Position numbers and translations under genes: made by a program. This document shows positions 1 through 64,000 of a DNA stretch of 64,000 nucleotides, piece after piece. How positions within the stretch are numbered: position 1 is the first letter of the stretch; every line of letters begins with the position of its first letter. Under the pieces are notes generated by a model. The model saw only the letters and a list, made by a program, of their open reading frames with translations, had not been told where the DNA came from and searched no databases. This DNA comes from Arabidopsis thaliana (lineage: Eukaryota; Streptophyta; Magnoliopsida; Brassicales; Brassicaceae), in the NCBI RefSeq assembly GCF_000001735.4, contig NC_003070.9, forward strand, positions 6,262,001 to 6,326,000, written 5' to 3'.

Positions 1-528
1 ATTACATCATCGCAGAATTCAAAATATAAAAAAATAGATGATCATCAAATTATTTACTTGTAGCAACAAGTGGACAAAGAAGTACTCAACGGTCGAGTGC
101 GGTAACTTCATGAATATTCACAATCTCTTTGCCGGCGGGAATGACTGCATCGTTCCTTTCATTATTACCGTCACCGTTGATTCTAAAGATCTTCTGAGTC
201 AAAACCTCATGTATCCGTCCGATCATGCTTAGAAACGCTTCCTCGACGTTTTGGTTCTCTAAAGCCGACGTTTCGAGAAAATAGAGACCTTCTGATCTGA
301 TAGAGTCTTAAACTCTTCGTCTTCAATTTTATTTGTGGGAAGACCCTCTCTTATGATGTGGGATGGAGAATTGGAGATGGCCTAAGGGCTCCACAGTAAA
401 ATGAACTCGTAACTCGTTATTGCTCTAAATCTTATTTCCTCCCATGCAAAAATACAACAGTATTAATTTATTATTTAAGATAAGTAAAATGGCATAAACT
501 ATTAAAGAATTTCACAATTCTAAATGTA
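1..528 (-). pseudogene. Decayed partial copy of the RABA6b 3' exon and intron
   Basis: This stretch is a close but degraded copy of bases about 3363-3975, the 3' flank, last exon and part of the intron of RABA6b. Shared blocks include the sequence around the stop codon, the C-terminal codons and the exon 2/intron boundary near 410-460. About 150 bases of the middle of the exon are replaced by roughly 60 unrelated bases near 310-390, so no Rab fold could be made. The first exon with the P-loop is absent. The similarity runs off the left edge of the window, so the copy may extend further. It is joined near base 528 to sequence related to 7430-7600, which shows a rearranged duplication. No function is expected. 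Confidence 0.85.
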
Positions 529-601
529 TAATGCATTTAAAGAAAAGAAAAGTCCGAGGAGCTACGTGACTGAGTGATTAAGAAAGAAATGTGTCTCAAC
601 G

Positions 602-1386
602 ATGAAAAGTCCGAGGGGTGAACAAGATGCCTTCTCCGTTGGCAGTGGTGTGGTTTTTCTCTCCTTCGATGTAGTTGTGGATCCGATGTGTTGGAAGTAG
701 AGAGTTGCTACGATTCCCTTCGGTTGTGGACGCCGGTTGGTGTAGCGATTTCTTCTCGTGGCTCAGCCGTCGTGTCGGCCTCTGCAACTACGGCGGAAGT
801 CGATCGAGAGAAGGTGGGTAGTGCCAATTCGCCATGGAGGTTAACGGTGGATCTTCCTAGATTTGTTGGCTGTCGCGGATTCAGTGTGTTTGGGTGTTTC
901 GCTTGAGCCTTGGGCCTCAAACACCACCGTGACTTGCTTCCTCTTGGCCGGTTGAAGGTTTTTTGTTCGGTAAATCGGAGATTCGTTGGATTGGGAAAGA
1001 GGGGTTATGTTTGATTGTCGGCTTGCTAGGTACGGGAGCTGACAACGACGTGCCGTGATGTCGGAGGGTTGACCATGCCGAGAGATTTGTGGTGGAAACG
1101 GTTGGTCGCGGGAAAAGGAATAGTAGCGGAAGTCGGATGCTTCCTCTCTGTTTACTAGATACTTCGATCTGCTGCAAAGCTGTGGTTCTCGCATCCGTCG
1201 GTGCTAATGGTCGGCTTCTCTGCGTCACGGTGTCACTAGGGCAAGATCCTCTTTTCCGGTCCCGACAAATTTTTTCGTTTTTCCTTTGTCTCTGGTTTTC
1301 TTTGTAAACCAAAGCCCAACCCAATTTTGTAGGTTCTATAATTAATAAAAGGCCGTTTAAAAAAAAATAAAAATAAAAAAAATAAA
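602..1386 (+). mobile_element. Non-autonomous poly(A)-tailed retroposon, possibly Sadhu-like
   Basis: The insertion is bounded by a perfect 15-bp direct repeat (AAATGTGTCTCAACG) at 587-601 and 1387-1401, the signature of LINE-type target-primed insertion. Its right end is an A-rich tail (about 1358-1386) preceded by the sequence AATAAAAGG. A related uninterrupted sequence lies at 7440-7600 and reads straight through the target, so it acts as a paralogous empty site. The body (785 bp) is more GC-rich than its surroundings, and I see no reverse transcriptase or convincing protein. Size, tail and lack of coding capacity fit the Arabidopsis Sadhu retroposons, but the family name is a guess that I could not check. 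Twelve bases just before the target (548-559) are repeated at 605-616, just inside the 5' junction. Confidence 0.8.
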
Positions 1387-1401
1387 AAATGTGTCTCAAC
1401 G

Positions 1402-2246
1402 CGACCAACGCGACCGGGACACGCTCCTTTTACGCGGCGTGATTGTTTTAGTAGTAGCACTCTTTTTTTAATTATCGGTGTTTTTTTTTGGAAATTTGGT
1501 AGCACTCACTGCTGTGGCGATGATGCCTAAATCACATCTACTTTTCTAGAAACTAAATGAAAACTAAAATACAAGTCTAGACCAACAATATTTTATCAAA
1601 ACAAATTATTAAACGTTGTTTGTCAATTTTTCTTAAAATGGCATTAGAGCCTTTACAAACCCAAAAAATAACTTTGCATGCCTTTTATTGCTCATATTGA
1701 AGAAAGTGATATCACGGCTTCAGTAAACCAAATACTTTCTTGATTGTTTCTCTGTACTGATGAAATTGAGCTTGCTTGCGCAACAAGCAAATTAAATATT
1801 ATAACATTTGACCACATAAAAGGGGACTCAATATTTATACAGAGAGAATAGTGGCCTTTAAAAGCACAGAAACTTCATGATTAACAAGGTAAGCAAAGAA
1901 TGATATGGGCTATCTATGGAGGCTGATAACAGACGTGAAGTTGTATCATGTTTCATCCCTGCCCCCTACAAATGAGAAACACGACATATATCAATCAAGC
2001 AGAACCTTGTTGTTTATCAAACCGAAATGGGAAAAGAAATGTTAGTGTATCTTAAGCAAATGTGCAACAACAAAGATGTAAACTTTAAGTTCAGCTTGTA
2101 TCTTAGGAATCATTCCCTAATTAAGCACAAATTGGCAGATCAACTAGGGAAGAAATTGCGACCAATCTTATAAGTTAGTAATCTAACTAATTATAACGTA
2201 ACCTTTTCTGCTCCGAAGAAAAATTTATACCCAAATCCAAGAATAA
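1402..2246. other. Gene-free segment, part of a segmental duplication
   Basis: No gene was found here. Bases 1402-1490 match 7505-7600, and bases about 1858-2240 match about 9330-9765, which lie downstream of the second GCK-domain gene. The segment is therefore flanking DNA of a duplicated block. Bases 1500-1850 are AT-rich and show nothing recognisable. Confidence 0.6.
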
Positions 2247-2762
2247 TTACCAAAATCCATTAGCTTGCTCAGTCGCAGCCTCCTCTTCGGATAAGACCCC
2301 TTCCGATACGGCAAAGGCTAAGATATCCTTCAACAGCAGATCTTCAGAAGCTTTCTTAAGATCCAGAATCGGCTGATAGTAGTCAGAGTGAGCATGCATA
2401 CACTTGATCAGCCTAGGCCAGAGTTTATGACACTCATCAGTTTATTTTTGAGCTTCATCAACGCAATTTTTCAAAGCTGTAAATGATTCTTTGCAAGCAC
2501 CCTCATTCATAAACTCGCAAAACCGCAATTCTGTTTCCTCATCCCTCTTTGTTGGGTCAATTTCATTTGGTGGATCAGCTGACGACGTATCTCCGAGTTT
2601 CGGAGGGAATAAGGCGTCGAGCTCCCTGGCTATCAGATCTATAGTAGCATTCACTATCGCTTCTTCATGAGCTCTCCGTCTCTCCGCCGGGAGTTGGTAG
2701 TATGAAGAACTGGACTTCGAATCCCCCGATTTAAAAATCGTGGATGACGCGATGATCCCCAT
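2247..2762 (-). pseudogene. GCK-domain protein gene, interrupted by one in-frame stop
   Basis: Reading from ATG 2760-2762, the frame gives an acidic N-terminus with a potential amphipathic stretch (residues about 25-45, ELDALFPP) and then a GCK domain starting at FCEFMNEGACKESFTALKNC. A TAA (2442-2444) follows residue 106. In the same frame, the rest of the domain continues without further error to TAA 2247-2249 and includes the conserved C-terminal signature KCMHAHSDYYQPIL. The domain has the usual spaced cysteines (CKES..NC...ECH...KCM). Its molecular role is not known to me. The gene is either a young pseudogene or encodes a protein truncated in mid-domain. A single-base sequencing error would also explain it. 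The paralogue at 9768-10284 is broken in the same part. Confidence 0.7.
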
Positions 2763-3270
2763 AGCCGTGAAACCGGATCTTATAGAAATCGGCGATTCAG
2801 CCTGTCAATAAATTTCAGAGTGGAGACGATTAGGGAGGTTAAAAAAAGACAAGTATATATCGAAGAAAACAGGGGAAATATATGCTAGGGCTTTGATCGA
2901 TTTGGCTTCTATGGGAAAATCTTGATATTCCAAGAGATTAGTATAAAACTAGATAATTGTTTTCTTTTCTTTTTTTTTTAAACTAGATAATTTGCCCGTG
3001 ATTCGCGGATATATTTTGGCAATTTTTTTTATGCCAAATATTATCAATCTTTTGTTTTGGTTGATTGTTGATTTTACCAAATATAATGATGCTTAATCAT
3101 ACTTGCATTAAGCATCATTATCAAAATTTCAAGCATTAGAATCATATAAAAATTAATATTTATTTACATATTAGTTTGTAAGGTTTCAAATGCATTCGTC
3201 TCACCCAAAAATGTAATTAAATTATACGAGAATAAAATAAGACAAAAATCCCAGGCCAAGCCAACATTTT

Positions 3271-3425
3271 CAACAATTATAAAACTACATTATCGAATAT
3301 TTCATAACAATTTAAAAATAGATGAACAATTTATTTACTTGTAGCAACAATTATAAAACTCTACATTATCGAATATATCATATAACAATATAAAAATAGA
3401 TGATCATCAGTTTATTTACTTGTAG
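3271..3425. repeat. Tandem repeat (74 and 81 bp) covering the RABA6b stop codon and 3' UTR
   Basis: Two adjacent diverged copies lie at 3271-3344 and 3345-3425. Each starts with CAACAATT and ends with TTTATTTACTTGTAG. The shared end is the complement of the last RABA6b codons, so the sequence for the terminal Cys-Cys-Tyr-Lys-stop occurs twice, once as the real gene end and once downstream. Similar sequence also ends the copy at the left edge of the window. Confidence 0.75.
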
Positions 3426-4659
3426 CAACAATTGGACAAAGAAGTACTCAACGGTCGAGTGGCGGTAACTTCATGAATATTCACAATCTCTTTACCGGGC
3501 GGAACGACAGCACCGTTACTTTCGTTGTTACCGTCACCGTTGAGTCTATTGTCTAAAACGATTTTCTGAGTCAAAACCTCATGTATCCGTCCGATCATGC
3601 TTAGAAACGCTTCTTCAACGTTTTGGTTCTCTAAAGCCGATGTTTCGAGAAAATAGAGACCTTCTGATTCTGCTAGAGTCTTACCCTCTTCTTCTTCAAC
3701 TTCTCTAGACTGCCCGAGATCGGATTTGTTACCGACGAGAACAACGACAGTCTCGGGACTGGAGAAGCCTCTGAGCTCCGACAACCATTTCTCAATGTTT
3801 TTGAAAGTGATTCGTCTTGTGATGTCGTAGATTAGTAAAGCTCCCAAGGCTCCACGGTAATACGAACTCGTTATTGCTCTAAATCTTTTTTCCTCCCATG
3901 CAAAAATAAAAAATAAAACAGTATTATATTTAAGATAAGTAAAAACACATAAATTATTAAAGAAATTCACAATTCTAAATGAAAGATAAAATTTGTCGAA
4001 ATAAATATAATTTTAGTAAGAAAAACAAAAAGAAGAAATGGTCGTGACATTTAACAAAGATTAGGTCCGTGTGACATCGATTGCTTATAAAGATTTTCTT
4101 CTGCGCGTGATCTATTTTCCTAATCATCATTCCAATCCCAAATTTCATTCATTATTTTTTTGTTATTTATCTAGCATATTTACCTTAACATTTAGACACA
4201 AAAATAACTATCGAAAATTTAACAAGTTTGACGTCTTGGTTTGTTACGTTAGAAATTATACAAATAAAAAAACTCTTACAAAACAAGCATTTTTGTTCAT
4301 GGTCAATGAAAAATCAATTAATGGAAGTGAGTTCATTTATTTACGTTTTCTTTTTCTGTGCAAAAATATTAGTCCAACGTTAAATACAGAAATTTTGATC
4401 ATGTCTTCATCATCAAGTCCGTTATAGTAGTATCATACCTTTCTTGGCCGGCGGTGTCCCATATCTGAGCCTTTATAGTCTTATCGCCCACGCGAACATT
4501 CCGGTAAGCAAAGTCTACTCCGATGGTCGGTTTAGAGTCTAACCGAAACTCATCTCTCGAGAACCTCGAAAGGAGGTTTGATTTTCCGACGGCGGAGTCT
4601 CCTATCAGCACCGCCTTGAATAGGTAGTCGCACTCTTCGTCGTACGATTCCTCCGCCAT
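3416..4659 (-). CDS. RABA6B: Rab GTPase of the RabA6 type (RABA6b-like)
   Basis: A small GTPase of the plant RabA (Rab11) group, which directs vesicle traffic between the trans-Golgi/endosomes and the plasma membrane or cell plate. There are two exons, 4439-4659 and 3416-3884 (229 aa). Exon 1 has the P-loop GDSAVGKS, the switch-I threonine in [11 protein letters not shown] and WDTAGQER. The splice falls inside the Arg codon of GQER. Exon 2 continues with [12 protein letters not shown] and carries NKSD (guanine binding) and ETSAL. The protein ends in NCCYK, a dicysteine geranylgeranylation motif. The start ATG gives the usual short N-terminus before the P-loop. The 3' end is tandemly duplicated, and a decayed copy lies at the left edge of the window. 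I am confident of the Rab call; the A6b name rests on memory of the locus order. Confidence 0.93.
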
Positions 4660-6272
4660 GCTCTATGGTGTTCAAGTTTGATAAGATATTATATTAGTAA
4701 ATCGAAGCAAAAGGAAGTTGAGAAGGATCAATGGATGATCGAAATCCGAAGAGGAAAGGGTTTGTTTTATGTAAGAACCTCTCAGGAAAGTCTTTCCACT
4801 AAGTATATATGGCTCCATTTATTGAAAACATGGATAATTATGCATATAACTAATGTCATATGATTGCGACAAGATATATGAAATGAATTAGTATTGTTTT
4901 TTTTCTTTTCTTGGAAGAGTTAAAATGAGGACGATATAATTTTTGAGAAAAGGTATAGTATATAATATAGAAAATGAAACGAGCAGGACAAGGATAAAAG
5001 AGGCGTGACAGAGATTGTACATAATACCATCCAAGATATTTGTTATATATTGTATATAGTCTGTATTTCTATTTTGTCAACGAATTAAAATAGTGTGACC
5101 TCTTATCTATCTTAACTTTTGACTTCTTGTTATGTTTCTAGCTTAGGAAAAAATAAGAAGTTGTGATGTTTTGATTGTCTAGATCTTATTAGGATCTCAA
5201 GCGTCAAGTCATAAAGCTCAATCATGCATGTTTCTCTGTAGTCTCTGTACGTTTGAGTTTTGACATTTTACCAAATTCACTCACTGACTCACGGTTAGGT
5301 TTTGACTTGTAAAGAGTTGGCTACTTGGGCCTAAGATGGGCTTTATCAGGTCGGATTTTTCACAAAAAAAGTCAAAAAAAAAAATTCTTAAAAATGGGTG
5401 AGCAAATGAAAAGCCTTTGACCGATTCCTTTACTCGAAGAGGAAGAGTAGAATACGATTCGTAGACGTCGACGTCTTTCTTTAATCCATCGGACGGATTC
5501 CATCTCTTTTTTTTTTTGGCAAGATGGGTACACTTTTCAACGAGGACTAGTTGCCTTATTTAATAATCACATTTGTTTCTACATCCGAAAATAGCTTAAT
5601 AGGACAAGCAAACGAATGAATATATCAATTTACGCGTCAATCCAGCCCTTTAATTTCAGCATTCATGACGTTGCTTCGTAGTAAGAGAGTGTATATTAGT
5701 TAATTTGAAACCAGATCCTCTGCTAAAAAATTTTTAGCGTTGGTTCATCACAAAGACCTTAATTTAAAAATATGAATGTTAATATGTTACCATGGTCCCC
5801 AAAAAAATAAATACTACTTGAATGTTACACCTTACATTTGAATCAGCCATCTTTTATTTTTTTTTCTATCAAGAGAACGCCTCCGTTGACCATTTTGAAT
5901 ACGGTTTTATTACTTCCTAATCCAATATCAAAGTCTTAAAAATTTGTCATGTGATTGATTCATAGAGAAAGCTACGATTGATTTTTTTTCCATAAGCAGA
6001 GAATCTGGTTTTTGTTTCTATGCAAATATAGTTCGAAACTGATACATAACTCGAGAATGCAGAATAAGAAATTAGAAACCAAATTTGTTTTGAACAAGGA
6101 GAGCAAACGATATATATCCATATTCAGATCTAAATCTCAACCATGTATGAATGAAAAGAGATCCGATTGAAGTTAGACTGATGATGATTGATCACATTTA
6201 AGAAGAAAAGAGTACCTAATTTCCATAGTTATTCTTATTCCCGAAATCCAGATCTGAAATCTGGAAAACTCC
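4660..6272. other. Intergenic, RABA6b upstream region and CML27 3' flank
   Basis: No gene was seen. The DNA is AT-rich with several homopolymer runs. The one distinctive piece is a palindrome with two ACGT cores near 5463. The rest shows nothing I can name. Confidence 0.5.
5463..5476. promoter_or_regulatory. 14-bp palindrome with two ACGT cores (bZIP-type site candidate)
   Basis: The sequence AGACGTCGACGTCT is a perfect palindrome made of two adjoining GACGTC units. GACGTC is a known plant bZIP (C-box like) core. It lies about 800 bp upstream of the RABA6b start codon and beyond the 3' end of CML27. Binding is inference only. Confidence 0.35.
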
Positions 6273-6785
6273 CTAGGTCGAAGGAGGAGCGGCGGATCCA
6301 TTGCTGTTGAGGAGAGAAGACGACGTCATCATCTTCTGAAACTCTTCGAAATTAACATTCCCATCGCCGTCAGCATCCACAGGTCCGATCATACGAGTAC
6401 AGTCTTCAACAGAGCAAGACATCCCGAGACGGTTAAGCACCTGGTGAAGCTCAGAGGCGGAGATCAGTCCGTTTTTGTCCTGATCGTAGAGATCGAAAGC
6501 GTCACGGATCTCTGCGGCGGAGGAAGACGAGCGACAGAGAGTTGAGAATTCGTCGAGGTTGATGTAACCGTCGCGATCTGTATCGACTTCTTCGAGCACG
6601 CGGTTGAGTTCCGTCTCTGTGTAGGAAGTCCCCATAGCCTTAAACACACCGCCGAGTTCGAGGACTGAGATCTTGCCGTCGCCGTTGGAGTCAAACTGGT
6701 CGAAAACTTTCTTAAGCTCCTCTGGATTAGCCATGTCCACCGTTGCAGGCGTGGGTTTGGCGGTTTCTGGATTCGCGCTTGCCAT
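6273..6785 (-). CDS. CML27: Calmodulin-like Ca2+ sensor with four EF hands (CML27-like)
   Basis: Intronless gene of 170 aa. Four canonical EF-hand loops are present: residues 32-43 (DSNGDGKISVLE), 68-79 (DTDRDGYINLDE), 101-112 (DQDKNGLISASE) and 137-148 (DADGDGNVNFEE). Each has acidic residues at loop positions 1 and 12, so all four should bind Ca2+. A 23-residue Pro/Ala/Thr-rich leader precedes EF1, and a Ser-rich tail ending AAPPST follows EF4, both usual for the CML23-27 group. I chose the second ATG (MASANPETAK) because the 15 codons before it read like 5' UTR (MLFISLSNFTFNKKK) and because the family starts there. Such proteins relay Ca2+ signals in the cytosol or nucleus. Two cysteines (124, 129) in the loop between EF3 and EF4 are notable. 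Confidence in the family is high. Confidence 0.95.
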   Translation of the reverse strand: MASANPETAKPTPATVDMANPEELKKVFDQFDSNGDGKISVLELGGVFKAMGTSYTETELNRVLEEVDTDRDGYINLDEFSTLCRSSSSAAEIRDAFDLYDQDKNGLISASELHQVLNRLGMSCSVEDCTRMIGPVDADGDGNVNFEEFQKMMTSSSLLNSNGSAAPPST

Positions 6786-7429
6786 TTTTTTTTTGTTAAA
6801 GGTAAAGTTGGAGAGAGAGATAAAGAGCAATTAGAAGATGATGAGTTTGACCTTTTTATAGACCTTTTCGCTAGATGTCACTATTTACAAGTTTGGAATC
6901 GAATCTTGTGTATTTAATTTCCGTTATAATACGTATCTGGTTTGGGAATACTGTATTTGGTTGAAATATGAATGTTTTGATCTGTTATTTAAAATCCTTT
7001 TTTCTAATTAAAGAGAAGTAATGTTATATGGTTATTATATACACTCTCAAACATGGTATTCTCTTTTTATAAATACTACTTTTGCTAGGAAAAAGGAAAA
7101 CTAAAATACTACTTTCAATATTCACAATGAAAAAGAATTATATATGGAACGTTTTAGGATATTAATGTTACTCTCAGTCTTTCCACATGGCTTAACGAAG
7201 ACGGCAAGGCAAGATTATGTCACGTGCCTTGATAATTTGTTTTTTCGGCTGTAAATGTTAAAATGAAAGTTACATTTGTTTAAGACGAAATAACAATCCT
7301 GAAACAGAGAATTCTTCTTTTAATCCATTACTTGGTTCAGTCTTAAACTATGTTTTGATAATATATCGTAGGGACTATTATATTACAAGTGTTACTATTT
7401 TGATGATACCATTGCTTTATTTTAGTATT
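6786..7429. other. CML27 upstream region, no gene
   Basis: AT-rich intergenic DNA that should include the CML27 promoter and 5' UTR. No coding sequence and no clear repeat was seen. Confidence 0.45.
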
Positions 7430-7600
7430 TTGTTATGCATTTAAAGAAAATAAAAGTTGGAGGGGCTAACGTGACTGAGTGAATCAGAAATGTGTCTCAA
7501 TCTAACGCGGCCAACACGACCGGTACACACTCCTTTTACGCGGTGTGATTGTTTTACAAGTAGTAGTGGGGTCTTTTTTGAATTATCGGTGTTTTTTTTT
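7430..7600. repeat. Paralogous empty site of the 602-1386 retroposon
   Basis: This sequence matches 530-601 joined directly to 1388-1490. It has the same TGTGTCTCAA target and the same downstream CCTTTTACGCGG and GAATTATCGGTG blocks. It lacks the retroposon, so it shows the pre-insertion arrangement and belongs to the duplicated block. Confidence 0.75.
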
Positions 7601-7971
7601 CTAGTACTTGACCCTGAAGAGGCCTCTGCAAATTACTACTAAATCTCAAACTTTAGCTGTATTTCACATTCAAACCCCTATATGCAAAGTAGGCTTCTTC
7701 TTGTTGGTCATGACCTTAGGCATGATTTGAATAACCTCAAGCTCCAATATCCTAAGCATTTGATGAAGTACATGACCCTTACCAAACTGGTGAATTTCCT
7801 TGTCCATTTTTGGTTGTATGGGTAATTGGATTGCTATATAATACATTGACTCGACGGCCACTGTCTTTTGATTTTTTTACTTCAGATTTATCTTTCCCGC
7901 TTTGTCACTGATATGGGTTTGGTATTAATTCCCATGTAAAACCGGTTGCAGCGAATATGTATCACATTATG

Positions 7972-8042
7972 GTTAGTAAGGCGGTAAAAAAATCTCTATG
8001 AGGTTATGGCATTAGGCCTGATTTTCTTACCGCCTTACTAAC
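7972..8042. repeat. Inverted repeat, 16-bp perfect arms with a 39-bp loop
   Basis: The left arm GTTAGTAAGGCGGTAA (7972-7987) is the exact complement of the right arm at 8027-8042. Transcribed RNA would fold into a stable hairpin. No flanking duplication was seen that would make it a transposon end. Confidence 0.65.
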
Positions 8043-8119
8043 TCTAACTCTCAGAGCTTATAGAAAATATTTCATGCTCTTCGAATCTACAAGCTTCAGC
8101 GATTCGAGATTCCAAAATG

Positions 8120-8278
8120 CTATATTAGATTGATTCTCCACACTCTCCATCTCCATTTCTTCTTCTTCTCTATCAAACTCGCGAGAGAACAGACAGCGGC
8201 AATTAGGGTTTTAGAGAAGTAGATGACTACTTCTCCTTTGATAAACCCTCAGAGACACATCAAAATATGTGTATTATG
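8120..8278 (+). pseudogene. Possible fragment of a gene 5' end
   Basis: A CT-rich stretch (CCATTTCTTCTTCTTCTC) followed by AATTAGGGTTTTAGAGAAG and an ATG at 8223 looks like an Arabidopsis 5' UTR with a start codon. The frame gives only MTTSPLINPQRHIKICVL and then a stop (8277-8279). The sequence after it is AT-rich. I cannot identify the source gene, and it may instead be chance. AGGGTTTTAG resembles the telo-box found near starts of translation-related genes. Confidence 0.25.
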
Positions 8279-8494
8279 AAAACAAATTTTATAAGCCAAT
8301 CACTGAGGTATCTCACACAAACATATTTAGTTAACTGTCCTTTGACTTTAGTTTTTCTTTCATGATGAAAGCTTGTAAAAATATTATATGTACTAACAAG
8401 TTGGCTCCAAGAGAAATGATATAAACGAATTCCGGAAATGAAATGGAATTGGAGATGGTAAAGAGCTCATTTAGACTTCCAGCAGACAGGTTAC

Positions 8495-8573
8495 AAGATA
8501 CAGGACTAACAACTTACGGCTGCAGCAAAACCACGAAAATATGTGAAGATACAGGACTAACAACTTACGGCTG
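8495..8573. repeat. 28-bp direct repeat, 51-bp period
   Basis: A 28-bp sequence beginning AAGATACAGGACTAAC occurs at 8495 and again at 8546 without change. This is a small recent local duplication. Confidence 0.7.
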
Positions 8574-9767
8574 TTTCACTCAGTATATACTGAGATATGT
8601 TAATATTGCTTAAAGGGGTCGTGTATCTACAAAATATTTAGTAGCATTGATGATATTAGCAAAGGTTAACACGCGACATAAAGCAACCCGATTTTGCACA
8701 CAAAAAAGAGAAAAGATAAACAACCGGCCTCTATAAAATCTGACGTACAAGTATCCCTTGAATTCGAATCCCTGTCATGGTCGATTAGGACTAAAGAAAA
8801 CTTTGTTCATATTTGTCTGCAATGTACTTGCTACTTAGATCATCTAAAGTGTGGTCCTAAAATACAACTAGCCTAAATATACTAACAGCAGAACAGCAAG
8901 CTGAGTTCCGTAGCAAGAAACAAGGCCAAAGAGAGGTTTTTCCTCAATAATTTAGTATATTGCAAAAATGCCCATGAGAGGGAAGGAAAGGTAGAAGAAG
9001 CTTTTATATTAGCAGTCATGTAATCAGTAACATGTTTCAACCATGAATTATGATCACAGAAGTGGTATTCACGTCTTTTTTTACTTAATGTATATCGTTG
9101 GCTTTTTTTATGTATCAAATGCTTAAAACATAAGGTTCGATCGCTAGTGGTAAACCCTGTAAAGAACATACAATTAATATAAATAGACTACGACCCTAGT
9201 TGCAACTAAAGAAACGTTGAAAGCTAAGAAAAGTTTGTCATATAGATCAGTCTGTTTTCATAACATATACTAACAAGATAAAATTTGAGATTCCGGTAAC
9301 CAGAAAATTATGCAGAGGCAATGCTGGCCTTTGATTAGTCATTCGAAAAGCAAAGAAACTTCATGATTAAACAAGGTAAGCAAAGAATTATATGGGCCAA
9401 AGGCTGTTGTGTATCGTAAGCACAAAGTGAAGCAACAAAGATGTAAACTTTTCAACTGAATGTTCAGAGGAACTAGTAAATGTTCACTAAATAAAGGTCA
9501 GACTGTATCTGTTCCAGAAGACACAAATCACATTCAAGTGAGGCATTAGCAAAGCAAACCACAAAGACGACAAGATTTCTTTAATGAAACATTCATGGGC
9601 GTCAACATATTGATGAACTTTTGAGAAAATGATCTCACGAATCATATAAAAAGAAGAAATCCGACCAATTTTATAAGTCAGGAATCTAAGAAACGAAACT
9701 TTTTCCAATTTATTCCCAAATCTAGTATTGATTATTCCCGTAAACAAGAAAAATTACCGAAATCCTC

Positions 9768-10284
9768 TCAATCATCCCTCGCAGGCTGTTCCTTTTCCGA
9801 GATGACAACTTCTATGAAGTCCTTGGCCAACTGTTCCATCGAAGATTCAGCCAGCGTGATAACAGGCTTATAGTAATTAGAGTGGGCATCTACACACTTT
9901 ATCTTATACACTTAACAAGACCACCAGTTTCCTTCGCGCAATCTTCCAAAGCCTTAAATGATTCTTTGCAATCACCTCCTTTCATGAAGTCGCACAACCG
10001 CTTAACAAGTAGTTCGTCGTCCCTCTCTGTATATCCTTCCTTTGGTTGATCAGTTGATGACTCTCCCACTTTCGGCGGGAATAAAGAGTAGAGCTCCTTC
10101 CACACCCCGTCTACAGACGCTTCCACCATCGCTCGTACGTGAGCACTCTCTTTCTTCGGCTTGTCTTCCTGATTCGTGTAGTCAAACATCTCCCACGGGA
10201 ATTGGTCGCTTCGAAGACTAAGCTCGGCGGGGATCCCCTTGGATGACGATGGGGATGACAATGAGGGTGACGAGGACGTCCCAT
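9768..10284 (-). pseudogene. Second GCK-domain gene, frameshifted at both ends
   Basis: A paralogue of the gene at 2247-2762. The readable frame covers an Ser/Pro-rich start, a KELYSLFPPKVGES segment and the first part of the GCK domain (RLCDFMKGGDCKESFKALEDC). It then ends after VKCIR at TAA 9899-9901. Relative to the paralogue, 19 bases are missing between the ALEDC and KCVDAHSNYYKPV signatures, which shifts the frame. The remainder, in another frame, runs to TGA 9768-9770. The ATG that matches the paralogue's start (10282-10284) is also out of frame with the body, and no upstream in-frame ATG precedes a stop. Translation could begin only at an internal Met (EMFDYT). It is probably a pseudogene. 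The 5' leader and 3' flank are clearly homologous to the first copy. Confidence 0.7.
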
Positions 10285-10699
10285 TTTTCTCAACCGAGAG
10301 ATCGGATCTTATGGAAATCGGCGATACTAAAGTGACTAGAGAGTTCGAAAGAGACGAACCAATTTGCTAGGGTTTCGATACTAAGAAATTTAAAACTTAA
10401 TCGTTTGGGAAATCTTATCTTCTGATATTCCAAAAGATTAGTATATAAGAGCATGTCCATTAAAGAGTCCTAATAATGGAATCCTTACATTTTTATACTA
10501 ATAAATTTTGAAATTTTTTATGTTTAGAGTTTTTGTTAAATCCTAAACATTTTTCTTGTCCAATGGTGAGTCCTTAAATGGGTTTAAAAAAAAAAAAAAT
10601 ATAATAGTTATTAGAAATATGAATGAAAAACTTGAAAAAACTTGAAAACACATAAAATGAAGTTTATAAGTAAAACTTTCCCGAATTTTAGATTTCTAG

Positions 10700-10985
10700 C
10701 ACAAAGTGTCACTAGGAGACCCTTTCTTACTATTTCTCTATCTATCAAAAATGATACGTGCATAGAGTTGAGATTGATGACAAGCTCCTTTATTATGGCA
10801 AGCTCCCATAATACTACTCCAAAGCTGTAAATGTCAGACCTGTATCAACGAATTAGAAGAGCTAATTAACGTTTAAGGAAAAGAAGAACAATTAATCAAG
10901 GGAACTTAACAAAACAGAATACAAGAATATACTTCTTATCAGCAGATATGTTTCATGCTTGATACGCGAGAGGCCAAAGTCAGCT
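10700..10985 (-). pseudogene. Captured fragment of a PAS/Raf-type MAPKKK-like kinase gene
   Basis: On the minus strand an exon begins after CAG near 10987 and reads VADFGLSRIKHETYL, the DFG region of plant Raf-like kinases with PAS domains. It is followed by an AT-rich stretch that looks like an intron. A second exon after CAG (about 10831) reads SDIYSFGVVLWELA and then, less cleanly, NLNSMHV, matching the DVYSFGVVLWEL...NLNSMQV block of the same family. The fragment has no N-terminal lobe, no catalytic HRD and no APE segment. It lies within a TIR-bounded element and is read as captured DNA. The source locus was not identified. Confidence 0.75.
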
Positions 10986-11522
10986 ACCTGTAATGGATAT
11001 CCAAAGGTAGCTCATACTTAGAACATTGTCCACATGCAATTGCCAAAGTCAAGTGAATGTGTAACTAACACTTAATTACAATGTCAAAGGCCATATGGAT
11101 ACGCCGCCTCCAATCCAGTTTTGACGTGCTCTTCTGTAGTAGAGGGAAGAGACTTCAACTGAAAATAGCATTTGAAATGATTAGGTGCATAGATCAGAGC
11201 TATGGCATGAGGTCCAAAAAAAAAGAAAAACGAAAGTGAGAGTAGTAACCAAAAGAGATGAGACCGACATAAATAATTTGGAATTAGCTGTCTCAGAAAT
11301 GATTCGTCTTCAGTAAGATGCAGTTTTTAAGTGAATATGCTTCAGTACAGAAAATTGTTGTCGTTGAAGAAGCAATCTGACTACTAAGAGATGAAAGACA
11401 TAATCAATATTTTTGAATTCCCATTTCACGATACCCTAATTTTGATTACATCTACCAACCCAAATTAATCACGATCTACACAAGCTTAAAGATAGAATCA
11501 TACCTTCAGCATGTGATTGGAC

Positions 11523-14128
11523 TAGAAGTGTCAATTGGGCTGTCCAAAGCCCATTGGTCATGTCCACTTGGACCATTTTTTTCATGGGTTTTATTGGTTG
11601 GTCTTTAATGGACAATGGTCTTAAAATTTGTCCAAGACCATTAAAGACCATTGTCCAATGGTCAGCCCATGGCCAGCCCATACAATGATGTTTATATACA
11701 ATGCATTTTCACACAATCTCGTCAAAAGCTCTATTTATAAAACCATAACATCAACATGAAATCAAACATGCATGTACCTGTTCTTCCCAGTCTTGTAATC
11801 AACCGTGACAACTCAAACACGCATCTAAGACTCTCTATATGCACCTACAAGTAAAGAAAAAAGCCTACAATGGCTACATGGAGAATGATTTAACAGAGAA
11901 ACCCATTTCAATACTACTCCAACATCTAGAAATTGGAAACCAGAAGTGGCCATCTTCAATAAGCTTAGGTAAAACAATAAGCTTAAACAACATTTCCACA
12001 ATGTAATCAATCACAAATGATTATAAGTAAGAGACAAAATCCAGAATCAATTCCAAACCAAAATCTGTCATCCAAGTTGCAACCTTAGACCGGATACCAT
12101 CACAACCTATAGCAATCTGTCAAAGACATACATCATCAAATCAGCCATGTACTGAGAATAATAAACACATAACCATAGGCTCAGAGCTTAAGAGAACAGC
12201 CATGTACCTGTTTCTTCCCAGTCTTGAAACGTTCATGCAAGGGTGGTGTTTGTGTCCTCTTGACCTTGGATCTCATCAGTTTCTTCAATAAGAAAAACCG
12301 AGCTATTAATCTAAAAGCTGCAGTCTAAAAGCCATATAAGTTTACTATTATAAACGAGTTCAAGATGTGAATATTACCAACTTCTTGAAATCCACGAAAC
12401 CAGTTTCTAGTACATAGGAGGGCTTGCACATTAGTAGGTAAAAGGCAGCTTCTATATTTGTTAAGCACACGACTACCTATACTAAAAGCTGATTCCGATG
12501 CCACGGTAGTGATCGGAATGCTTAAGATATCACATGCCATCGATGACAATTCTTTAAAACGCGAGACATTGTTTTCCAATATGCAATAACATCCATATCT
12601 CTAAAAGAGACCATATCTAACACAGGCTCTTCCAAGTACATATCTAATGGTGATTTTCCAGTTCCATTTCTTTCAGAAAAGTAAGAGTAAAACCCCTGAA
12701 ATATGACCAACAAAACAAAATTCTCACTAAGTATAAGAATGCATTTTCAGAAGCATTATGCTTTAAAATGCTTTGCATAGTATCATTTGCAGAAGCATTA
12801 TCTACAGTTAAAGTAAAAACTTTCTTCTCAATTCCCCAATCTTTCAACAGCTCATTAAGCTTCATTGCTATAGCTACTCCAGAATGTGGAGGCGGGAAAG
12901 CACAGAAAGATAAGATCTTCGTTTTCAGAACACCATCAACATCTACATAATGAGCTGTTAAGCAAATATAACTTTCAACAGTTAAAGCTCTCCACAAATC
13001 TGTTGTTAAGCATATTCTACCCGGGATTATAGCTAACTTTTCCTTAAGCTTAATTTTCTCTCTTTCATAAATCTTGTAGACATCAGAAGCTGCAGTATTT
13101 CTGCTCCAAAATTCTATATAAGGGTTAGCATATGTAAAGGCTTCTCTAATTCTTTCATATTCGACAAACGAATATGGAAGATTATGTTGAACTAAAGCCA
13201 CTGCAATCATTTCTCTAAAGACCATCATATCCACCTTTCTGCTAATTCTAGGTGTACTTCCAGGAGTCTTCTCACAAGATCTCATATGACGATTCATGGT
13301 ATTAGTACCATTTCGTCTCAGATTCAAGTGATAAGTCTGCTCACAATATTTGCATGTAACCTCAGTTTTCCCATTAGGATATTTCTGTCCTCTATCGAAG
13401 TTTTTCCAGCATGCAGCACGAAATCTACTTACACTACTTTTACCTCTCTCAGCTGTCCCTGAAGAAGCAGTTTCATGAGGTAGTATCTGATCCATTTCTG
13501 GATCTTCATGGTCCATTTCTTGATCCTCAAGATTAAAGTTGTCTTCATCAACCAAGTTTTGAGTATCCAATTCCATATTTCTGAAACAAATAAAGACATA
13601 CACACGTTTAGCAGTGATAAACAAATAAAGCATGAACTTGACTAAATCACTAGCCTTCTGGAATAATTAAGCATGAACTTACAACACAAAGGGTCTCTAC
13701 ATATTGATGTGCTTCAATTCATAATGAAATTCGAAATGGCGAAACATAAACAAAATCTGAAAAGTGCCCATTTGCTAGCTAGCTCTCCTCATATCCAAAA
13801 TTCACAATTGAACTTTGGACAAACCCACAAGCTAGTAGAACTAACCGGAGTAGGAGTTGAGAGAGAGGTCGAGCTTGGTCGTCGCCGAGAGAGAGCTTTG
13901 TCGCCGGGAGAGAGAGCGTCGTTGCCGAGAGAGAGAGAAGAGAAGAAAATTGATGTGTTGAAAAAATTGATGGGCCAACCATAAACCGTGTGGGCTAGCC
14001 CATTAAACCCATGGACAAAATTGGTCTTTAGACCATATAGCCCGTTTTCATTACGGGCCGACCATGGACTGTCCATAATGTTGTGGACTGGGCTTAGCCC
14101 ATGGTCAGATGACCATTTGACACTTCTA
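11523..14128. mobile_element. hAT-family DNA transposon, internally deleted, nested in the TIR element
   Basis: The element has ends TAGAAGTGTCAATTGGGC and the complement TTTGACACTTCTA. A perfect 8-bp target duplication, GATTGGAC, lies at 11515-11522 and 14129-14136. Eight-base duplications and the TAGNNGTGTCAA end are typical of hAT elements. Both subterminal regions hold many short copies of AGCCCA and TGGTC in both orientations, as expected for transposase-binding subterminal repeats. The interior carries a broken hAT transposase on the minus strand. Exactly matching target duplications suggest that the insertion is younger than the host TIR element, whose ends have diverged. Confidence 0.93.
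12325..13576 (-). pseudogene. Broken hAT transposase with BED zinc finger
   Basis: Starting at ATG 13574-13576, an acidic leader is followed by a BED-type zinc finger (residues about 50-95: ACWKNFDRG, CKYCEQTYH, MNRHMRSC). The N-terminal part of the RNase-H-like catalytic domain follows: ICLTTDLW holds the first catalytic Asp and FTLTVDNASAND the second. The central part with the CxxH motif and third catalytic Glu is missing around 12715-12785. The C-terminal dimerisation domain then follows in other frames: LDMYLEEPVLDM and [20 protein letters not shown]. An internal deletion plus frame changes mean that no active transposase can be made. The sequence resembles the plant DAYSLEEPER/RICESLEEPER group. 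Confidence 0.88.
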
Positions 14129-14165
14129 GATTGGACCATGGTTTCACACAAGACGTCGATTTTGT

Positions 14166-14324
14166 TCACAGTCCTCTCCGATTAACATCACCAAACTCGT
14201 CGACGTTGAGCACCTTCGGTTGAGATGATGAGCACGGTGGATAAGAGAAGAATTCCGGCGATAATATCTTCCGATTTGATGATATAAACGCGTGATGATG
14301 ATGATCCAATCGTTCAATCGCCAT
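14166..14324 (-). pseudogene. Short captured 5' coding piece inside the TIR element
   Basis: An ATG at 14322-14324 opens a 52-residue frame starting MAIERLDHHHHAFISSNRK and continuing with FFSYPPCSSSQPKVLNV up to TGA 14166-14168. The His run, the preceding CT-rich leader and base composition closer to coding than the flanks suggest the captured first exon of a host gene. The hAT insertion lies just downstream at 14129. I do not recognise the parent gene. It could also be non-coding. Confidence 0.35.
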
Positions 14325-15023
14325 CGTCGAGCGGAATTCACAAGAGAGAGAAAACGAAATCGATAAATGAAGAAAAAAACACGGGCAAAGATGATTTTTT
14401 TTTTGTTTTGTTAAAAAATCTCAACCAATTAAAATTTGCCACGTATCCGTCCTTTAACATCATCAAAATTCCTAAAATTAGGTGCGATCCTAAGTATTTA
14501 TCACATTTTAGATTTAATTTTTCTCAAAATTACTTAAGGATTTTGGTTAAGGATCTGTTAAGGTCCTCCCAATGGACTTGCTCTGACATATACACATATA
14601 GGTCCTTTAGTTATATAAGTATTAAATAAATAGATAAATTCCTAATTAGATGGAGATTAGCTTATCACATCTTTATCCATAATATCACACATCTTTAACC
14701 ATAACCATCATCCGAGGATTGTTTTTGGTAAATTTGATTTCAACATGGTTTATGGTGAATGATAGCATTTGTTTGACCCAGCAAAAAAATAGCATTAATC
14801 TTGCATTGTCTAGTACATAAGCCACTGAACATAAAAGGATTTAGAATTTGGAGATTAACACTCACAAGACACATCACTAAGTTGGTTGAGTTCCATTGAT
14901 ATTGATAATAGGATCTGCATTCAATCATAGTGTTACAAAAGTAGATATAGAAACTCAAGAATTCGAAACATGACAAGAGTTTGTTGCTAATAGAGAAATG
15001 TTTCTTCTTCTTTACTGGCTAAT

Positions 15024-16005
15024 TTAATGGCGATGATGAGGGCAAAAGGTGACGATGTAGTTAGCCTTGGAACATGTGGCGATACTGGTTGGGTCGTCGT
15101 AAGCATAAGAGTAAGCTTTTGGGCAAGCGACTTTGAAGATTTTGGAGTAAGCCGTTGGTTTGCAAGACTGTGGGTTACCGAACAAGCCGGTGCAACAGTA
15201 CTGTGGTGAATTGAAGGCAGAGCAAGCACTTTTACAGGCTACTACACGTTTCCCGTTACGTGACCGGACTTGTAAACCAACCGGACACATCTGGTTTAGA
15301 TCGCTAACACAACCGGCGTAGCTACATTGACCTGAACCTTTAACCGGCATAATCGACATGGCCAGGTTATAACTGTCATTACAAAATTAGTGAAAAAAGT
15401 AAGTTAAGTTTGTGTAAAAAAGAAAGCAGATTTGATGTAAGATTTACAGACCCGTCGACGAGGCTGACGTCATAGAAGTCTAGCTCAGGGCCGAGAGTGA
15501 TTTCGGCGAGAGTGGCCGGAGGTTCACCGCCGGCACCGTTGCAGGAGAGAGAACCGCCGCAATCTCCGGTGGCGCAGTGACCACGGCCAGATCTGTCGAA
15601 GGTGCAGCCGTGGCGACCCCAGAAACGGCCGGACCAGAGTGGTGGGAGTTGAAGAGAGTGGGCTTTGTTAGCTGGAAGCTTAAAACCACCGCCGGCGAGT
15701 AAGTTTTGACCGGCGCTGGGTTGGATACCTGGCCAAACTGGGTGTTTGCATTTGTTGTAGAAGATTACCGTTGAAGCTGCTCTCAAAGAAACAACAACAA
15801 AGATAGTGGTATTAGAAAAATCTGCAACTAAAGTATCTCTAAATCTATATTTAAAAAGTGCATTTTTATTCATACATGGGCGAGATTGAAGCAAAGACTA
15901 AACGAAACAGAAAATTTAAAGATCTAGCAGGGAATGTGAAGAGAAACCTGAAGCGTGAGAGAGAAGAAGAAGGAAAGCGAAGAGGAAGAGGTTGATTGAA
16001 GCCAT
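15024..16005 (-). CDS. Thaumatin-like protein (PR-5 family, ATLP-type)
   Basis: There are three exons: 15948-16005 (signal peptide MASINLFLFAFLLLLSHAS), 15452-15776 and 15024-15372, which together give 243 aa. The mature protein starts ASTVIFYNKCKHPVWPG, the usual thaumatin entry. It carries WSGRFWGRHGCTFD, the thaumatin signature region, then CATGDCGG and many cysteines (about 16) that would form the eight conserved disulfides. The acidic-cleft residues fall in GPELDFYDVSLVDGYN. The C-terminus ends in FCPHHRH without a vacuolar or GPI extension, so an apoplastic location is likely. Members bind beta-glucans and take part in defence, and some act in development. Exon phases join cleanly (GG|T for Gly at the second junction). 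I recall this as At1g18250. Confidence 0.94.
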
Positions 16006-17046
16006 TGATGGGAGCTCTACTGAGCAAGAGTGAGACTGAATCAACTTGTTACTTCTCAGTGCTTTTTATGGAATTTTAAGAAAAATATTTATTAGTAGTA
16101 TATTTTTTGAAAAAATGAGAGAATTTGGGGAATGTAATAATGGCAAATGTTACCACACGTCTCGAGACTGTCAGACCAGAGTTAGTGCGTAGTACTAGCT
16201 TTTTTCTTTTTACACAGTCAAAATAATGTAACTGGCCATTTCATCCTCACTTTTCAACTCTTCATATTCGTATCATCGTATAAAGGTTTGCAACACTTGA
16301 TTCGACTAACGGCTACAAATAAAAGAAAAAAAGAACTAGGGGTAAAATTTGGTACGGATTAATATAGGTACGTATCACATGGAGTATTAGTGAACAACAT
16401 GTAAAATAGAACATTGTATTAATTTATTTAGTTTTACCATTTGGACGCAGATCCTAACAAAAACGCCGATCTTGTGAATGTGCTTAGTCGTCGACGCTTA
16501 AAAGTAGGTCCCACGTCTCCCTTCGTCCGATAGATTCTCTTCTTGGAATGCTTGTCATTTCCCTTCACACTCTTCTAAACAAATTGACTACACACTTTCT
16601 ACTACTAGTACTAATTACCTATTTTTTATACGTTAACTATATCAGTAATGATCTAATATACACTTCGAAATGTGTAAATATGTAGTCTTCATCGTTTATT
16701 TGTTTGTAATATTAGTTTATATCTTCAATAGAAAATTTACACTTTTAGCAAACAAGTTATGTTTGTCGTTGCACTTTACAAAAGATGGTAAATATAACTT
16801 CTCTCAGCTAGTTCAAAATTCAAAAACAAAAAGACAACATCAGCATTGAAGATCAGTGAGCTTTAAAGTTTGTCAATATAACGTTATGGGCCATATCTAT
16901 AAGAGATATAGGCCCTACATACACTGTTTCACACATTTTGGTTCGAAGTAAAGTTGTAACTTTTAACTGTACATTTAGAAAGAAAAAAACACACCAAAAA
17001 GCCATTATTCTCTGCTATTACAATGACGAAAACGATTATCAATTGA
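16006..17046. other. Intergenic, thaumatin gene promoter and HRD3A 3' flank
   Basis: No gene was found. The left part is the upstream region of the thaumatin-like gene, and the right part is 3' flank of the HRD3A gene. The DNA is AT-rich and shows no clear element. Confidence 0.45.
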
Positions 17047-20008
17047 TTACCGTGGGAACGCAGCGAGGTGTTGCGCCACATCAGCGTCGAGCGGTTGTGC
17101 CACGTCAGCAGCCACTGGATCGGCAACAACGACGACTTGTCTACGTTGTCTTTCCCGGAGATAGAGAATTGTGATGAGACAGACAAAGAGTGTAAGTATT
17201 GTTGCATTACCTTCTTCAAACACCACATTCTCTATCCAAGTCTCTACCTTCGGATACACTTCTGGTAATGAATCCACAACTCTCACCTATCAGTAAAAAA
17301 AAAACAATTTCCTCTTGTTATTTTGATCTGTTAGACTGCATCCAACTATTTAACATAAGAATGAGAAAATGTACGGTTTTTAGATTTTACCAGGACGGTA
17401 TCAGCATAGTTTCTACGGAGCCATAAGCTAGCGAGAGCAAGTGTGACTGGCAATCTCGCGGCTGCATCGCTCTGAAGGGATTCATCATAGTAACGTTTTG
17501 CTAAATGGAGATCAAAGGGAAGTCCTTGTCCATGTTCATGCATGTAACCGAGGTTGAACATTGCTTGCGCATTGGACTGTGATTTAGCATGCATGTATGC
17601 TTCTGCCGCACGCACAAAATCTCTCTCAGTTCCCTATTTAGAGATCAAAGAACGAGAGAAGAGAGAGAATCAGGCGACAAGTATCAAGTTTTTTCTAGCT
17701 AATTCAATCATTGTTACATGTCTCAACGTTATTAGGTTCATAATCTAGTTTCTTATACGAGGTAAACTCACCCGGCCATAGTAATATGCATCTCCAATAA
17801 GCAGAGCAGCATGTTCATTGCCTTGTTCAGAGGCCCGCCACCACAAAGAATGTGCCCGCTCATGTCTCTCTTTGTCTGTGCAAAATCCAGATACTCCCAT
17901 GCACATGCTTCTTTCGCCGTATTTATCGAGGATCCAGGCAGCATTACTTTGTGCCACTTCATAACCCATCTCTGCCATCCTTGAGTACAAAATCAAAGCC
18001 TTACCCACATCACCTTTTAAGTAAGCTTCAAGAGCCCATCTAGAGAGAGAACTCCACGGCCCCCTTTCTGCTACTAGCTTATAAAATGAAGTCGCCTGCA
18101 ACCAAAATGTGATGGAAGTGAACAAGCAATTAAACCACAAATTCTCTCAACAACGCTGGAGATGTCTCCAAACTGCTCAAAAAAAATTCCTAAGATATAA
18201 AAGGAGTTGAAGTACGACAGTGAAAAATAACAAACAGACTACCATCAACAGAAACAAGTACTATACTGCACCCTGCTGCCTTAATGGATAGACGCATAGA
18301 CATCATTCATACCTCAACATTAAAAAAATACAACGTCTGGTCAGACATTATAGTACTGATAAAAAGTTATTAATAGAATAGACAGTGAAACAGAGCTTCC
18401 CACATTCCTTGTGCAAGTAACCTTTTTTGGTAATGAGATTTTACATAACCAACAAAACAGTGAAATAATTTTCTGAACTTTAGAAGAGCAGGAAGCCAAA
18501 TTTTTTTGAGTTTCGTTCTTTTAAGACTTTATGAATTTAAAGTCATTTTTTCTGGCATCCATGTTTAGGCAGGAAAGTCTCAGAAATCTAAAAGTCACTT
18601 ACCATCTCCAGATTCTTCTTAAGCCCAACACCAGTATGGAACATCTTGGCGAGTTGATAGAAAGCCTTTGGTTGACCAGCATTTGCAGCAACAAAGAAGT
18701 ATTTTGTTGCCTGCCTCACATCCCTGTTGACTCCGATGCCTTTAAGATACAAAACTCCAAGGTTATAATGCCCACTGGGGTCTTCATTGTCAACAGCCTT
18801 CTCAAAATATTCTCTTGCCTGCATTTGAAGGCATACATCCATAGAATGTTAGACTAGCCTATAAAGAGTAAGCCTGGGAATGATGAGGCTACGAATGAAC
18901 AGCCTACCTTAGTATAGTTTTTCTTATCTACTCCATAGCCTTTGACATACAAGTAGCCAATTCCATTAAATGCTGAATAGAGACCTTCTTTTGCAGCAAG
19001 TGTAAGCCATTCAAGTGCCTTGGTATAATTTCTTTCAACACCAGCTCCTCTAGCATATATCTCCCCCAGAAGTTCCATTGACCTCGGCTCTCCTTTATCT
19101 ACTGCTTTCAAAAACCAATGCAATGCCTTGGTGTGATCACGCCTTAATCCTCGCAGGCCAAAGTAGTAGAACAGTCCAATTTTGTACATTGCATTAGCAT
19201 TCCCTTTCTGTGCCTGATATTCCAATATCTGGAAATCTTCATCCTCCTCGCCTCGAGATTTCCTTAGAGCACCTTTGTTCTCTTCAGTTCCGCTATGAAT
19301 TCTAGTTGGTTCAACCACCGGAGAATCCTTTGAGATCAGAAAACTATTGACAGCTGTCTCTGCTAATTCAGCATATAATTGAACAGCTTTATCATGCATC
19401 TGTAACAGAATCGCAAATCAATAACAAACACTCAGATGCAACTTCATCTATTCATAAAGAAAATCAAAAGTTCCATCTTTACTTACATCTTGACGAAGAT
19501 ACGTGAACGCAAGTGCCATCTTCGACTGCATATTCCCACCAGCAGCTGCGAAATTATGGTGAAGAAACGACTTGCTTTTGCTCTTCTCTCGCATCATTCC
19601 TATCCCGTAAACGAACCCCATTATCGACTGTGCGTGTGGATCTCCAGCTGAAGAAGCAGCCTCTATCTCATCCACTGCTTCTTCCATCAACCTGAAATTT
19701 CCCTCACTCGCCGCCGATAGAATCTTTTTGAGGCCGGAGTAGTACTGCGGCGAGGCTGCTTGGACTGTTGAGTCATCTGGCTCGAAGATCGATCGCCATG
19801 AACCGGGATCAAGCTCCTCTTCGGACTTAGGTTCGGATTCTCCAAACTCATCGAAGTCAGAGGACTCTCCGACTCCGTTATCATCGCCGCCGCTATTGAG
19901 ATCGTCATTTGAGAGGACGAGAACGACGGGACGAGCGTGAACGCCAAATTCAATGAAAGAGAAAACGAGTAAAGAGAGAATAACGATTCCGTAGCTTAAT
20001 ATTCTCAT
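17047..20008 (-). CDS. HRD3A: HRD3/SEL1L-type ERAD adaptor (HRD3A / EBS5)
   Basis: There are six exons: 19487-20008, 18908-19399, 18603-18818, 17772-18095, 17391-17633 and 17047-17286. All are phase 0 and give 678 aa. The N-terminus is a hydrophobic signal peptide ([20 protein letters not shown]). An acidic region follows, and then many Sel1 repeats (patterns A...LG..Y..G.GV, for example [20 protein letters not shown]-like units and [12 protein letters not shown]). A transmembrane helix ([14 protein letters not shown]) lies near the C-terminus with a short basic then acidic tail. The protein is the ER-luminal partner of the HRD1 ubiquitin ligase that selects misfolded glycoproteins, and in Arabidopsis the locus is known for degrading mutant brassinosteroid receptor. 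The reading frame is whole. Confidence 0.94.
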
Positions 20009-20337
20009 TGTACTTCCTCCTCCACCGTATTCTTCGTCGTCGCCGTAGTTTCTCAGTGATCAGATCGAATTTTCAGATGGATGACCAAAGAAAGAATGAA
20101 GATGAAAGGGGCAATAACGTCTTTCAATAGTCCATAAATTGCCACGTTGAATCGTTGTCACATATCCAATAGTAACCGGCCACGTAACTAGACTTGTCTT
20201 AATAAACATTAGATCCAATTTCGGTTTGGTTTGTTGATTATTAATTCGGTTTAATCGAAATTGGATACATACATGTTATATTTTGCTTATTTATAGTTTT
20301 ATACGCATAAATACAAAAAAACAGAGGATCAAACAGT

Positions 20338-20882
20338 TTACATTTGAATCTTGTCTTCGTCATCATCAAGCTTCATCAACATCCACTGTAATGATTGAAT
20401 CACTTCTTGATCGTACACTTGCTTCTGTTCGGCGACTCTCTTGTATTGTTTTGTCTCCATCTCCACAACGCTTTTCTCCATCCGTAGCTTCAGAAGCATA
20501 GCCATGGCTTCTTCAGCAGCTGATTCAGCTGCTCTTCTCTCCTTCTCCAGCTCTTTCTTCATGTAATCTCCACGTTTTCTCTCTCTCTTCACCATTGTTC
20601 TCAGAGTAATAACGTCTAACAATTGGTCTTCATCATTCTGAGACTGTGATTCTTCTTCGTCCTCGCTTTCCTCTTCTTCGCCATGATGATTCTTCTCGTC
20701 GAGCTCTGTCTCCGATAACGCCACGGTATTTTCTCTGTTCTGGATGTGATCAAGCCCATCACGTAGAAGGAGAAGATCACAGTTCTCCCAGCTCAATCTA
20801 TTAGTAGAATCAGAACTCCAGTGTAAAATGATTGGTTTCTTCTGATCCAATCCATCAGCCAAATGAGATTTTGAAATGAACC

Positions 20883-20916
<34 letters not shown>

Positions 20917-21180
20917 GCAATCCTTGTGTTCTCGATTGAAGGAATTGAAAAACTCAATGTTCGGAGAAATTCGATTGATCTTCTCTAAATACTGCAAAAA
21001 CAATGAAGTACCTTTGAAAGATAGAAACTTTAGTCCCAAAAGAAGCAAACAACAGAGAAAGACGAGATTGAAAAACTGAGAGGAGCAACCAATAACGAAG
21101 ATCCCAAATCCAAAACCATCAGTTTGACTCAAAAGCTTCAGAAATGAAGTAATCTCCATTACAAAGAAGTATACATCCAT
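20338..21180 (-). CDS. GTD-binding (DUF593) coiled-coil protein, zein-binding/myosin-adaptor type
   Basis: Intronless gene of 280 aa from ATG 21178-21180 (MDVYFFVMEITSF). An in-frame ATG four codons upstream is also possible. The N-terminal third has one or two hydrophobic segments (FGIFVIGCSSQFFNLVFLCCLLLLG), a run of about 11 Asn encoded by a trinucleotide repeat (about 20884-20920), then acidic EEE-rich sequence. Residues about 185-275 form a long coiled coil beginning LLDVITLRTMVKRERKRG, which is the GTD-binding/DUF593 domain. Relatives (MyoB proteins) anchor to vesicle membranes and bind the globular tail of myosin XI. This copy is shorter than most MyoB proteins. The Asn tract is likely length-variable. 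Confidence 0.85.
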
Positions 21181-21633
21181 GGATAGGAACAAAGCAAGTC
21201 ATAAAGATAAATACTTGGAGATAGCAAAATAAAAACACGAAAAAAGAAAGAAAAAGAAAAGAAAGAAGAATATGAGTCCCAATGAAGAGAATGTGTGTGA
21301 GAGTTTGGGATATTTTTGATCGGGGAACGGGAAGATAAACGGCGAAGATTGCGAGGATTTTATAGCCATGAATAATTAGTAGTTTTATCCGATAACAACA
21401 ATTAAATATTTGCCCATTTAGTTTCTATTTATATATTTGACTGAGAAAAAGAAAAAAAAAACAGTTAAACAGTACTAAAAATGATTTCTTTATTTCCAAC
21501 AACACTGCATCTGCATTGCATACAATGCATTCATCTTCTTTGGATGTGATGTAATATTTGTTGTTTTTTTATTCTTTGGATGTGATGTACAATTGTACTT
21601 AACTAATTGATCGGACATTTTTTTATCAACAAC

Positions 21634-24600
21634 TCAAGCTTTTCCGGCAGAGCCAAAGAGACGGATCTTATCTGCGATCACAGCTTTCATGGCTGCTTTT
21701 GTTGCGGACATGACATCAACAATGTCGGTCTTCTTCCCAGAGCTAAGAGCTTCCATGTAAGCCGTTCTTACTTCTGTGTTCACGTTGAACTTCCTCACTC
21801 CATTCTCAATGCATTCCTGATCTCATTCAGTCAACAATTTTCATAGCCCACAAAGACGTTAATTCAGTTAAATTCATATCAAGATCTCCATCAAAAGAAA
21901 AAATTTCCCGCCGATTTTATTAGTTTTCTATTACCAAACAAGAAACTTTCAAACATGATCGACTCATACCTTGATAAGGTTCTCAGACAAACCAGAAGCT
22001 CCGTGAAGAACAAGAAAAACGCCTTTCTTCGAGCTTAAGGCGTGCAGTTCCTACATACATGGTGATCAGTTAGAATAAGAATGACACAAACTCATAGAAC
22101 TTACTTCAGTCAGCACAAGAATATAATTCACCTTAAGTAAATCAAGCTTGAGGTTTGGACCGGACTTGGGGTACTTTCCATGGACATTTCCTATACACAC
22201 AGCCAAAGCATCTATACCAGTTTCCATAAATTCCTGAGCCTGAAAACTCATAATAATAAATTGTAGTTTGGTTTAGCAACATAAATTTGTTAGGTGAGAG
22301 ATTGGATTTATCGGGGCTTAAAACCAACAAGGACCTGGTTAACGTTGGTGAGCTTTGCTTCATAGTCTTCAACAGTCAAGCCATCCTCTGTTCCTGAGAG
22401 TCGGCCTAGTTCAGCTTCCACCATAATGTTTTTGGAACGGGCCAACTCTGTTATGGATTTCGTGTAGGATAAATTTTCTGTGAAGGAAAGATGAGAACCA
22501 TCTACCATCACTGAATCTAGTCCCTGCAAGAAATCGATTTGGTATGAATTTTCAATATAAGAATAAGTAAAAGATGACACAGAGATTGCACATAAGTGAT
22601 AGAGATCTCAAACTTACTAGCTCAAGAGCTTCTAATAGCTCATGCTTTGTAGTTCCATGATCAAAGTGTACGGATATTGGAACCTGCCACATTGTGCGTA
22701 TTAATCAGGGGGCTCAGAGTCAGACCCATGTACTGGGTATTTAGGATCAGCTATTAAGTTTTGATTTCAATGTCTATTCCGAAAAACCACAGATGAAAGC
22801 TAGAGAGCGAGTTCAAAAGTACATGATTGCCTAAAATTTTGGTATGTATCTAATGCAGAATCAACGTACAGTTACAAAGCCACTTACCCTGGCTTGTTCA
22901 GCTGCAGAGATGCAACATGAAACCAAAGGAATGCCTCCTTGTTTAAAGGCACCTGGATGGACCTAAAAAAGGTAGCCAAAAAAAGTTCAGTTATCAAATC
23001 TCTTTGTGTCGGACATCTTTGAACAACTCAGAACAGAATGTTAATCTTTGGTTGCTATTGTATATCAGAAATCCACTTTTGGTCAGAACACTAACCTGCA
23101 ATATAGCAGGACTATTTTCTTCCTCTGCGGCCGCTACAACAGCTTCTATTCCTTCCAGGTTATACACGTTAAATGCTCCAACTGCATATCCACCTTTTTC
23201 TGCATTCTGTTTTACATAGAAAGACAACATCAATATGAGAAGAGATATATGAAGCTAGAGAACGAGAAGGATACTCACCAGAAGCAGCTCTTTTGTCGAC
23301 CGTCCTGCTACCACTGACCAAGACTTCACAACTTCTGCAAGCGCTGTGCTGTTACCAACATTACCTGTTACATATAAGGAAAAAGAGTTGATTAAGAATA
23401 CCTATTTTTATTCAGTTAAATGTTTTGAATACAAATTAAGATTTACCAGGGAAAACAATGTAGGGGACCCCTGGATGTCTACTTTCTGGACCTAACTTCC
23501 ATACTGGAACACCAGCAAGGGCTTGACCAATCACAAGTGCACGTCGTGCTTTCAGGGCTTTCGTTGCTGTGTCTGATGACGTAATTCCACCCTAAACAAT
23601 GACGTTACAGTGTCATAAAAAAAAATCGAAAGGCTTTGGATCATAGAACAGTTACCATTTCAACTGGGGATTGACAGAGTGTGTCAGGAAGTTTATGAGA
23701 TGGAAAGATAAATATAGAAGCTAAATACCTTAGCAAGAATATAACGAGGTCTGGTCGATATCTGGCTCACTACTTCAACCAGAGCGGAGCTCACTTTGCT
23801 GTTAATATCAAGACTTTCCGAAGATGCTGTCAAAATGAATATAGACCCGTTAATGATGATATTCCTCAGTCATGATTTTATACCAACGACACAAATATAT
23901 AAAGATTTGAGATAGAGAACAACTTTTTCCCGTGATGAGTTCACGACTGCTCATAATTAGAGTCTCCCTGCCAGCCCGAAGGAAAGCATCGGCCATCTCA
24001 ACTGCTCTTCTGATTTCTTCATCTCTCACTTCAGATGACTTGAGAGCAACTTTTTCTACAGAGATCTGTTGATCATTGCTAGAACTTAGCAAACAAAGCA
24101 TGCATAACATGTGGTATATACTAATATAAGTATCCCGTGTTACATCTACTTCTCTTACCTCGATGCTCCTTAAATTCTGGTTATGTTGTGATTGAAGTTC
24201 TTCAACCTGTTAGTTAGAAGAAAATGACTCAGGGCTCTTTAATTTTATTTCATTGAGAAGATATCAAAGAAATTAGTGTTGTTAGTAGATAATCTAACCT
24301 GCTTTGTTGTTTTCGGGACATATGAGCCTACAACTATTAGTGCACCACTGCTTTCTTTGTTAGATTCGAAATCTTTTGGCAACACAGGATCTTTTGGAAT
24401 AATCCCTATTAGAGCAGACACAAAGCTAGCAGCAGTGCGGCATAAAAAGGATCTCCCTTTCAGTTCTGCCTGCCAAATATAATGTTCAATCGAACGAAGG
24501 GACCAAGAATATAAGAGAAAAATAAATGTATCCTCTAATTGAATATGCCTCAAAAACTAAAAAGACTAGAAGAATAATTGGGCGGCTTACCTGGATCATC

Positions 24601-27600
24601 CCGGCTGCAAATACAGCCATGTCTCTTTCACTAGCGGCGTTGACAATACATGTAGACCCCTGATTTACATATGAAATGGAAATAGAGTTAAGACTTTCTA
24701 CACAACTGGGACTAACTGATTCCACAACTATGAAGACCAAAAGTTCACGGAAAGCAACATCCAGAAGTCGTCGCGAAATCTGCTTAGAAAAATTTACCTT
24801 CTTTAAACTGCACAGAAACTCACACACTGCATCAGGGCCACCTTTTCTTAAAAGCTGAATTGAGATCGACTGAACGCTGTTAGCCGGAATGACGCCAGCT
24901 GTTTTCTCCTCAACCCACTGAAATCATATCAAATTGTTCCTTACTATTAATTTCTTAAAGGGTCAAATAACATAAGATGATTCCCTTGTTGGAAGAATTA
25001 AGACCTCACGGAGATTTGAGGATTTATATCCAAAGGATGCATCTTTGGCAAACTCTGTCTCTCCTGCAGGAACGAGCCTGCAATATTCAAAATGAAGACC
25101 ATCAATCTTCATCCTCTGAAGGGAACTTTTCCCTGATTCTGAAAGTTTGAAAAAATTACACACACACACACACACACACGTTGCTCACAAAGACATACCT
25201 ATCAGAATCCGCAACATAATGCACATCATCAATAGTATAACGTCCCCCTTGAAGGAAGAAGGGGCAAATAATCCATGCATCCATTTCCCCAAGTATTGAG
25301 ACAGCAGCATCTGCTTCCTGTGTGTGGATCATAATATCAAGTTATGACAGAAACAGATGCCAAGCTGAAATCATAACATTGACATGATAGTCTGCTATTT
25401 CATGATAGGGTTACCAAACTTGCCTGAGGAAAATGACCACGTAATGTTGAATCACCCCTCAGAACAATCGTGTAGTCAGCATTGCCAACTTCTTTTGATG
25501 CAGCACATAGGTTGGAACAGATGTCTTTGATCAATTCACTAGCCTGTTGATGAAATATGCAGTTAGAGCTTGGCATTGGTGAAGTTGATGTAAAAATAAA
25601 GTTTCATTGTTCCATGAAATTGGGACTCTGCAATAAGTAGATTACACAAAATAAAAATTGTCTTGACCTTCTCAGGGCTCAGGGACCTTGAATTTGTCAA
25701 AATGAAGAAGCATGCAGGCTTTTTTCTAAACTGCTCAGAAATAGATTCAACACTCCTGTCAAAATGTAGGGAAAAGCAATAAGCAATTATCAATTCCTTC
25801 CATTAGTTTCTAGGCTAGCGACTTGCCAATTATTTCAGTGAAAGATTCATGATATCTTTTTTGTTGACACGATAAGTTCAGTTTTTCATAGAGAAAGATG
25901 CAAGGCTAACCATTCAGTTAAAACCTCTACGTCATGAACAGTTTGTGTGCCAGTTGGATCATCATCAAGAACAACCAATGTCTTCGAGTTTCCCATATTT
26001 AGTCTATGTATGTCAGTTGTAGGGTCTGAAGGCCATTCAGCTGGAAGAGATTTCAGTAGGTCTTGTTTCTTCAGAACAGGAAGTCTCCCTTCGACTTTAA
26101 TTCCAGCAAGGGTTTCATAAACCTATAAATAAAATAAAACGTTTCCGTTACTTACAGCTTAATAAGACACCAAACAGACGACACCAAACGTTTCTGATAT
26201 AGCTTCATCTGTCCATCTATGGCTACGAAAGATAACCAGCAAACACTATACGTAGATCTTGTGTCCAATAGTTCATATGCTTTAAGAGCAAACCAAAATT
26301 ATACCTTCACCACTCCAGCATCATCTATCCGTCCCCAGCCCGCAGCAGAGCCTGTAAATGAAAATATCTCTAAACATATTAGTCTCCACCTTTAGTAGTA
26401 TAGTTCAGTAAAAGTAGAAAGTTTTTCTGGTTCTCCACAACATTCTAGAAAGAAGCACTGCAAAGAATATTTTTCACGAAATTTGCAACTCATAAAACTC
26501 TGTATTCAACCCAAATAATGAGCTCTTAAATAATAATTTGTATTGTTAAGAAGGTAGGACAAAAATGATGCACATGCAAGATGAATTGAGAACAGTTAAA
26601 AGACTGGAGAATACCGGCTAAGAATAGCTGGTGTGCCACTGTTGATATATGGAGTGGAACTTTACGGGATGAACCTTCTCGGGTAACAATTCCCTACAGT
26701 CAAAACTCATGCATAAAGTTAAGAAAACAAAACAAATTTACAAATTGATTAATGTTGCTTATCTTACCAAATCCTTGACAAAAATATCAAGAGCAGAGTA
26801 TGGTGTGTAATCATTATCCAGCATGTGCGGAACACGATTTTCAAACATCCTGCAAGATGAAAAATAGGAGCCATTAAAGGCTAATAAACGCGTTTCTCAT
26901 TAAATTGTAAAAGTAAATATCAACAAACAAGAGCACAGGGTTTCATTAAGACAAGGCTTTATGCATAAGATAGTTAACATTTTTCAGAGCATCAGAGTGA
27001 TTCACTTTTCATCAGAAATGTTAAGACGTTGATGCTCAGAAATGTAACACAGAATTTTCCAAAGATAAAAGAAAAAAAAACATATTCCATAAAAATCTAC
27101 GTAATGCTTACCAAGATGTTCCACCGCTGTTGGAAATAACATTGAATAGCTTTCGAGTATTCAGACCTAACCGAGCTCCAAATGCCATTGCCTCGGCAGC
27201 TGATGCGATATGAACTCCCGCAAGCAATTGATTGACCATTTTTACACCACTATTGAACATCAAATAAACAAGTTACAAAGAAAGTGAATGTGTCCATGTC
27301 AGTAAATAAAGGATCGTGATGGTAATAACAAAAAGTCAAAACAAATTACCTTCCTGCCCCACAACCTCCTTTAATCACGTAGAGCTTCTCACTTAATGCT
27401 GCTCAAAAATAATAAAATTAGGCATGTCCAGGTTATGATGTGAACAAGAACTATATAACCAGAAAAATGAAAATGCAATCGTCACCTGATAACACAAGTC
27501 CCGCAGACTTAAGTGCTTCATCGGTACCTGAAGCCATTATCTGAAAAACTATATAACTTCAGCTTCCTTACAGACGCATTAGATAGGTTTCTAGACTTCA

Positions 27601-30600
27601 TACCGTAAGCTCCCCCATGGCAGCCCTCTTGACACCACCAGACACAGGAGCATCAACTAGCTTTAGGTCTTTTCCCTCATCTGCAAGATTACCAAATAAA
27701 AGAATAAACCAAAGAACTCAATCAAGTGACAGTAAAAGATACTGATGGAAGTGAGAATTGATCAGCGTATGACCATCCAGAATGAAACAGTATTTACTGT
27801 AGCCCGTTACTGAAAACACTTTGTAAGGATTTTCCTCTATCATCAAGCAAAGAAAAAAACTTACTTTCTAGACGCCTTTCAAGTTGGCTAACAAACGCGG
27901 GAGATACTGTTGACGCAAGTACAACAGTTGCTCCAGATGGTATAGCTGAAATATTTGAAAGAAAATATAGGAAAGTCAGCTCTAACCTCCAGTGCTAAAA
28001 TCTAGGATATAGAGATATACCTTCAACCGCTCCAAGATGTCCATACAAGACATCCTCAGCCTGAACCTCGTTTGTTACCATAATTACAAGAACATCTACA
28101 TCTGTAGGAGCAGTCACAAATTGTTAACGTATTATTTCTGGGGGAAATGACTGGACTTAAGGGGAAAAGGCAGATATTCATCTCAGAAGAGCTGAGAGCT
28201 ACATGACACAGCTACACTGTAATCTATCTGCTTTCAAGGAGTACCTTTCGTCACTTCAGCTGGAGAATTTGCCGCCAATCCCCCGGCATTCTCAAATCTG
28301 ACAAGTGTTGGCTTGTATACCTGCAATTCAAATCAATTTCAACATTTTATTTAACAATGTTGCATGTTTACTGCTTAAGAGTGATAAAACAGCGTTTCTT
28401 TTTGATGTTAAGTCACCTATTAGTAAATCCTGCATTTATAATAATCTGACGAGCTAATGTGAATACATGAGTAAATTAACAATTATATGAAACACAAAGC
28501 ATACCATTCACCGAGCTAACAGCCAAACGTAGGGAAATCTATGAATGCACTACAGCCAAAAGTTTAGATTGAGGCAAACCATGTGCCTCTATAAACACAG
28601 TGTTAATTTACTCATATACATGTATATATACTACCGACTCATATGACCAATTAAAACCAACTAACACAATCATTCTGAACATGTATATCATAGACTCCCT
28701 ATACCATTCATAGTGGAGATCGGAGAGTTAATCAAAGGCTTACGTCATAACCACAGACAGAAAAATTTGATTTCAACAGGTGTGCTGCCATGCCAAAACC
28801 CATTGCTCCAAGACCAATAAAACCAATTCTATTCACAGGCTTTGCTTGAGTAGTAATTTCTTTGGCCAAATCCTCTGGCTTATAAAGTTCTCTATTGGCT
28901 GCTTCTAATATGCCAACACCAAGTACTTTTTCCGAGATCTGCTCAATCATTAGGTGAACCTTTCGTTAGAGAATCATGTATCATGTAAATGGTCTATGAC
29001 AGTAGTTTTCCATTCAGTTACGATTTCCACAAGTTTCCAAAGAACTAGGAATGGAGAAAACTTTATCAGGACCTTAGCCAATGAAGTAGCTGTATCATCT
29101 CCCTGCATCTGTGATATTCCTGGAGAAGGGAAAGTTATGAATAGAAATAAATAAGTGGAAAGAGGTCGAAATCATTGTCCCGGACAAGCGATCATATTGA
29201 TTTATACCAGAGATTAGTTGTTGGCGTGCAACTGCCAAAAGTGGGACAGGAAATGGGAGCGATTTGGCTTTATCTTCAACAATGGCCTTCCCATCAGAAA
29301 GTCAGTTAGCGTCTCATTAGTTACATATGCTAAACATCAAGACTTAATCACAGTGAAGAAATAATATAAATTGGAGCTAAATTATGCAGTACTTTCTTTC
29401 CTATTTTCCTTTGAACAGAAAGAACGACATCGATAAAATAACACTTTCAAGTTGATGTATCATACCAGATTCTGAGAGAGAACATCGAGGAAGCGACCCT
29501 CTATGTCATCTTTTAGCAACAACGGAATATGATTCTTGTAAATCCTGAAAACAAAATATACACAAGACAATTTAATTCTGTGACAGCCATGGTCAAAATA
29601 TGGGCATGTCAATTTGGCATAAACCTTCAGTGATATATTCAATGGGCCTAAATGAGGAGCTAAAAACAAAAACTATTTTTCTTCCAGATAGATTTGGTAA
29701 ACAGGAAACCCTGGTGTAGTTACAACTTACTTGCAATAGTCTATTCTCAAAACTTCCAGAATTAGACTATTCAGCTTATTTTTTTCCGTTCTCTAAATGT
29801 GTGTATCTTAAAGATCTACTACTACAAGAAATGTTCTCAAACCTGTGATTAATAACAGTCCTACTATCAAAAGACCTTTTTATTACTCATAACAAAAGGA
29901 AAGTCCATGTAGCATAAAGCATACCATGAATTTCCAGCAGCATTGGAAATTATGTCATAAAGTATCCATGGATGCACACCCGCCTGAGAACCTAAAGATA
30001 TAGCCTCCACAGCAGCAACAAGATGTATGCCCTCAAGCAACTCATTCACCATTTTAACTTTACTGGTTCAGAAAGAAAAAAACAATGACATCAATTGGTT
30101 TTCTGTAATGCCGGGGAACAGTTAGAATAGTCAAAGGTGTTTTTACACATATTATGACCAAAGGTTTCTCATAGATTTCATGACATTAAACTCAGTAAAC
30201 AAGTTGAGCATTATGATCCCAATATGACTCGTGACGAGGAAATAGGCAGTCAAACACTTAGAAGTTGTAGTGATCACGAGAAGGTTATTCTGGAAAGTTG
30301 CATACCTTCCAGCACCAATTTCTCCCTCAAAGGTGTACAGATTTTGACACATTGCTGAATGAAACAAAGAGATTTTCTCAGAAAACAAAATGAAAATTCA
30401 TAACGTCTACATCTGGAGAGGGTCTATACACTAGAGTTAAGTTTTACCAGTAAGATAGGGTTGTGCTCTTGTGATCGAATCTGACCTTCCAGATGCTATT
30501 ATCTTAAAAGTTGAAAAGAAAAGGGTTACTATAAGTACGGTGACATGCAACTTTTAACAATGAATGGAGATCAGCTAGCAATAGTACTCCACCAGCATAA

Positions 30601-31772
30601 CAAACTTTGCTAGACAAGAGAGTATATACCATTAGTTTTCCATCAAGAAGCTCAGACATCCCTTTTAAAACATAGGCATCAACTACAAAAATCTGCTCTC
30701 TTTTCTCTGCATTGGAAACAAATCCCAATTGTCACGACTGAAAAGCACAAACTTCAAAATACGGTGTTGAAAGGCAAACCATGCCTCAAACTCAGAGTAT
30801 CAAATTGAAACCTGTAAGTTGTTTCTCTAGTTTCTGGAGTTGCAAAGTCGATATTGTCGAAGACAAAAGCAATACAGCGTCCTTCTGTAGACCTGCGAAG
30901 AAATGACGCATACAGTCTCCTACACAATAATTCTGAGATAAAGTTCATAAAATATGAGCTAAAGAATCTTCAGGATTACCTTTCATAACACCCTCATCAC
31001 CAAAAATGACATCTTGAATTTGGTCAGGGTGGGATAGTACAACCACAACGGCTGCTGCAGCTGCTTAATTAAAAACAAAGACAGAGGAGAGAGGAAGCAA
31101 AGTAAATAACATGACACAAGACAGTATCAGAAGTAAACAGAGTCATGAAACGAAGTAGCAATACAAACACAACAAGACGGTTTGCATGTACAGAGTCTAA
31201 TGCTGGATATCAAATCAAATGCTCTGAACTCATTTCCATGTATCTTAGTGTTTCAAATGCCTTATAACTAACAACACACTCAGATGCTGCTATACCTTTC
31301 CCAACATCTGCAGGGCTGTCACATTTGTGTCCTCCCAATTCAATGAACTTCTCCACTAATTCTGTACTTATCTGTCGAATTAGATACAACAATTTAGCTT
31401 CCCTCCTTATTTTTTCCAATAGACAAAGCAAAAAAAATCAACAAAAATTCCACACTACTAATCAAATCAATTTCACGTGTGTAGTGAATGATTGAAATAA
31501 ACCAGTAAAACAGCTGAATTCCCGAGAGATAGACCGAGTATTTCGAAATTACTACAGAACCCACAAATTTCACATGTTTAATTCCGAATAATTGAACCCC
31601 GATCAATATGATATTTCCAGAACATGCCGATCCCCAGAAAAAAAAGAAAAAAAAAAAAGAAGAAGAAGCAACAGACCTCGAATGCTTGAACCTTAAACCC
31701 AGAACGAAGAAGCGAAGAAGCTAATTCGAAGCTGAAAGAATCAAGACCAACAAACCCAACCACGCCACTCAT
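21634..31772 (-). CDS. Multidomain fusion: two HIBADH-like modules, four-carbon acid sugar kinase (DUF1537) and class II aldolase
   Basis: The gene spans 10 kb with more than 20 small exons from ATG 31770-31772 to TGA 21634-21636, and encodes about 1,370 aa. The order is: a first 3-hydroxyisobutyrate-dehydrogenase-like module (about 31.8-29.0 kb); a second (about 28.9-26.3 kb) with the NAD motif GFIGLGAMG, the signature DAPVSGG and the catalytic-lysine segment GVKMVNQLL; an OtnK/DUF1537 kinase (about 26.1-23.4 kb) opening with DDDPTGTQTV; and a class II fructose-bisphosphate-type aldolase (about 23.3-21.6 kb) with the zinc-ligand motif HFDHG, VEAELGRLSG, LHGASGL and FNVNTEVR. In bacteria homologous dehydrogenase, kinase and aldolase genes act together in breaking down four-carbon acid sugars. 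A similar chain here is inference. The first module lacks the glycine-rich and DxPVSGG motifs (it has GFVGLDSFS and DAYVLKG) but keeps KVKMVNELL. No targeting peptide is evident. I recall this as At1g18270. Confidence 0.9.
25158..25179. repeat. (AC)11 microsatellite in an intron of the aldolase fusion gene
   Basis: A perfect dinucleotide run of eleven AC units. It lies close to the polypyrimidine side of a splice junction on the minus strand and is likely length-polymorphic. Confidence 0.85.
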
Positions 31773-32402
31773 TTTCTCCGATCACTACAATTCTCCGATG
31801 TAATTTACAGTCAACAAACCAATTTCATATGCATCTCTCTGTCTCTCTCTATATATATATATATGATACTATAATTTAACAAATTGAGATTAATGTAACG
31901 TTACATCGTGTAGGCTCTTACGTGGAAGTCCATATCCAACAGCCTTTTAGCCTTTAACTTATCTGCCAAAAGCAAAACTTTTTTGATCAAAAAGAAATAG
32001 TAATCGTACATTATACATATTTATTAAAAAAAAATGATAAGAAGTTGTATTGTGTTAGGTGAGAAAACATATATGATATCATTCCATTTAAGGTACCATA
32101 TCATTACACTTTCTATATGAACAAACATCTAAACTCTTAAAATTGGCAACTCCTGTAATAATAAATGTAACGATTTTCTAATTAATCCAGAGCTTAGTCT
32201 TCGTTTCCAATGCATAATGATAGGATCAGAAACTGATTATCTCGAAAAATCAGGCTGGTGAGCTGGATTAAATTCAAAAACCAAAAATTATAACCACCTT
32301 GTGTACATATATAAACCACACGCATGTTTTACAACTTTCACATCTTCACAACCAACTAAAGATAGAAAGAACATAATACAAAGAGATATTTAACGTTTTG
32401 AA

Positions 32403-33207
32403 ATGGAGGCTGTTAGATTCGCCGTCGCCGTCGTTCTTGTATTTTGCTACGTTACGTCGTCTAATGCTCAGATGACTTCACCACCGAGCGGCGGTGCAGG
32501 AGGAGACGCACACTCACTGCCGTGTATTCAGAAACTGATGCCGTGTCAGCCGTATCTTCACTTGGCGACTCCGCCGCCGGCGACGTGTTGCATGCCGTTG
32601 AATGAGATCGTAGCCAAAGACGCCACGTGTCTCTGCGCTGTCTTTAACAACGTTGATATGCTCAAATCGCTTAACCTCACTAAAGAAAACGCTCTCGATC
32701 TCCCCAAGGCTTGTGGCGCCAAAGCTGACGTGTCACTATGCAAAACCAGCGCCGGTGAATAAACCATACTACGACGTCGTTTTAATTAGTTTCTTAATTT
32801 AGCCTAATGTCACGCCGTTTTTATTTCTTATATATCTAGCCTAATTAATGCGACAATATTTTGTGTTAACGAAGGTACTAATTCGTCTTCAACACCGCCG
32901 GCAACCCCGAAAACTCCTCCGGCATCTTCCACCAGTACCGGTATGAATACATAGAAGTTTAAATATTTGAAATTTAAATCGAATTGCGAGGGTTTTATAC
33001 GAGAATTATATTTTTCGTGGTATAAAACTAAGTTTTTAAAATTTTGGATTATTAATGTAATTTTATTCTTATTAAAACGCAGGAACAGGAAGCGGATCAA
33101 CCGGAAATGCAGCTCCTTCGACGGCCAAGCCAACAAGCTCAGCCCCGGCCATCAACTTCGGTGGACTTAGCTTTGCATCGGCTGTCGTGGCAACACTCTT
33201 CTTCTGA
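32403..33207 (+). CDS. GPI-anchored non-specific lipid-transfer protein (LTPG type)
   Basis: There are three exons, 32403-32754, 32875-32940 and 33083-33207, giving 180 aa. The signal peptide is [23 protein letters not shown]. The eight-cysteine motif follows as C-IQKLMP-C ... CC ... C-L-C ... C ... C ([31 protein letters not shown]). A Pro/Thr/Ser-rich linker (exons 2 and 3) leads to a C-terminal hydrophobic tail ([13 protein letters not shown]), which fits GPI anchoring. Members export or bind cuticular lipids at the cell surface. A TATA box (ATATATAAACC) is at about 32308. If intron 1 were retained, a stop follows two codons past exon 1 and the product would lack linker and anchor. I recall this as At1g18280. 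Confidence 0.93.
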
Positions 33208-35435
33208 TGATCTACTATATTTATTTCACGTCTTTATCAGCTAGGTTTTCATTTGTTGGAAATTAATCAGACCATGTTCGGTAACGTTTTTATTTCAACT
33301 AAAGGTTATAACTGATCTATATGTACTATGAAATCCAAATAATAGTACTAATAACTTCCAACAACTCTTTAATTACCAACATATTGTCTAATCTCCAGAT
33401 TTATAAATGGTCGTATTATGGTTCTTAATTTTCATTTTTATCTTCTACTTAGTCATAAACATGTAAATTAGTGCACCTGAATATGGAAGATTTTAACTAT
33501 AACGTTACAATACGAACAACTAGTTTGCAAACTCCAGTTTATGATACACATATCTCAGTTATATATTTTTAAAAAGACTGTTAAAATGTATATGTTACTC
33601 CTTAGCTAGAATTTAATAGCTAACGTTTTTGGAAGCTAGCTTTTTAGTTCCTGTCAAGATTTTGACATTCCAACTCCCAGATAATGTAATTAATAATAAT
33701 TCCCTGATTTAAATATGTTGACGATAGCTAATTAAGATCCCCTTTTCACTTTAGTTCTAGGCTTCTAGCTAATGGATGTGTTAGTATAATAATAATGTTA
33801 TCCGAGTGTTAGTGACTTTGTGTTGTAAAATTATTGATATACTAAACCATATGACAGTTCATCAAATGGATTCGATTTAATTTATTTTAATCCAACAAAA
33901 CGAGCGATAAACAACAAAACAAGTAGAGTCCAAAGTCCAGGGCACTTGACAAATCAAATCACATAATTTGAACTGTTTTAAAATCTGACAGCGACAAATA
34001 CATATACGCAAGTAAACATACAGCCACATATATAGACATATACACCAGACATAAAAACTAATAATGTTCAACAAAATTTGATATAGTTATTCTTACATCT
34101 ATAAAGCCTAAAAATTGATACTAATCTGTGTGTTACTGTATACGTATAATGTACACATATGAAGTCTATATAATTTTCTTAATCGACTACAAATTATTAA
34201 TTAAATTTATAACGTTAATCTATTGAGTAACATGAATTTATCTGTCTACATCTGAATACCAAATCTACAGTAATGATTATACATGGCATGTTTTTTTATA
34301 ATGCTTTTGTTTTAACAATAGAAAACCTTGATTAAAAAACATACTGTATAAAAAAGTGGCAACTAACAAATTTTCCTTTAATTAAATGAATAAATGTATC
34401 CAGAGTTCCAGACAACTATTGAGCTGTATATATATTGATATGATATATTGTTTGTTTCATGGTACCGACTTATGTTATGTAATCTTTGTTTTTGGCTTTT
34501 GGAATTTCTAAAAACAGATGAACTATAAATTTATTATTATGATGTCAAAGTATAAAAATGAAAAACAAAAACAAAACGGAGGGAGAAGCCATGTCTAATG
34601 ATGAGTTAGGTAGCGTCGTGACTCGAGCTCTGCCCTATCGCCCAGCTCTTCACAATCAGACCCATCCTTCGTCCATGTGCGTTTTCTTCTCTCTACTCTA
34701 CTCTACTCTATCGTATTAATCACATTCTACACTTTAATCGCACTATGTCTCAATCAAGTTTAGAAAAGAAAAAAAACACAATTTTCACTTATGTGTTATG
34801 ACAATAGTTAAGTCATAGTTTTGTATAAAGTTTATTTATGGGACGGCCAAAAACTGTAAGAAAGTCAAATATATTTTTCTGCTTATAATCTTACCGCCTT
34901 GATTCATGCTTTTTCACTGAATTAAGAATATTTAGTTTCTAAATGACCTTTGTCACAACAAAAAGTCACACTTAGATACACGCATTTTCTATTTGTAATT
35001 TTCTTTGTTTGGTAGAGCGAAACATAAAACAAACTAAATAAGCTGTTCTCATAAGGGATGAATCTGATTAATTATCGAGTTTGACTTGATTATATGAAAA
35101 TTAATTATGTAGCGGCCATATATATGTGCATTAATGAATTAGTGTTGTTGAAACGAAAACCTTACTTTTTGTAGTTTAATAAGTTAAATTATATCTATCA
35201 GATAAAGTCCCAATAAAGTTAAGAAACGACAACTATATTACGAAGAGAAAGAAGATACACACAGTTGTACACAACCAGCTAACAAAATTAATTAATACTT
35301 AATCATCACTTAATCCCTAAACTAATACAACTATATATATAAGCATAATTATAAAGCCAGCCCATTCTTCTAAACGTCTTTCTCTCTTTCTATTTCTCTT
35401 TCTCTTTCTCTTGTTCGTCTACTCTGATCACAATA
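33208..35435. other. Long AT-rich intergenic region
   Basis: No established gene lies here. One GC-richer island with a short reading frame at 34591-34719 is listed separately. A TATA-like run (CTATATATATAAGC) at about 35330 and a CT-rich leader (TTCTATTTCTCTTTCTC) just before 35436 belong to the PADRE gene. Confidence 0.5.
34591..34719 (+). CDS. Candidate small ORF or first exon in a GC-richer island
   Basis: An ATG in good context (GAGAAGCCATGTC) opens a 42-residue frame, MSNDELGSVVTRALPYRPAL followed by HNQTHPSSM, to TAA 34717-34719. The composition jumps from strongly AT-rich to about half GC only over 34580-34690. A donor-like ATG|GTGCGTTTTC-type context after HPSSM, followed by a pyrimidine tract, would also suit a first exon of an unannotated gene. 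I recognise no family, so this is a candidate only. Confidence 0.25.
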   Translation: MSNDELGSVVTRALPYRPALHNQTHPSSMCVFFSLLYSTLSY

Positions 35436-35966
35436 ATGGGAAACACATCTTCATGCGCACCATTGATCATATCAACAAACTCATCCTCAGGAGTGGTTAA
35501 AATCTTGGCTCCATTCACCGGAACTCTTGAAGTTTTCTCAAAACCCATCAAAACCTCCGACATCGTCTCTAGACACTCCGGCCACTTTATTACCGACTCA
35601 ACTTTACTCCAAATCAGCCACCGAGTCACCGCCGTGTCTCCCGACGAATATTTACGGCCGAGACGACATCTCTACCTCCTCCTCCCGACCGACATGCTCT
35701 TCTCTGTCTTAACACAAGAAGAACTTTCTCTCATCTCCAACAAAGCCGCGGAGACACTCAACAAAAGCCGGTATAACCATTTGAAGAGAATATTCCCGGT
35801 CTGCATATTTCCGATGACCGGAGACAGAAGAAGAAACCCATCATCAGTTAATGAAGATCGAGCTCATGATGGTGTGGAAATAAGAGAAACCCTAGATGAG
35901 AAGGTACTATACGAATCAAAACATGGATCTTGGAGGCCTAAATTGGAGACGATCGTGGAGAGCTAA
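35436..35966 (+). CDS. PADRE (DUF4228) protein with N-myristoylation signal
   Basis: Single-exon gene of 176 aa. It starts MGNTSSCAPLI: Gly2 with Ser6 is a classical N-myristoylation site and Cys7 could be palmitoylated, so plasma-membrane attachment is likely. The PADRE/DUF4228 domain follows: a beta-rich N-terminal part (VVKILAPFTGTLEVF), the conserved central block RRHLYLLLP, and a disordered C-terminus with short conserved pieces (GSWRPKLETI). Family genes often respond to pathogens and abiotic stress, but the molecular function is unknown. A TATA box (TATATATAAGC, about 35331) and a CT-rich leader precede the ATG. I recall this as At1g18290. Confidence 0.88.
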   Translation: MGNTSSCAPLIISTNSSSGVVKILAPFTGTLEVFSKPIKTSDIVSRHSGHFITDSTLLQISHRVTAVSPDEYLRPRRHLYLLLPTDMLFSVLTQEELSLISNKAAETLNKSRYNHLKRIFPVCIFPMTGDRRRNPSSVNEDRAHDGVEIRETLDEKVLYESKHGSWRPKLETIVES

Positions 35967-37840
35967 ATGCCTAAAATCTCGAGGATCATTAAAATACTAT
36001 ATATATAAACAAATCAATTTTCAAACGTAGACGAGTATTTTGTTCTTTTATTTTTCCTGATTTTTTGTCCGACTTTAAAGAGAAATTGAGGCTTATATGG
36101 TTTTGTTCATGATTTGAATATTCGTGTAGATAATTTAGTGATTCAATTGTGTAATTATAGGTTTATTTAATTTATACTGGACAAGAATTGGATAAAAAGG
36201 ATATTGGTCAACGAATCAAAGAATTGGGTTTTTTGGTAATCCAGATTTTAGGTACAGCTATTTTGGTATTTGGTACGTATTTATATATAGTATACATATA
36301 TTTTCAACTTTGGTATGTATACTTTGTCAAAATAAATAAAAAACACTTAATGACCAAAAAAAAAACACTATGGTACGTATATATGTATATATCCAAATTT
36401 TAATTAAATAACCTTTAGAATTTTATTGGAACTATTCGCAGATACTCTGAATATAAAAGATATCGGCAGCCAATTCAATAATTAAAAGAGGATAATAAAA
36501 AGGACCTGCGCAGTTTTTTGGTAGTAGGCCAAAAGTCTACCTAAACTAAACCTATACGAGAATAACCTAGATTGATTATTTCATTCTCATCCATCATAAA
36601 ATTTTCATATCCAAGCAAGCTTTTACCATTTATCAAAAAAGGATATAAAAGGTAAGCTTTTACCATTTAAAATTTTTAAACATTAAAACTTTAGAAAATA
36701 CTTTATAAACATAGACATAAAAAAAATTGATAATAAATGTTCTATTAATCCTGATTATAACCATCTTTATGAGAATAAGAAGTAAACTTTTAGCCATTTT
36801 TTGGGGTCGTATTATTACTCTTAGTAACCTACCATTCAACATCATTGATAGTAGTTTGAGTTTCAATTATCAAAGAAAAGAAAAAACAATGAATAAGATA
36901 GAAAACTTGTAGTGTAATGGCCCATGGCCCATTTATAAGTTTTTTCAGCAGTAACAACAACGTTTGGGCTTCTAGAAGAAAGCAACAAAATGTGACTATG
37001 TGAGTCGTTTTATATTAGTTGAGATAAATGTTGATAAAAAAAGAAAAGAAATAAAAAGGCATCGCCTAATACCGTGTTTGCGTCAGGGACGAGTTTGTGG
37101 ATGACCACACTCTCTTACTACTAAACTAACAAAAACACTTGCTCAGCTTCTTCACGCACCGTTGATGCGCGTATCTCACACCATTCCTGCATTTTCTTCT
37201 CCGTGTCTGTGCCGATGTTTTTTTGGTGGTTTACGAGTTGACCTTATTTTGTTGTCTTTTTGTAGGATATCTAAGTTTGATTTTTCTTTGACGAAAAAAC
37301 ATTAAAATTCTAGAAGATAAACAAAATACTCGTGTTTATTTTGATAAGTGGGAATACGTAAACTGCTCATTTAATAGTGTAACATATTAAAGGCTTTTGT
37401 GTCGATTTTGATTGTTTATTTGGTTATTACCATTAGTGAAACCAAAATTTGGAATCCATTAGGAAGAGTTGTCTCATTAACGAATCTCAAAATACAGAGA
37501 AAGGAGTTACATTTCAGATTCCAAACCGAACAAAACCGAGAACTCAATTACAATAACCGGGAAAGTTGAGTCAATAAATATGTATACTTTCGATTTAGCA
37601 AGTTGATTAGATAAAAAAAAAAAAAAAATAGTTGAAGCGCGTGGGAAGTTCCATATAAAAATAGTCCTAAAACCAATAACGCTCTTAACAAATTCACATC
37701 TCCCTCTCTCTTATCCATTTCCTCTCTAGACTTCCTTAAATCGATTCTCCCGAATTCGAGAACAGAGCCTTTTTTTCTTTAATTCCAACTCTTTCTCTCT
37801 TGTTCTGAATTCGTGGTTCGTCGGTATTATAAAAAAAAAC
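35967..37840. other. Intergenic region with simple repeats, NUDT4 promoter at right
   Basis: No gene was found. It includes a 16-bp direct repeat (AAGCTTTTACCATTTA) near 36617 and 36655, GGTA-rich low-complexity sequence near 36230-36380 and a poly(A) run at 37613-37629. Bases about 37660-37840 look like the NUDT4 promoter and leader. Confidence 0.45.
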
Positions 37841-38799
37841 ATGACAGGGTTCTCTGTGTCTCTTTTTGTGTCAAACTTGTCAAATGTGGCCTCGTATTTG
37901 TCGCCCATCTTCGAGAACATCCCCTCCACCAAGGTTGTTCCCGCACAGATCGAGAAAGTTGTCTCTTTGGTCTCTCGTACCGGTCGCGATTTGCAGCGTT
38001 ACGATCACGCTGGCTATCGTCAAGTCGTCGGGTACGTCTTAACGCCTCTTCGTTCATTTTTTTCCAAAACCCTAATTTTTGTTCTTATCAAATTAATTTT
38101 ACCCCTAATTAGAAATTAGCTTTGGCCGTTGTTCAAATTCACAATAATGATTAGTTTGGTAAATATTTAGGTGTAATTTGATATAGTTTTACAACGAACG
38201 TTAGAATAATTAAAGTTACCAATTTTAAAAAATTCGTGTTCAATAGAAAGATCGTTAAACGGTTAATTATTCCCGCGGCAATTTGGAATAACGTGTTGAA
38301 GTTTTCAAAATTTGAGGACTATCTCTATTCATTTTTTCTGGAATCTAATATCAACTTTTTCTGCAGATGTGTACCGTATAGATACAAGAAACAAGAAGTC
38401 AATGGAGTTGAAACCCAAGTAATCCAAGTTCTTCTTGTCAGTGCTCAAAAGGGCAAAGGAATGTTATTTCCAAAAGGAGGTTGGGAGACGGATGAATCAA
38501 TGGAGGAAGCTGCTTTGAGAGAGACGATCGAAGAAGCGGGTGTAACAGGAGAGCTCGAAGAAAAGCTTGGGAAATGGCAATACAAAAGCAAAAGACATAG
38601 CATAATTCACGATGGGTATATGTTTGCTTTGCTTGTCAGTCAAGAGTTCGAGCGATGGCCTGAGGCGGAAATGAGACAACGCAGATGGGTAAGTTTGGAT
38701 GAAGCAAGAGAAGTATGTCAGAATTGGTGGATGAGAGAAGCTCTTGAAGCATTCATTAACCTGAAATGTCTAGCTGACGATGATGAAAGTGGGAACTGA
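37841..38799 (+). CDS. NUDT4: Nudix hydrolase of the DIPP-like group (NUDT4-like)
   Basis: There are two exons, 37841-38031 and 38367-38799, joined within a Gly codon (207 aa). The Nudix box is GGWETDESMEEAALRETIEEAGV and fits GX5EX7REUXEEXGU exactly, so Mg2+-dependent cleavage of a phosphoanhydride is expected. The upstream segment KGKGMLFPKGGW is typical of the diphosphoinositol/diadenosine polyphosphate group. The N-terminal 60 residues (starting MTGFSVSLFVSNLSNV) precede the domain and hold no clear cleavage site. Substrate preference cannot be read from the sequence, though plant relatives of this subgroup act on dinucleotides or inositol pyrophosphates. I recall this as At1g18300. Confidence 0.92.
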
Positions 38800-39199
38800 A
38801 TTAGTAGCACTCAGAAGAAAAATACGATGTTTATTTAGAGTTGGTGAAACAGAGCTTTTGACTTAGATAACCTCTACATGGAGCTGAAGCTTCCTAAGGG
38901 ATACAGTTGGTCATAGCTTCTCTCTGTCTATTGAGAGGTGTGGAAAAGTTTTGATTGTTCGATGAAAGTCAACTTTTGTCTTCTAATTTTATTCATTCTT
39001 TTGTATTTTGATGATTCATTCATTCTTTTATTGTGAATAAAATGCTAGACAGGTTCCTTTATAAAAACGTTTACTAACTTAATCACACATGTCGCTTTCA
39101 TGATCATATGTCTAATCATTCCAAAGGATTTTACTGCAGTATCATAGTTTTTACAATAATGAACAAACAAGCAACATTTTCCAGCCTACCGCCATGACA

Positions 39200-41956
39200 T
39201 CAGTCTCTACTGTGAACCCACCACAATAGATTACTGAGAGAGTTTCCATCATCATACATATTTAATCTCTTTATCTTCTTAATTGCACCATCTTTGTCGT
39301 AAAGACTTTCCAGAGCATAGAGGAATCCTTTCCAGCCTTCTCCAACGCCATTTCTCTGCAACGCCGGCAAAGTCCAGTTCACCAGCTGCTTCACGAATAC
39401 TACATCAGAGGATTTCCGACACCGGAAGTATCGGTAATAATTGTATCCCAAGCCTACATTCTTTCCACTCCTTAGGCCCGAACCATAAGCTACTGTCTCT
39501 CTTGGTAGACCATAAAACCCCAACCACACGATTCTCTGCCGTGAAATCTTTAGGATACAAAGCTTCACCTTTCTTCACCTGTCCACCAAGAAAGAATAAC
39601 AGTAACTGGCTCAATATGATTTTCTTTTGATTTAAATATTGTTTTAAAAAGTATATCTTCATTACGAAAATTATGTTTTGGTTTTGGTGTCTTAATTTTT
39701 AGTTTGGTTTTTCATATAGAGAGGGACATATCTACCAATTCTAACTTGTTGATAGCCGTAACCAAGATTCAAGAATAGTTACCTGCCACCACATCTTCGC
39801 GGCGTGTATCTCAAGCGTCATGATCGTTGACGCCGTCTCCACCAGATGTTTGTCGCCGTAAGCTAACCCTAATAAAGCGGCGGAGTAATAAGCGTTTACG
39901 GCCTCGCTTGTGCTCTCTTGATTCCGGCCGTCCCAAAACTCTGTTAACCCTCCAGCCCATGAGTGTAGCTTGAAAAGATCAAAATTTCTCAAACGCGGAT
40001 AACTAGAATTTGAATTATTATCATCTTTTCTCCCAAACGTCATGAAATCCGCCAATAGACTGTACGCTTGAGCTCTGTATCTCTCTCCCCACAAAGGATC
40101 AAACTTAGCGAGCACGGCAATAGCGTAGAGAAAGTAACCAATATGGTAATGATGATCATTATATATACCGAACCCGAAATCAGCTTGTGAATCTTTTGAT
40201 CCTTGCTTCGTGATCAAACCTCCCCATTTAGGATCATACAGAAAGCCGTTAGGTTTGAAGCTACCATCTAACCACGGCTCAATCATGTTCTTCAGGTAAG
40301 TTACAATCTTCGGAATCACATCGAGATAGCAAACTTCCTCGGCGATTAAGGCAAACCTAGCTGCTCTGGCTATTAATTTCCCGTAGAAATACGACGAACT
40401 CGTGACCTCAGCTGAGGAATTCAAACCGTTAACGTCTTTGCCAAGAGCCGAGATGATCTCCTTGTACGAATCTTTTTTGACTCCTTTCATTGAGTGCCAC
40501 GTCACCGAAACAGAGTCAGGTTTAAGAACCCATGAGTCTCCGACGACCCCTACTAAATCTCCGTCGATACTTTTGTACCGGAAATGATCTAAAACGGTGA
40601 CTGAACTGTTAGTGCACCCTCTGTCAGGACAAACTAGAAGGAGTGTTGATTGCTGGAACAAGCTGGAAGCTGTTTTAGAAGACTAAAGTGAAGATCAAGT
40701 AATTGATGCTGACGTGGATATGCCGCCAAATGAACGAATGACGTGGAGATCACAACAGGATGAGTTCAGTTTGGAGAGGAAATATTCACGCGAAGATTTG
40801 TAGTGATCCAAGATCTCGAAGGCTAACCTAGAAGACCAAAGACCTCGATAGTATAAATAGAGGTGCTAAGGTTCTTGTTAGACTTGGCCGTGATTGTGAG
40901 TGAAAAGCTAGTGCAACGCTTTTCATTATTAGAGACTAAGGTTTAGTCTGATTGGAATTCTAGAGAGATCAAAGAGTGTGTTCTTGTGATCTGCTCTTGT
41001 GTGTTTAGGGAAATCTCAGGTGACAAGCTAAAGTAGTTTAGATCTTGTGTAAATCCAATTAAAGGAGTTGTAAATTTCTTAATCAGATTTCTAATAAAGT
41101 GATACTCAGTGGTTCTGAGTTTGGGGAATACGATTCTTGGTTCATCCGGAATTTCATGAACGACCGTCTTTTGCTAAAAGTTTCAGATGAAGAGGATGAG
41201 CGAGCATCAGCAGATCTCCAGAACCTCTCTTCTCCCACATATACTTTAAAGTAAAGGGCTTTGTAAAGTCAGCGTCACCGGAAACTGGGTAACAAGAACT
41301 GAATCGGTCGAGTGTAGATTCGTAACCTGGATTCGAACCCGGTAACACGGTGATTCGTACTATACCCGTAAACCCACCACGGCAATGAATCGAGGAATCG
41401 CCGTGTTTAGTCAGATCAATAGGCGAGGAGGCGTAAATCAGCCATCTCTGGTTGTTGGTGAGCTTGTCTGACCACTTAGTAGATGAGCTACTGGACAAAG
41501 ATCTGACCCCATGGCTCGTTGAGATAGTGATGGAGTTACCGGAGACAGAGAAGTTATAAACGGGCTTCCTCTAACGAGGAAAAATCTGAGATTAGAGGAA
41601 GGGAAATCAAGAGTAACGACAAGATCACTGAACGAAGAGATAATATGAGTTTTCCGGGAACGCGGTCCGGGTCCGTTTGACCCGGAAATGATGATGTCTG
41701 CGGTAAACACCTCGTAGAAGAAATCAGAGTTGTGAAACAGAGATGGGTATGAGATACAGAGAGAGGAGTCCACAGATTTGATGAGGTAAGGATGAAAATA
41801 TTCAGCTTGGTCACCGTTTTTAAGAGTGAAGTTTTGGAAGAAAGAATTTGTAGGGAGAGGGTTTGAGAGGAGGTCTGGGCTAAAGAAACGAGAAGGATCT
41901 GGTAAAACAGAGGATTTAGTTTCCGGGAAAAGAAAAAGAGCGTTCGATGAAGCCAT
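39200..41956 (-). pseudogene. GH81 endo-beta-1,3-glucanase gene, broken by frameshifts and a solo LTR
   Basis: The N-terminal part starts at 41956 (MASSNALFLFPETKSS). The body is clearly glycoside hydrolase family 81: WLIYASSPI, YFYGKLIARAARFALIAEEV, FGFGIYNDHHYHIGYFLYAI with the catalytic-region Asp, SWAGGLTEFWDGRNQESTSEAVN with the Glu pair, and GEGWKGFLYALES near the end. One base is missing near 41555 relative to the expected protein, about five bases near 39407, and a 550-bp solo LTR (40607-41156) separates LAKDGR from the VTVLDHFRY segment. The final intron (39579-39782) has normal ends. In A. thaliana I recall an intact gene, At1g18310. Here no functional enzyme is expected. It lies head to head with the broken TIM22 gene. 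Confidence 0.85.
40607..41156 (+). mobile_element. Solo LTR of an LTR retrotransposon inside the GH81 gene
   Basis: The 550-bp element begins TGTTAGTGCACCC and ends ATTTCA, the usual TG..CA limits. It is flanked by a perfect 5-bp target duplication TGAAC (40602-40606 and 41157-41161). A TATA-like AGTATAAATAGAGG at about 40850 and AATAAA at about 41092 fit the U3 and R regions of an LTR. No internal domain is present, so it is a recombination remnant (fossil). The family is not certain; the short LTR suits Copia. The perfect target repeats suggest a fairly young insertion. Confidence 0.9.
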
Positions 41957-42379
41957 GGCTCTGGTTTCGCTCTTTGATTTTTGATGTTTCTGATCTCTGT
42001 CTTTGGTTGTTTTGAAAAGAGATTAGAGCAGCATATATGGAGGGGGAATTTGAAGCGGCATGCATATGTAGGAACTAGGTAGACGTTTTTTCTTTCGAAA
42101 AGCAATATGCCACGTGGCACATCTTGATATCCTCAAAACCTAATTGGATACATATATTGGACCTTAGTAAGGCTCGAGTGTACAGGCCCAAAATGTAGAC
42201 TAATGGGCCTAAAGTGGTAGCTAGCTGTAGCTTAAACCCTAGAACCTCGGGATAAACCCTGATTAATTTTATCTCACAGGCACGCGAACGAACACGCTTG
42301 ATCTGATTCGTACAATCCCCTTCTTTTAAGCTTTTGATGACATTGTCCCTTGTCGGATCCTACTCTCTTAACCTTTGAA

Positions 42380-43531
42380 ATGGCTGATTCGAGTGCTGCT
42401 GAAACAACAACCGGTGCTTCTTCTCCCCCCGCGGCTTCTGATGAGAACTCTACCAGATTCAACCGATCCGGATGCCAACCATCGAGGAGATCCGAGCTCA
42501 AGAGGTTTGGAACAACTGCGCCGTTCGTGCTGTAACTAGTGGAGTCATGGGTCAGTTCAAATATCCTCTCTTTCTCGATCTATATTGCTCCATTGCTCTT
42601 GCTTTTCCAAAAATGCTAAAAGCTCTAGGTACTTTGATTGGTTTGAGAATAGTGAAATTGGTAAAGTGATTAGCTTTCTAATGGTGATATGCTTCTGAGC
42701 TGGTTATTGAGTCACTTTCAGATTGCACTTAATAATCGGATTTGGTTAGGTGAATTGATGATGTGAAATCTCAAATCGAATCTATTATTATAAATACTCT
42801 AAAAGGTATAAAGCTACTAATATAAATGCTCGCCGGTTGTAGAGTTGATATGACAGTTAGACATGTGAAGGATATTCAATTGATTTGTTCACATTCTGTG
42901 TGAATTGTGGTGTAGGAGGAGGACTCGGGTTGATGATGGGTTTGTTCCTGGGGGCATTAGATAATCCTATTACGCATGATACTATGACGGCTAGGTAGCA
43001 GTTTGTGTTCACGGCAAAACAAATGGGGCAAAGGAGTTGGAATTCCTGTAAGACATTTGCAGTTATGGGTTTGGTTTTCTCTGCTGCAGAATGCATTGTC
43101 GAAAAGGTAATACCTTGTTTATTGACCAAGAAAAACAAGGAAATTCCACTACTAACTCATGTATCGTAACTTCAAAACCTTATTATCGACTTTTTTGGTT
43201 TACCTCTCTGAAAAAGGCAAGAGCTAAGCATGACACTGTAAACACCGCTATAGCTGGATGTGTTACCGGTGGTTCAATGTCCGCCCGAGGTAAGACCTAT
43301 TATCTTCTGTGCATGGAATTTAAATCTTAGAGATTCATTATCAATATGCAACGGCCTAGTTCCCAAACTGTAATCTCGTAGAGGTTTGATTTCTCTTACA
43401 TGATACATGTGTTCTTGAGGACTTAATGGATTGGTCTTGTTTCAGGTGGGCCAAAAGCTGCGTGTATAGGTTGCGCTGGATTTGCAATTTTCTCTGTACT
43501 CATAGAGAAGTTCTTTGATAGGCATACATAA
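42380..43531 (+). pseudogene. TIM22-type mitochondrial inner-membrane translocase gene, broken
   Basis: Four exons are recognisable: 42380-42550, 42916-43106, 43217-43289 and 43446-43531, all with GT..AG borders. The protein is the Tim17/Tim22/Tim23 family carrier translocase: PTIEEIRAQEVWNNCAVR, GGGLGLMMGLFLGALDNP, CVTGGSMSARGGPKAAC and IEKFFDRHT. One base appears missing in exon 1 near 42447, so the first ATG runs into a stop at the end of exon 1. Starting at the internal ATG 42472 would avoid this. An in-frame TAG at 42996-42998, where Gln is expected (TARQQF), still truncates the protein after the first two membrane helices. A second near-identical gene exists elsewhere in A. thaliana (from memory), which would relax selection here. 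It may instead be an assembly error. Confidence 0.8.
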
Positions 43532-44195
43532 ACCAGTGAGATATCTAACAGACGCCATTGCTGAGATTTTTTTGCTGCTTCTTTTCTGTGATAGTGATAC
43601 AGTTCATCACCTGAACCCAGGGAGATAGAAGCTAGAATTACACTTTTCAATATAGAATAAGCAAGGCTTGTGTTGATTGCATATACTTCAATTGTTGTTA
43701 TTTATCATAGATTTCATTAGACTTTGAGGGCTCCAATATTTAAGTAAGTGAATTAGACTTGAGGGCTCCAATTTTTAAGCAAGTGTCCACAGAAATTTAG
43801 GGGGTTCCCTTTGCACAATGTTTCAATTCTCAGAGTTTGAAGTTTCACTCGTATATTAATCTGCTTAATGTAAAAACCTTTTAACATTAAGACTGGTCTT
43901 AAGGCTAATAATCATAAACCAGACCTAAGATTGAAACAGAGCTAGGAATAGTTGGCCAAACAAATACACTGTTAAAACTGATTTGTATATGAAGAAAAAA
44001 AGAAGTGTCTTCTTAACGTGAGACAGCAGGAGAAACTTCATTACAAGAATTACATGTGGCGGACAAGTAAAACCACTTACCAACTCGGATTTAGGATTTG
44101 GTTCGTGGAATGCTATGATCCAAGTCACCCAGCAAATGGCTAAAACAATGTTCACGGATCATCAAAATTGACTCCAAACTGTACAATGGCTAAAA

Positions 44196-45640
44196 CTAGC
44201 ATATACGTGCTCTTTGGCTTTTCTTTTCATCTGAAGCTACCAGCGTCAATGATGATGTTACTTCTCTTTCTGATAGGCATCTCTTGTATGGCCTGAACCC
44301 ACTTGCATTTACAGGATTACAAGATCCTTGTTTTTCTAAGGAGCTTAACCGTTTCCATGAAGAACTTATCGGCTCTGCACTTTTCTCCAAGTTCTCAGAT
44401 GCTTCTGTAACCGAGCCAAATGCATTAGAACCAGTACAAAACGTTTCCCATACACCAAGAGATAAATTAGTGTCAACTAGCATCCCTGAGTAGTGATTCT
44501 CCTGACACGTCATTTGTTTAAGATCATCATCATTGTAAGAGGATGGTTTGTGAGATTCTTCCGCGACAAGGACAATCTTCCCGAAAAGAGTAATGCTTGA
44601 AATGGGTGTTGAACCAATGTCAGAATCATCTTTGAAAGGTTGCTTGGATGTTGTGTAGTTATTCTTTTTATCAATGGAAGTTGCACCAATGGATTGGATG
44701 TCACTGGTACACGAATTAGGCGAAGAGCATCTATTGACTTGATCCTCTGAACCAAACGATGATAACACTGAGGTTGGAGACTTGGTTCCTTTCTCCATAG
44801 CTGACAAATTTGGTGGAGGAGACTGAGTATATGGAACAGGCGATTTCCGAGGATAAGGATGTGCCGGTTTTCTCTTTGGACGAGGAGGCGGGATCACAAT
44901 CGCTTTAACCGATCCTTCACTTCTACTGTCAGCTTCCTGAGCCATCTGCAATGGATAAAAAACTGTCAGGTTACAAACTAACCAAATCAGTACTACTGAT
45001 GTTATGGAACATATGAACAAACAAGACCTTGGAGAAGAACTTTTGAGCATGGCTTCGTATCTGTACAGCGGTTTTTGTACCTATGTGTTCTGCAGCAAAG
45101 TCAAGACTTAGGTTCTTCAGAACTACATCTAATAGCAGCTAGATTCTAAGCTCAATTTAAGCTCCAAGTCAAATAATACCTTGGATTTGACGCCAACCAC
45201 GACCATAAAGCTTGATAGCTTCAAGAAACCTATCATGCTCTTCCTCACTCCACTTCTCTCTCTGCTTAGTTACTGTGTACGGTTTCCTAACCTTGAAGAA
45301 CAATACACAGAGGAGAGGTAAGATCCACTGGCAAAATCTGAAATTTGTCTCTTCTCCAAAGTTGTGACAAAACATATAGTACCTTGACAACGTTTTCAAT
45401 CCAATGACTGCTGGTTTCAGGATTAATTCCTTCATTGGAATTGCAACTTCCATTTTCTACATTGCTGCTTAGTTCCTCACTTCGATCCTGAAGTGGAAAC
45501 AAGAAATGAAATTAAATGGCTTTTACTTCAAGTTCTTCCAAAAAAAGAAACTTTCTTCATATAGAATCTACTTCTTCTATAAGCGTCAATAACTACTCTT
45601 AATTCATCAATCTCTAGTCAATTATTACCTCAGCGGCCAT
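44196..45640 (-). CDS. RVE7: REVEILLE-type MYB-SANT transcription factor (RVE7/EPR1-like)
   Basis: There are five exons: 45629-45640 (MAAE), 45383-45487, 45180-45291, 45028-45089 and 44196-44945, giving 346 aa. The single MYB/SANT repeat reads [20 protein letters not shown], then YGRGWRQIQEHIGTKTAVQI and RSHAQKFFSK. This includes the SHAQKFF signature that defines the LHY/CCA1/REVEILLE group. A Pro-rich block, VIPPPRPKRKPAHPYPRK, follows as in all RVE proteins. The C-terminal region is Ser-rich. RVE proteins bind the evening element; EPR1/RVE7 is a clock-output factor linked to circadian and phytochrome control. The first exon codes only four residues. I recall this as At1g18330. Confidence 0.92.
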
Positions 45641-47103
45641 TAAAAAATATCTGAAACGCTTTCTTGCTGCAACTATAATTCTCACAAAACCAGCCTGAAA
45701 GCGAACAAAACAGAGCATAAAGCTGATTAATTTCACCGAATCAGTTTTTTGTATAGTCCGCACATGAAGAAACAAGATCCAAGAGAAAACAGGGAAAAGA
45801 AAAAGAAACCTCAATCAGAACTCTGCAAGTTATCCGTCCACCGAAGATTTCTGAACAGTGTAAAGATAAAATAAGAATCTTCTTCTGCTTCCTTTTTTTT
45901 TTCTCGAGAAATCAAATTAGCGTAAACAAGAAAAGACGATTTCTCGAGAAAATTACGAAATAGGAAACAGTGAGAAGAGGAGACAGGAGAGAGTGAAGAA
46001 AGAAAGAAGGTACTAGAAATAGCAAGTGACCAATTTTTTATATTAAATAGCAGAGATGTGCCACGTCAGATTCAGATTTTTATCATTATTTAATGTTCAT
46101 GGAAATTTCGAGAAGGTTGACACTGAGAGAGAGATATCTTGTGGCTCAGAACAAAGCTAACACTCACTCTCGCTAGTGTACACCACGCGCTGTGTCTTCT
46201 TCAAAGAATCTGATCTGTTTCTCTAATCCGTACAGAAAAAGATTCTGTGGATAAAAAATGTGAAACGTTAGCAAATTATGAAGAAGATATTTTTTTGTGA
46301 TTATTTGGAAGATATCCTTTTTTTGTGTGTTTCCGATCCGTCTCTGACTTCCACTTGCTTTCGTGATATTACTCTTTGCCGGTTTGCCCCCAAAAAGGCC
46401 AAAACTAGTCTCATTGTTCAGTTTTGTAAGTTGTAACCTTCGATTTTTGTAAAGGGAAAAATACATTATTCTTGAGTTAAAAAAATCACTTGATTAATTA
46501 GATGATTTGATACTTGAGTAATTGATATGTATTATGTAGTAATTCGATTTCAAAATATCTCTTTAGTCTTATAAAACTGTATGAAAGAAAAGTTCATGAC
46601 AAAAGATTATAAAATGGTTGGGATAATGGGCAAATCAAGTCGCATCACATGGTGTCGGATGTGACAACTATATTTCTTAATCACACAAACTATTAGAGCC
46701 ACAATTTTGATACGGACAGATCACCCCATTCCTCTCTTTATTATTATCTTTTTGTTTCATTTTTGATATATACATTATATGTTTTAAATTAAAATGATCG
46801 CTTTCTGACCCCAAACTATGAAAAAAGAACAAGATCTTTTCCTCAATTTAATTATATGATAATGAGGTCCTTAAGTCCTTCTATGTTACGCAATTCATAT
46901 TCTATCTCACATTTGTCTATCTACAATAAATTAAGGTTCAAGCACTCATGATTCAATACTTTTGGCAATTTTGTAAAAGAAAAGATATCTCTCTGATTCA
47001 TTATATCAAAACCAAATTCAACAATTGTTCTCACTCTACTAAGTCCTAGTCCTAGTATATAACTGCACAATCTCCCCGTAAGGTTAAGAAAGCCTAGAAG
47101 TAC
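45641..47103. other. Intergenic, RVE7 promoter and 3' flank of the acetyltransferase gene
   Basis: No gene was seen. The left part contains CT/AG-rich 5' UTR-like sequence of RVE7 (about 45800-46010). The rest is AT-rich without distinct features. Confidence 0.45.
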
Positions 47104-49245
47104 TCACAGCTTACCAAATTTAGTCTCCGCTGGTTGCAAACGACTGGTTTGTTGCGAGGACTCAGGTTTCAAAATGGTCAATTTGGCAGTTGCTAGGCAT
47201 TGTTGGAGTTCTGTATCTGCCTCTGGTGTGAACCAAGTCATTGGAGGAACCAAGTCTTCATCGGATTCGTCTGTTTTCTAAATGCATCTTATCACACCCC
47301 TCTGTGGTCTGTCAGATTCAAGCAACAGATTTTTCAGAAAACTAAACAATAAACGATTGCTGATATCTCCAGTAGACCAAAGTGGAAACTTACAGTGAAT
47401 CTATATGTGCTATTCCATGCTTGATACTCAATCTTTGGTAGGTTCTTCATCATTCTTCTTGCAAAATAAAGCAATCATAGCAGTCTTAATAATACAATAC
47501 CAAGATAAAAAGCAAAAGAAGCACTCACATATTATATTAGATCAGCAGTTTTGTCATAAATGTGAGTGGTGCAGCGAAAGGGCAAACCTCCAACACAGAT
47601 TTAGCTTCGGAATCAAAAGTTTTGCAAAGTATCTCATACTTCACCGAGAGAGTCTGCAAACACAAAAAATTGTAGAAGTTCTTTTAGTGAATGCCTTATA
47701 CAAAATAATGAAAAATAAGACTACTGATTCTGTACCGGAAGATTAGCTTTTGAGGGAGAAATGCTTGATATTCTGTATCTGTATAAAAACGAATGGGAAT
47801 TCAGATGTTTGGACGAGCCAATATCAGTAAAGAGTCGAGAAATAGAAATGACTGACTACAGCAAGAAACAGAAATATTAGGAACCCATGAACACTTGCAA
47901 AAAATATCATCTGAGTTGTTACATGAAATAAGATCATCTTCCAAAAGGTGTACCTCTTACCCTAACTTGCTCATGTAGAAAGTCATTGCCAATGCATTAG
48001 ATGTTAGAACAGTTAGCACGATCGCACTCATCCGATTCTGAGAAGATGAAAACGAACATAACAATATTATCATCAGGCTATGAATCTGAAAACAGAAGCT
48101 AATGCCATCAATATCGAAAAATAGGAATATAAGAGACTAATTTTGGAATCAACCTTAGAAGCAATGAGCTCAATCAACTGCATTAAAAATTCTCCTAGTC
48201 CCTTTCCTTGAACCCGGGATTCCAGCTGTATTTCATACACATAAAGGACAGGTATCTCTTCCTCTAAAATAAACCGGTAATGCACAAATCCAGCTATCTG
48301 ATTACACCCTTCCATGCAAGTTCTTTGAGTAGATGTCTCATAGGCTTTACCAAAACGCAGCTCACGCACAAAGATATAATGTGCATCAGCGGAAGACATC
48401 TCCTTACGCTTCACCTTTGCTTGTATAGGCCAATCAGACCCATAGAACCCTTCCATGTTCGTCTGTGAATGGTAAAAAAATTTGAGTACAACAATAAATC
48501 TAGAATAAATTTCTAAGAAAGTATGTTCAGAAAATTTAATGATACTTCATTCTCTTTAATACCTTCAAGAGTTTTTGAATGTGATGTTTCACAGACGAGG
48601 AAAGTCTATCTCCACGGCCAGATTCCAGGTACAAAGATAAGTCTACAAGACGTAAGAACAACACATACACAGAATTAGCTAACCATCAAGACTCTTCTGT
48701 GAACTTAAAACGAAACAAGTAAGCACTGAAAACAAAATTCACACAAACATTATCATAACTAACTAACAACTAATCAGAGCACACTAGATCATAGGTTACC
48801 AAAGTCTGCATGAGTAAGGGATTCACAGATAATTAAATCCATGTTAAAAAGCACGAATTCCAACTAACACTACATCTACTTCATAATGTAGTAACATTAG
48901 GAATTGTAAAAGTAAGTTTATATGCATCAAATCATTGTCAATGATAATCAGTTCGCATAAACAAAATCCCATATTTTTGAGAAACTGGCGAAAATAAAAT
49001 TGAGCAGAAGAACAAATTTACCGTTTCTTCGGTAACGGCGGAAAGAATCAAACGGAGAAAGAGGATCGTCAATGGAAGAAGCTCTTTTTATAAGGTCATG
49101 AATCGTCTTTTTCTTCTCCAAAATCTGCACGACAATTCTCAATTATCGATTTCGAACAAAATCAAAGATCGAAATTTCGAGTGCTATGAAACATACACAT
49201 TACTTCCGAGATTTTTTTTACCTTTCGCCGTTTCTTCAAATCCAT
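47104..49245 (-). CDS. GNAT N-alpha-acetyltransferase (NAA40/NatD-like)
   Basis: The gene has eight or so short exons, from ATG 49243-49245 (MDLKKRRK, exon 49222-49245) to TGA 47104-47106. The GNAT core exon (about 48148-48462) holds FVRELRFGKAYETSTQRTCM, VHYRFILEEEIPVLYVYEIQ and the acetyl-CoA loop RVQGKGLGEFLM. The next exons give SAIVLTVLTSNALAMTFYMS and KLGYRISSISPSKANLP, matching the C-terminal half of NAA40/NatD enzymes, which acetylate the N-termini of histones H4 and H2A. The last exon (47104-47277) encodes an acidic then polar tail (LVPPMTWFTPEADTELQQC) ending ETKFGKL. The upstream region (49296-49484) is related to that of the next gene, TFB4. I recall this as At1g18335. Confidence 0.85.
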
Positions 49246-49295
49246 TGCTCGCCACACCGATGATTCTCTTCCCTCTGTCTCGTTCGTTCTCCACG

Positions 49296-49484
49296 TCTGA
49301 AGTGATTCGGTAGGAGACGGATCCATCAAACGGGTTTGGACCCGAAATAGATCCGACAATAATAAATGACGTCAGCCCAAATGTCGTATTCGTTCAAATT
49401 CGATAGAGAAGCCCAACTTTCTATATGGACTATTAGAGGCCTTTTTGTTTTGTTTGCTCAAGTCAACGGGTACTATCTCAAGGA
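49296..49484 (-). promoter_or_regulatory. Upstream region of the NAA40-like gene, duplicated at TFB4 (copy A)
   Basis: This region matches 51968-52190 upstream of TFB4, with the same start TCTGAAGTGATT and end ATCTCAAGGA. It contains two site II-type elements (AGCCCA at 49374-49379 and 49410-49415), which are bound by TCP factors and common near growth and housekeeping genes. It also has a TGACGTCA palindrome (49367-49374) that the other copy lacks. Confidence 0.75.
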
Positions 49485-49611
49485 AAAAAAAAGAGTCAAA
49501 AACTTTGCAAAATTGATTTCACTTTGATATATGGTATAAAAATTATCGAAAATGAACGCAAAGACACAATTAAACAAAGTTTGCAGTTTCTCTCTGGCAC
49601 AAAAGATGATT

Positions 49612-51734
49612 TTAGGTACTAGGAGCTTTTCTCTTCTTATCAGAGGCAGATGAAGCATCATCAAGTTTAGACTGACCAAATACAGACCTGCAAATTTCCA
49701 AAAGCTTTTCGATATTAGTATCAAACAACATGATAGATTGTTATCTTGAGAAAGAACATGACGGGTCAAATCTCTTACCCGCAGGTTGAACATTTCTTGT
49801 GATGCTCACAGAAAATGGACAGACACACTGAGCATATGTAGCCCATATCTATTGTCTTCTTGTGGCAAAAGCACCTGCAAATTTTGTACTTAAAACCATC
49901 TGTTATATATGCAGAGGAAGACCCGATTAATTGAAGAGTTAATGACTTGATCACTTACGATGCGCGAAAATCTACACCTATGGGTTTAGGAAGTTGTACA
50001 AAACCGCGGGAGTGCAAATCGGTTGCAAAGATTGTCTTTTGTGCAAAACAAAACAATCCAGAGTTAGCAGCCATTGAGTATTGAGTTCGCTAAATGAGAG
50101 ACGAGTCACATAATGGTTTGCGTTTGGACTTGAGTTGCGTACCGTTAGATATTGAAATAGCCCATCCAACTGTTTAGGTGTATGATGTACACCACCAGTT
50201 ATATAAGATGCCTACAAATAAGCCAGGAGATAACAGCTGACGCATAGGTCCAGTTTGACGAGTTAGAATCATGTATAAAGGAGAAATGATATTACCTGCT
50301 GCAAAAATGCTGAGTTCTGTACACCTATGTAACACGAATCAATGGGAACCTAAAGAACCAATTGATGAAGTGATTTGGGTACATGATACTGGATTTAGAG
50401 AACATCAAGAACCGGAAATCCCAAAGAACCAATCAAAATGAAGATTACCATCAAGCGTTGGGCAGAGAAGATAGAGTTCATAACAGCAACATACCTGAAA
50501 GAATGACAAAACCTTTTAATGAGACCAGACAAACAAGACAAAATCTTGCAAGTAGAAAAAAAATGAAGGAAGAAACATACTGTTCCGGGCCATCTGGGGA
50601 ACCTTGCAAGCATAAAATCTGTATTTCATATAAACGTCAATAGCACAATCAGTTCTGTATTTTGGGGGTATACGATAGAACAGATAACACATAAGAAAAA
50701 GGAGTCTATATTCTCATTAATACTTTAAGCTGAAGATTCATACAAAGCAATCAACATGAAAAGTTTTATCCAAGACAACTGATTGATACATATATCCTAC
50801 TGAACACTCACCCGAGGCTGGGGATGAAGATGTCCAGAACGGAAAACCCTCTGTATATCTAGAGCCATAAATTAAGTCAACAACAAAATGTGAAGACTGA
50901 AAATCAAATACATATATTACCAGATAACATTGATGGCCTTAGACATGCTATAGGTTTAGCTGAGAACAAACATGTCAACCTAAAATGTTCCTTACTTAAC
51001 CCAGTCTAGAGAGAAAGCTAAGCTTCAAGATCACTGCCAGAACTTATGCAAACAAATCCTAATAGTTTGTACTATATATAGCTTCAAGAAACCTATCATG
51101 ATGCTATATGCTTTTCCAAGAGGATACAGCAAAGAGCCATGGAGAGTGATCCTGACAAGAGACAAGAAGGTATTCTATCCTCAGACACTTCCTCCTTGCT
51201 GAGCTCCTCATCTTTGGTAACAAACTCTTCCAATTTCTTAAGCAAAGAACCAAAAATTGCAGGCATTCCAGTTCCATTGCTCTCGAAATTTCCATGATTT
51301 GATGTCAAAGACGAATCATAAATGTAATCACAAGAACTGTATCCAGTAGCTATAACTACAACTTGGTTCAACTGATTTAACCCCAAAACCGCATTAAGAA
51401 ACGCAAGCACCTACACATAACAGCAGCAAGCTTTCTGCATAAAAATCGAAGCATTGAACAAACAAACAATAGATTCGTTAGAGACACTTACATGAGAAAG
51501 GAACTGAGAGAAGGTAATCGATGTAGTGCTCCAGAAAAGAGGATTCGTATCAAGCAACAAAACTAGAAGACTAACATCGTCTGCGACCAAAAAAACAATC
51601 ACGAGCCAATCAGACTTGTTTCCAGTTTTTGGGATATCTAATCTACATACTTATACGATTGAGGAATGTGAGGGTTTCGAAGTAAGAGGAATTTAATAAT
51701 AACCTGAATACTGCTTAGAAGCAATGGCAGGCAT
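49612..51734 (-). CDS. TFB4: TFIIH core subunit TFB4/p34
   Basis: The gene is multi-exon, from ATG 51732-51734 ([11 protein letters not shown]) to TAA 49612-49614. The N-terminal von Willebrand A-like domain starts [20 protein letters not shown] and continues [20 protein letters not shown], then SGSLSMAL. The C-terminus has the Tfb4 zinc-binding module: [18 protein letters not shown]-type spacing with [23 protein letters not shown] and STCGSVFG. A Lys-rich tail (KKRKAPST) ends the protein. TFB4 pairs with the p44 subunit in the core of TFIIH, which acts in RNA polymerase II initiation and nucleotide excision repair. Middle exons are small and their exact borders were not all fixed. I recall this as At1g18340. 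Confidence 0.88.
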
Positions 51735-51967
51735 AGTTTCACAGACGATTCCAAGTCAGAATTTCAGTGTGCCGGGAAATCTTCCCGGTGGGAACGAGAT
51801 CTGATAATGCTATTTCAGTGCCGGGAAATCGTTTTTTTTTTCTTCTCCAATATATCTTCACAACAGGTCTTTGAGTTTTCCGATTACGAACCAGAGTTAA
51901 AGAATGAAATTCTCGGATGCTATAGTAACTTACTGAAAAATTCAAGGATTTTTAGCTTATACAGAAA

Positions 51968-52190
51968 TCTGAAGTGATTTGGTAGGAGCCGGATCCATCA
52001 AACGGGTTTGGATCCGAATCAGATCCGACTATAAACGTCGTATCGTAAGCCGGGCTTACTAAGCCCAAATATGGCATTAGTTCAAATTTTTAGATAGGCC
52101 CAGTTTTCTTTATGAACTAAACCGCCTTTTACAAGGGCCTTTTGTTTTCTTTGTTCTTTCTTTTGGAAAAGAACACCAAAATCTCAAGGA
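51968..52190 (-). promoter_or_regulatory. Upstream region of TFB4, duplicated at the NAA40-like gene (copy B)
   Basis: Related to 49296-49484 along most of its length. It keeps site II-type elements at 52062-52067 (AGCCCA) and 52098-52103 (GGCCCA). It lies about 230 bp upstream of the TFB4 ATG, whereas copy A ends only about 50 bp from its ATG. The two genes may therefore share expression control. Confidence 0.75.
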
Positions 52191-53685
52191 ACAAATTTAT
52201 TTTTCAAACTGGCTACTGATACGAAATTCAGTTTATTCAAGCTTTATACTATCGGACGTCGATATATTAATTTTAATGGTAAAAAATTTTGGTTGAAATG
52301 TTGTTTGTTTCAATACTAAAAATTAGTAAATTCACACATGTCCTGATATCCAATCCATCCTATGAAACTATAGTCATGTTTGGAGATCGTCTTGATATAT
52401 AATACATGGGGCATAAAAAGCTTACTACATTTTTTTGGGAGTAACAACTAACAAATAAACAAACAAGTTTTTTGGTTGGAAAAAGAAGCAAATCACATTC
52501 ATAAAGGTTTGATTGACTTCATATAATTTGATTGTTATTCATTTGATTGACTTCATATTATTTTTATTCAGTATTCTTTGGATATATACGCGCATGACAA
52601 TCGACATGCTAAATACTTGTAATCCGTAGGGTCATGTGTGACTGTCCACTAAGAATCTGAAGATCTAATCATAGTTTTTACTAAAATCATATTAATAATT
52701 AACTTGGCAATATTAATGGCGATGGCCATTGGAAAGCTTTTGCATGATGGCCTAAATATAACTTATTGTTTGGTCATTTTCATTAGAAGTCCTTAGCCTC
52801 CGAGGTACATTGAACCTCACAAATTCACATTAAACTTTAAAATCTCCTATAGTTTAGTATATGAAAATTATATAACTAAATTCCACCAATGTCTTTATGA
52901 GTAAATAATAATCTTACTATCAAGTCAAATTAATATCACTAAAATAAATGTTTTGAAAGTATTATTATTTTTCAACAACAATGGATTATGTGTTTGAATG
53001 TGAAGATAACGATTCTGATAGGTAACACAAAGCTTTAAAGTTGTTTTAGCTGTAAATTAGAATGCAAAACTATATAAATAAGTAGTACAAAAAGTTAAAA
53101 ATAACGTTTTTATAACGCTTTTGTAATTTGTAATATCACGGTACATGCTGTACCAAACTTTGATAATTGAGTTACCATTCAAAATCACTAAAACAAACTC
53201 TTTAAATGCATATAAATCTAATCATTAATGCAAAACGTTAAAAGTAACGCTTTTATAACGCCTTTGTAATTTGTAATTATCACGATACAGGCTGTAACAA
53301 ACTTTGATAATTGAGTTACCATTCAAAATCACTAAAACAAACTCTTTAAATGTATATAAATCTAATCATTATTGCGTAGATTTATCTCAATATACACAAG
53401 CCACTATAGCCAGGTTCCGGGTAAGTAGGACAGATAGCAGTCCCATGCATTTAACCTCGTGCAAGATAAACATAAACGGTAGACACACTAGTTGCCATTT
53501 TTAGATACAACTCAACAAATAATAATTAAGATAAAGAACAAAAAAGAGTGATTAACATTTAATGGAAAGATTTATTAGCTTCCCAGGCTCCTCACTTAAA
53601 TCCCACTCAAGTCTCCATATAAAAACTGCAACTTCCATCACTCTTCGATCACCATCATCACTCTCTCTCTCTCTCTTCTATTTCC
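52191..53685. other. AT-rich intergenic region, MKK7 upstream
   Basis: No gene was seen. It contains a diverged tandem repeat at 53088-53374 and a short repeat of TTTGATTGACTTCAT near 52509 and 52541. A TATA box (CATATAAAAAC, about 53617) and a (CT)n leader (53660-53676) lead into MKK7. Confidence 0.5.
53088..53374. repeat. Tandem repeat of about 143 bp, two copies
   Basis: Unit 1 is about 53088-53230 and unit 2 about 53231-53374. Both include the block TTTGATAATTGAGTTACCAT and end in AAATCTAATCATTA. They differ at scattered positions. The repeat lies about 300-600 bp upstream of the MKK7 start codon. Confidence 0.85.
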
Positions 53686-54609
53686 ATGGCTCTTGTTCGT
53701 AAACGCCGTCAAATCAACCTCCGTCTCCCTGTCCCACCGCTCTCTGTTCACCTCCCCTGGTTCTCCTTTGCCTCATCCACCGCCCCCGTCATCAACAACG
53801 GAATCTCAGCTTCCGATGTCGAGAAACTCCACGTTCTCGGAAGAGGAAGCAGCGGGATCGTATACAAAGTCCACCACAAAACCACGGGGGAGATATACGC
53901 TCTGAAATCAGTCAACGGCGACATGAGTCCTGCTTTCACAAGACAATTAGCGCGCGAGATGGAGATCCTCCGTCGCACGGATTCTCCTTATGTCGTCAGG
54001 TGTCAAGGGATCTTCGAGAAACCAATCGTCGGAGAGGTTTCGATCCTCATGGAGTATATGGACGGTGGAAACCTAGAATCTCTCCGCGGCGCCGTTACGG
54101 AGAAACAACTAGCGGGATTTTCCCGCCAGATTTTGAAAGGTTTAAGTTATCTCCACTCACTCAAGATCGTTCACAGAGACATCAAACCTGCGAATCTACT
54201 CTTAAACTCGAGAAACGAAGTTAAAATCGCTGATTTTGGAGTGAGCAAAATCATTACCCGATCGTTAGATTACTGCAATTCCTACGTCGGCACTTGCGCT
54301 TACATGAGCCCGGAGAGATTTGACTCTGCCGCCGGAGAAAACTCCGATGTTTACGCAGGCGATATCTGGAGTTTCGGAGTGATGATACTTGAGCTCTTCG
54401 TCGGACATTTTCCGTTGCTTCCTCAGGGACAGAGACCTGACTGGGCGACGTTAATGTGCGTCGTGTGCTTTGGAGAACCACCGCGTGCGCCGGAAGGATG
54501 TTCCGACGAGTTTAGGAGTTTTGTTGACTGTTGTCTCCGTAAAGAATCGAGTGAGAGGTGGACGGCGTCGCAGCTTCTCGGTCACCCTTTTCTCCGTGAA
54601 AGTCTTTAG
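53686..54609 (+). CDS. MKK7: MAP kinase kinase MKK7 (group D)
   Basis: Intronless gene of 307 aa, as expected for group D plant MKKs. A basic/hydrophobic N-terminal docking motif (KRRQINLRLPVPP) should bind MAP kinases. The kinase domain shows GRGSSG (52-57), Lys74 in YALK, HRDIKPAN (163-170), DFGVSK (183-188) and the activation segment S193-LDYC-N-S199, which is the plant MKK S/T-x5-S/T phosphorylation pair. MSPER and DIWSFGVMILEL follow. All catalytic residues are present. MKK7 is known to restrain polar auxin transport and to support systemic acquired resistance. A (CT)n-rich leader precedes the ATG. I recall this as At1g18350. Confidence 0.95.
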   Translation: MALVRKRRQINLRLPVPPLSVHLPWFSFASSTAPVINNGISASDVEKLHVLGRGSSGIVYKVHHKTTGEIYALKSVNGDMSPAFTRQLAREMEILRRTDSPYVVRCQGIFEKPIVGEVSILMEYMDGGNLESLRGAVTEKQLAGFSRQILKGLSYLHSLKIVHRDIKPANLLLNSRNEVKIADFGVSKIITRSLDYCNSYVGTCAYMSPERFDSAAGENSDVYAGDIWSFGVMILELFVGHFPLLPQGQRPDWATLMCVVCFGEPPRAPEGCSDEFRSFVDCCLRKESSERWTASQLLGHPFLRESL

Positions 54610-54995
54610 ATCCGACTGCTTGTGATATTACGGGTCTGGATATTTTCCGGGTGACCCAAATCGCAATTATTATTTTTTTGTAGAATTTTTGTATGATCAG
54701 AAATATGCTCTATTGAAATTCATCTGACGATTCATATTCTTATAAACCCCATATATAATTATGATTATCTCCCTATCAACAAAATATAAATCTAGTATCG
54801 TTTATACAAGAAATGGTTACGATGACCACTAACAGAGTTACAACATCGTATATTCATTACAATAAAAGTGTGCGTAATGTCAAAATAGTGTCGAGATCAA
54901 TCGACAGAAACAGAGGAACTATTGATTATGTCTTTCGCATATCCCTCTATATTACCTAAGGAGTAAGGAACTGTGCTACATTTGGTTTGAGGAAT

Positions 54996-57204
54996 TTAAA
55001 CCCGCCGGTTTAGCCAATCCAATATGACTCCAGCTATAGTTTCCCGTTCTGGTTCAAAGAGCAGATCGTGTAACAACCCGTCGTACAGCTTGATCGACTT
55101 ATCGGATGAGGAAGCCTCATTGTATAGCTTCTGAGTACCTTTAGGATCAGTAACTGTATCAGCTGTGCCGTGCATCACAAGAAACGGAACCTTGATTCTG
55201 TTCAGATTCTGCAGTAAATGAGCACCAAGTCTAAGGATCTCGTTACCGGTTCTTGCTCGGATAAATCCAGTGTAGACTAGCGGGTCAGAGTATTTAGCCA
55301 ATAGAGCTTCCGGGTCACGAGAAACCGGCATTATTTTCTTTTTCGCAGCACTTAACTGATATCTCGGTATGAGGAACGAGAGGAATGGTGCAATTACCTG
55401 TTGAAAAAGCTCTAATTTTCAAGACAAAAGCCACAAAATGTTTGTGAAAATTGTTCAGATTCTTGAGGTTTTTCAGGTTTGCTTACGCCGAAGATAGGAT
55501 AAGTTGGTTGGACTCCAACTGCGGGTGAAGTTAGCACAATCCCTGAAACTCGAGCTTCAATCTTTGCATCTAGCATAGCCTGCAAAAATAGTTTATATAG
55601 TCAACATATTGTTTCAAGAGCAATGATATGAACATGTTTAAAAATCTTTTAACCTTTAAGATGATGGCTCCTCCTGTTGAGTGGCCAATGCAGAAACAGG
55701 GCAATCCCGGGTTTTCCGCAATTACCTTCTCAATAAACGATTTCTACAGACATTTTTTTTTCAGAGGCAATGTAATGTTTAAACAGCAATATGAGTTAAG
55801 TATATGGAAGCTCTTGGAAACTGAAAAAAAGATTATACCAAATCAGCGACAGCATAATCAAGAGAAGGAACGTAAGCATGAAGTCCATCGCTTCCACCAT
55901 GACCTATTTAACCAAGATAAAACTTTATTCAGTATCAAAAGAGAAAAACTATACACTGATAAATGCTTGACACAAGCACTTTGAATTGGTAAAGTGGTTT
56001 TACCGATCCAATCTATTCCATAGACCTTGAATCCATTTACATTTAGCTGCTTTGCAAAATCACTATACCTGCCACTGTTGAGCGTTTGAATATGGACATG
56101 TTAGGCTACTTATATGGAAGGAGAGTTTATGATCAACTCAAAAGCTACAAAATAAACCTGTGTTCGTTCAGACCATGAAGCAGAACAACAAGTCCCCTAC
56201 AAACAAGCTCACAGAAAGATGTCAGCTTTAGAACATAAGAAACCAAAGAAGAAATAATAGAAGAAGACTATAAACAAGAGATTAAAGATACAAAACTGGA
56301 AAATAGGTGACACAAAGCTATATATAGTCAAGAGATCTTGGAGGTCAATGTATCACATAAACACTGAAGACTTGGTCAAGAGCAAACCGACTACTGTATA
56401 ATATAATACATTGATCTTCAAAATCTCTCCCCCAGTTAGCAGAATCCTCTCCTAAAGATTATCTCAGATATTTGTTTGATCTTCTTCACATGAACGCTAA
56501 CAACATTGAGGAACTAATGAAATCTAAGTAGGGCAGAATTGAATCCAAGGTAACAAGGTAAATGCCAAGGTAATAATAGTTAGGACCAGCTGAGAAAACG
56601 ATATAGCAATCCAAGAACACACCAAAGAAAACGACATTGTCTTGTCATAATTAAGCTCAAATTCTCGTGAACCACAAGTCTCAAAACAGAGAGGGACCTC
56701 TTCTTGTAGGATTTACTCAACATAGCCGAAGCCTAAAAGATCTTTCTTTACTAAGTTTCCAGAGAAACAATCCAATTCCAATCACTCATCAATAACAGAC
56801 AAAACAAGAATTGACCTGTTCTTAGCGGAGTCAACAGGAGTCCATGACTGAGTGAACAACGTGTCACCTCTCTTGGTCGTGAATAGCGAGAAATCTCTGA
56901 CGGAGCTTCCATCGCCACCGTTATCCTCCAAAACCCGTCTCATTGCCAATTTCCGCCTAATGGCTACTTCCTCATCTACCACCGTCGTCGTCGGCGAAGA
57001 AGGGGAAACACCGCAACCAATGTTCATCTTCCTCTTCTTCTGTGATGATTTTAACCTCATCGGAAACGCCTCCACCGACATTGATGATCGTCGAGTAGCT
57101 ATGACACTAATCGGAACATCATTTCGATTTTGAATCCGGTTTAGTAATCTGGGAAATGAGCTTCTAGTAGCAATTACGACCGTTCCTTTACTTGAACAGA
57201 TCAT
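54996..57204 (-). CDS. Alpha/beta hydrolase, monoacylglycerol lipase-like
   Basis: The gene is multi-exon, from ATG 57202-57204 (MICSSKGTVVIATRSSF) to TAA 54996-54998. The first coding exon (56816-57204) gives a Ser/Arg-rich leader that resembles a plastid transit peptide, then DFSLFTTKRGDTLFTQSW. Next come the oxyanion motif VVLLHGLNEH (about 56170), the nucleophile elbow GHSTGGA (about 55665), and in the last exon the catalytic Asp in FLVMHGTADTVTD and the His in GLLHDLLFEPE. These form a complete Ser-Asp-His triad of the MAGL type, which releases glycerol and fatty acid from monoacylglycerols or lysophospholipids. The frame joins look normal. I recall this as At1g18360. Confidence 0.88.
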
Positions 57205-57731
57205 AAACAAAGAGAATTCAAAGACGATTTTGTATCGCCTTCTTCTGAAATTTTGAATGGCCAAAAAAAACAAAATTTGGGGTTTTTCAGAACAGAGAAA
57301 AACTCAGAACTAAAGAAGAAATTTTTTGGAGAAGCAGAATCGACAAGACAGTGAAGCAAATTGGAAAGTGAAAATCTTTCTTAAGGAATGATTCGAGAGA
57401 ACAACATTAACATTTAAATAATATTTTGATTTTTTATTTGTTGGTTAGTAGCTGAGATAATTATATGGTTGTCCAGCGAAAAAGACGAGGAGAGTCTTCC
57501 AAATATGCCACGTTGGCACATCGTTGTTTCCAATAAAACGCAGTGTTTTGGACAACTTTTGGTTAGCAGTTGGACTTGAGGGTTTAGCAAGCTTGTCCTC
57601 ACAAGGTTTAAGAAATCTAGACCACTATATTAAACATAATCAGACGAGTCTGGTAAAGCTTATTTAATCAAATTCAGAGGAGACAAAGAAGTGTCGTGTA
57701 CTTTTACAAATCATAAACACACAATAAGTCT

Positions 57732-60700
57732 TCATAGGTGAAGAAGATTAGAGATGTTGTCCCAACCAATGTTCCACTGTCTTTTATCTGAAGGCACTGC
57801 GAAATTGAGCTCAAACATCTCTTTAGAGATGTTGCCACTTTCACAGAATCCAACTAGCTTCGCAACTATCTCTGCACTCTCTTGCACGTGCCTTGAATCA
57901 TAAGGATCAGTCCATAGCTTGTTCACGAACTGAAGTTTCCTCTGTTTCCCTTCCAATGGCACATCCCATTTCATATACAGCTCCTCTCTCTCCTCAGGCG
58001 TCAATCTCGAGTTAACCCTTTTCGCCAAAAACTCTCGCTCTCTTCTCAATGCTTTTATACTGAAAACGAAACAAGACCATATTAGTTGAAGAAACTTTTA
58101 CAACAACATTTTTCCAAGTGAGAGTTATTCATTCATTCATTACCTTGATGATAGAGAAACCACAGATTCATCGCAGTTTCGAGCTGGAGTTGCGTTTCCT
58201 ACTTCTGCTAGATGTTGTTCTAACCAAGTTAACCGTCTTAGCTCGACTTCCATGTAGATTTGATCGGCTTGGTCACCTTTGAACAGTAGGTAGAATTGTG
58301 TCCTGTGGATTATGGAGACATGGCAGACATGCCACAGCTCTATGATCTGTTGTCTTTCCTCTATGAAAGTTATATGCCACGCCACTTGATTCTGCTCTTC
58401 ATCTTCCATTATCGTGTTCTCCTCGTTCTCTACACTATATCCAGCTCCATCATTTGCTTCCAACTCAAGCACCTGCGTAAGTTCAAAACTGATGAGAAAA
58501 TATAAAAGGAGGAAAAAAGGTTTATTTATGGGTTGTGATCTTTATCTAACCTGACAAACGAGAAGTTGTTTCTGGTACTGTAGTTTAGCTACTCGTTCTT
58601 TGAGTTCGGTTACGTATGCTCTTATGCTTCTTACATTCTCCTCTGCTGCGTTTTGAAACATTTGCTGCATTTTCTTCATGTTCACTGAGCTTGATCTTCT
58701 GTAGCCTGGAGTACCTTCTCTTGACGAGACATCTCCGCTTTCTTCTCCTTTCTGTGGAGTCTCTTTCTCAGACCCCTGTGGTGTCGTCGCCCCTCTAGCT
58801 GCAGAACTGTTGTTTTCTTGAGGAGCTTTGTTCTCAGCATCACAATCCAAGACTTGCCTAGAAGCTGAAAGCGGAGAGCATGGAGATTTCAAGAAGTTCT
58901 GGCGGTTGGATGCGCTGCTTGGTGTCAGAGGAAGAAGCTTCTTCTTCTTTGATTGATGATGATGATTCTTTGTCTTTGGAGTCTCATCTCCAGCACTGAT
59001 ATTGCTCGGAAGAGACATCACCAACTTATCTATTGACTTCTGAACGCTCTCAAGTTGCTCCTCTAGATTCGCAATGGTGCTTCCTTGTGAATGGAGCCTT
59101 GTTATCTCTTCCTTGAGATTGGCACTTACGCTCTTGTTAGGAGCTATGACATCTCCAACCTCTTTAAGCATTGCAGATGGTTTAACAGTACGCATTTCCC
59201 TTATCTCTGCTTGAAGCTTAGCTATCGTCTGAGCTGCATCTTGATTCCCTAGTCTATGGCAAGCTACTTCCTTTTGTAACACTTCAAGGGCTTTCGTTGC
59301 TTCCTCCCCTAACTGTTCTTGAAGGTGTTCGAGTTTGCGGATTTCATGCATCAATGTAAATGGAGCAGTTGATGATTGCCGTATCATAGATTGGCGCATC
59401 GTAGTCTTTCTTGCTCTCTCATTCCGGTTTAGCGTTTTGTTCTCCGAGCTAGGCGTTACGGCAACAGAATAGGAAAGACATTTTCTGACCGGTGGGTCTG
59501 GAGATTCAAAAGGATTTAAGCCCTGAGATTCAACAAAAGGTTTAGTTTAAACTTCAGCCAACGCTTGTGAATATATTTAGTACAGTAGATAGACAGAGAG
59601 GTAGATTAAGAGACCTTATTTTGTTGCTGATCCCCTTGAAGCTTTTGGCGTAACTCCTCAAGTTGAATTTGTGCATCATCTCTTTGTCTTCTAAGCTCTC
59701 CGATTTCCATTTCCATCTGAGAATGTCACAAAATAGCCATAAACTAAGTACCAAAGCTTTGGTTCAATTATATATTTTGGTGATCTGAAATGGACAGAAA
59801 CCTGCTGGATCTTGAAATCCTTTTCTGTCGATGGACCAGGGGTGCGACGCTCGGCCTCCAATCTAGCCACTTCTTTCTGAAGATGTTTCACTAGTTGCTT
59901 ATCAGAGACAACCTGTAGATAATAGACAGGAAGTAAATATTTTAGTTTGTTTTCATCCAAAAGGGCACTAAGATGAACCAAAAGCATGGAACAAAGATCA
60001 TTACCATGTTCACGTGGGCATTGTTTGTAACTTCCTTGGCTCGGTTGGCGAAGTATAGAGTATTTCTTGATTGTTCAACATGAGCCAAAGCTGGACTCAA
60101 TGTACATATAATGGCTGTTCGAGCATTCCCACCTAGTGAATGCTGTAAAATCCTAGTAAGCTTGGAGTCTCTGTAAGGTATATGGCCGCTTCTTTTCCCC
60201 ACACTATGAAGAGTTCACAGATTCAGATTAAATAAGTTTCTTACTTAAAAAGTATTTGAGATTGAGATTTTAATCTCTCAGAAAATATGTAAGTACAGTA
60301 CCTTAATTTCCTTATGACAGTTGTAAGTGTCATTAGACTTAGATTGATATGACAACCTTCCCTGAGTCTCGTTCCATCTGCCTGCGATTGTGATGCTCTT
60401 TCGCTTCCTGCTAAGTCCACAAAGTTCTGCAATACATTCACACACACACACGCACTAAGTCCACAAAGTTCTAGTTAATCATTATGAAAAAACAGAGAAA
60501 TTGAACAGAGAGGGATCAATTTTTACCAGACTAGCCATATATGACCTCACACAATCTGAATTTTCGCGGTGAGTACTTTGTATTGTCTGTTTTGCCATCA
60601 AGAACATGTTATTAGCATTTGCAGAGTATATGTATCTGTGTTTTAAAGAATCAATGAATTAAGATCATTACCAGTCTGATTATTTGGTGTGACCGCGAGC

Positions 60701-61820
60701 TAGTATCATTCAAAGCAGTTTCTCCAACTTGTCTTTGAGCTAACACAAAGAAAATAAACACCAACAGTCAGTCTTACTATCCAGAATGAACCAGGAGAAT
60801 AGAATTACAAAAAGCCAAGTAATTCAAGTTACCTTCACAAATGCTAATCAGATGCCGCAAATGGTTATCGTTATTAGCTGTTTCTTCAACCAGTTTTTCA
60901 ACCACAGTACCTTTCTGCAATTGTGGATAAATAGGTTATTAGATCAACGAAAGTCTAGACTGAATCAAGGACATAACATCAGCAAGAACATAATCAATGT
61001 ATAAAATTAGTATGATACCTCTGGATCATCAAGGAGTTTAAGGGCACGTCCCGAATCTGAATTGAGCAGATCTCTGACATTTTCATTATATATTTCCAGA
61101 CCAGAAATCTTGATAGTAAAATCTCTTTCAGGGGTCTGGAAACAACAGTGAAACAAATAAAGGTATTGGTCAGAAGAACTGCATTTGACGTCTAAAACAT
61201 TGACTCTGACCAAAGCAGTGCTTACCTTAATTATGTGATTGTAAATATCATTGACAGCTTTCTCCGTTACTCCTCTCATGGTATATGTCTTTCCACTGCT
61301 TGTTTGTCCATATGCAAATATTGTTGCTGAATCATTAAAAAGGGAAGTTAGTCATCTATGATAAATCCGAGTAAAAGACAGAAGAATCATTAAAAAGACA
61401 AGTACCATTTATGCCCATCAAAGCAGACAATGCAACATTCTTAACACCATCTTCATACACATTCTCTGTTAAACTCTCTGGTCCAAAAACTTTATCTGAA
61501 ATCAAAAGAGTGCATTATTAGCCATCAAAAACCGCAGGACTTGAAGAGTTGGAAACATCAGATATAAAACTTCAATTACCAAATGTAAATGAGGACTGAT
61601 GATGCAAACGTTCTTGAACTTGTGGTTTAGACACAATGGTGTGGTCATTTACACATTCCCAAGCAACTTGGTCTTTAGCTAACAGTTCTCTCTTATTCAT
61701 TGGCCTTAACCTTACAGTAACAACAATCTTCTCTTCCCTGGATCTTGAGCTTCCACCTGGTGTTACAGCTGGTGTTCTGTCCATCTTCGAAACCGGAGTT
61801 CCCGGTGTTTTTATAGTCAT
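57732..61820 (-). CDS. HIK: HINKEL/NACK1 kinesin for cytokinesis
   Basis: The gene is multi-exon, from ATG 61818-61820 ([17 protein letters not shown]) to TGA 57732-57734. The N-terminal kinesin motor has [10 protein letters not shown], the P-loop [13 protein letters not shown] split by an intron, switch [10 protein letters not shown], switch [13 protein letters not shown] and the neck-linker region [12 protein letters not shown]. Coiled-coil segments follow (about 59.9-58.6 kb). The C-terminal NACK region ([20 protein letters not shown]-like [18 protein letters not shown]) recruits the ANP/NPK1 MAPKKK. The protein moves to the phragmoplast midzone and drives its expansion through the MAPK cascade. 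A 5' UTR intron ends just before the ATG. Expression at G2/M is suggested by an MSA element upstream. I recall this as At1g18370. Confidence 0.94.
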
Positions 61821-62381
61821 TTCCCTACAAAATATTCCCAATTTTTTCATCAGATCTAATAGATCAACTTAATTCTAAGCTTAAATTCTCCCCCAAATCT
61901 ATCAGATCTATGGAAAAAAGTTCATATAAGGCAACATTGTGCAGACTTAATCCATAAAAAGGTAATCTTTAGTTTTTGCTCATAAAAGGAAAATTTAGCT
62001 TCTTCAGATTAATTTCATCAAATCCAGAAATGTTATATTCAAAACTTCCTAAAAACGTCATTTCACTAAATAGTTCTAACAAAAACAATAGTTAAGAGAG
62101 ATCAAAAACACTTACAGAGAAAAAAACGAACAAATGAATCGGAGTTTTACTCTCAGATCAAAGAGAGAGATCTCAGGCAGCTAAGAATGTAGAATCGTCT
62201 CAGATCGACGATAGAGATAAATTAAAAGAATAAAAGAATATTGAGAGGAGAAGATAGTGAGAGCGGTTTCTGGGTTTCGTGTATCTTTGTGGTAGAAATG
62301 ATGAAGAAGAAGAACGGGTTTTGGGGGTTCTTTTGTCTTTACGGAAACCCGTGCAGAGTGAGATTTTGAATCTGACGAACC

Positions 62382-62392
62382 TCTAACGGCTA
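62382..62392 (+). promoter_or_regulatory. Mitosis-specific activator (MSA) element upstream of HINKEL
   Basis: TCTAACGGCTA matches the plant MSA consensus (T/C)C(T/C)AACGG(T/C)(T/C)A at every position. MSA elements are bound by three-repeat MYB factors and give G2/M expression. It lies about 560 bp upstream of the start codon and close to the expected transcription start. A partial core (AACGGTCA) occurs near 62668. Confidence 0.7.
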
Positions 62393-62399
62393 GTTCTTT

Positions 62400-63875
62400 C
62401 CACGTTTCTTTTGAGGGGCTTTTATTTTTAGCTTATTTCAAAAGCTCTCCCCACGTTTTAATTTCTTCTAGAAATCACCTTTACCTCAATTTTTTCCATG
62501 GATAATTTTCTCATTTACTGTTTCTGCAAATTTTCTCTATAGATTTTTTTTTTTTCTGTCAATTATCATTTCATCTTTAATTATTACTTCGGTATTTTGT
62601 TTTTTTTCTTAGCTGCCAATTTTGATGTATTTTGTCTTCTTGTAATTATTATTGGCCCTTAACACAAAACGGTCATTTATTGTTATTTTCTTTTTCATCC
62701 TCTACAATTTTAATTTATTTGCAGATCAAGCGGGAAATAGTAACTACTAACCAATTTGGCGTATAAAAATAGTAAACTACGTTTACACCCTCATTATACT
62801 TCACTAGGCAGAACCTCCCCTCTATTGCAGCAAGTGGGATTGGAATATTATTATACGAGTCTTTGAGGTGTGGAGTCAAGGTCTTCGGCATGAGATTTTG
62901 AAATATCTGCAAGCCTGTATATTTCGTTTTTTATAGCAACTTTAGTTGAATATGTGTATACAAATATTAAGAAAACAACATAAATGGATAAATAAACTCA
63001 AAAGATAACACATGTATTCTCATTTTCCTTGGTCAAAAATTCAAACTTCAAAAAAAAAAAACAATCAATTCTCCATCTCTTTGCTATTTATTCAATGGTG
63101 TGTTTTTGATTGGATCACAAGTCTATCATTCAGTTGACTTCATAATAAAGTATATCAAAACCATGTTCACTCAGATTTTGATGCAATTATATGCTATTGG
63201 ACTATTTCACCAGTCTGCAATTTCTTTTACAAAATTATGATTGAAGTCCTTAGTGAGGTTTAATGAAATACTAACATAAATTTTCACATAATACTCTTTT
63301 GTAATTCGATTAACGTTTTTTTTTCTTTTTGTGTATAATCATCAGTTCTCTTCATTCCTTTATATATATAATGTTTTCTTATATTCATCAATTTTATAAG
63401 TTTGCAGTCCTGTTATATATTGGAAGCATAAAATCGCAGTGGAATTTTCAAGAAAAATTGTTGACATACTTAAAAATGTTCTTTTGGGTCAAAGAATTAA
63501 AATGTTTATAACTTACAAATAAGTCATTAATTAACCTTAGTCGAACAATTGCATTTGTATGTAACTATGAAGTCGATATTTATAGGTATCAACTATCAAG
63601 TCGCTTTCAGTCTGTCCAAAAAAAAACACACTATAGTTTCCAACAAGTCAAATAACCATTAAAGATCTGTATGAATCTCTGACCGTTCATATACATAAAT
63701 AATTTATTTAGGATGTAGTTATAATGTAATCACTAATCAGCGATCATAATCTGTTTTAAATTCGCCGGACTGTAATTAATAAAAGTCGTCACCGATCATT
63801 TTGACCAATCTTCCATAAAATCCCCAAAACCTCTCACCAAAAAAAAAAAAAGAAGGCTTTAGTTGTCAAAACCCA
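62400..63875. other. Intergenic region between HINKEL and the LRK10L gene
   Basis: Mostly AT-rich with nothing recognised. A minus-strand frame at 62715-62912 reads like coding sequence in part (LKDSYNNIPIPLAAIEGRF), but I could not assign it. The last 150 bases are the leader of the receptor kinase gene. Confidence 0.45.
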
Positions 63876-64000
63876 ATGTCCATCTTTTTTTTCTTCATCA
63901 GCTTCGTCGTCTTCTCCGTCGCTGACCTCCCGTCGTGCTTCTCAGCCGATCAACAGTACGAGGAGTGTCGCTCACGTAATCTGACATGTGGATCTGGACA
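63876..64000 (+). CDS. LRK10L-type receptor-like kinase, 5' end only
   Basis: The window ends 42 codons into this gene. The start gives a signal peptide (MSIFFFFISFVVFSVADLPS) followed by ADQQYEECRSRNLTCGSG, the opening of the extracellular GUB_WAK (galacturonan-binding) domain with its first conserved cysteines. By memory of the locus order it is At1g18390 (LRK10L1.2), a membrane receptor kinase tied to ABA and drought signalling. The kinase domain lies outside the window, so the kinase part is inferred from synteny only. Confidence 0.75.
   Translation, partial: MSIFFFFISFVVFSVADLPSCFSADQQYEECRSRNLTCGSG

Follow-up and report, generated by a model that had tools for sequence, protein, structure and literature searches.

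The tract at positions 10449 to 14583 of the window (the whole 64-kb stretch of Arabidopsis thaliana DNA analyzed here) is, on balance, best read as an old non-autonomous TIR transposon that carried part of a Raf-like kinase gene, whose cargo decayed and in which a hAT element landed. Compared with the rival readings discussed below, the observations are accounted for better by gene-fragment cargo held within inverted ends, together with a nested hAT of younger age. The initial annotation had already called this tract a Pack-type element, and that reading is probable: the ends, the kinase cargo, and the nested hAT all speak for it, although the target duplication is unequal and a blind scan for such ends is unremarkable. 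We infer that the outer ends once acted as one unit that captured the cargo and was moved by some transposase.

In the scenario that we propose, the outer element would have been a non-autonomous TIR transposon that measured about 1.5 kb until the hAT inserted. Its cargo would have been copied at the DNA level, together with the introns, from part of a Raf-like kinase gene, and the element would have landed immediately upstream of a gene with a GCK domain. To move, it would have relied on a transposase encoded elsewhere that acted on the 13-bp ends, with inward CCTTA motifs perhaps helping. Later, the kinase cargo would have decayed, and the hAT element would then have inserted into it. As expected of a Pack-type element, a host-gene fragment is found inside without a transposase of the element's own, in that transposase matches among the 17 frames scanned occur only in the nested hAT.

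Outer inverted ends and their flanks

The left terminal inverted repeat (GAGCATGTCCATT) lies at 10449-10461 on the plus strand and the right one (GAGCAAGTCCATT) at 14571-14583 on the minus strand, both as exact pattern matches. The ends GAGCA(T/A)GTCCATT reported in the initial annotation are therefore present, and they pair at 12 of 13 bases, with 1 mismatch in 13 bp. Only two exact matches to GAGCAWGTCCATT exist in the 64-kb window, namely the two ends themselves, and a third exact end is absent. An inverted partner with at most one mismatch in 13 within 4.2 kb is available to 510 of 59787 window positions and to 243 of the 35384 positions of similar GC, which gives an overall range of 0.69-0.85%; this chance figure assumes a boundary exactly at 10448|10449, and 1-2 bases' leeway would raise it few-fold. 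In a blind scan of the whole window, the 13-bp end match is not outstanding, with unrelated sites scoring equal or higher, and the interval 10300-14800 alone yields 28 imperfect inverted pairs. What makes the end match unusual is solely that a break in homology to a paralogous flank sets the left boundary independently. Given that fixed boundary, the tract has terminal inverted repeats as expected of a Pack-type element (13-bp ends, 1 mismatch). A strict local alignment of the two ends stops at 13 bp; a gappier alignment, which had no control, extends further with a score of 51.

Next to both ends are stretches in which word counts reveal inward motifs: CCTTA and CCTAA at 10462-10600 on the plus strand, and CCTTA at 14432-14570 on the minus strand. 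CCTWA occurs four times forward and never in reverse within 10449-10600, and CCTTA is found three times forward and never in reverse on the minus strand of 14432-14583; at the right end, CCTWA also has two reverse copies. An inward motif of the CCTTA type is common to both ends at P 0.003-0.027, corrected for word choice, a range drawn from the five of six test settings in which this motif led. Poly-A rather than CCTTA led in the remaining setting (k=5, 139 nt; P 0.013), from which no support was counted. TCCWAA, among five words tried by hand, runs in the wrong direction at the right end (0 forward, 2 reverse). A DNA fold of the right end is unremarkable (z -0.82). An internal TIR-like repeat near 10557 was considered as a trace of element fusion and rejected, its score of 18 being no improvement on shuffled-query maxima, which have a mean of 17.1 and a largest value of 24.

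The outer element is flanked by TAA on the left (10446-10448) and by TGA on the right (14584-14586). Consequently, there is neither an identical target site duplication nor the 3-bp TTA/TAA duplication of PIF/Harbinger elements at these ends. Since two of the three bases agree, the triplets may be a duplication that has decayed. MULEs make roughly 9-bp target duplications, and none of this type is seen at the outer ends.

According to the initial annotation, the element is missing from the paralogous GCK flank at 2935-2960, and this claim survives on one side. Homology of the left flank to the paralogous flank extends to 10448/2948 and then ends, such that the left end coincides with the break at 10448|10449. 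For the right flank (14584-14884), in turn, nothing in 2677-3400 corresponds: its score of 65 is close to the shuffle mean of 63.8 and is equaled or exceeded by 83 of 200 shuffles, and the right boundary is without independent support. We also tried the paralogue as an empty site and rejected it: joining the flanks gives a score of 160, which 0 of 200 shuffles reach, but this is only 49 more than the 111 of the left flank by itself, and the right flank scores more than that by chance (shuffle mean 63.8). Because the paralogue matches the left side only, it marks a one-sided break and not an empty site. The outer tract adjoins the GCK-domain gene on its upstream side, 82 bp from the end of that gene's open frame, and lies between it and a thaumatin-like gene. 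PDB look-ups of two neighboring genes pointed to a MAP-kinase-kinase and a calmodulin-like protein and to nothing else.

These observations bear on the rival reading that survives best, namely that the kinase fragment arrived by Helitron capture or as filler in double-strand-break repair, and that the ends are either chance matches or belong to two unrelated small elements. An end match that does not stand out in the blind scan, unequal flanking triplets, and a strict alignment of only 13 bp speak for this alternative. However, it must also accommodate a left end that falls on an independent boundary, the paralogue break, where the chance of a partner is 0.7-0.85%, and a subterminal motif common to both ends. 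We regard it as unlikely.

Kinase pieces, the proposed cargo

Three exon pieces of a kinase can be read on the minus strand. Piece 1 (SLFPLLQKSTSKLDWRRRIHMAFDI, 11080-11158) corresponds to CTR1 chain residues 120-146 and has TTTTCAG before it and GT after it; an in-frame TGA is read just after the AG. It is followed by a 92-nt intron-like spacer (GTAATTAAG...TTACAG, 10988-11079, minus strand) at the place expected for the catalytic-loop segment. Piece 2 (VADFGLSRIKHETYL, 10943-10987), with CAG before it and its expected continuation lost, corresponds to residues 180-194, and piece 3 (SDIYSFGVVLWELA...NLNSMHV, 10755-10839), with an AG acceptor before it, corresponds to residues 220-245. Individually, these stretches match CTR1 weakly (independent E 13, 4.8, and 0.0052), and the frame of piece 3 matches PF07714 at E 0.0036, below the curated cut-off. 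When joined, they form a 68-aa peptide that matches CTR1 in co-linear order at E 6.1e-11 for the whole peptide. Thus, the exon-intron kinase pieces noted in the initial annotation are borne out, in the correct order and on the minus strand, but its PAS label is not, as no PAS domain is found in the 17 Pfam-scanned frames of the tract. That scan took in 17 tract frames, and the list for 10300-14700 holds 103.

When the joined pieces are aligned, nothing in them corresponds to CTR1 chain residues 147-179 and 195-219. By the usual kinase layout, these two stretches hold the catalytic loop and the APE motif. Given their absence, no kinase is encoded, and the cargo holds no complete Raf-like kinase domain. 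The AG and GT borders of the pieces make the copy look genomic rather than derived from a spliced message.

Preserved exon order and intron-like borders, with two stretches lost, would also be expected if a kinase gene native to this site, or a segmental duplicate, had decayed in place and been hit by a hAT, with no transposon capture involved. Yet the kinase sequence amounts to only about 0.4 kb (10755-11158) of a tract that is bounded by inverted ends, and no further kinase match occurs in the 17 tract frames scanned with Pfam. A gene that decayed in place is therefore improbable, and the captured fragment is the preferred reading.

Nested hAT element and a possible 5′ piece

The nested hAT element occupies 11523-14128 (2606 bp), as judged by its ends and target duplication, and carries a degenerate transposase on the minus strand. 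An 8-bp target duplication with short TIRs beginning TAG is the rule for hAT elements. Here, TAGAAGTGTCAA is present at both ends, and a perfect 8-bp duplication (GATTGGAC, plus strand) is read on both sides, at 11515-11522 and at 14129-14136. Because this insertion with its perfect duplication lies inside, the outer tract predates the hAT.

Both a hAT dimerization domain and a BED finger are found within the element. Dimer_Tnp_hAT (PF05699) matches at 12325-12600 with E 1e-22, and a different frame holds the start of the same domain, at 12522-12746 (E 0.0011). The BED finger (zf-BED, PF02892) is found in 12644-13666 at E 0.00075, with 19.9 bits against a cut-off of 20.6, just below it. The transposase is not intact, and hence autonomy is not indicated, in that it is frameshifted and its dimerization domain is split over two frames. 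The insertion described earlier as complete is thus complete in its ends and 8-bp duplication but not in its coding sequence. When the hAT transposase frame was compared with a viral contig collection, five stretches fit the pattern and none was confirmed.

Beyond the hAT, a 52-codon frame at 14166-14324 on the minus strand is a weak candidate for a second captured 5′ piece, called from its reading frame. It has a CT-rich leader and an ATGGCG start at 14324, reads MAIERLDHHHHAF...GDVNRRGL, and then stops. The second 5′ coding piece proposed earlier therefore exists as a frame with an ATG, but the frame has no Pfam match, its first 51 residues match nothing in the PDB, and it may be a chance frame. 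On sequence grounds, this leader and start, which share their strand with the kinase pieces, might suggest a functional chimeric gene or a source of small RNAs regulating the parental kinase, as raised in the initial annotation. Such a role is very improbable given that two kinase stretches are absent, a stop lies in frame at the start of piece 1, another stop closes the 52-codon frame, and a 2.6-kb hAT lies between that frame and the kinase pieces.

Relation to known transposons

The Pack-type element that we favor resembles maize Pack-PIF elements, which are likewise non-autonomous with inverted ends and host gene fragments inside. As described in the passages cited, however, Pack-PIF elements are repeated and have the TIRs of known PIF elements, whereas here there is one known copy with unequal triplets and ends unmatched to a family (PMC8903248). 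The same passages report that TTA/TAA is the target of most PIF elements, at 81.2% of them in maize and 52.4% in rice, and that packFinder, which discards singletons, yielded no new Pack superfamily when run on A. thaliana (PMC8903248). Transduplicated Pifvine-3 PIF elements of grapevine also carry host exon and intron sequence; from what the cited part of that study states, they form a transposase-coding family in which some captures are common to several copies, unlike the outer element, which has no transposase in the scanned frames (PMC2528002). Gene-fragment shuffling by non-autonomous TIR elements is likewise described for Pack-CACTA and Pack-MULE elements, Arabidopsis included, in the sections consulted (PMC8903248, PMC7385966). 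CACTA ends are given there as beginning with CACTACAA (PMC8903248), and such ends are absent from the outer element.

PIF/Harbinger membership of the outer element is an unconfirmed candidate assignment, drawn from the TAA/TGA near-duplication and from elimination. Somewhat doubtful, though possible, is the fuller proposal of a PIF/Harbinger- or Pong-type Pack element with pieces of two genes, the kinase and a putative first exon, in the same sense. Monkey King, a Tourist-like MITE of Brassicaceae, offers a partial parallel with its PIF/Harbinger type, TAA target, and 14-bp TIRs, but its TIR consensus GGGC(or T)CTGACTGGTT, as given in the excerpt cited, is unlike GAGCAWGTCCATT (PMC4471910). 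Among the matches listed for the TIR strings in the literature, none is tied to a transposon end, and no word beginning GAGCA appears in the main text of a Medicago truncatula PIF/Harbinger paper (PMC2213677). In the portion of its main text drawn on here, a review from 2026 on how plant transposons capture genes does not use the word ‘Harbinger’ (PMC13317346). The TIR-plus-motif pattern has 0 matches in viral and prokaryotic collections, as expected for a plant element, a result that is uninformative either way.

As a single decayed copy, the tract has mainly annotation value, since its kinase and transposase frames encode no whole proteins, and unless further copies that share its ends turn up, it is debris of a kind ordinary in plant genomes. 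Should such copies exist, the gene-shuffling elements of the Arabidopsis lineage would gain a further superfamily, and old, interrupted members would be shown to escape strict TIR/TSD screens. In the part of the survey cited, 15 PIF/Harbinger MITE families are reported from A. thaliana (PMC5454002), which makes a mobilizer of the PIF/Harbinger class plausible.

Inverted ends and the left boundary

The inverted ends proposed in the initial annotation are present where they were placed. Exactly two exact matches to GAGCAWGTCCATT occur in the window, at 10449-10461 on the plus strand (left end) and at 14571-14583 on the minus strand (right end), and these would bound a Pack-type TIR transposon, hereafter the outer element. 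Judged blindly, this end match is weak. Strict local alignment of the two ends covers 13 bp and no further, and a gappier alignment, run without a control, extends beyond this with a score of 51. When the left 40 bases are aligned across the window, the right end reaches a score of 21, against 20-26 for unrelated sites. Counts of looser matches are near expectation and therefore give no sign of further relatives of the ends within the window: six matches to GAGCAWGTCCATT with up to two mismatches (3.4 expected; six reached in 10 of 100 shuffles), and 18 to GAGCATGTCCATT with up to three (18.4 expected).

The end pair is nevertheless taken seriously because its left boundary coincides with a break in homology to the paralogue, a second, tandem GCK-domain gene. 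The upstream flanks of the two genes are homologous up to 10448 (2948 in the paralogue) and stop there, and the left end is formed by the 13 bases that directly follow. This left-flank alignment scores 111, with none of 200 shuffles as good, and blastn aligns 10406-10448 to 2912-2948 (E 3.7e-4). For a boundary fixed in this way, so good an inverted partner is uncommon: across the window, 510 of 59,787 positions (243 of 35,384 at similar GC) have one within 4.2 kb that differs at no more than one base. Alternatively, the break could be where the tandem duplication ended, or it could reflect an independent change on the paralogue's side. At the break, the paralogous flank carries a 13-bp direct repeat, AAACTAGATAATT, whose copies flank a T-rich run at a spacing of 34 bp (2946-2992) and which may mark a further, separate insertion or rearrangement.

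It had been suggested that the paralogous flank simply lacks the element. Homology does end at the left tip, but the paralogous flank is not evidence of an empty site. The right flank finds no counterpart in the paralogue, either by alignment (score 65, a value matched by 83 of 200 shuffles, whose mean is 63.8) or by blastn. Joining the flanks raises the score to 160 (none of 200 shuffles as good), a gain of 49 over the left flank that is smaller than the right flank's chance score. The flanking triplets also differ (TAA versus TGA).

A common subterminal motif gives moderate backing to an outer element with paired ends. Within 152 nt, inward CCTTA words number two forward and none reverse at the left end, and three forward and none reverse at the right end (random mean 0.12). 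At the right end, TCCWAA (none forward, two reverse) does not fit the inward pattern, and CCTWA has two reverse copies. Because CCTTA was picked after inspecting the sequence, every 5- and 6-mer common to both ends, excluding the 13-bp ends, was retested against 3000 random placements. CCTTA, TCCTTA or CCTTAA came first in five of the six settings, with P values of 0.003-0.027; the sixth (P 0.013) was led by poly-A and is excluded from this support.

Kinase pieces as probable cargo

The cargo includes three minus-strand exon pieces, reading SLFPLLQKSTSKLDWRRRIHMAFDI (piece 1, within 11158-11080), VADFGLSRIKHETYL (piece 2, 10987-10943) and SDIYSFGVVLWELA...NLNSMHV (piece 3, 10839-10755). For the 68-residue peptide joined from them, the best match among solved structures is CTR1 (E 6.1e-11 over its full length; the three stretches have independent E values of 13, 4.8 and 0.0052), followed by EGFR (E 0.0011) and IGF1R (E 0.0089). 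The pieces are co-linear with CTR1 (chain residues 120-146, 180-194 and 220-245). Plant kinases are scarce among solved structures, so the nearest gene may be a Raf-like kinase other than CTR1. Pfam PF07714 is touched, under its cut-off, by piece 3 alone and by the joined peptide. Of the PAS/Raf kinase originally proposed, the Raf-like half is supported, and no PAS domain was found by Pfam in the 17 frames of the tract scanned.

An AG directly precedes each piece and a GT directly follows piece 1, which makes the copy look like one taken from genomic DNA. A 92-nt intron-like spacer takes the place of CTR1 residues 147-179, and residues 195-219 are missing altogether. In a typical kinase domain, these stretches contain the catalytic loop and the APE motif. 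There is also an in-frame TGA in piece 1, just past its AG. The cargo encodes no kinase. A second short 5′ coding piece had also been proposed, and a minus-strand frame of 52 codons does exist near the right end (ATGGCG at 14324, stop at 14168-14166), but it has no match in Pfam or PDB and may be due to chance.

Nested hAT and likely origin of the outer element

A second transposon, a hAT of 2606 bp (11523-14128), lies within the outer tract and is therefore the younger of the two. It bears TAGAAGTGTCAA at both termini in inverted orientation and is flanked on both sides by GATTGGAC (11515-11522 and 14129-14136). The description of this insertion as complete holds for its ends but not for its transposase, which is dead: a BED finger is retained (E 7.5e-4, slightly under the curated cut-off), the dimerisation domain (E 1e-22) is divided between two frames, and the centre seems shorter than a plant hAT transposase would require. 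Near one hAT end, an inverted repeat around TGGACAATGGTCTT (11599-11657) can form a hairpin, probably a subterminal feature. Also inside the hAT, a 19-21 bp GAGAGAG/TCGCCG unit recurs about three times upstream of the transposase frame (13871-13937).

The tract most likely began as a non-autonomous element that had short inverted ends and carried part of a kinase gene. It would have inserted upstream of the GCK gene and decayed, after which the hAT would have arrived. In one described capture model, two neighbouring elements are mobilised as a single unit with the intervening DNA (PMC8903248). The one internal end tested as a trace of such capture, near 10557, was no better than chance.

Pack-PIF elements have been described in maize (PMC8903248), gene-capturing PIF elements in grapevine (PMC2528002), and 15 PIF/Harbinger MITE families in A. 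thaliana (PMC5454002). Because such capture is already published, the outer element is at most one more example of known gene-capturing elements, of a putative family. The packFinder study, which was also run on A. thaliana, reports no new Pack superfamily (PMC8903248). That search started from known TIRs, allowed few mismatches and discarded singletons, and could therefore have missed an old copy that is interrupted and has unequal triplets.

Neighbouring genes and repeats

The GCK-domain gene left of the outer element (9899-10366; Pfam PF07802) and its tandem paralogue (2442-2804), both on the minus strand, share about 71% DNA identity (2462-2676 versus 9937-10148). More duplicated scraps lie within 531-2086 and 7435-9451.

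Its genes mark the window as plant DNA. The gene order of the window's reading frames seems to resemble Arabidopsis chromosome 1 at about At1g18200-At1g18370, with genes that presumably encode a RAB GTPase, a calmodulin-like protein, a thaumatin-like protein, HRD3/SEL1, a NUDIX protein, an MKK7-like kinase and a kinesin. Among these names, PDB searches back only the MAP-kinase-kinase, with MKK5 as the single match at E 1e-60 or better, and the calmodulin-like protein. Apparently, the RAB GTPase gene region has a partial second copy at the window's left edge (26-329 versus 3388-3702, 89% identity). A 144-bp unit, present in two copies at 93% identity (53088-53375), ends up about 310 bp ahead of where the MKK7-like kinase starts (53686) and may be a duplicated promoter segment. 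A direct repeat of about 150 bp (49296-49432 versus 51968-52119, 74.5% identity) is possibly a dispersed element.
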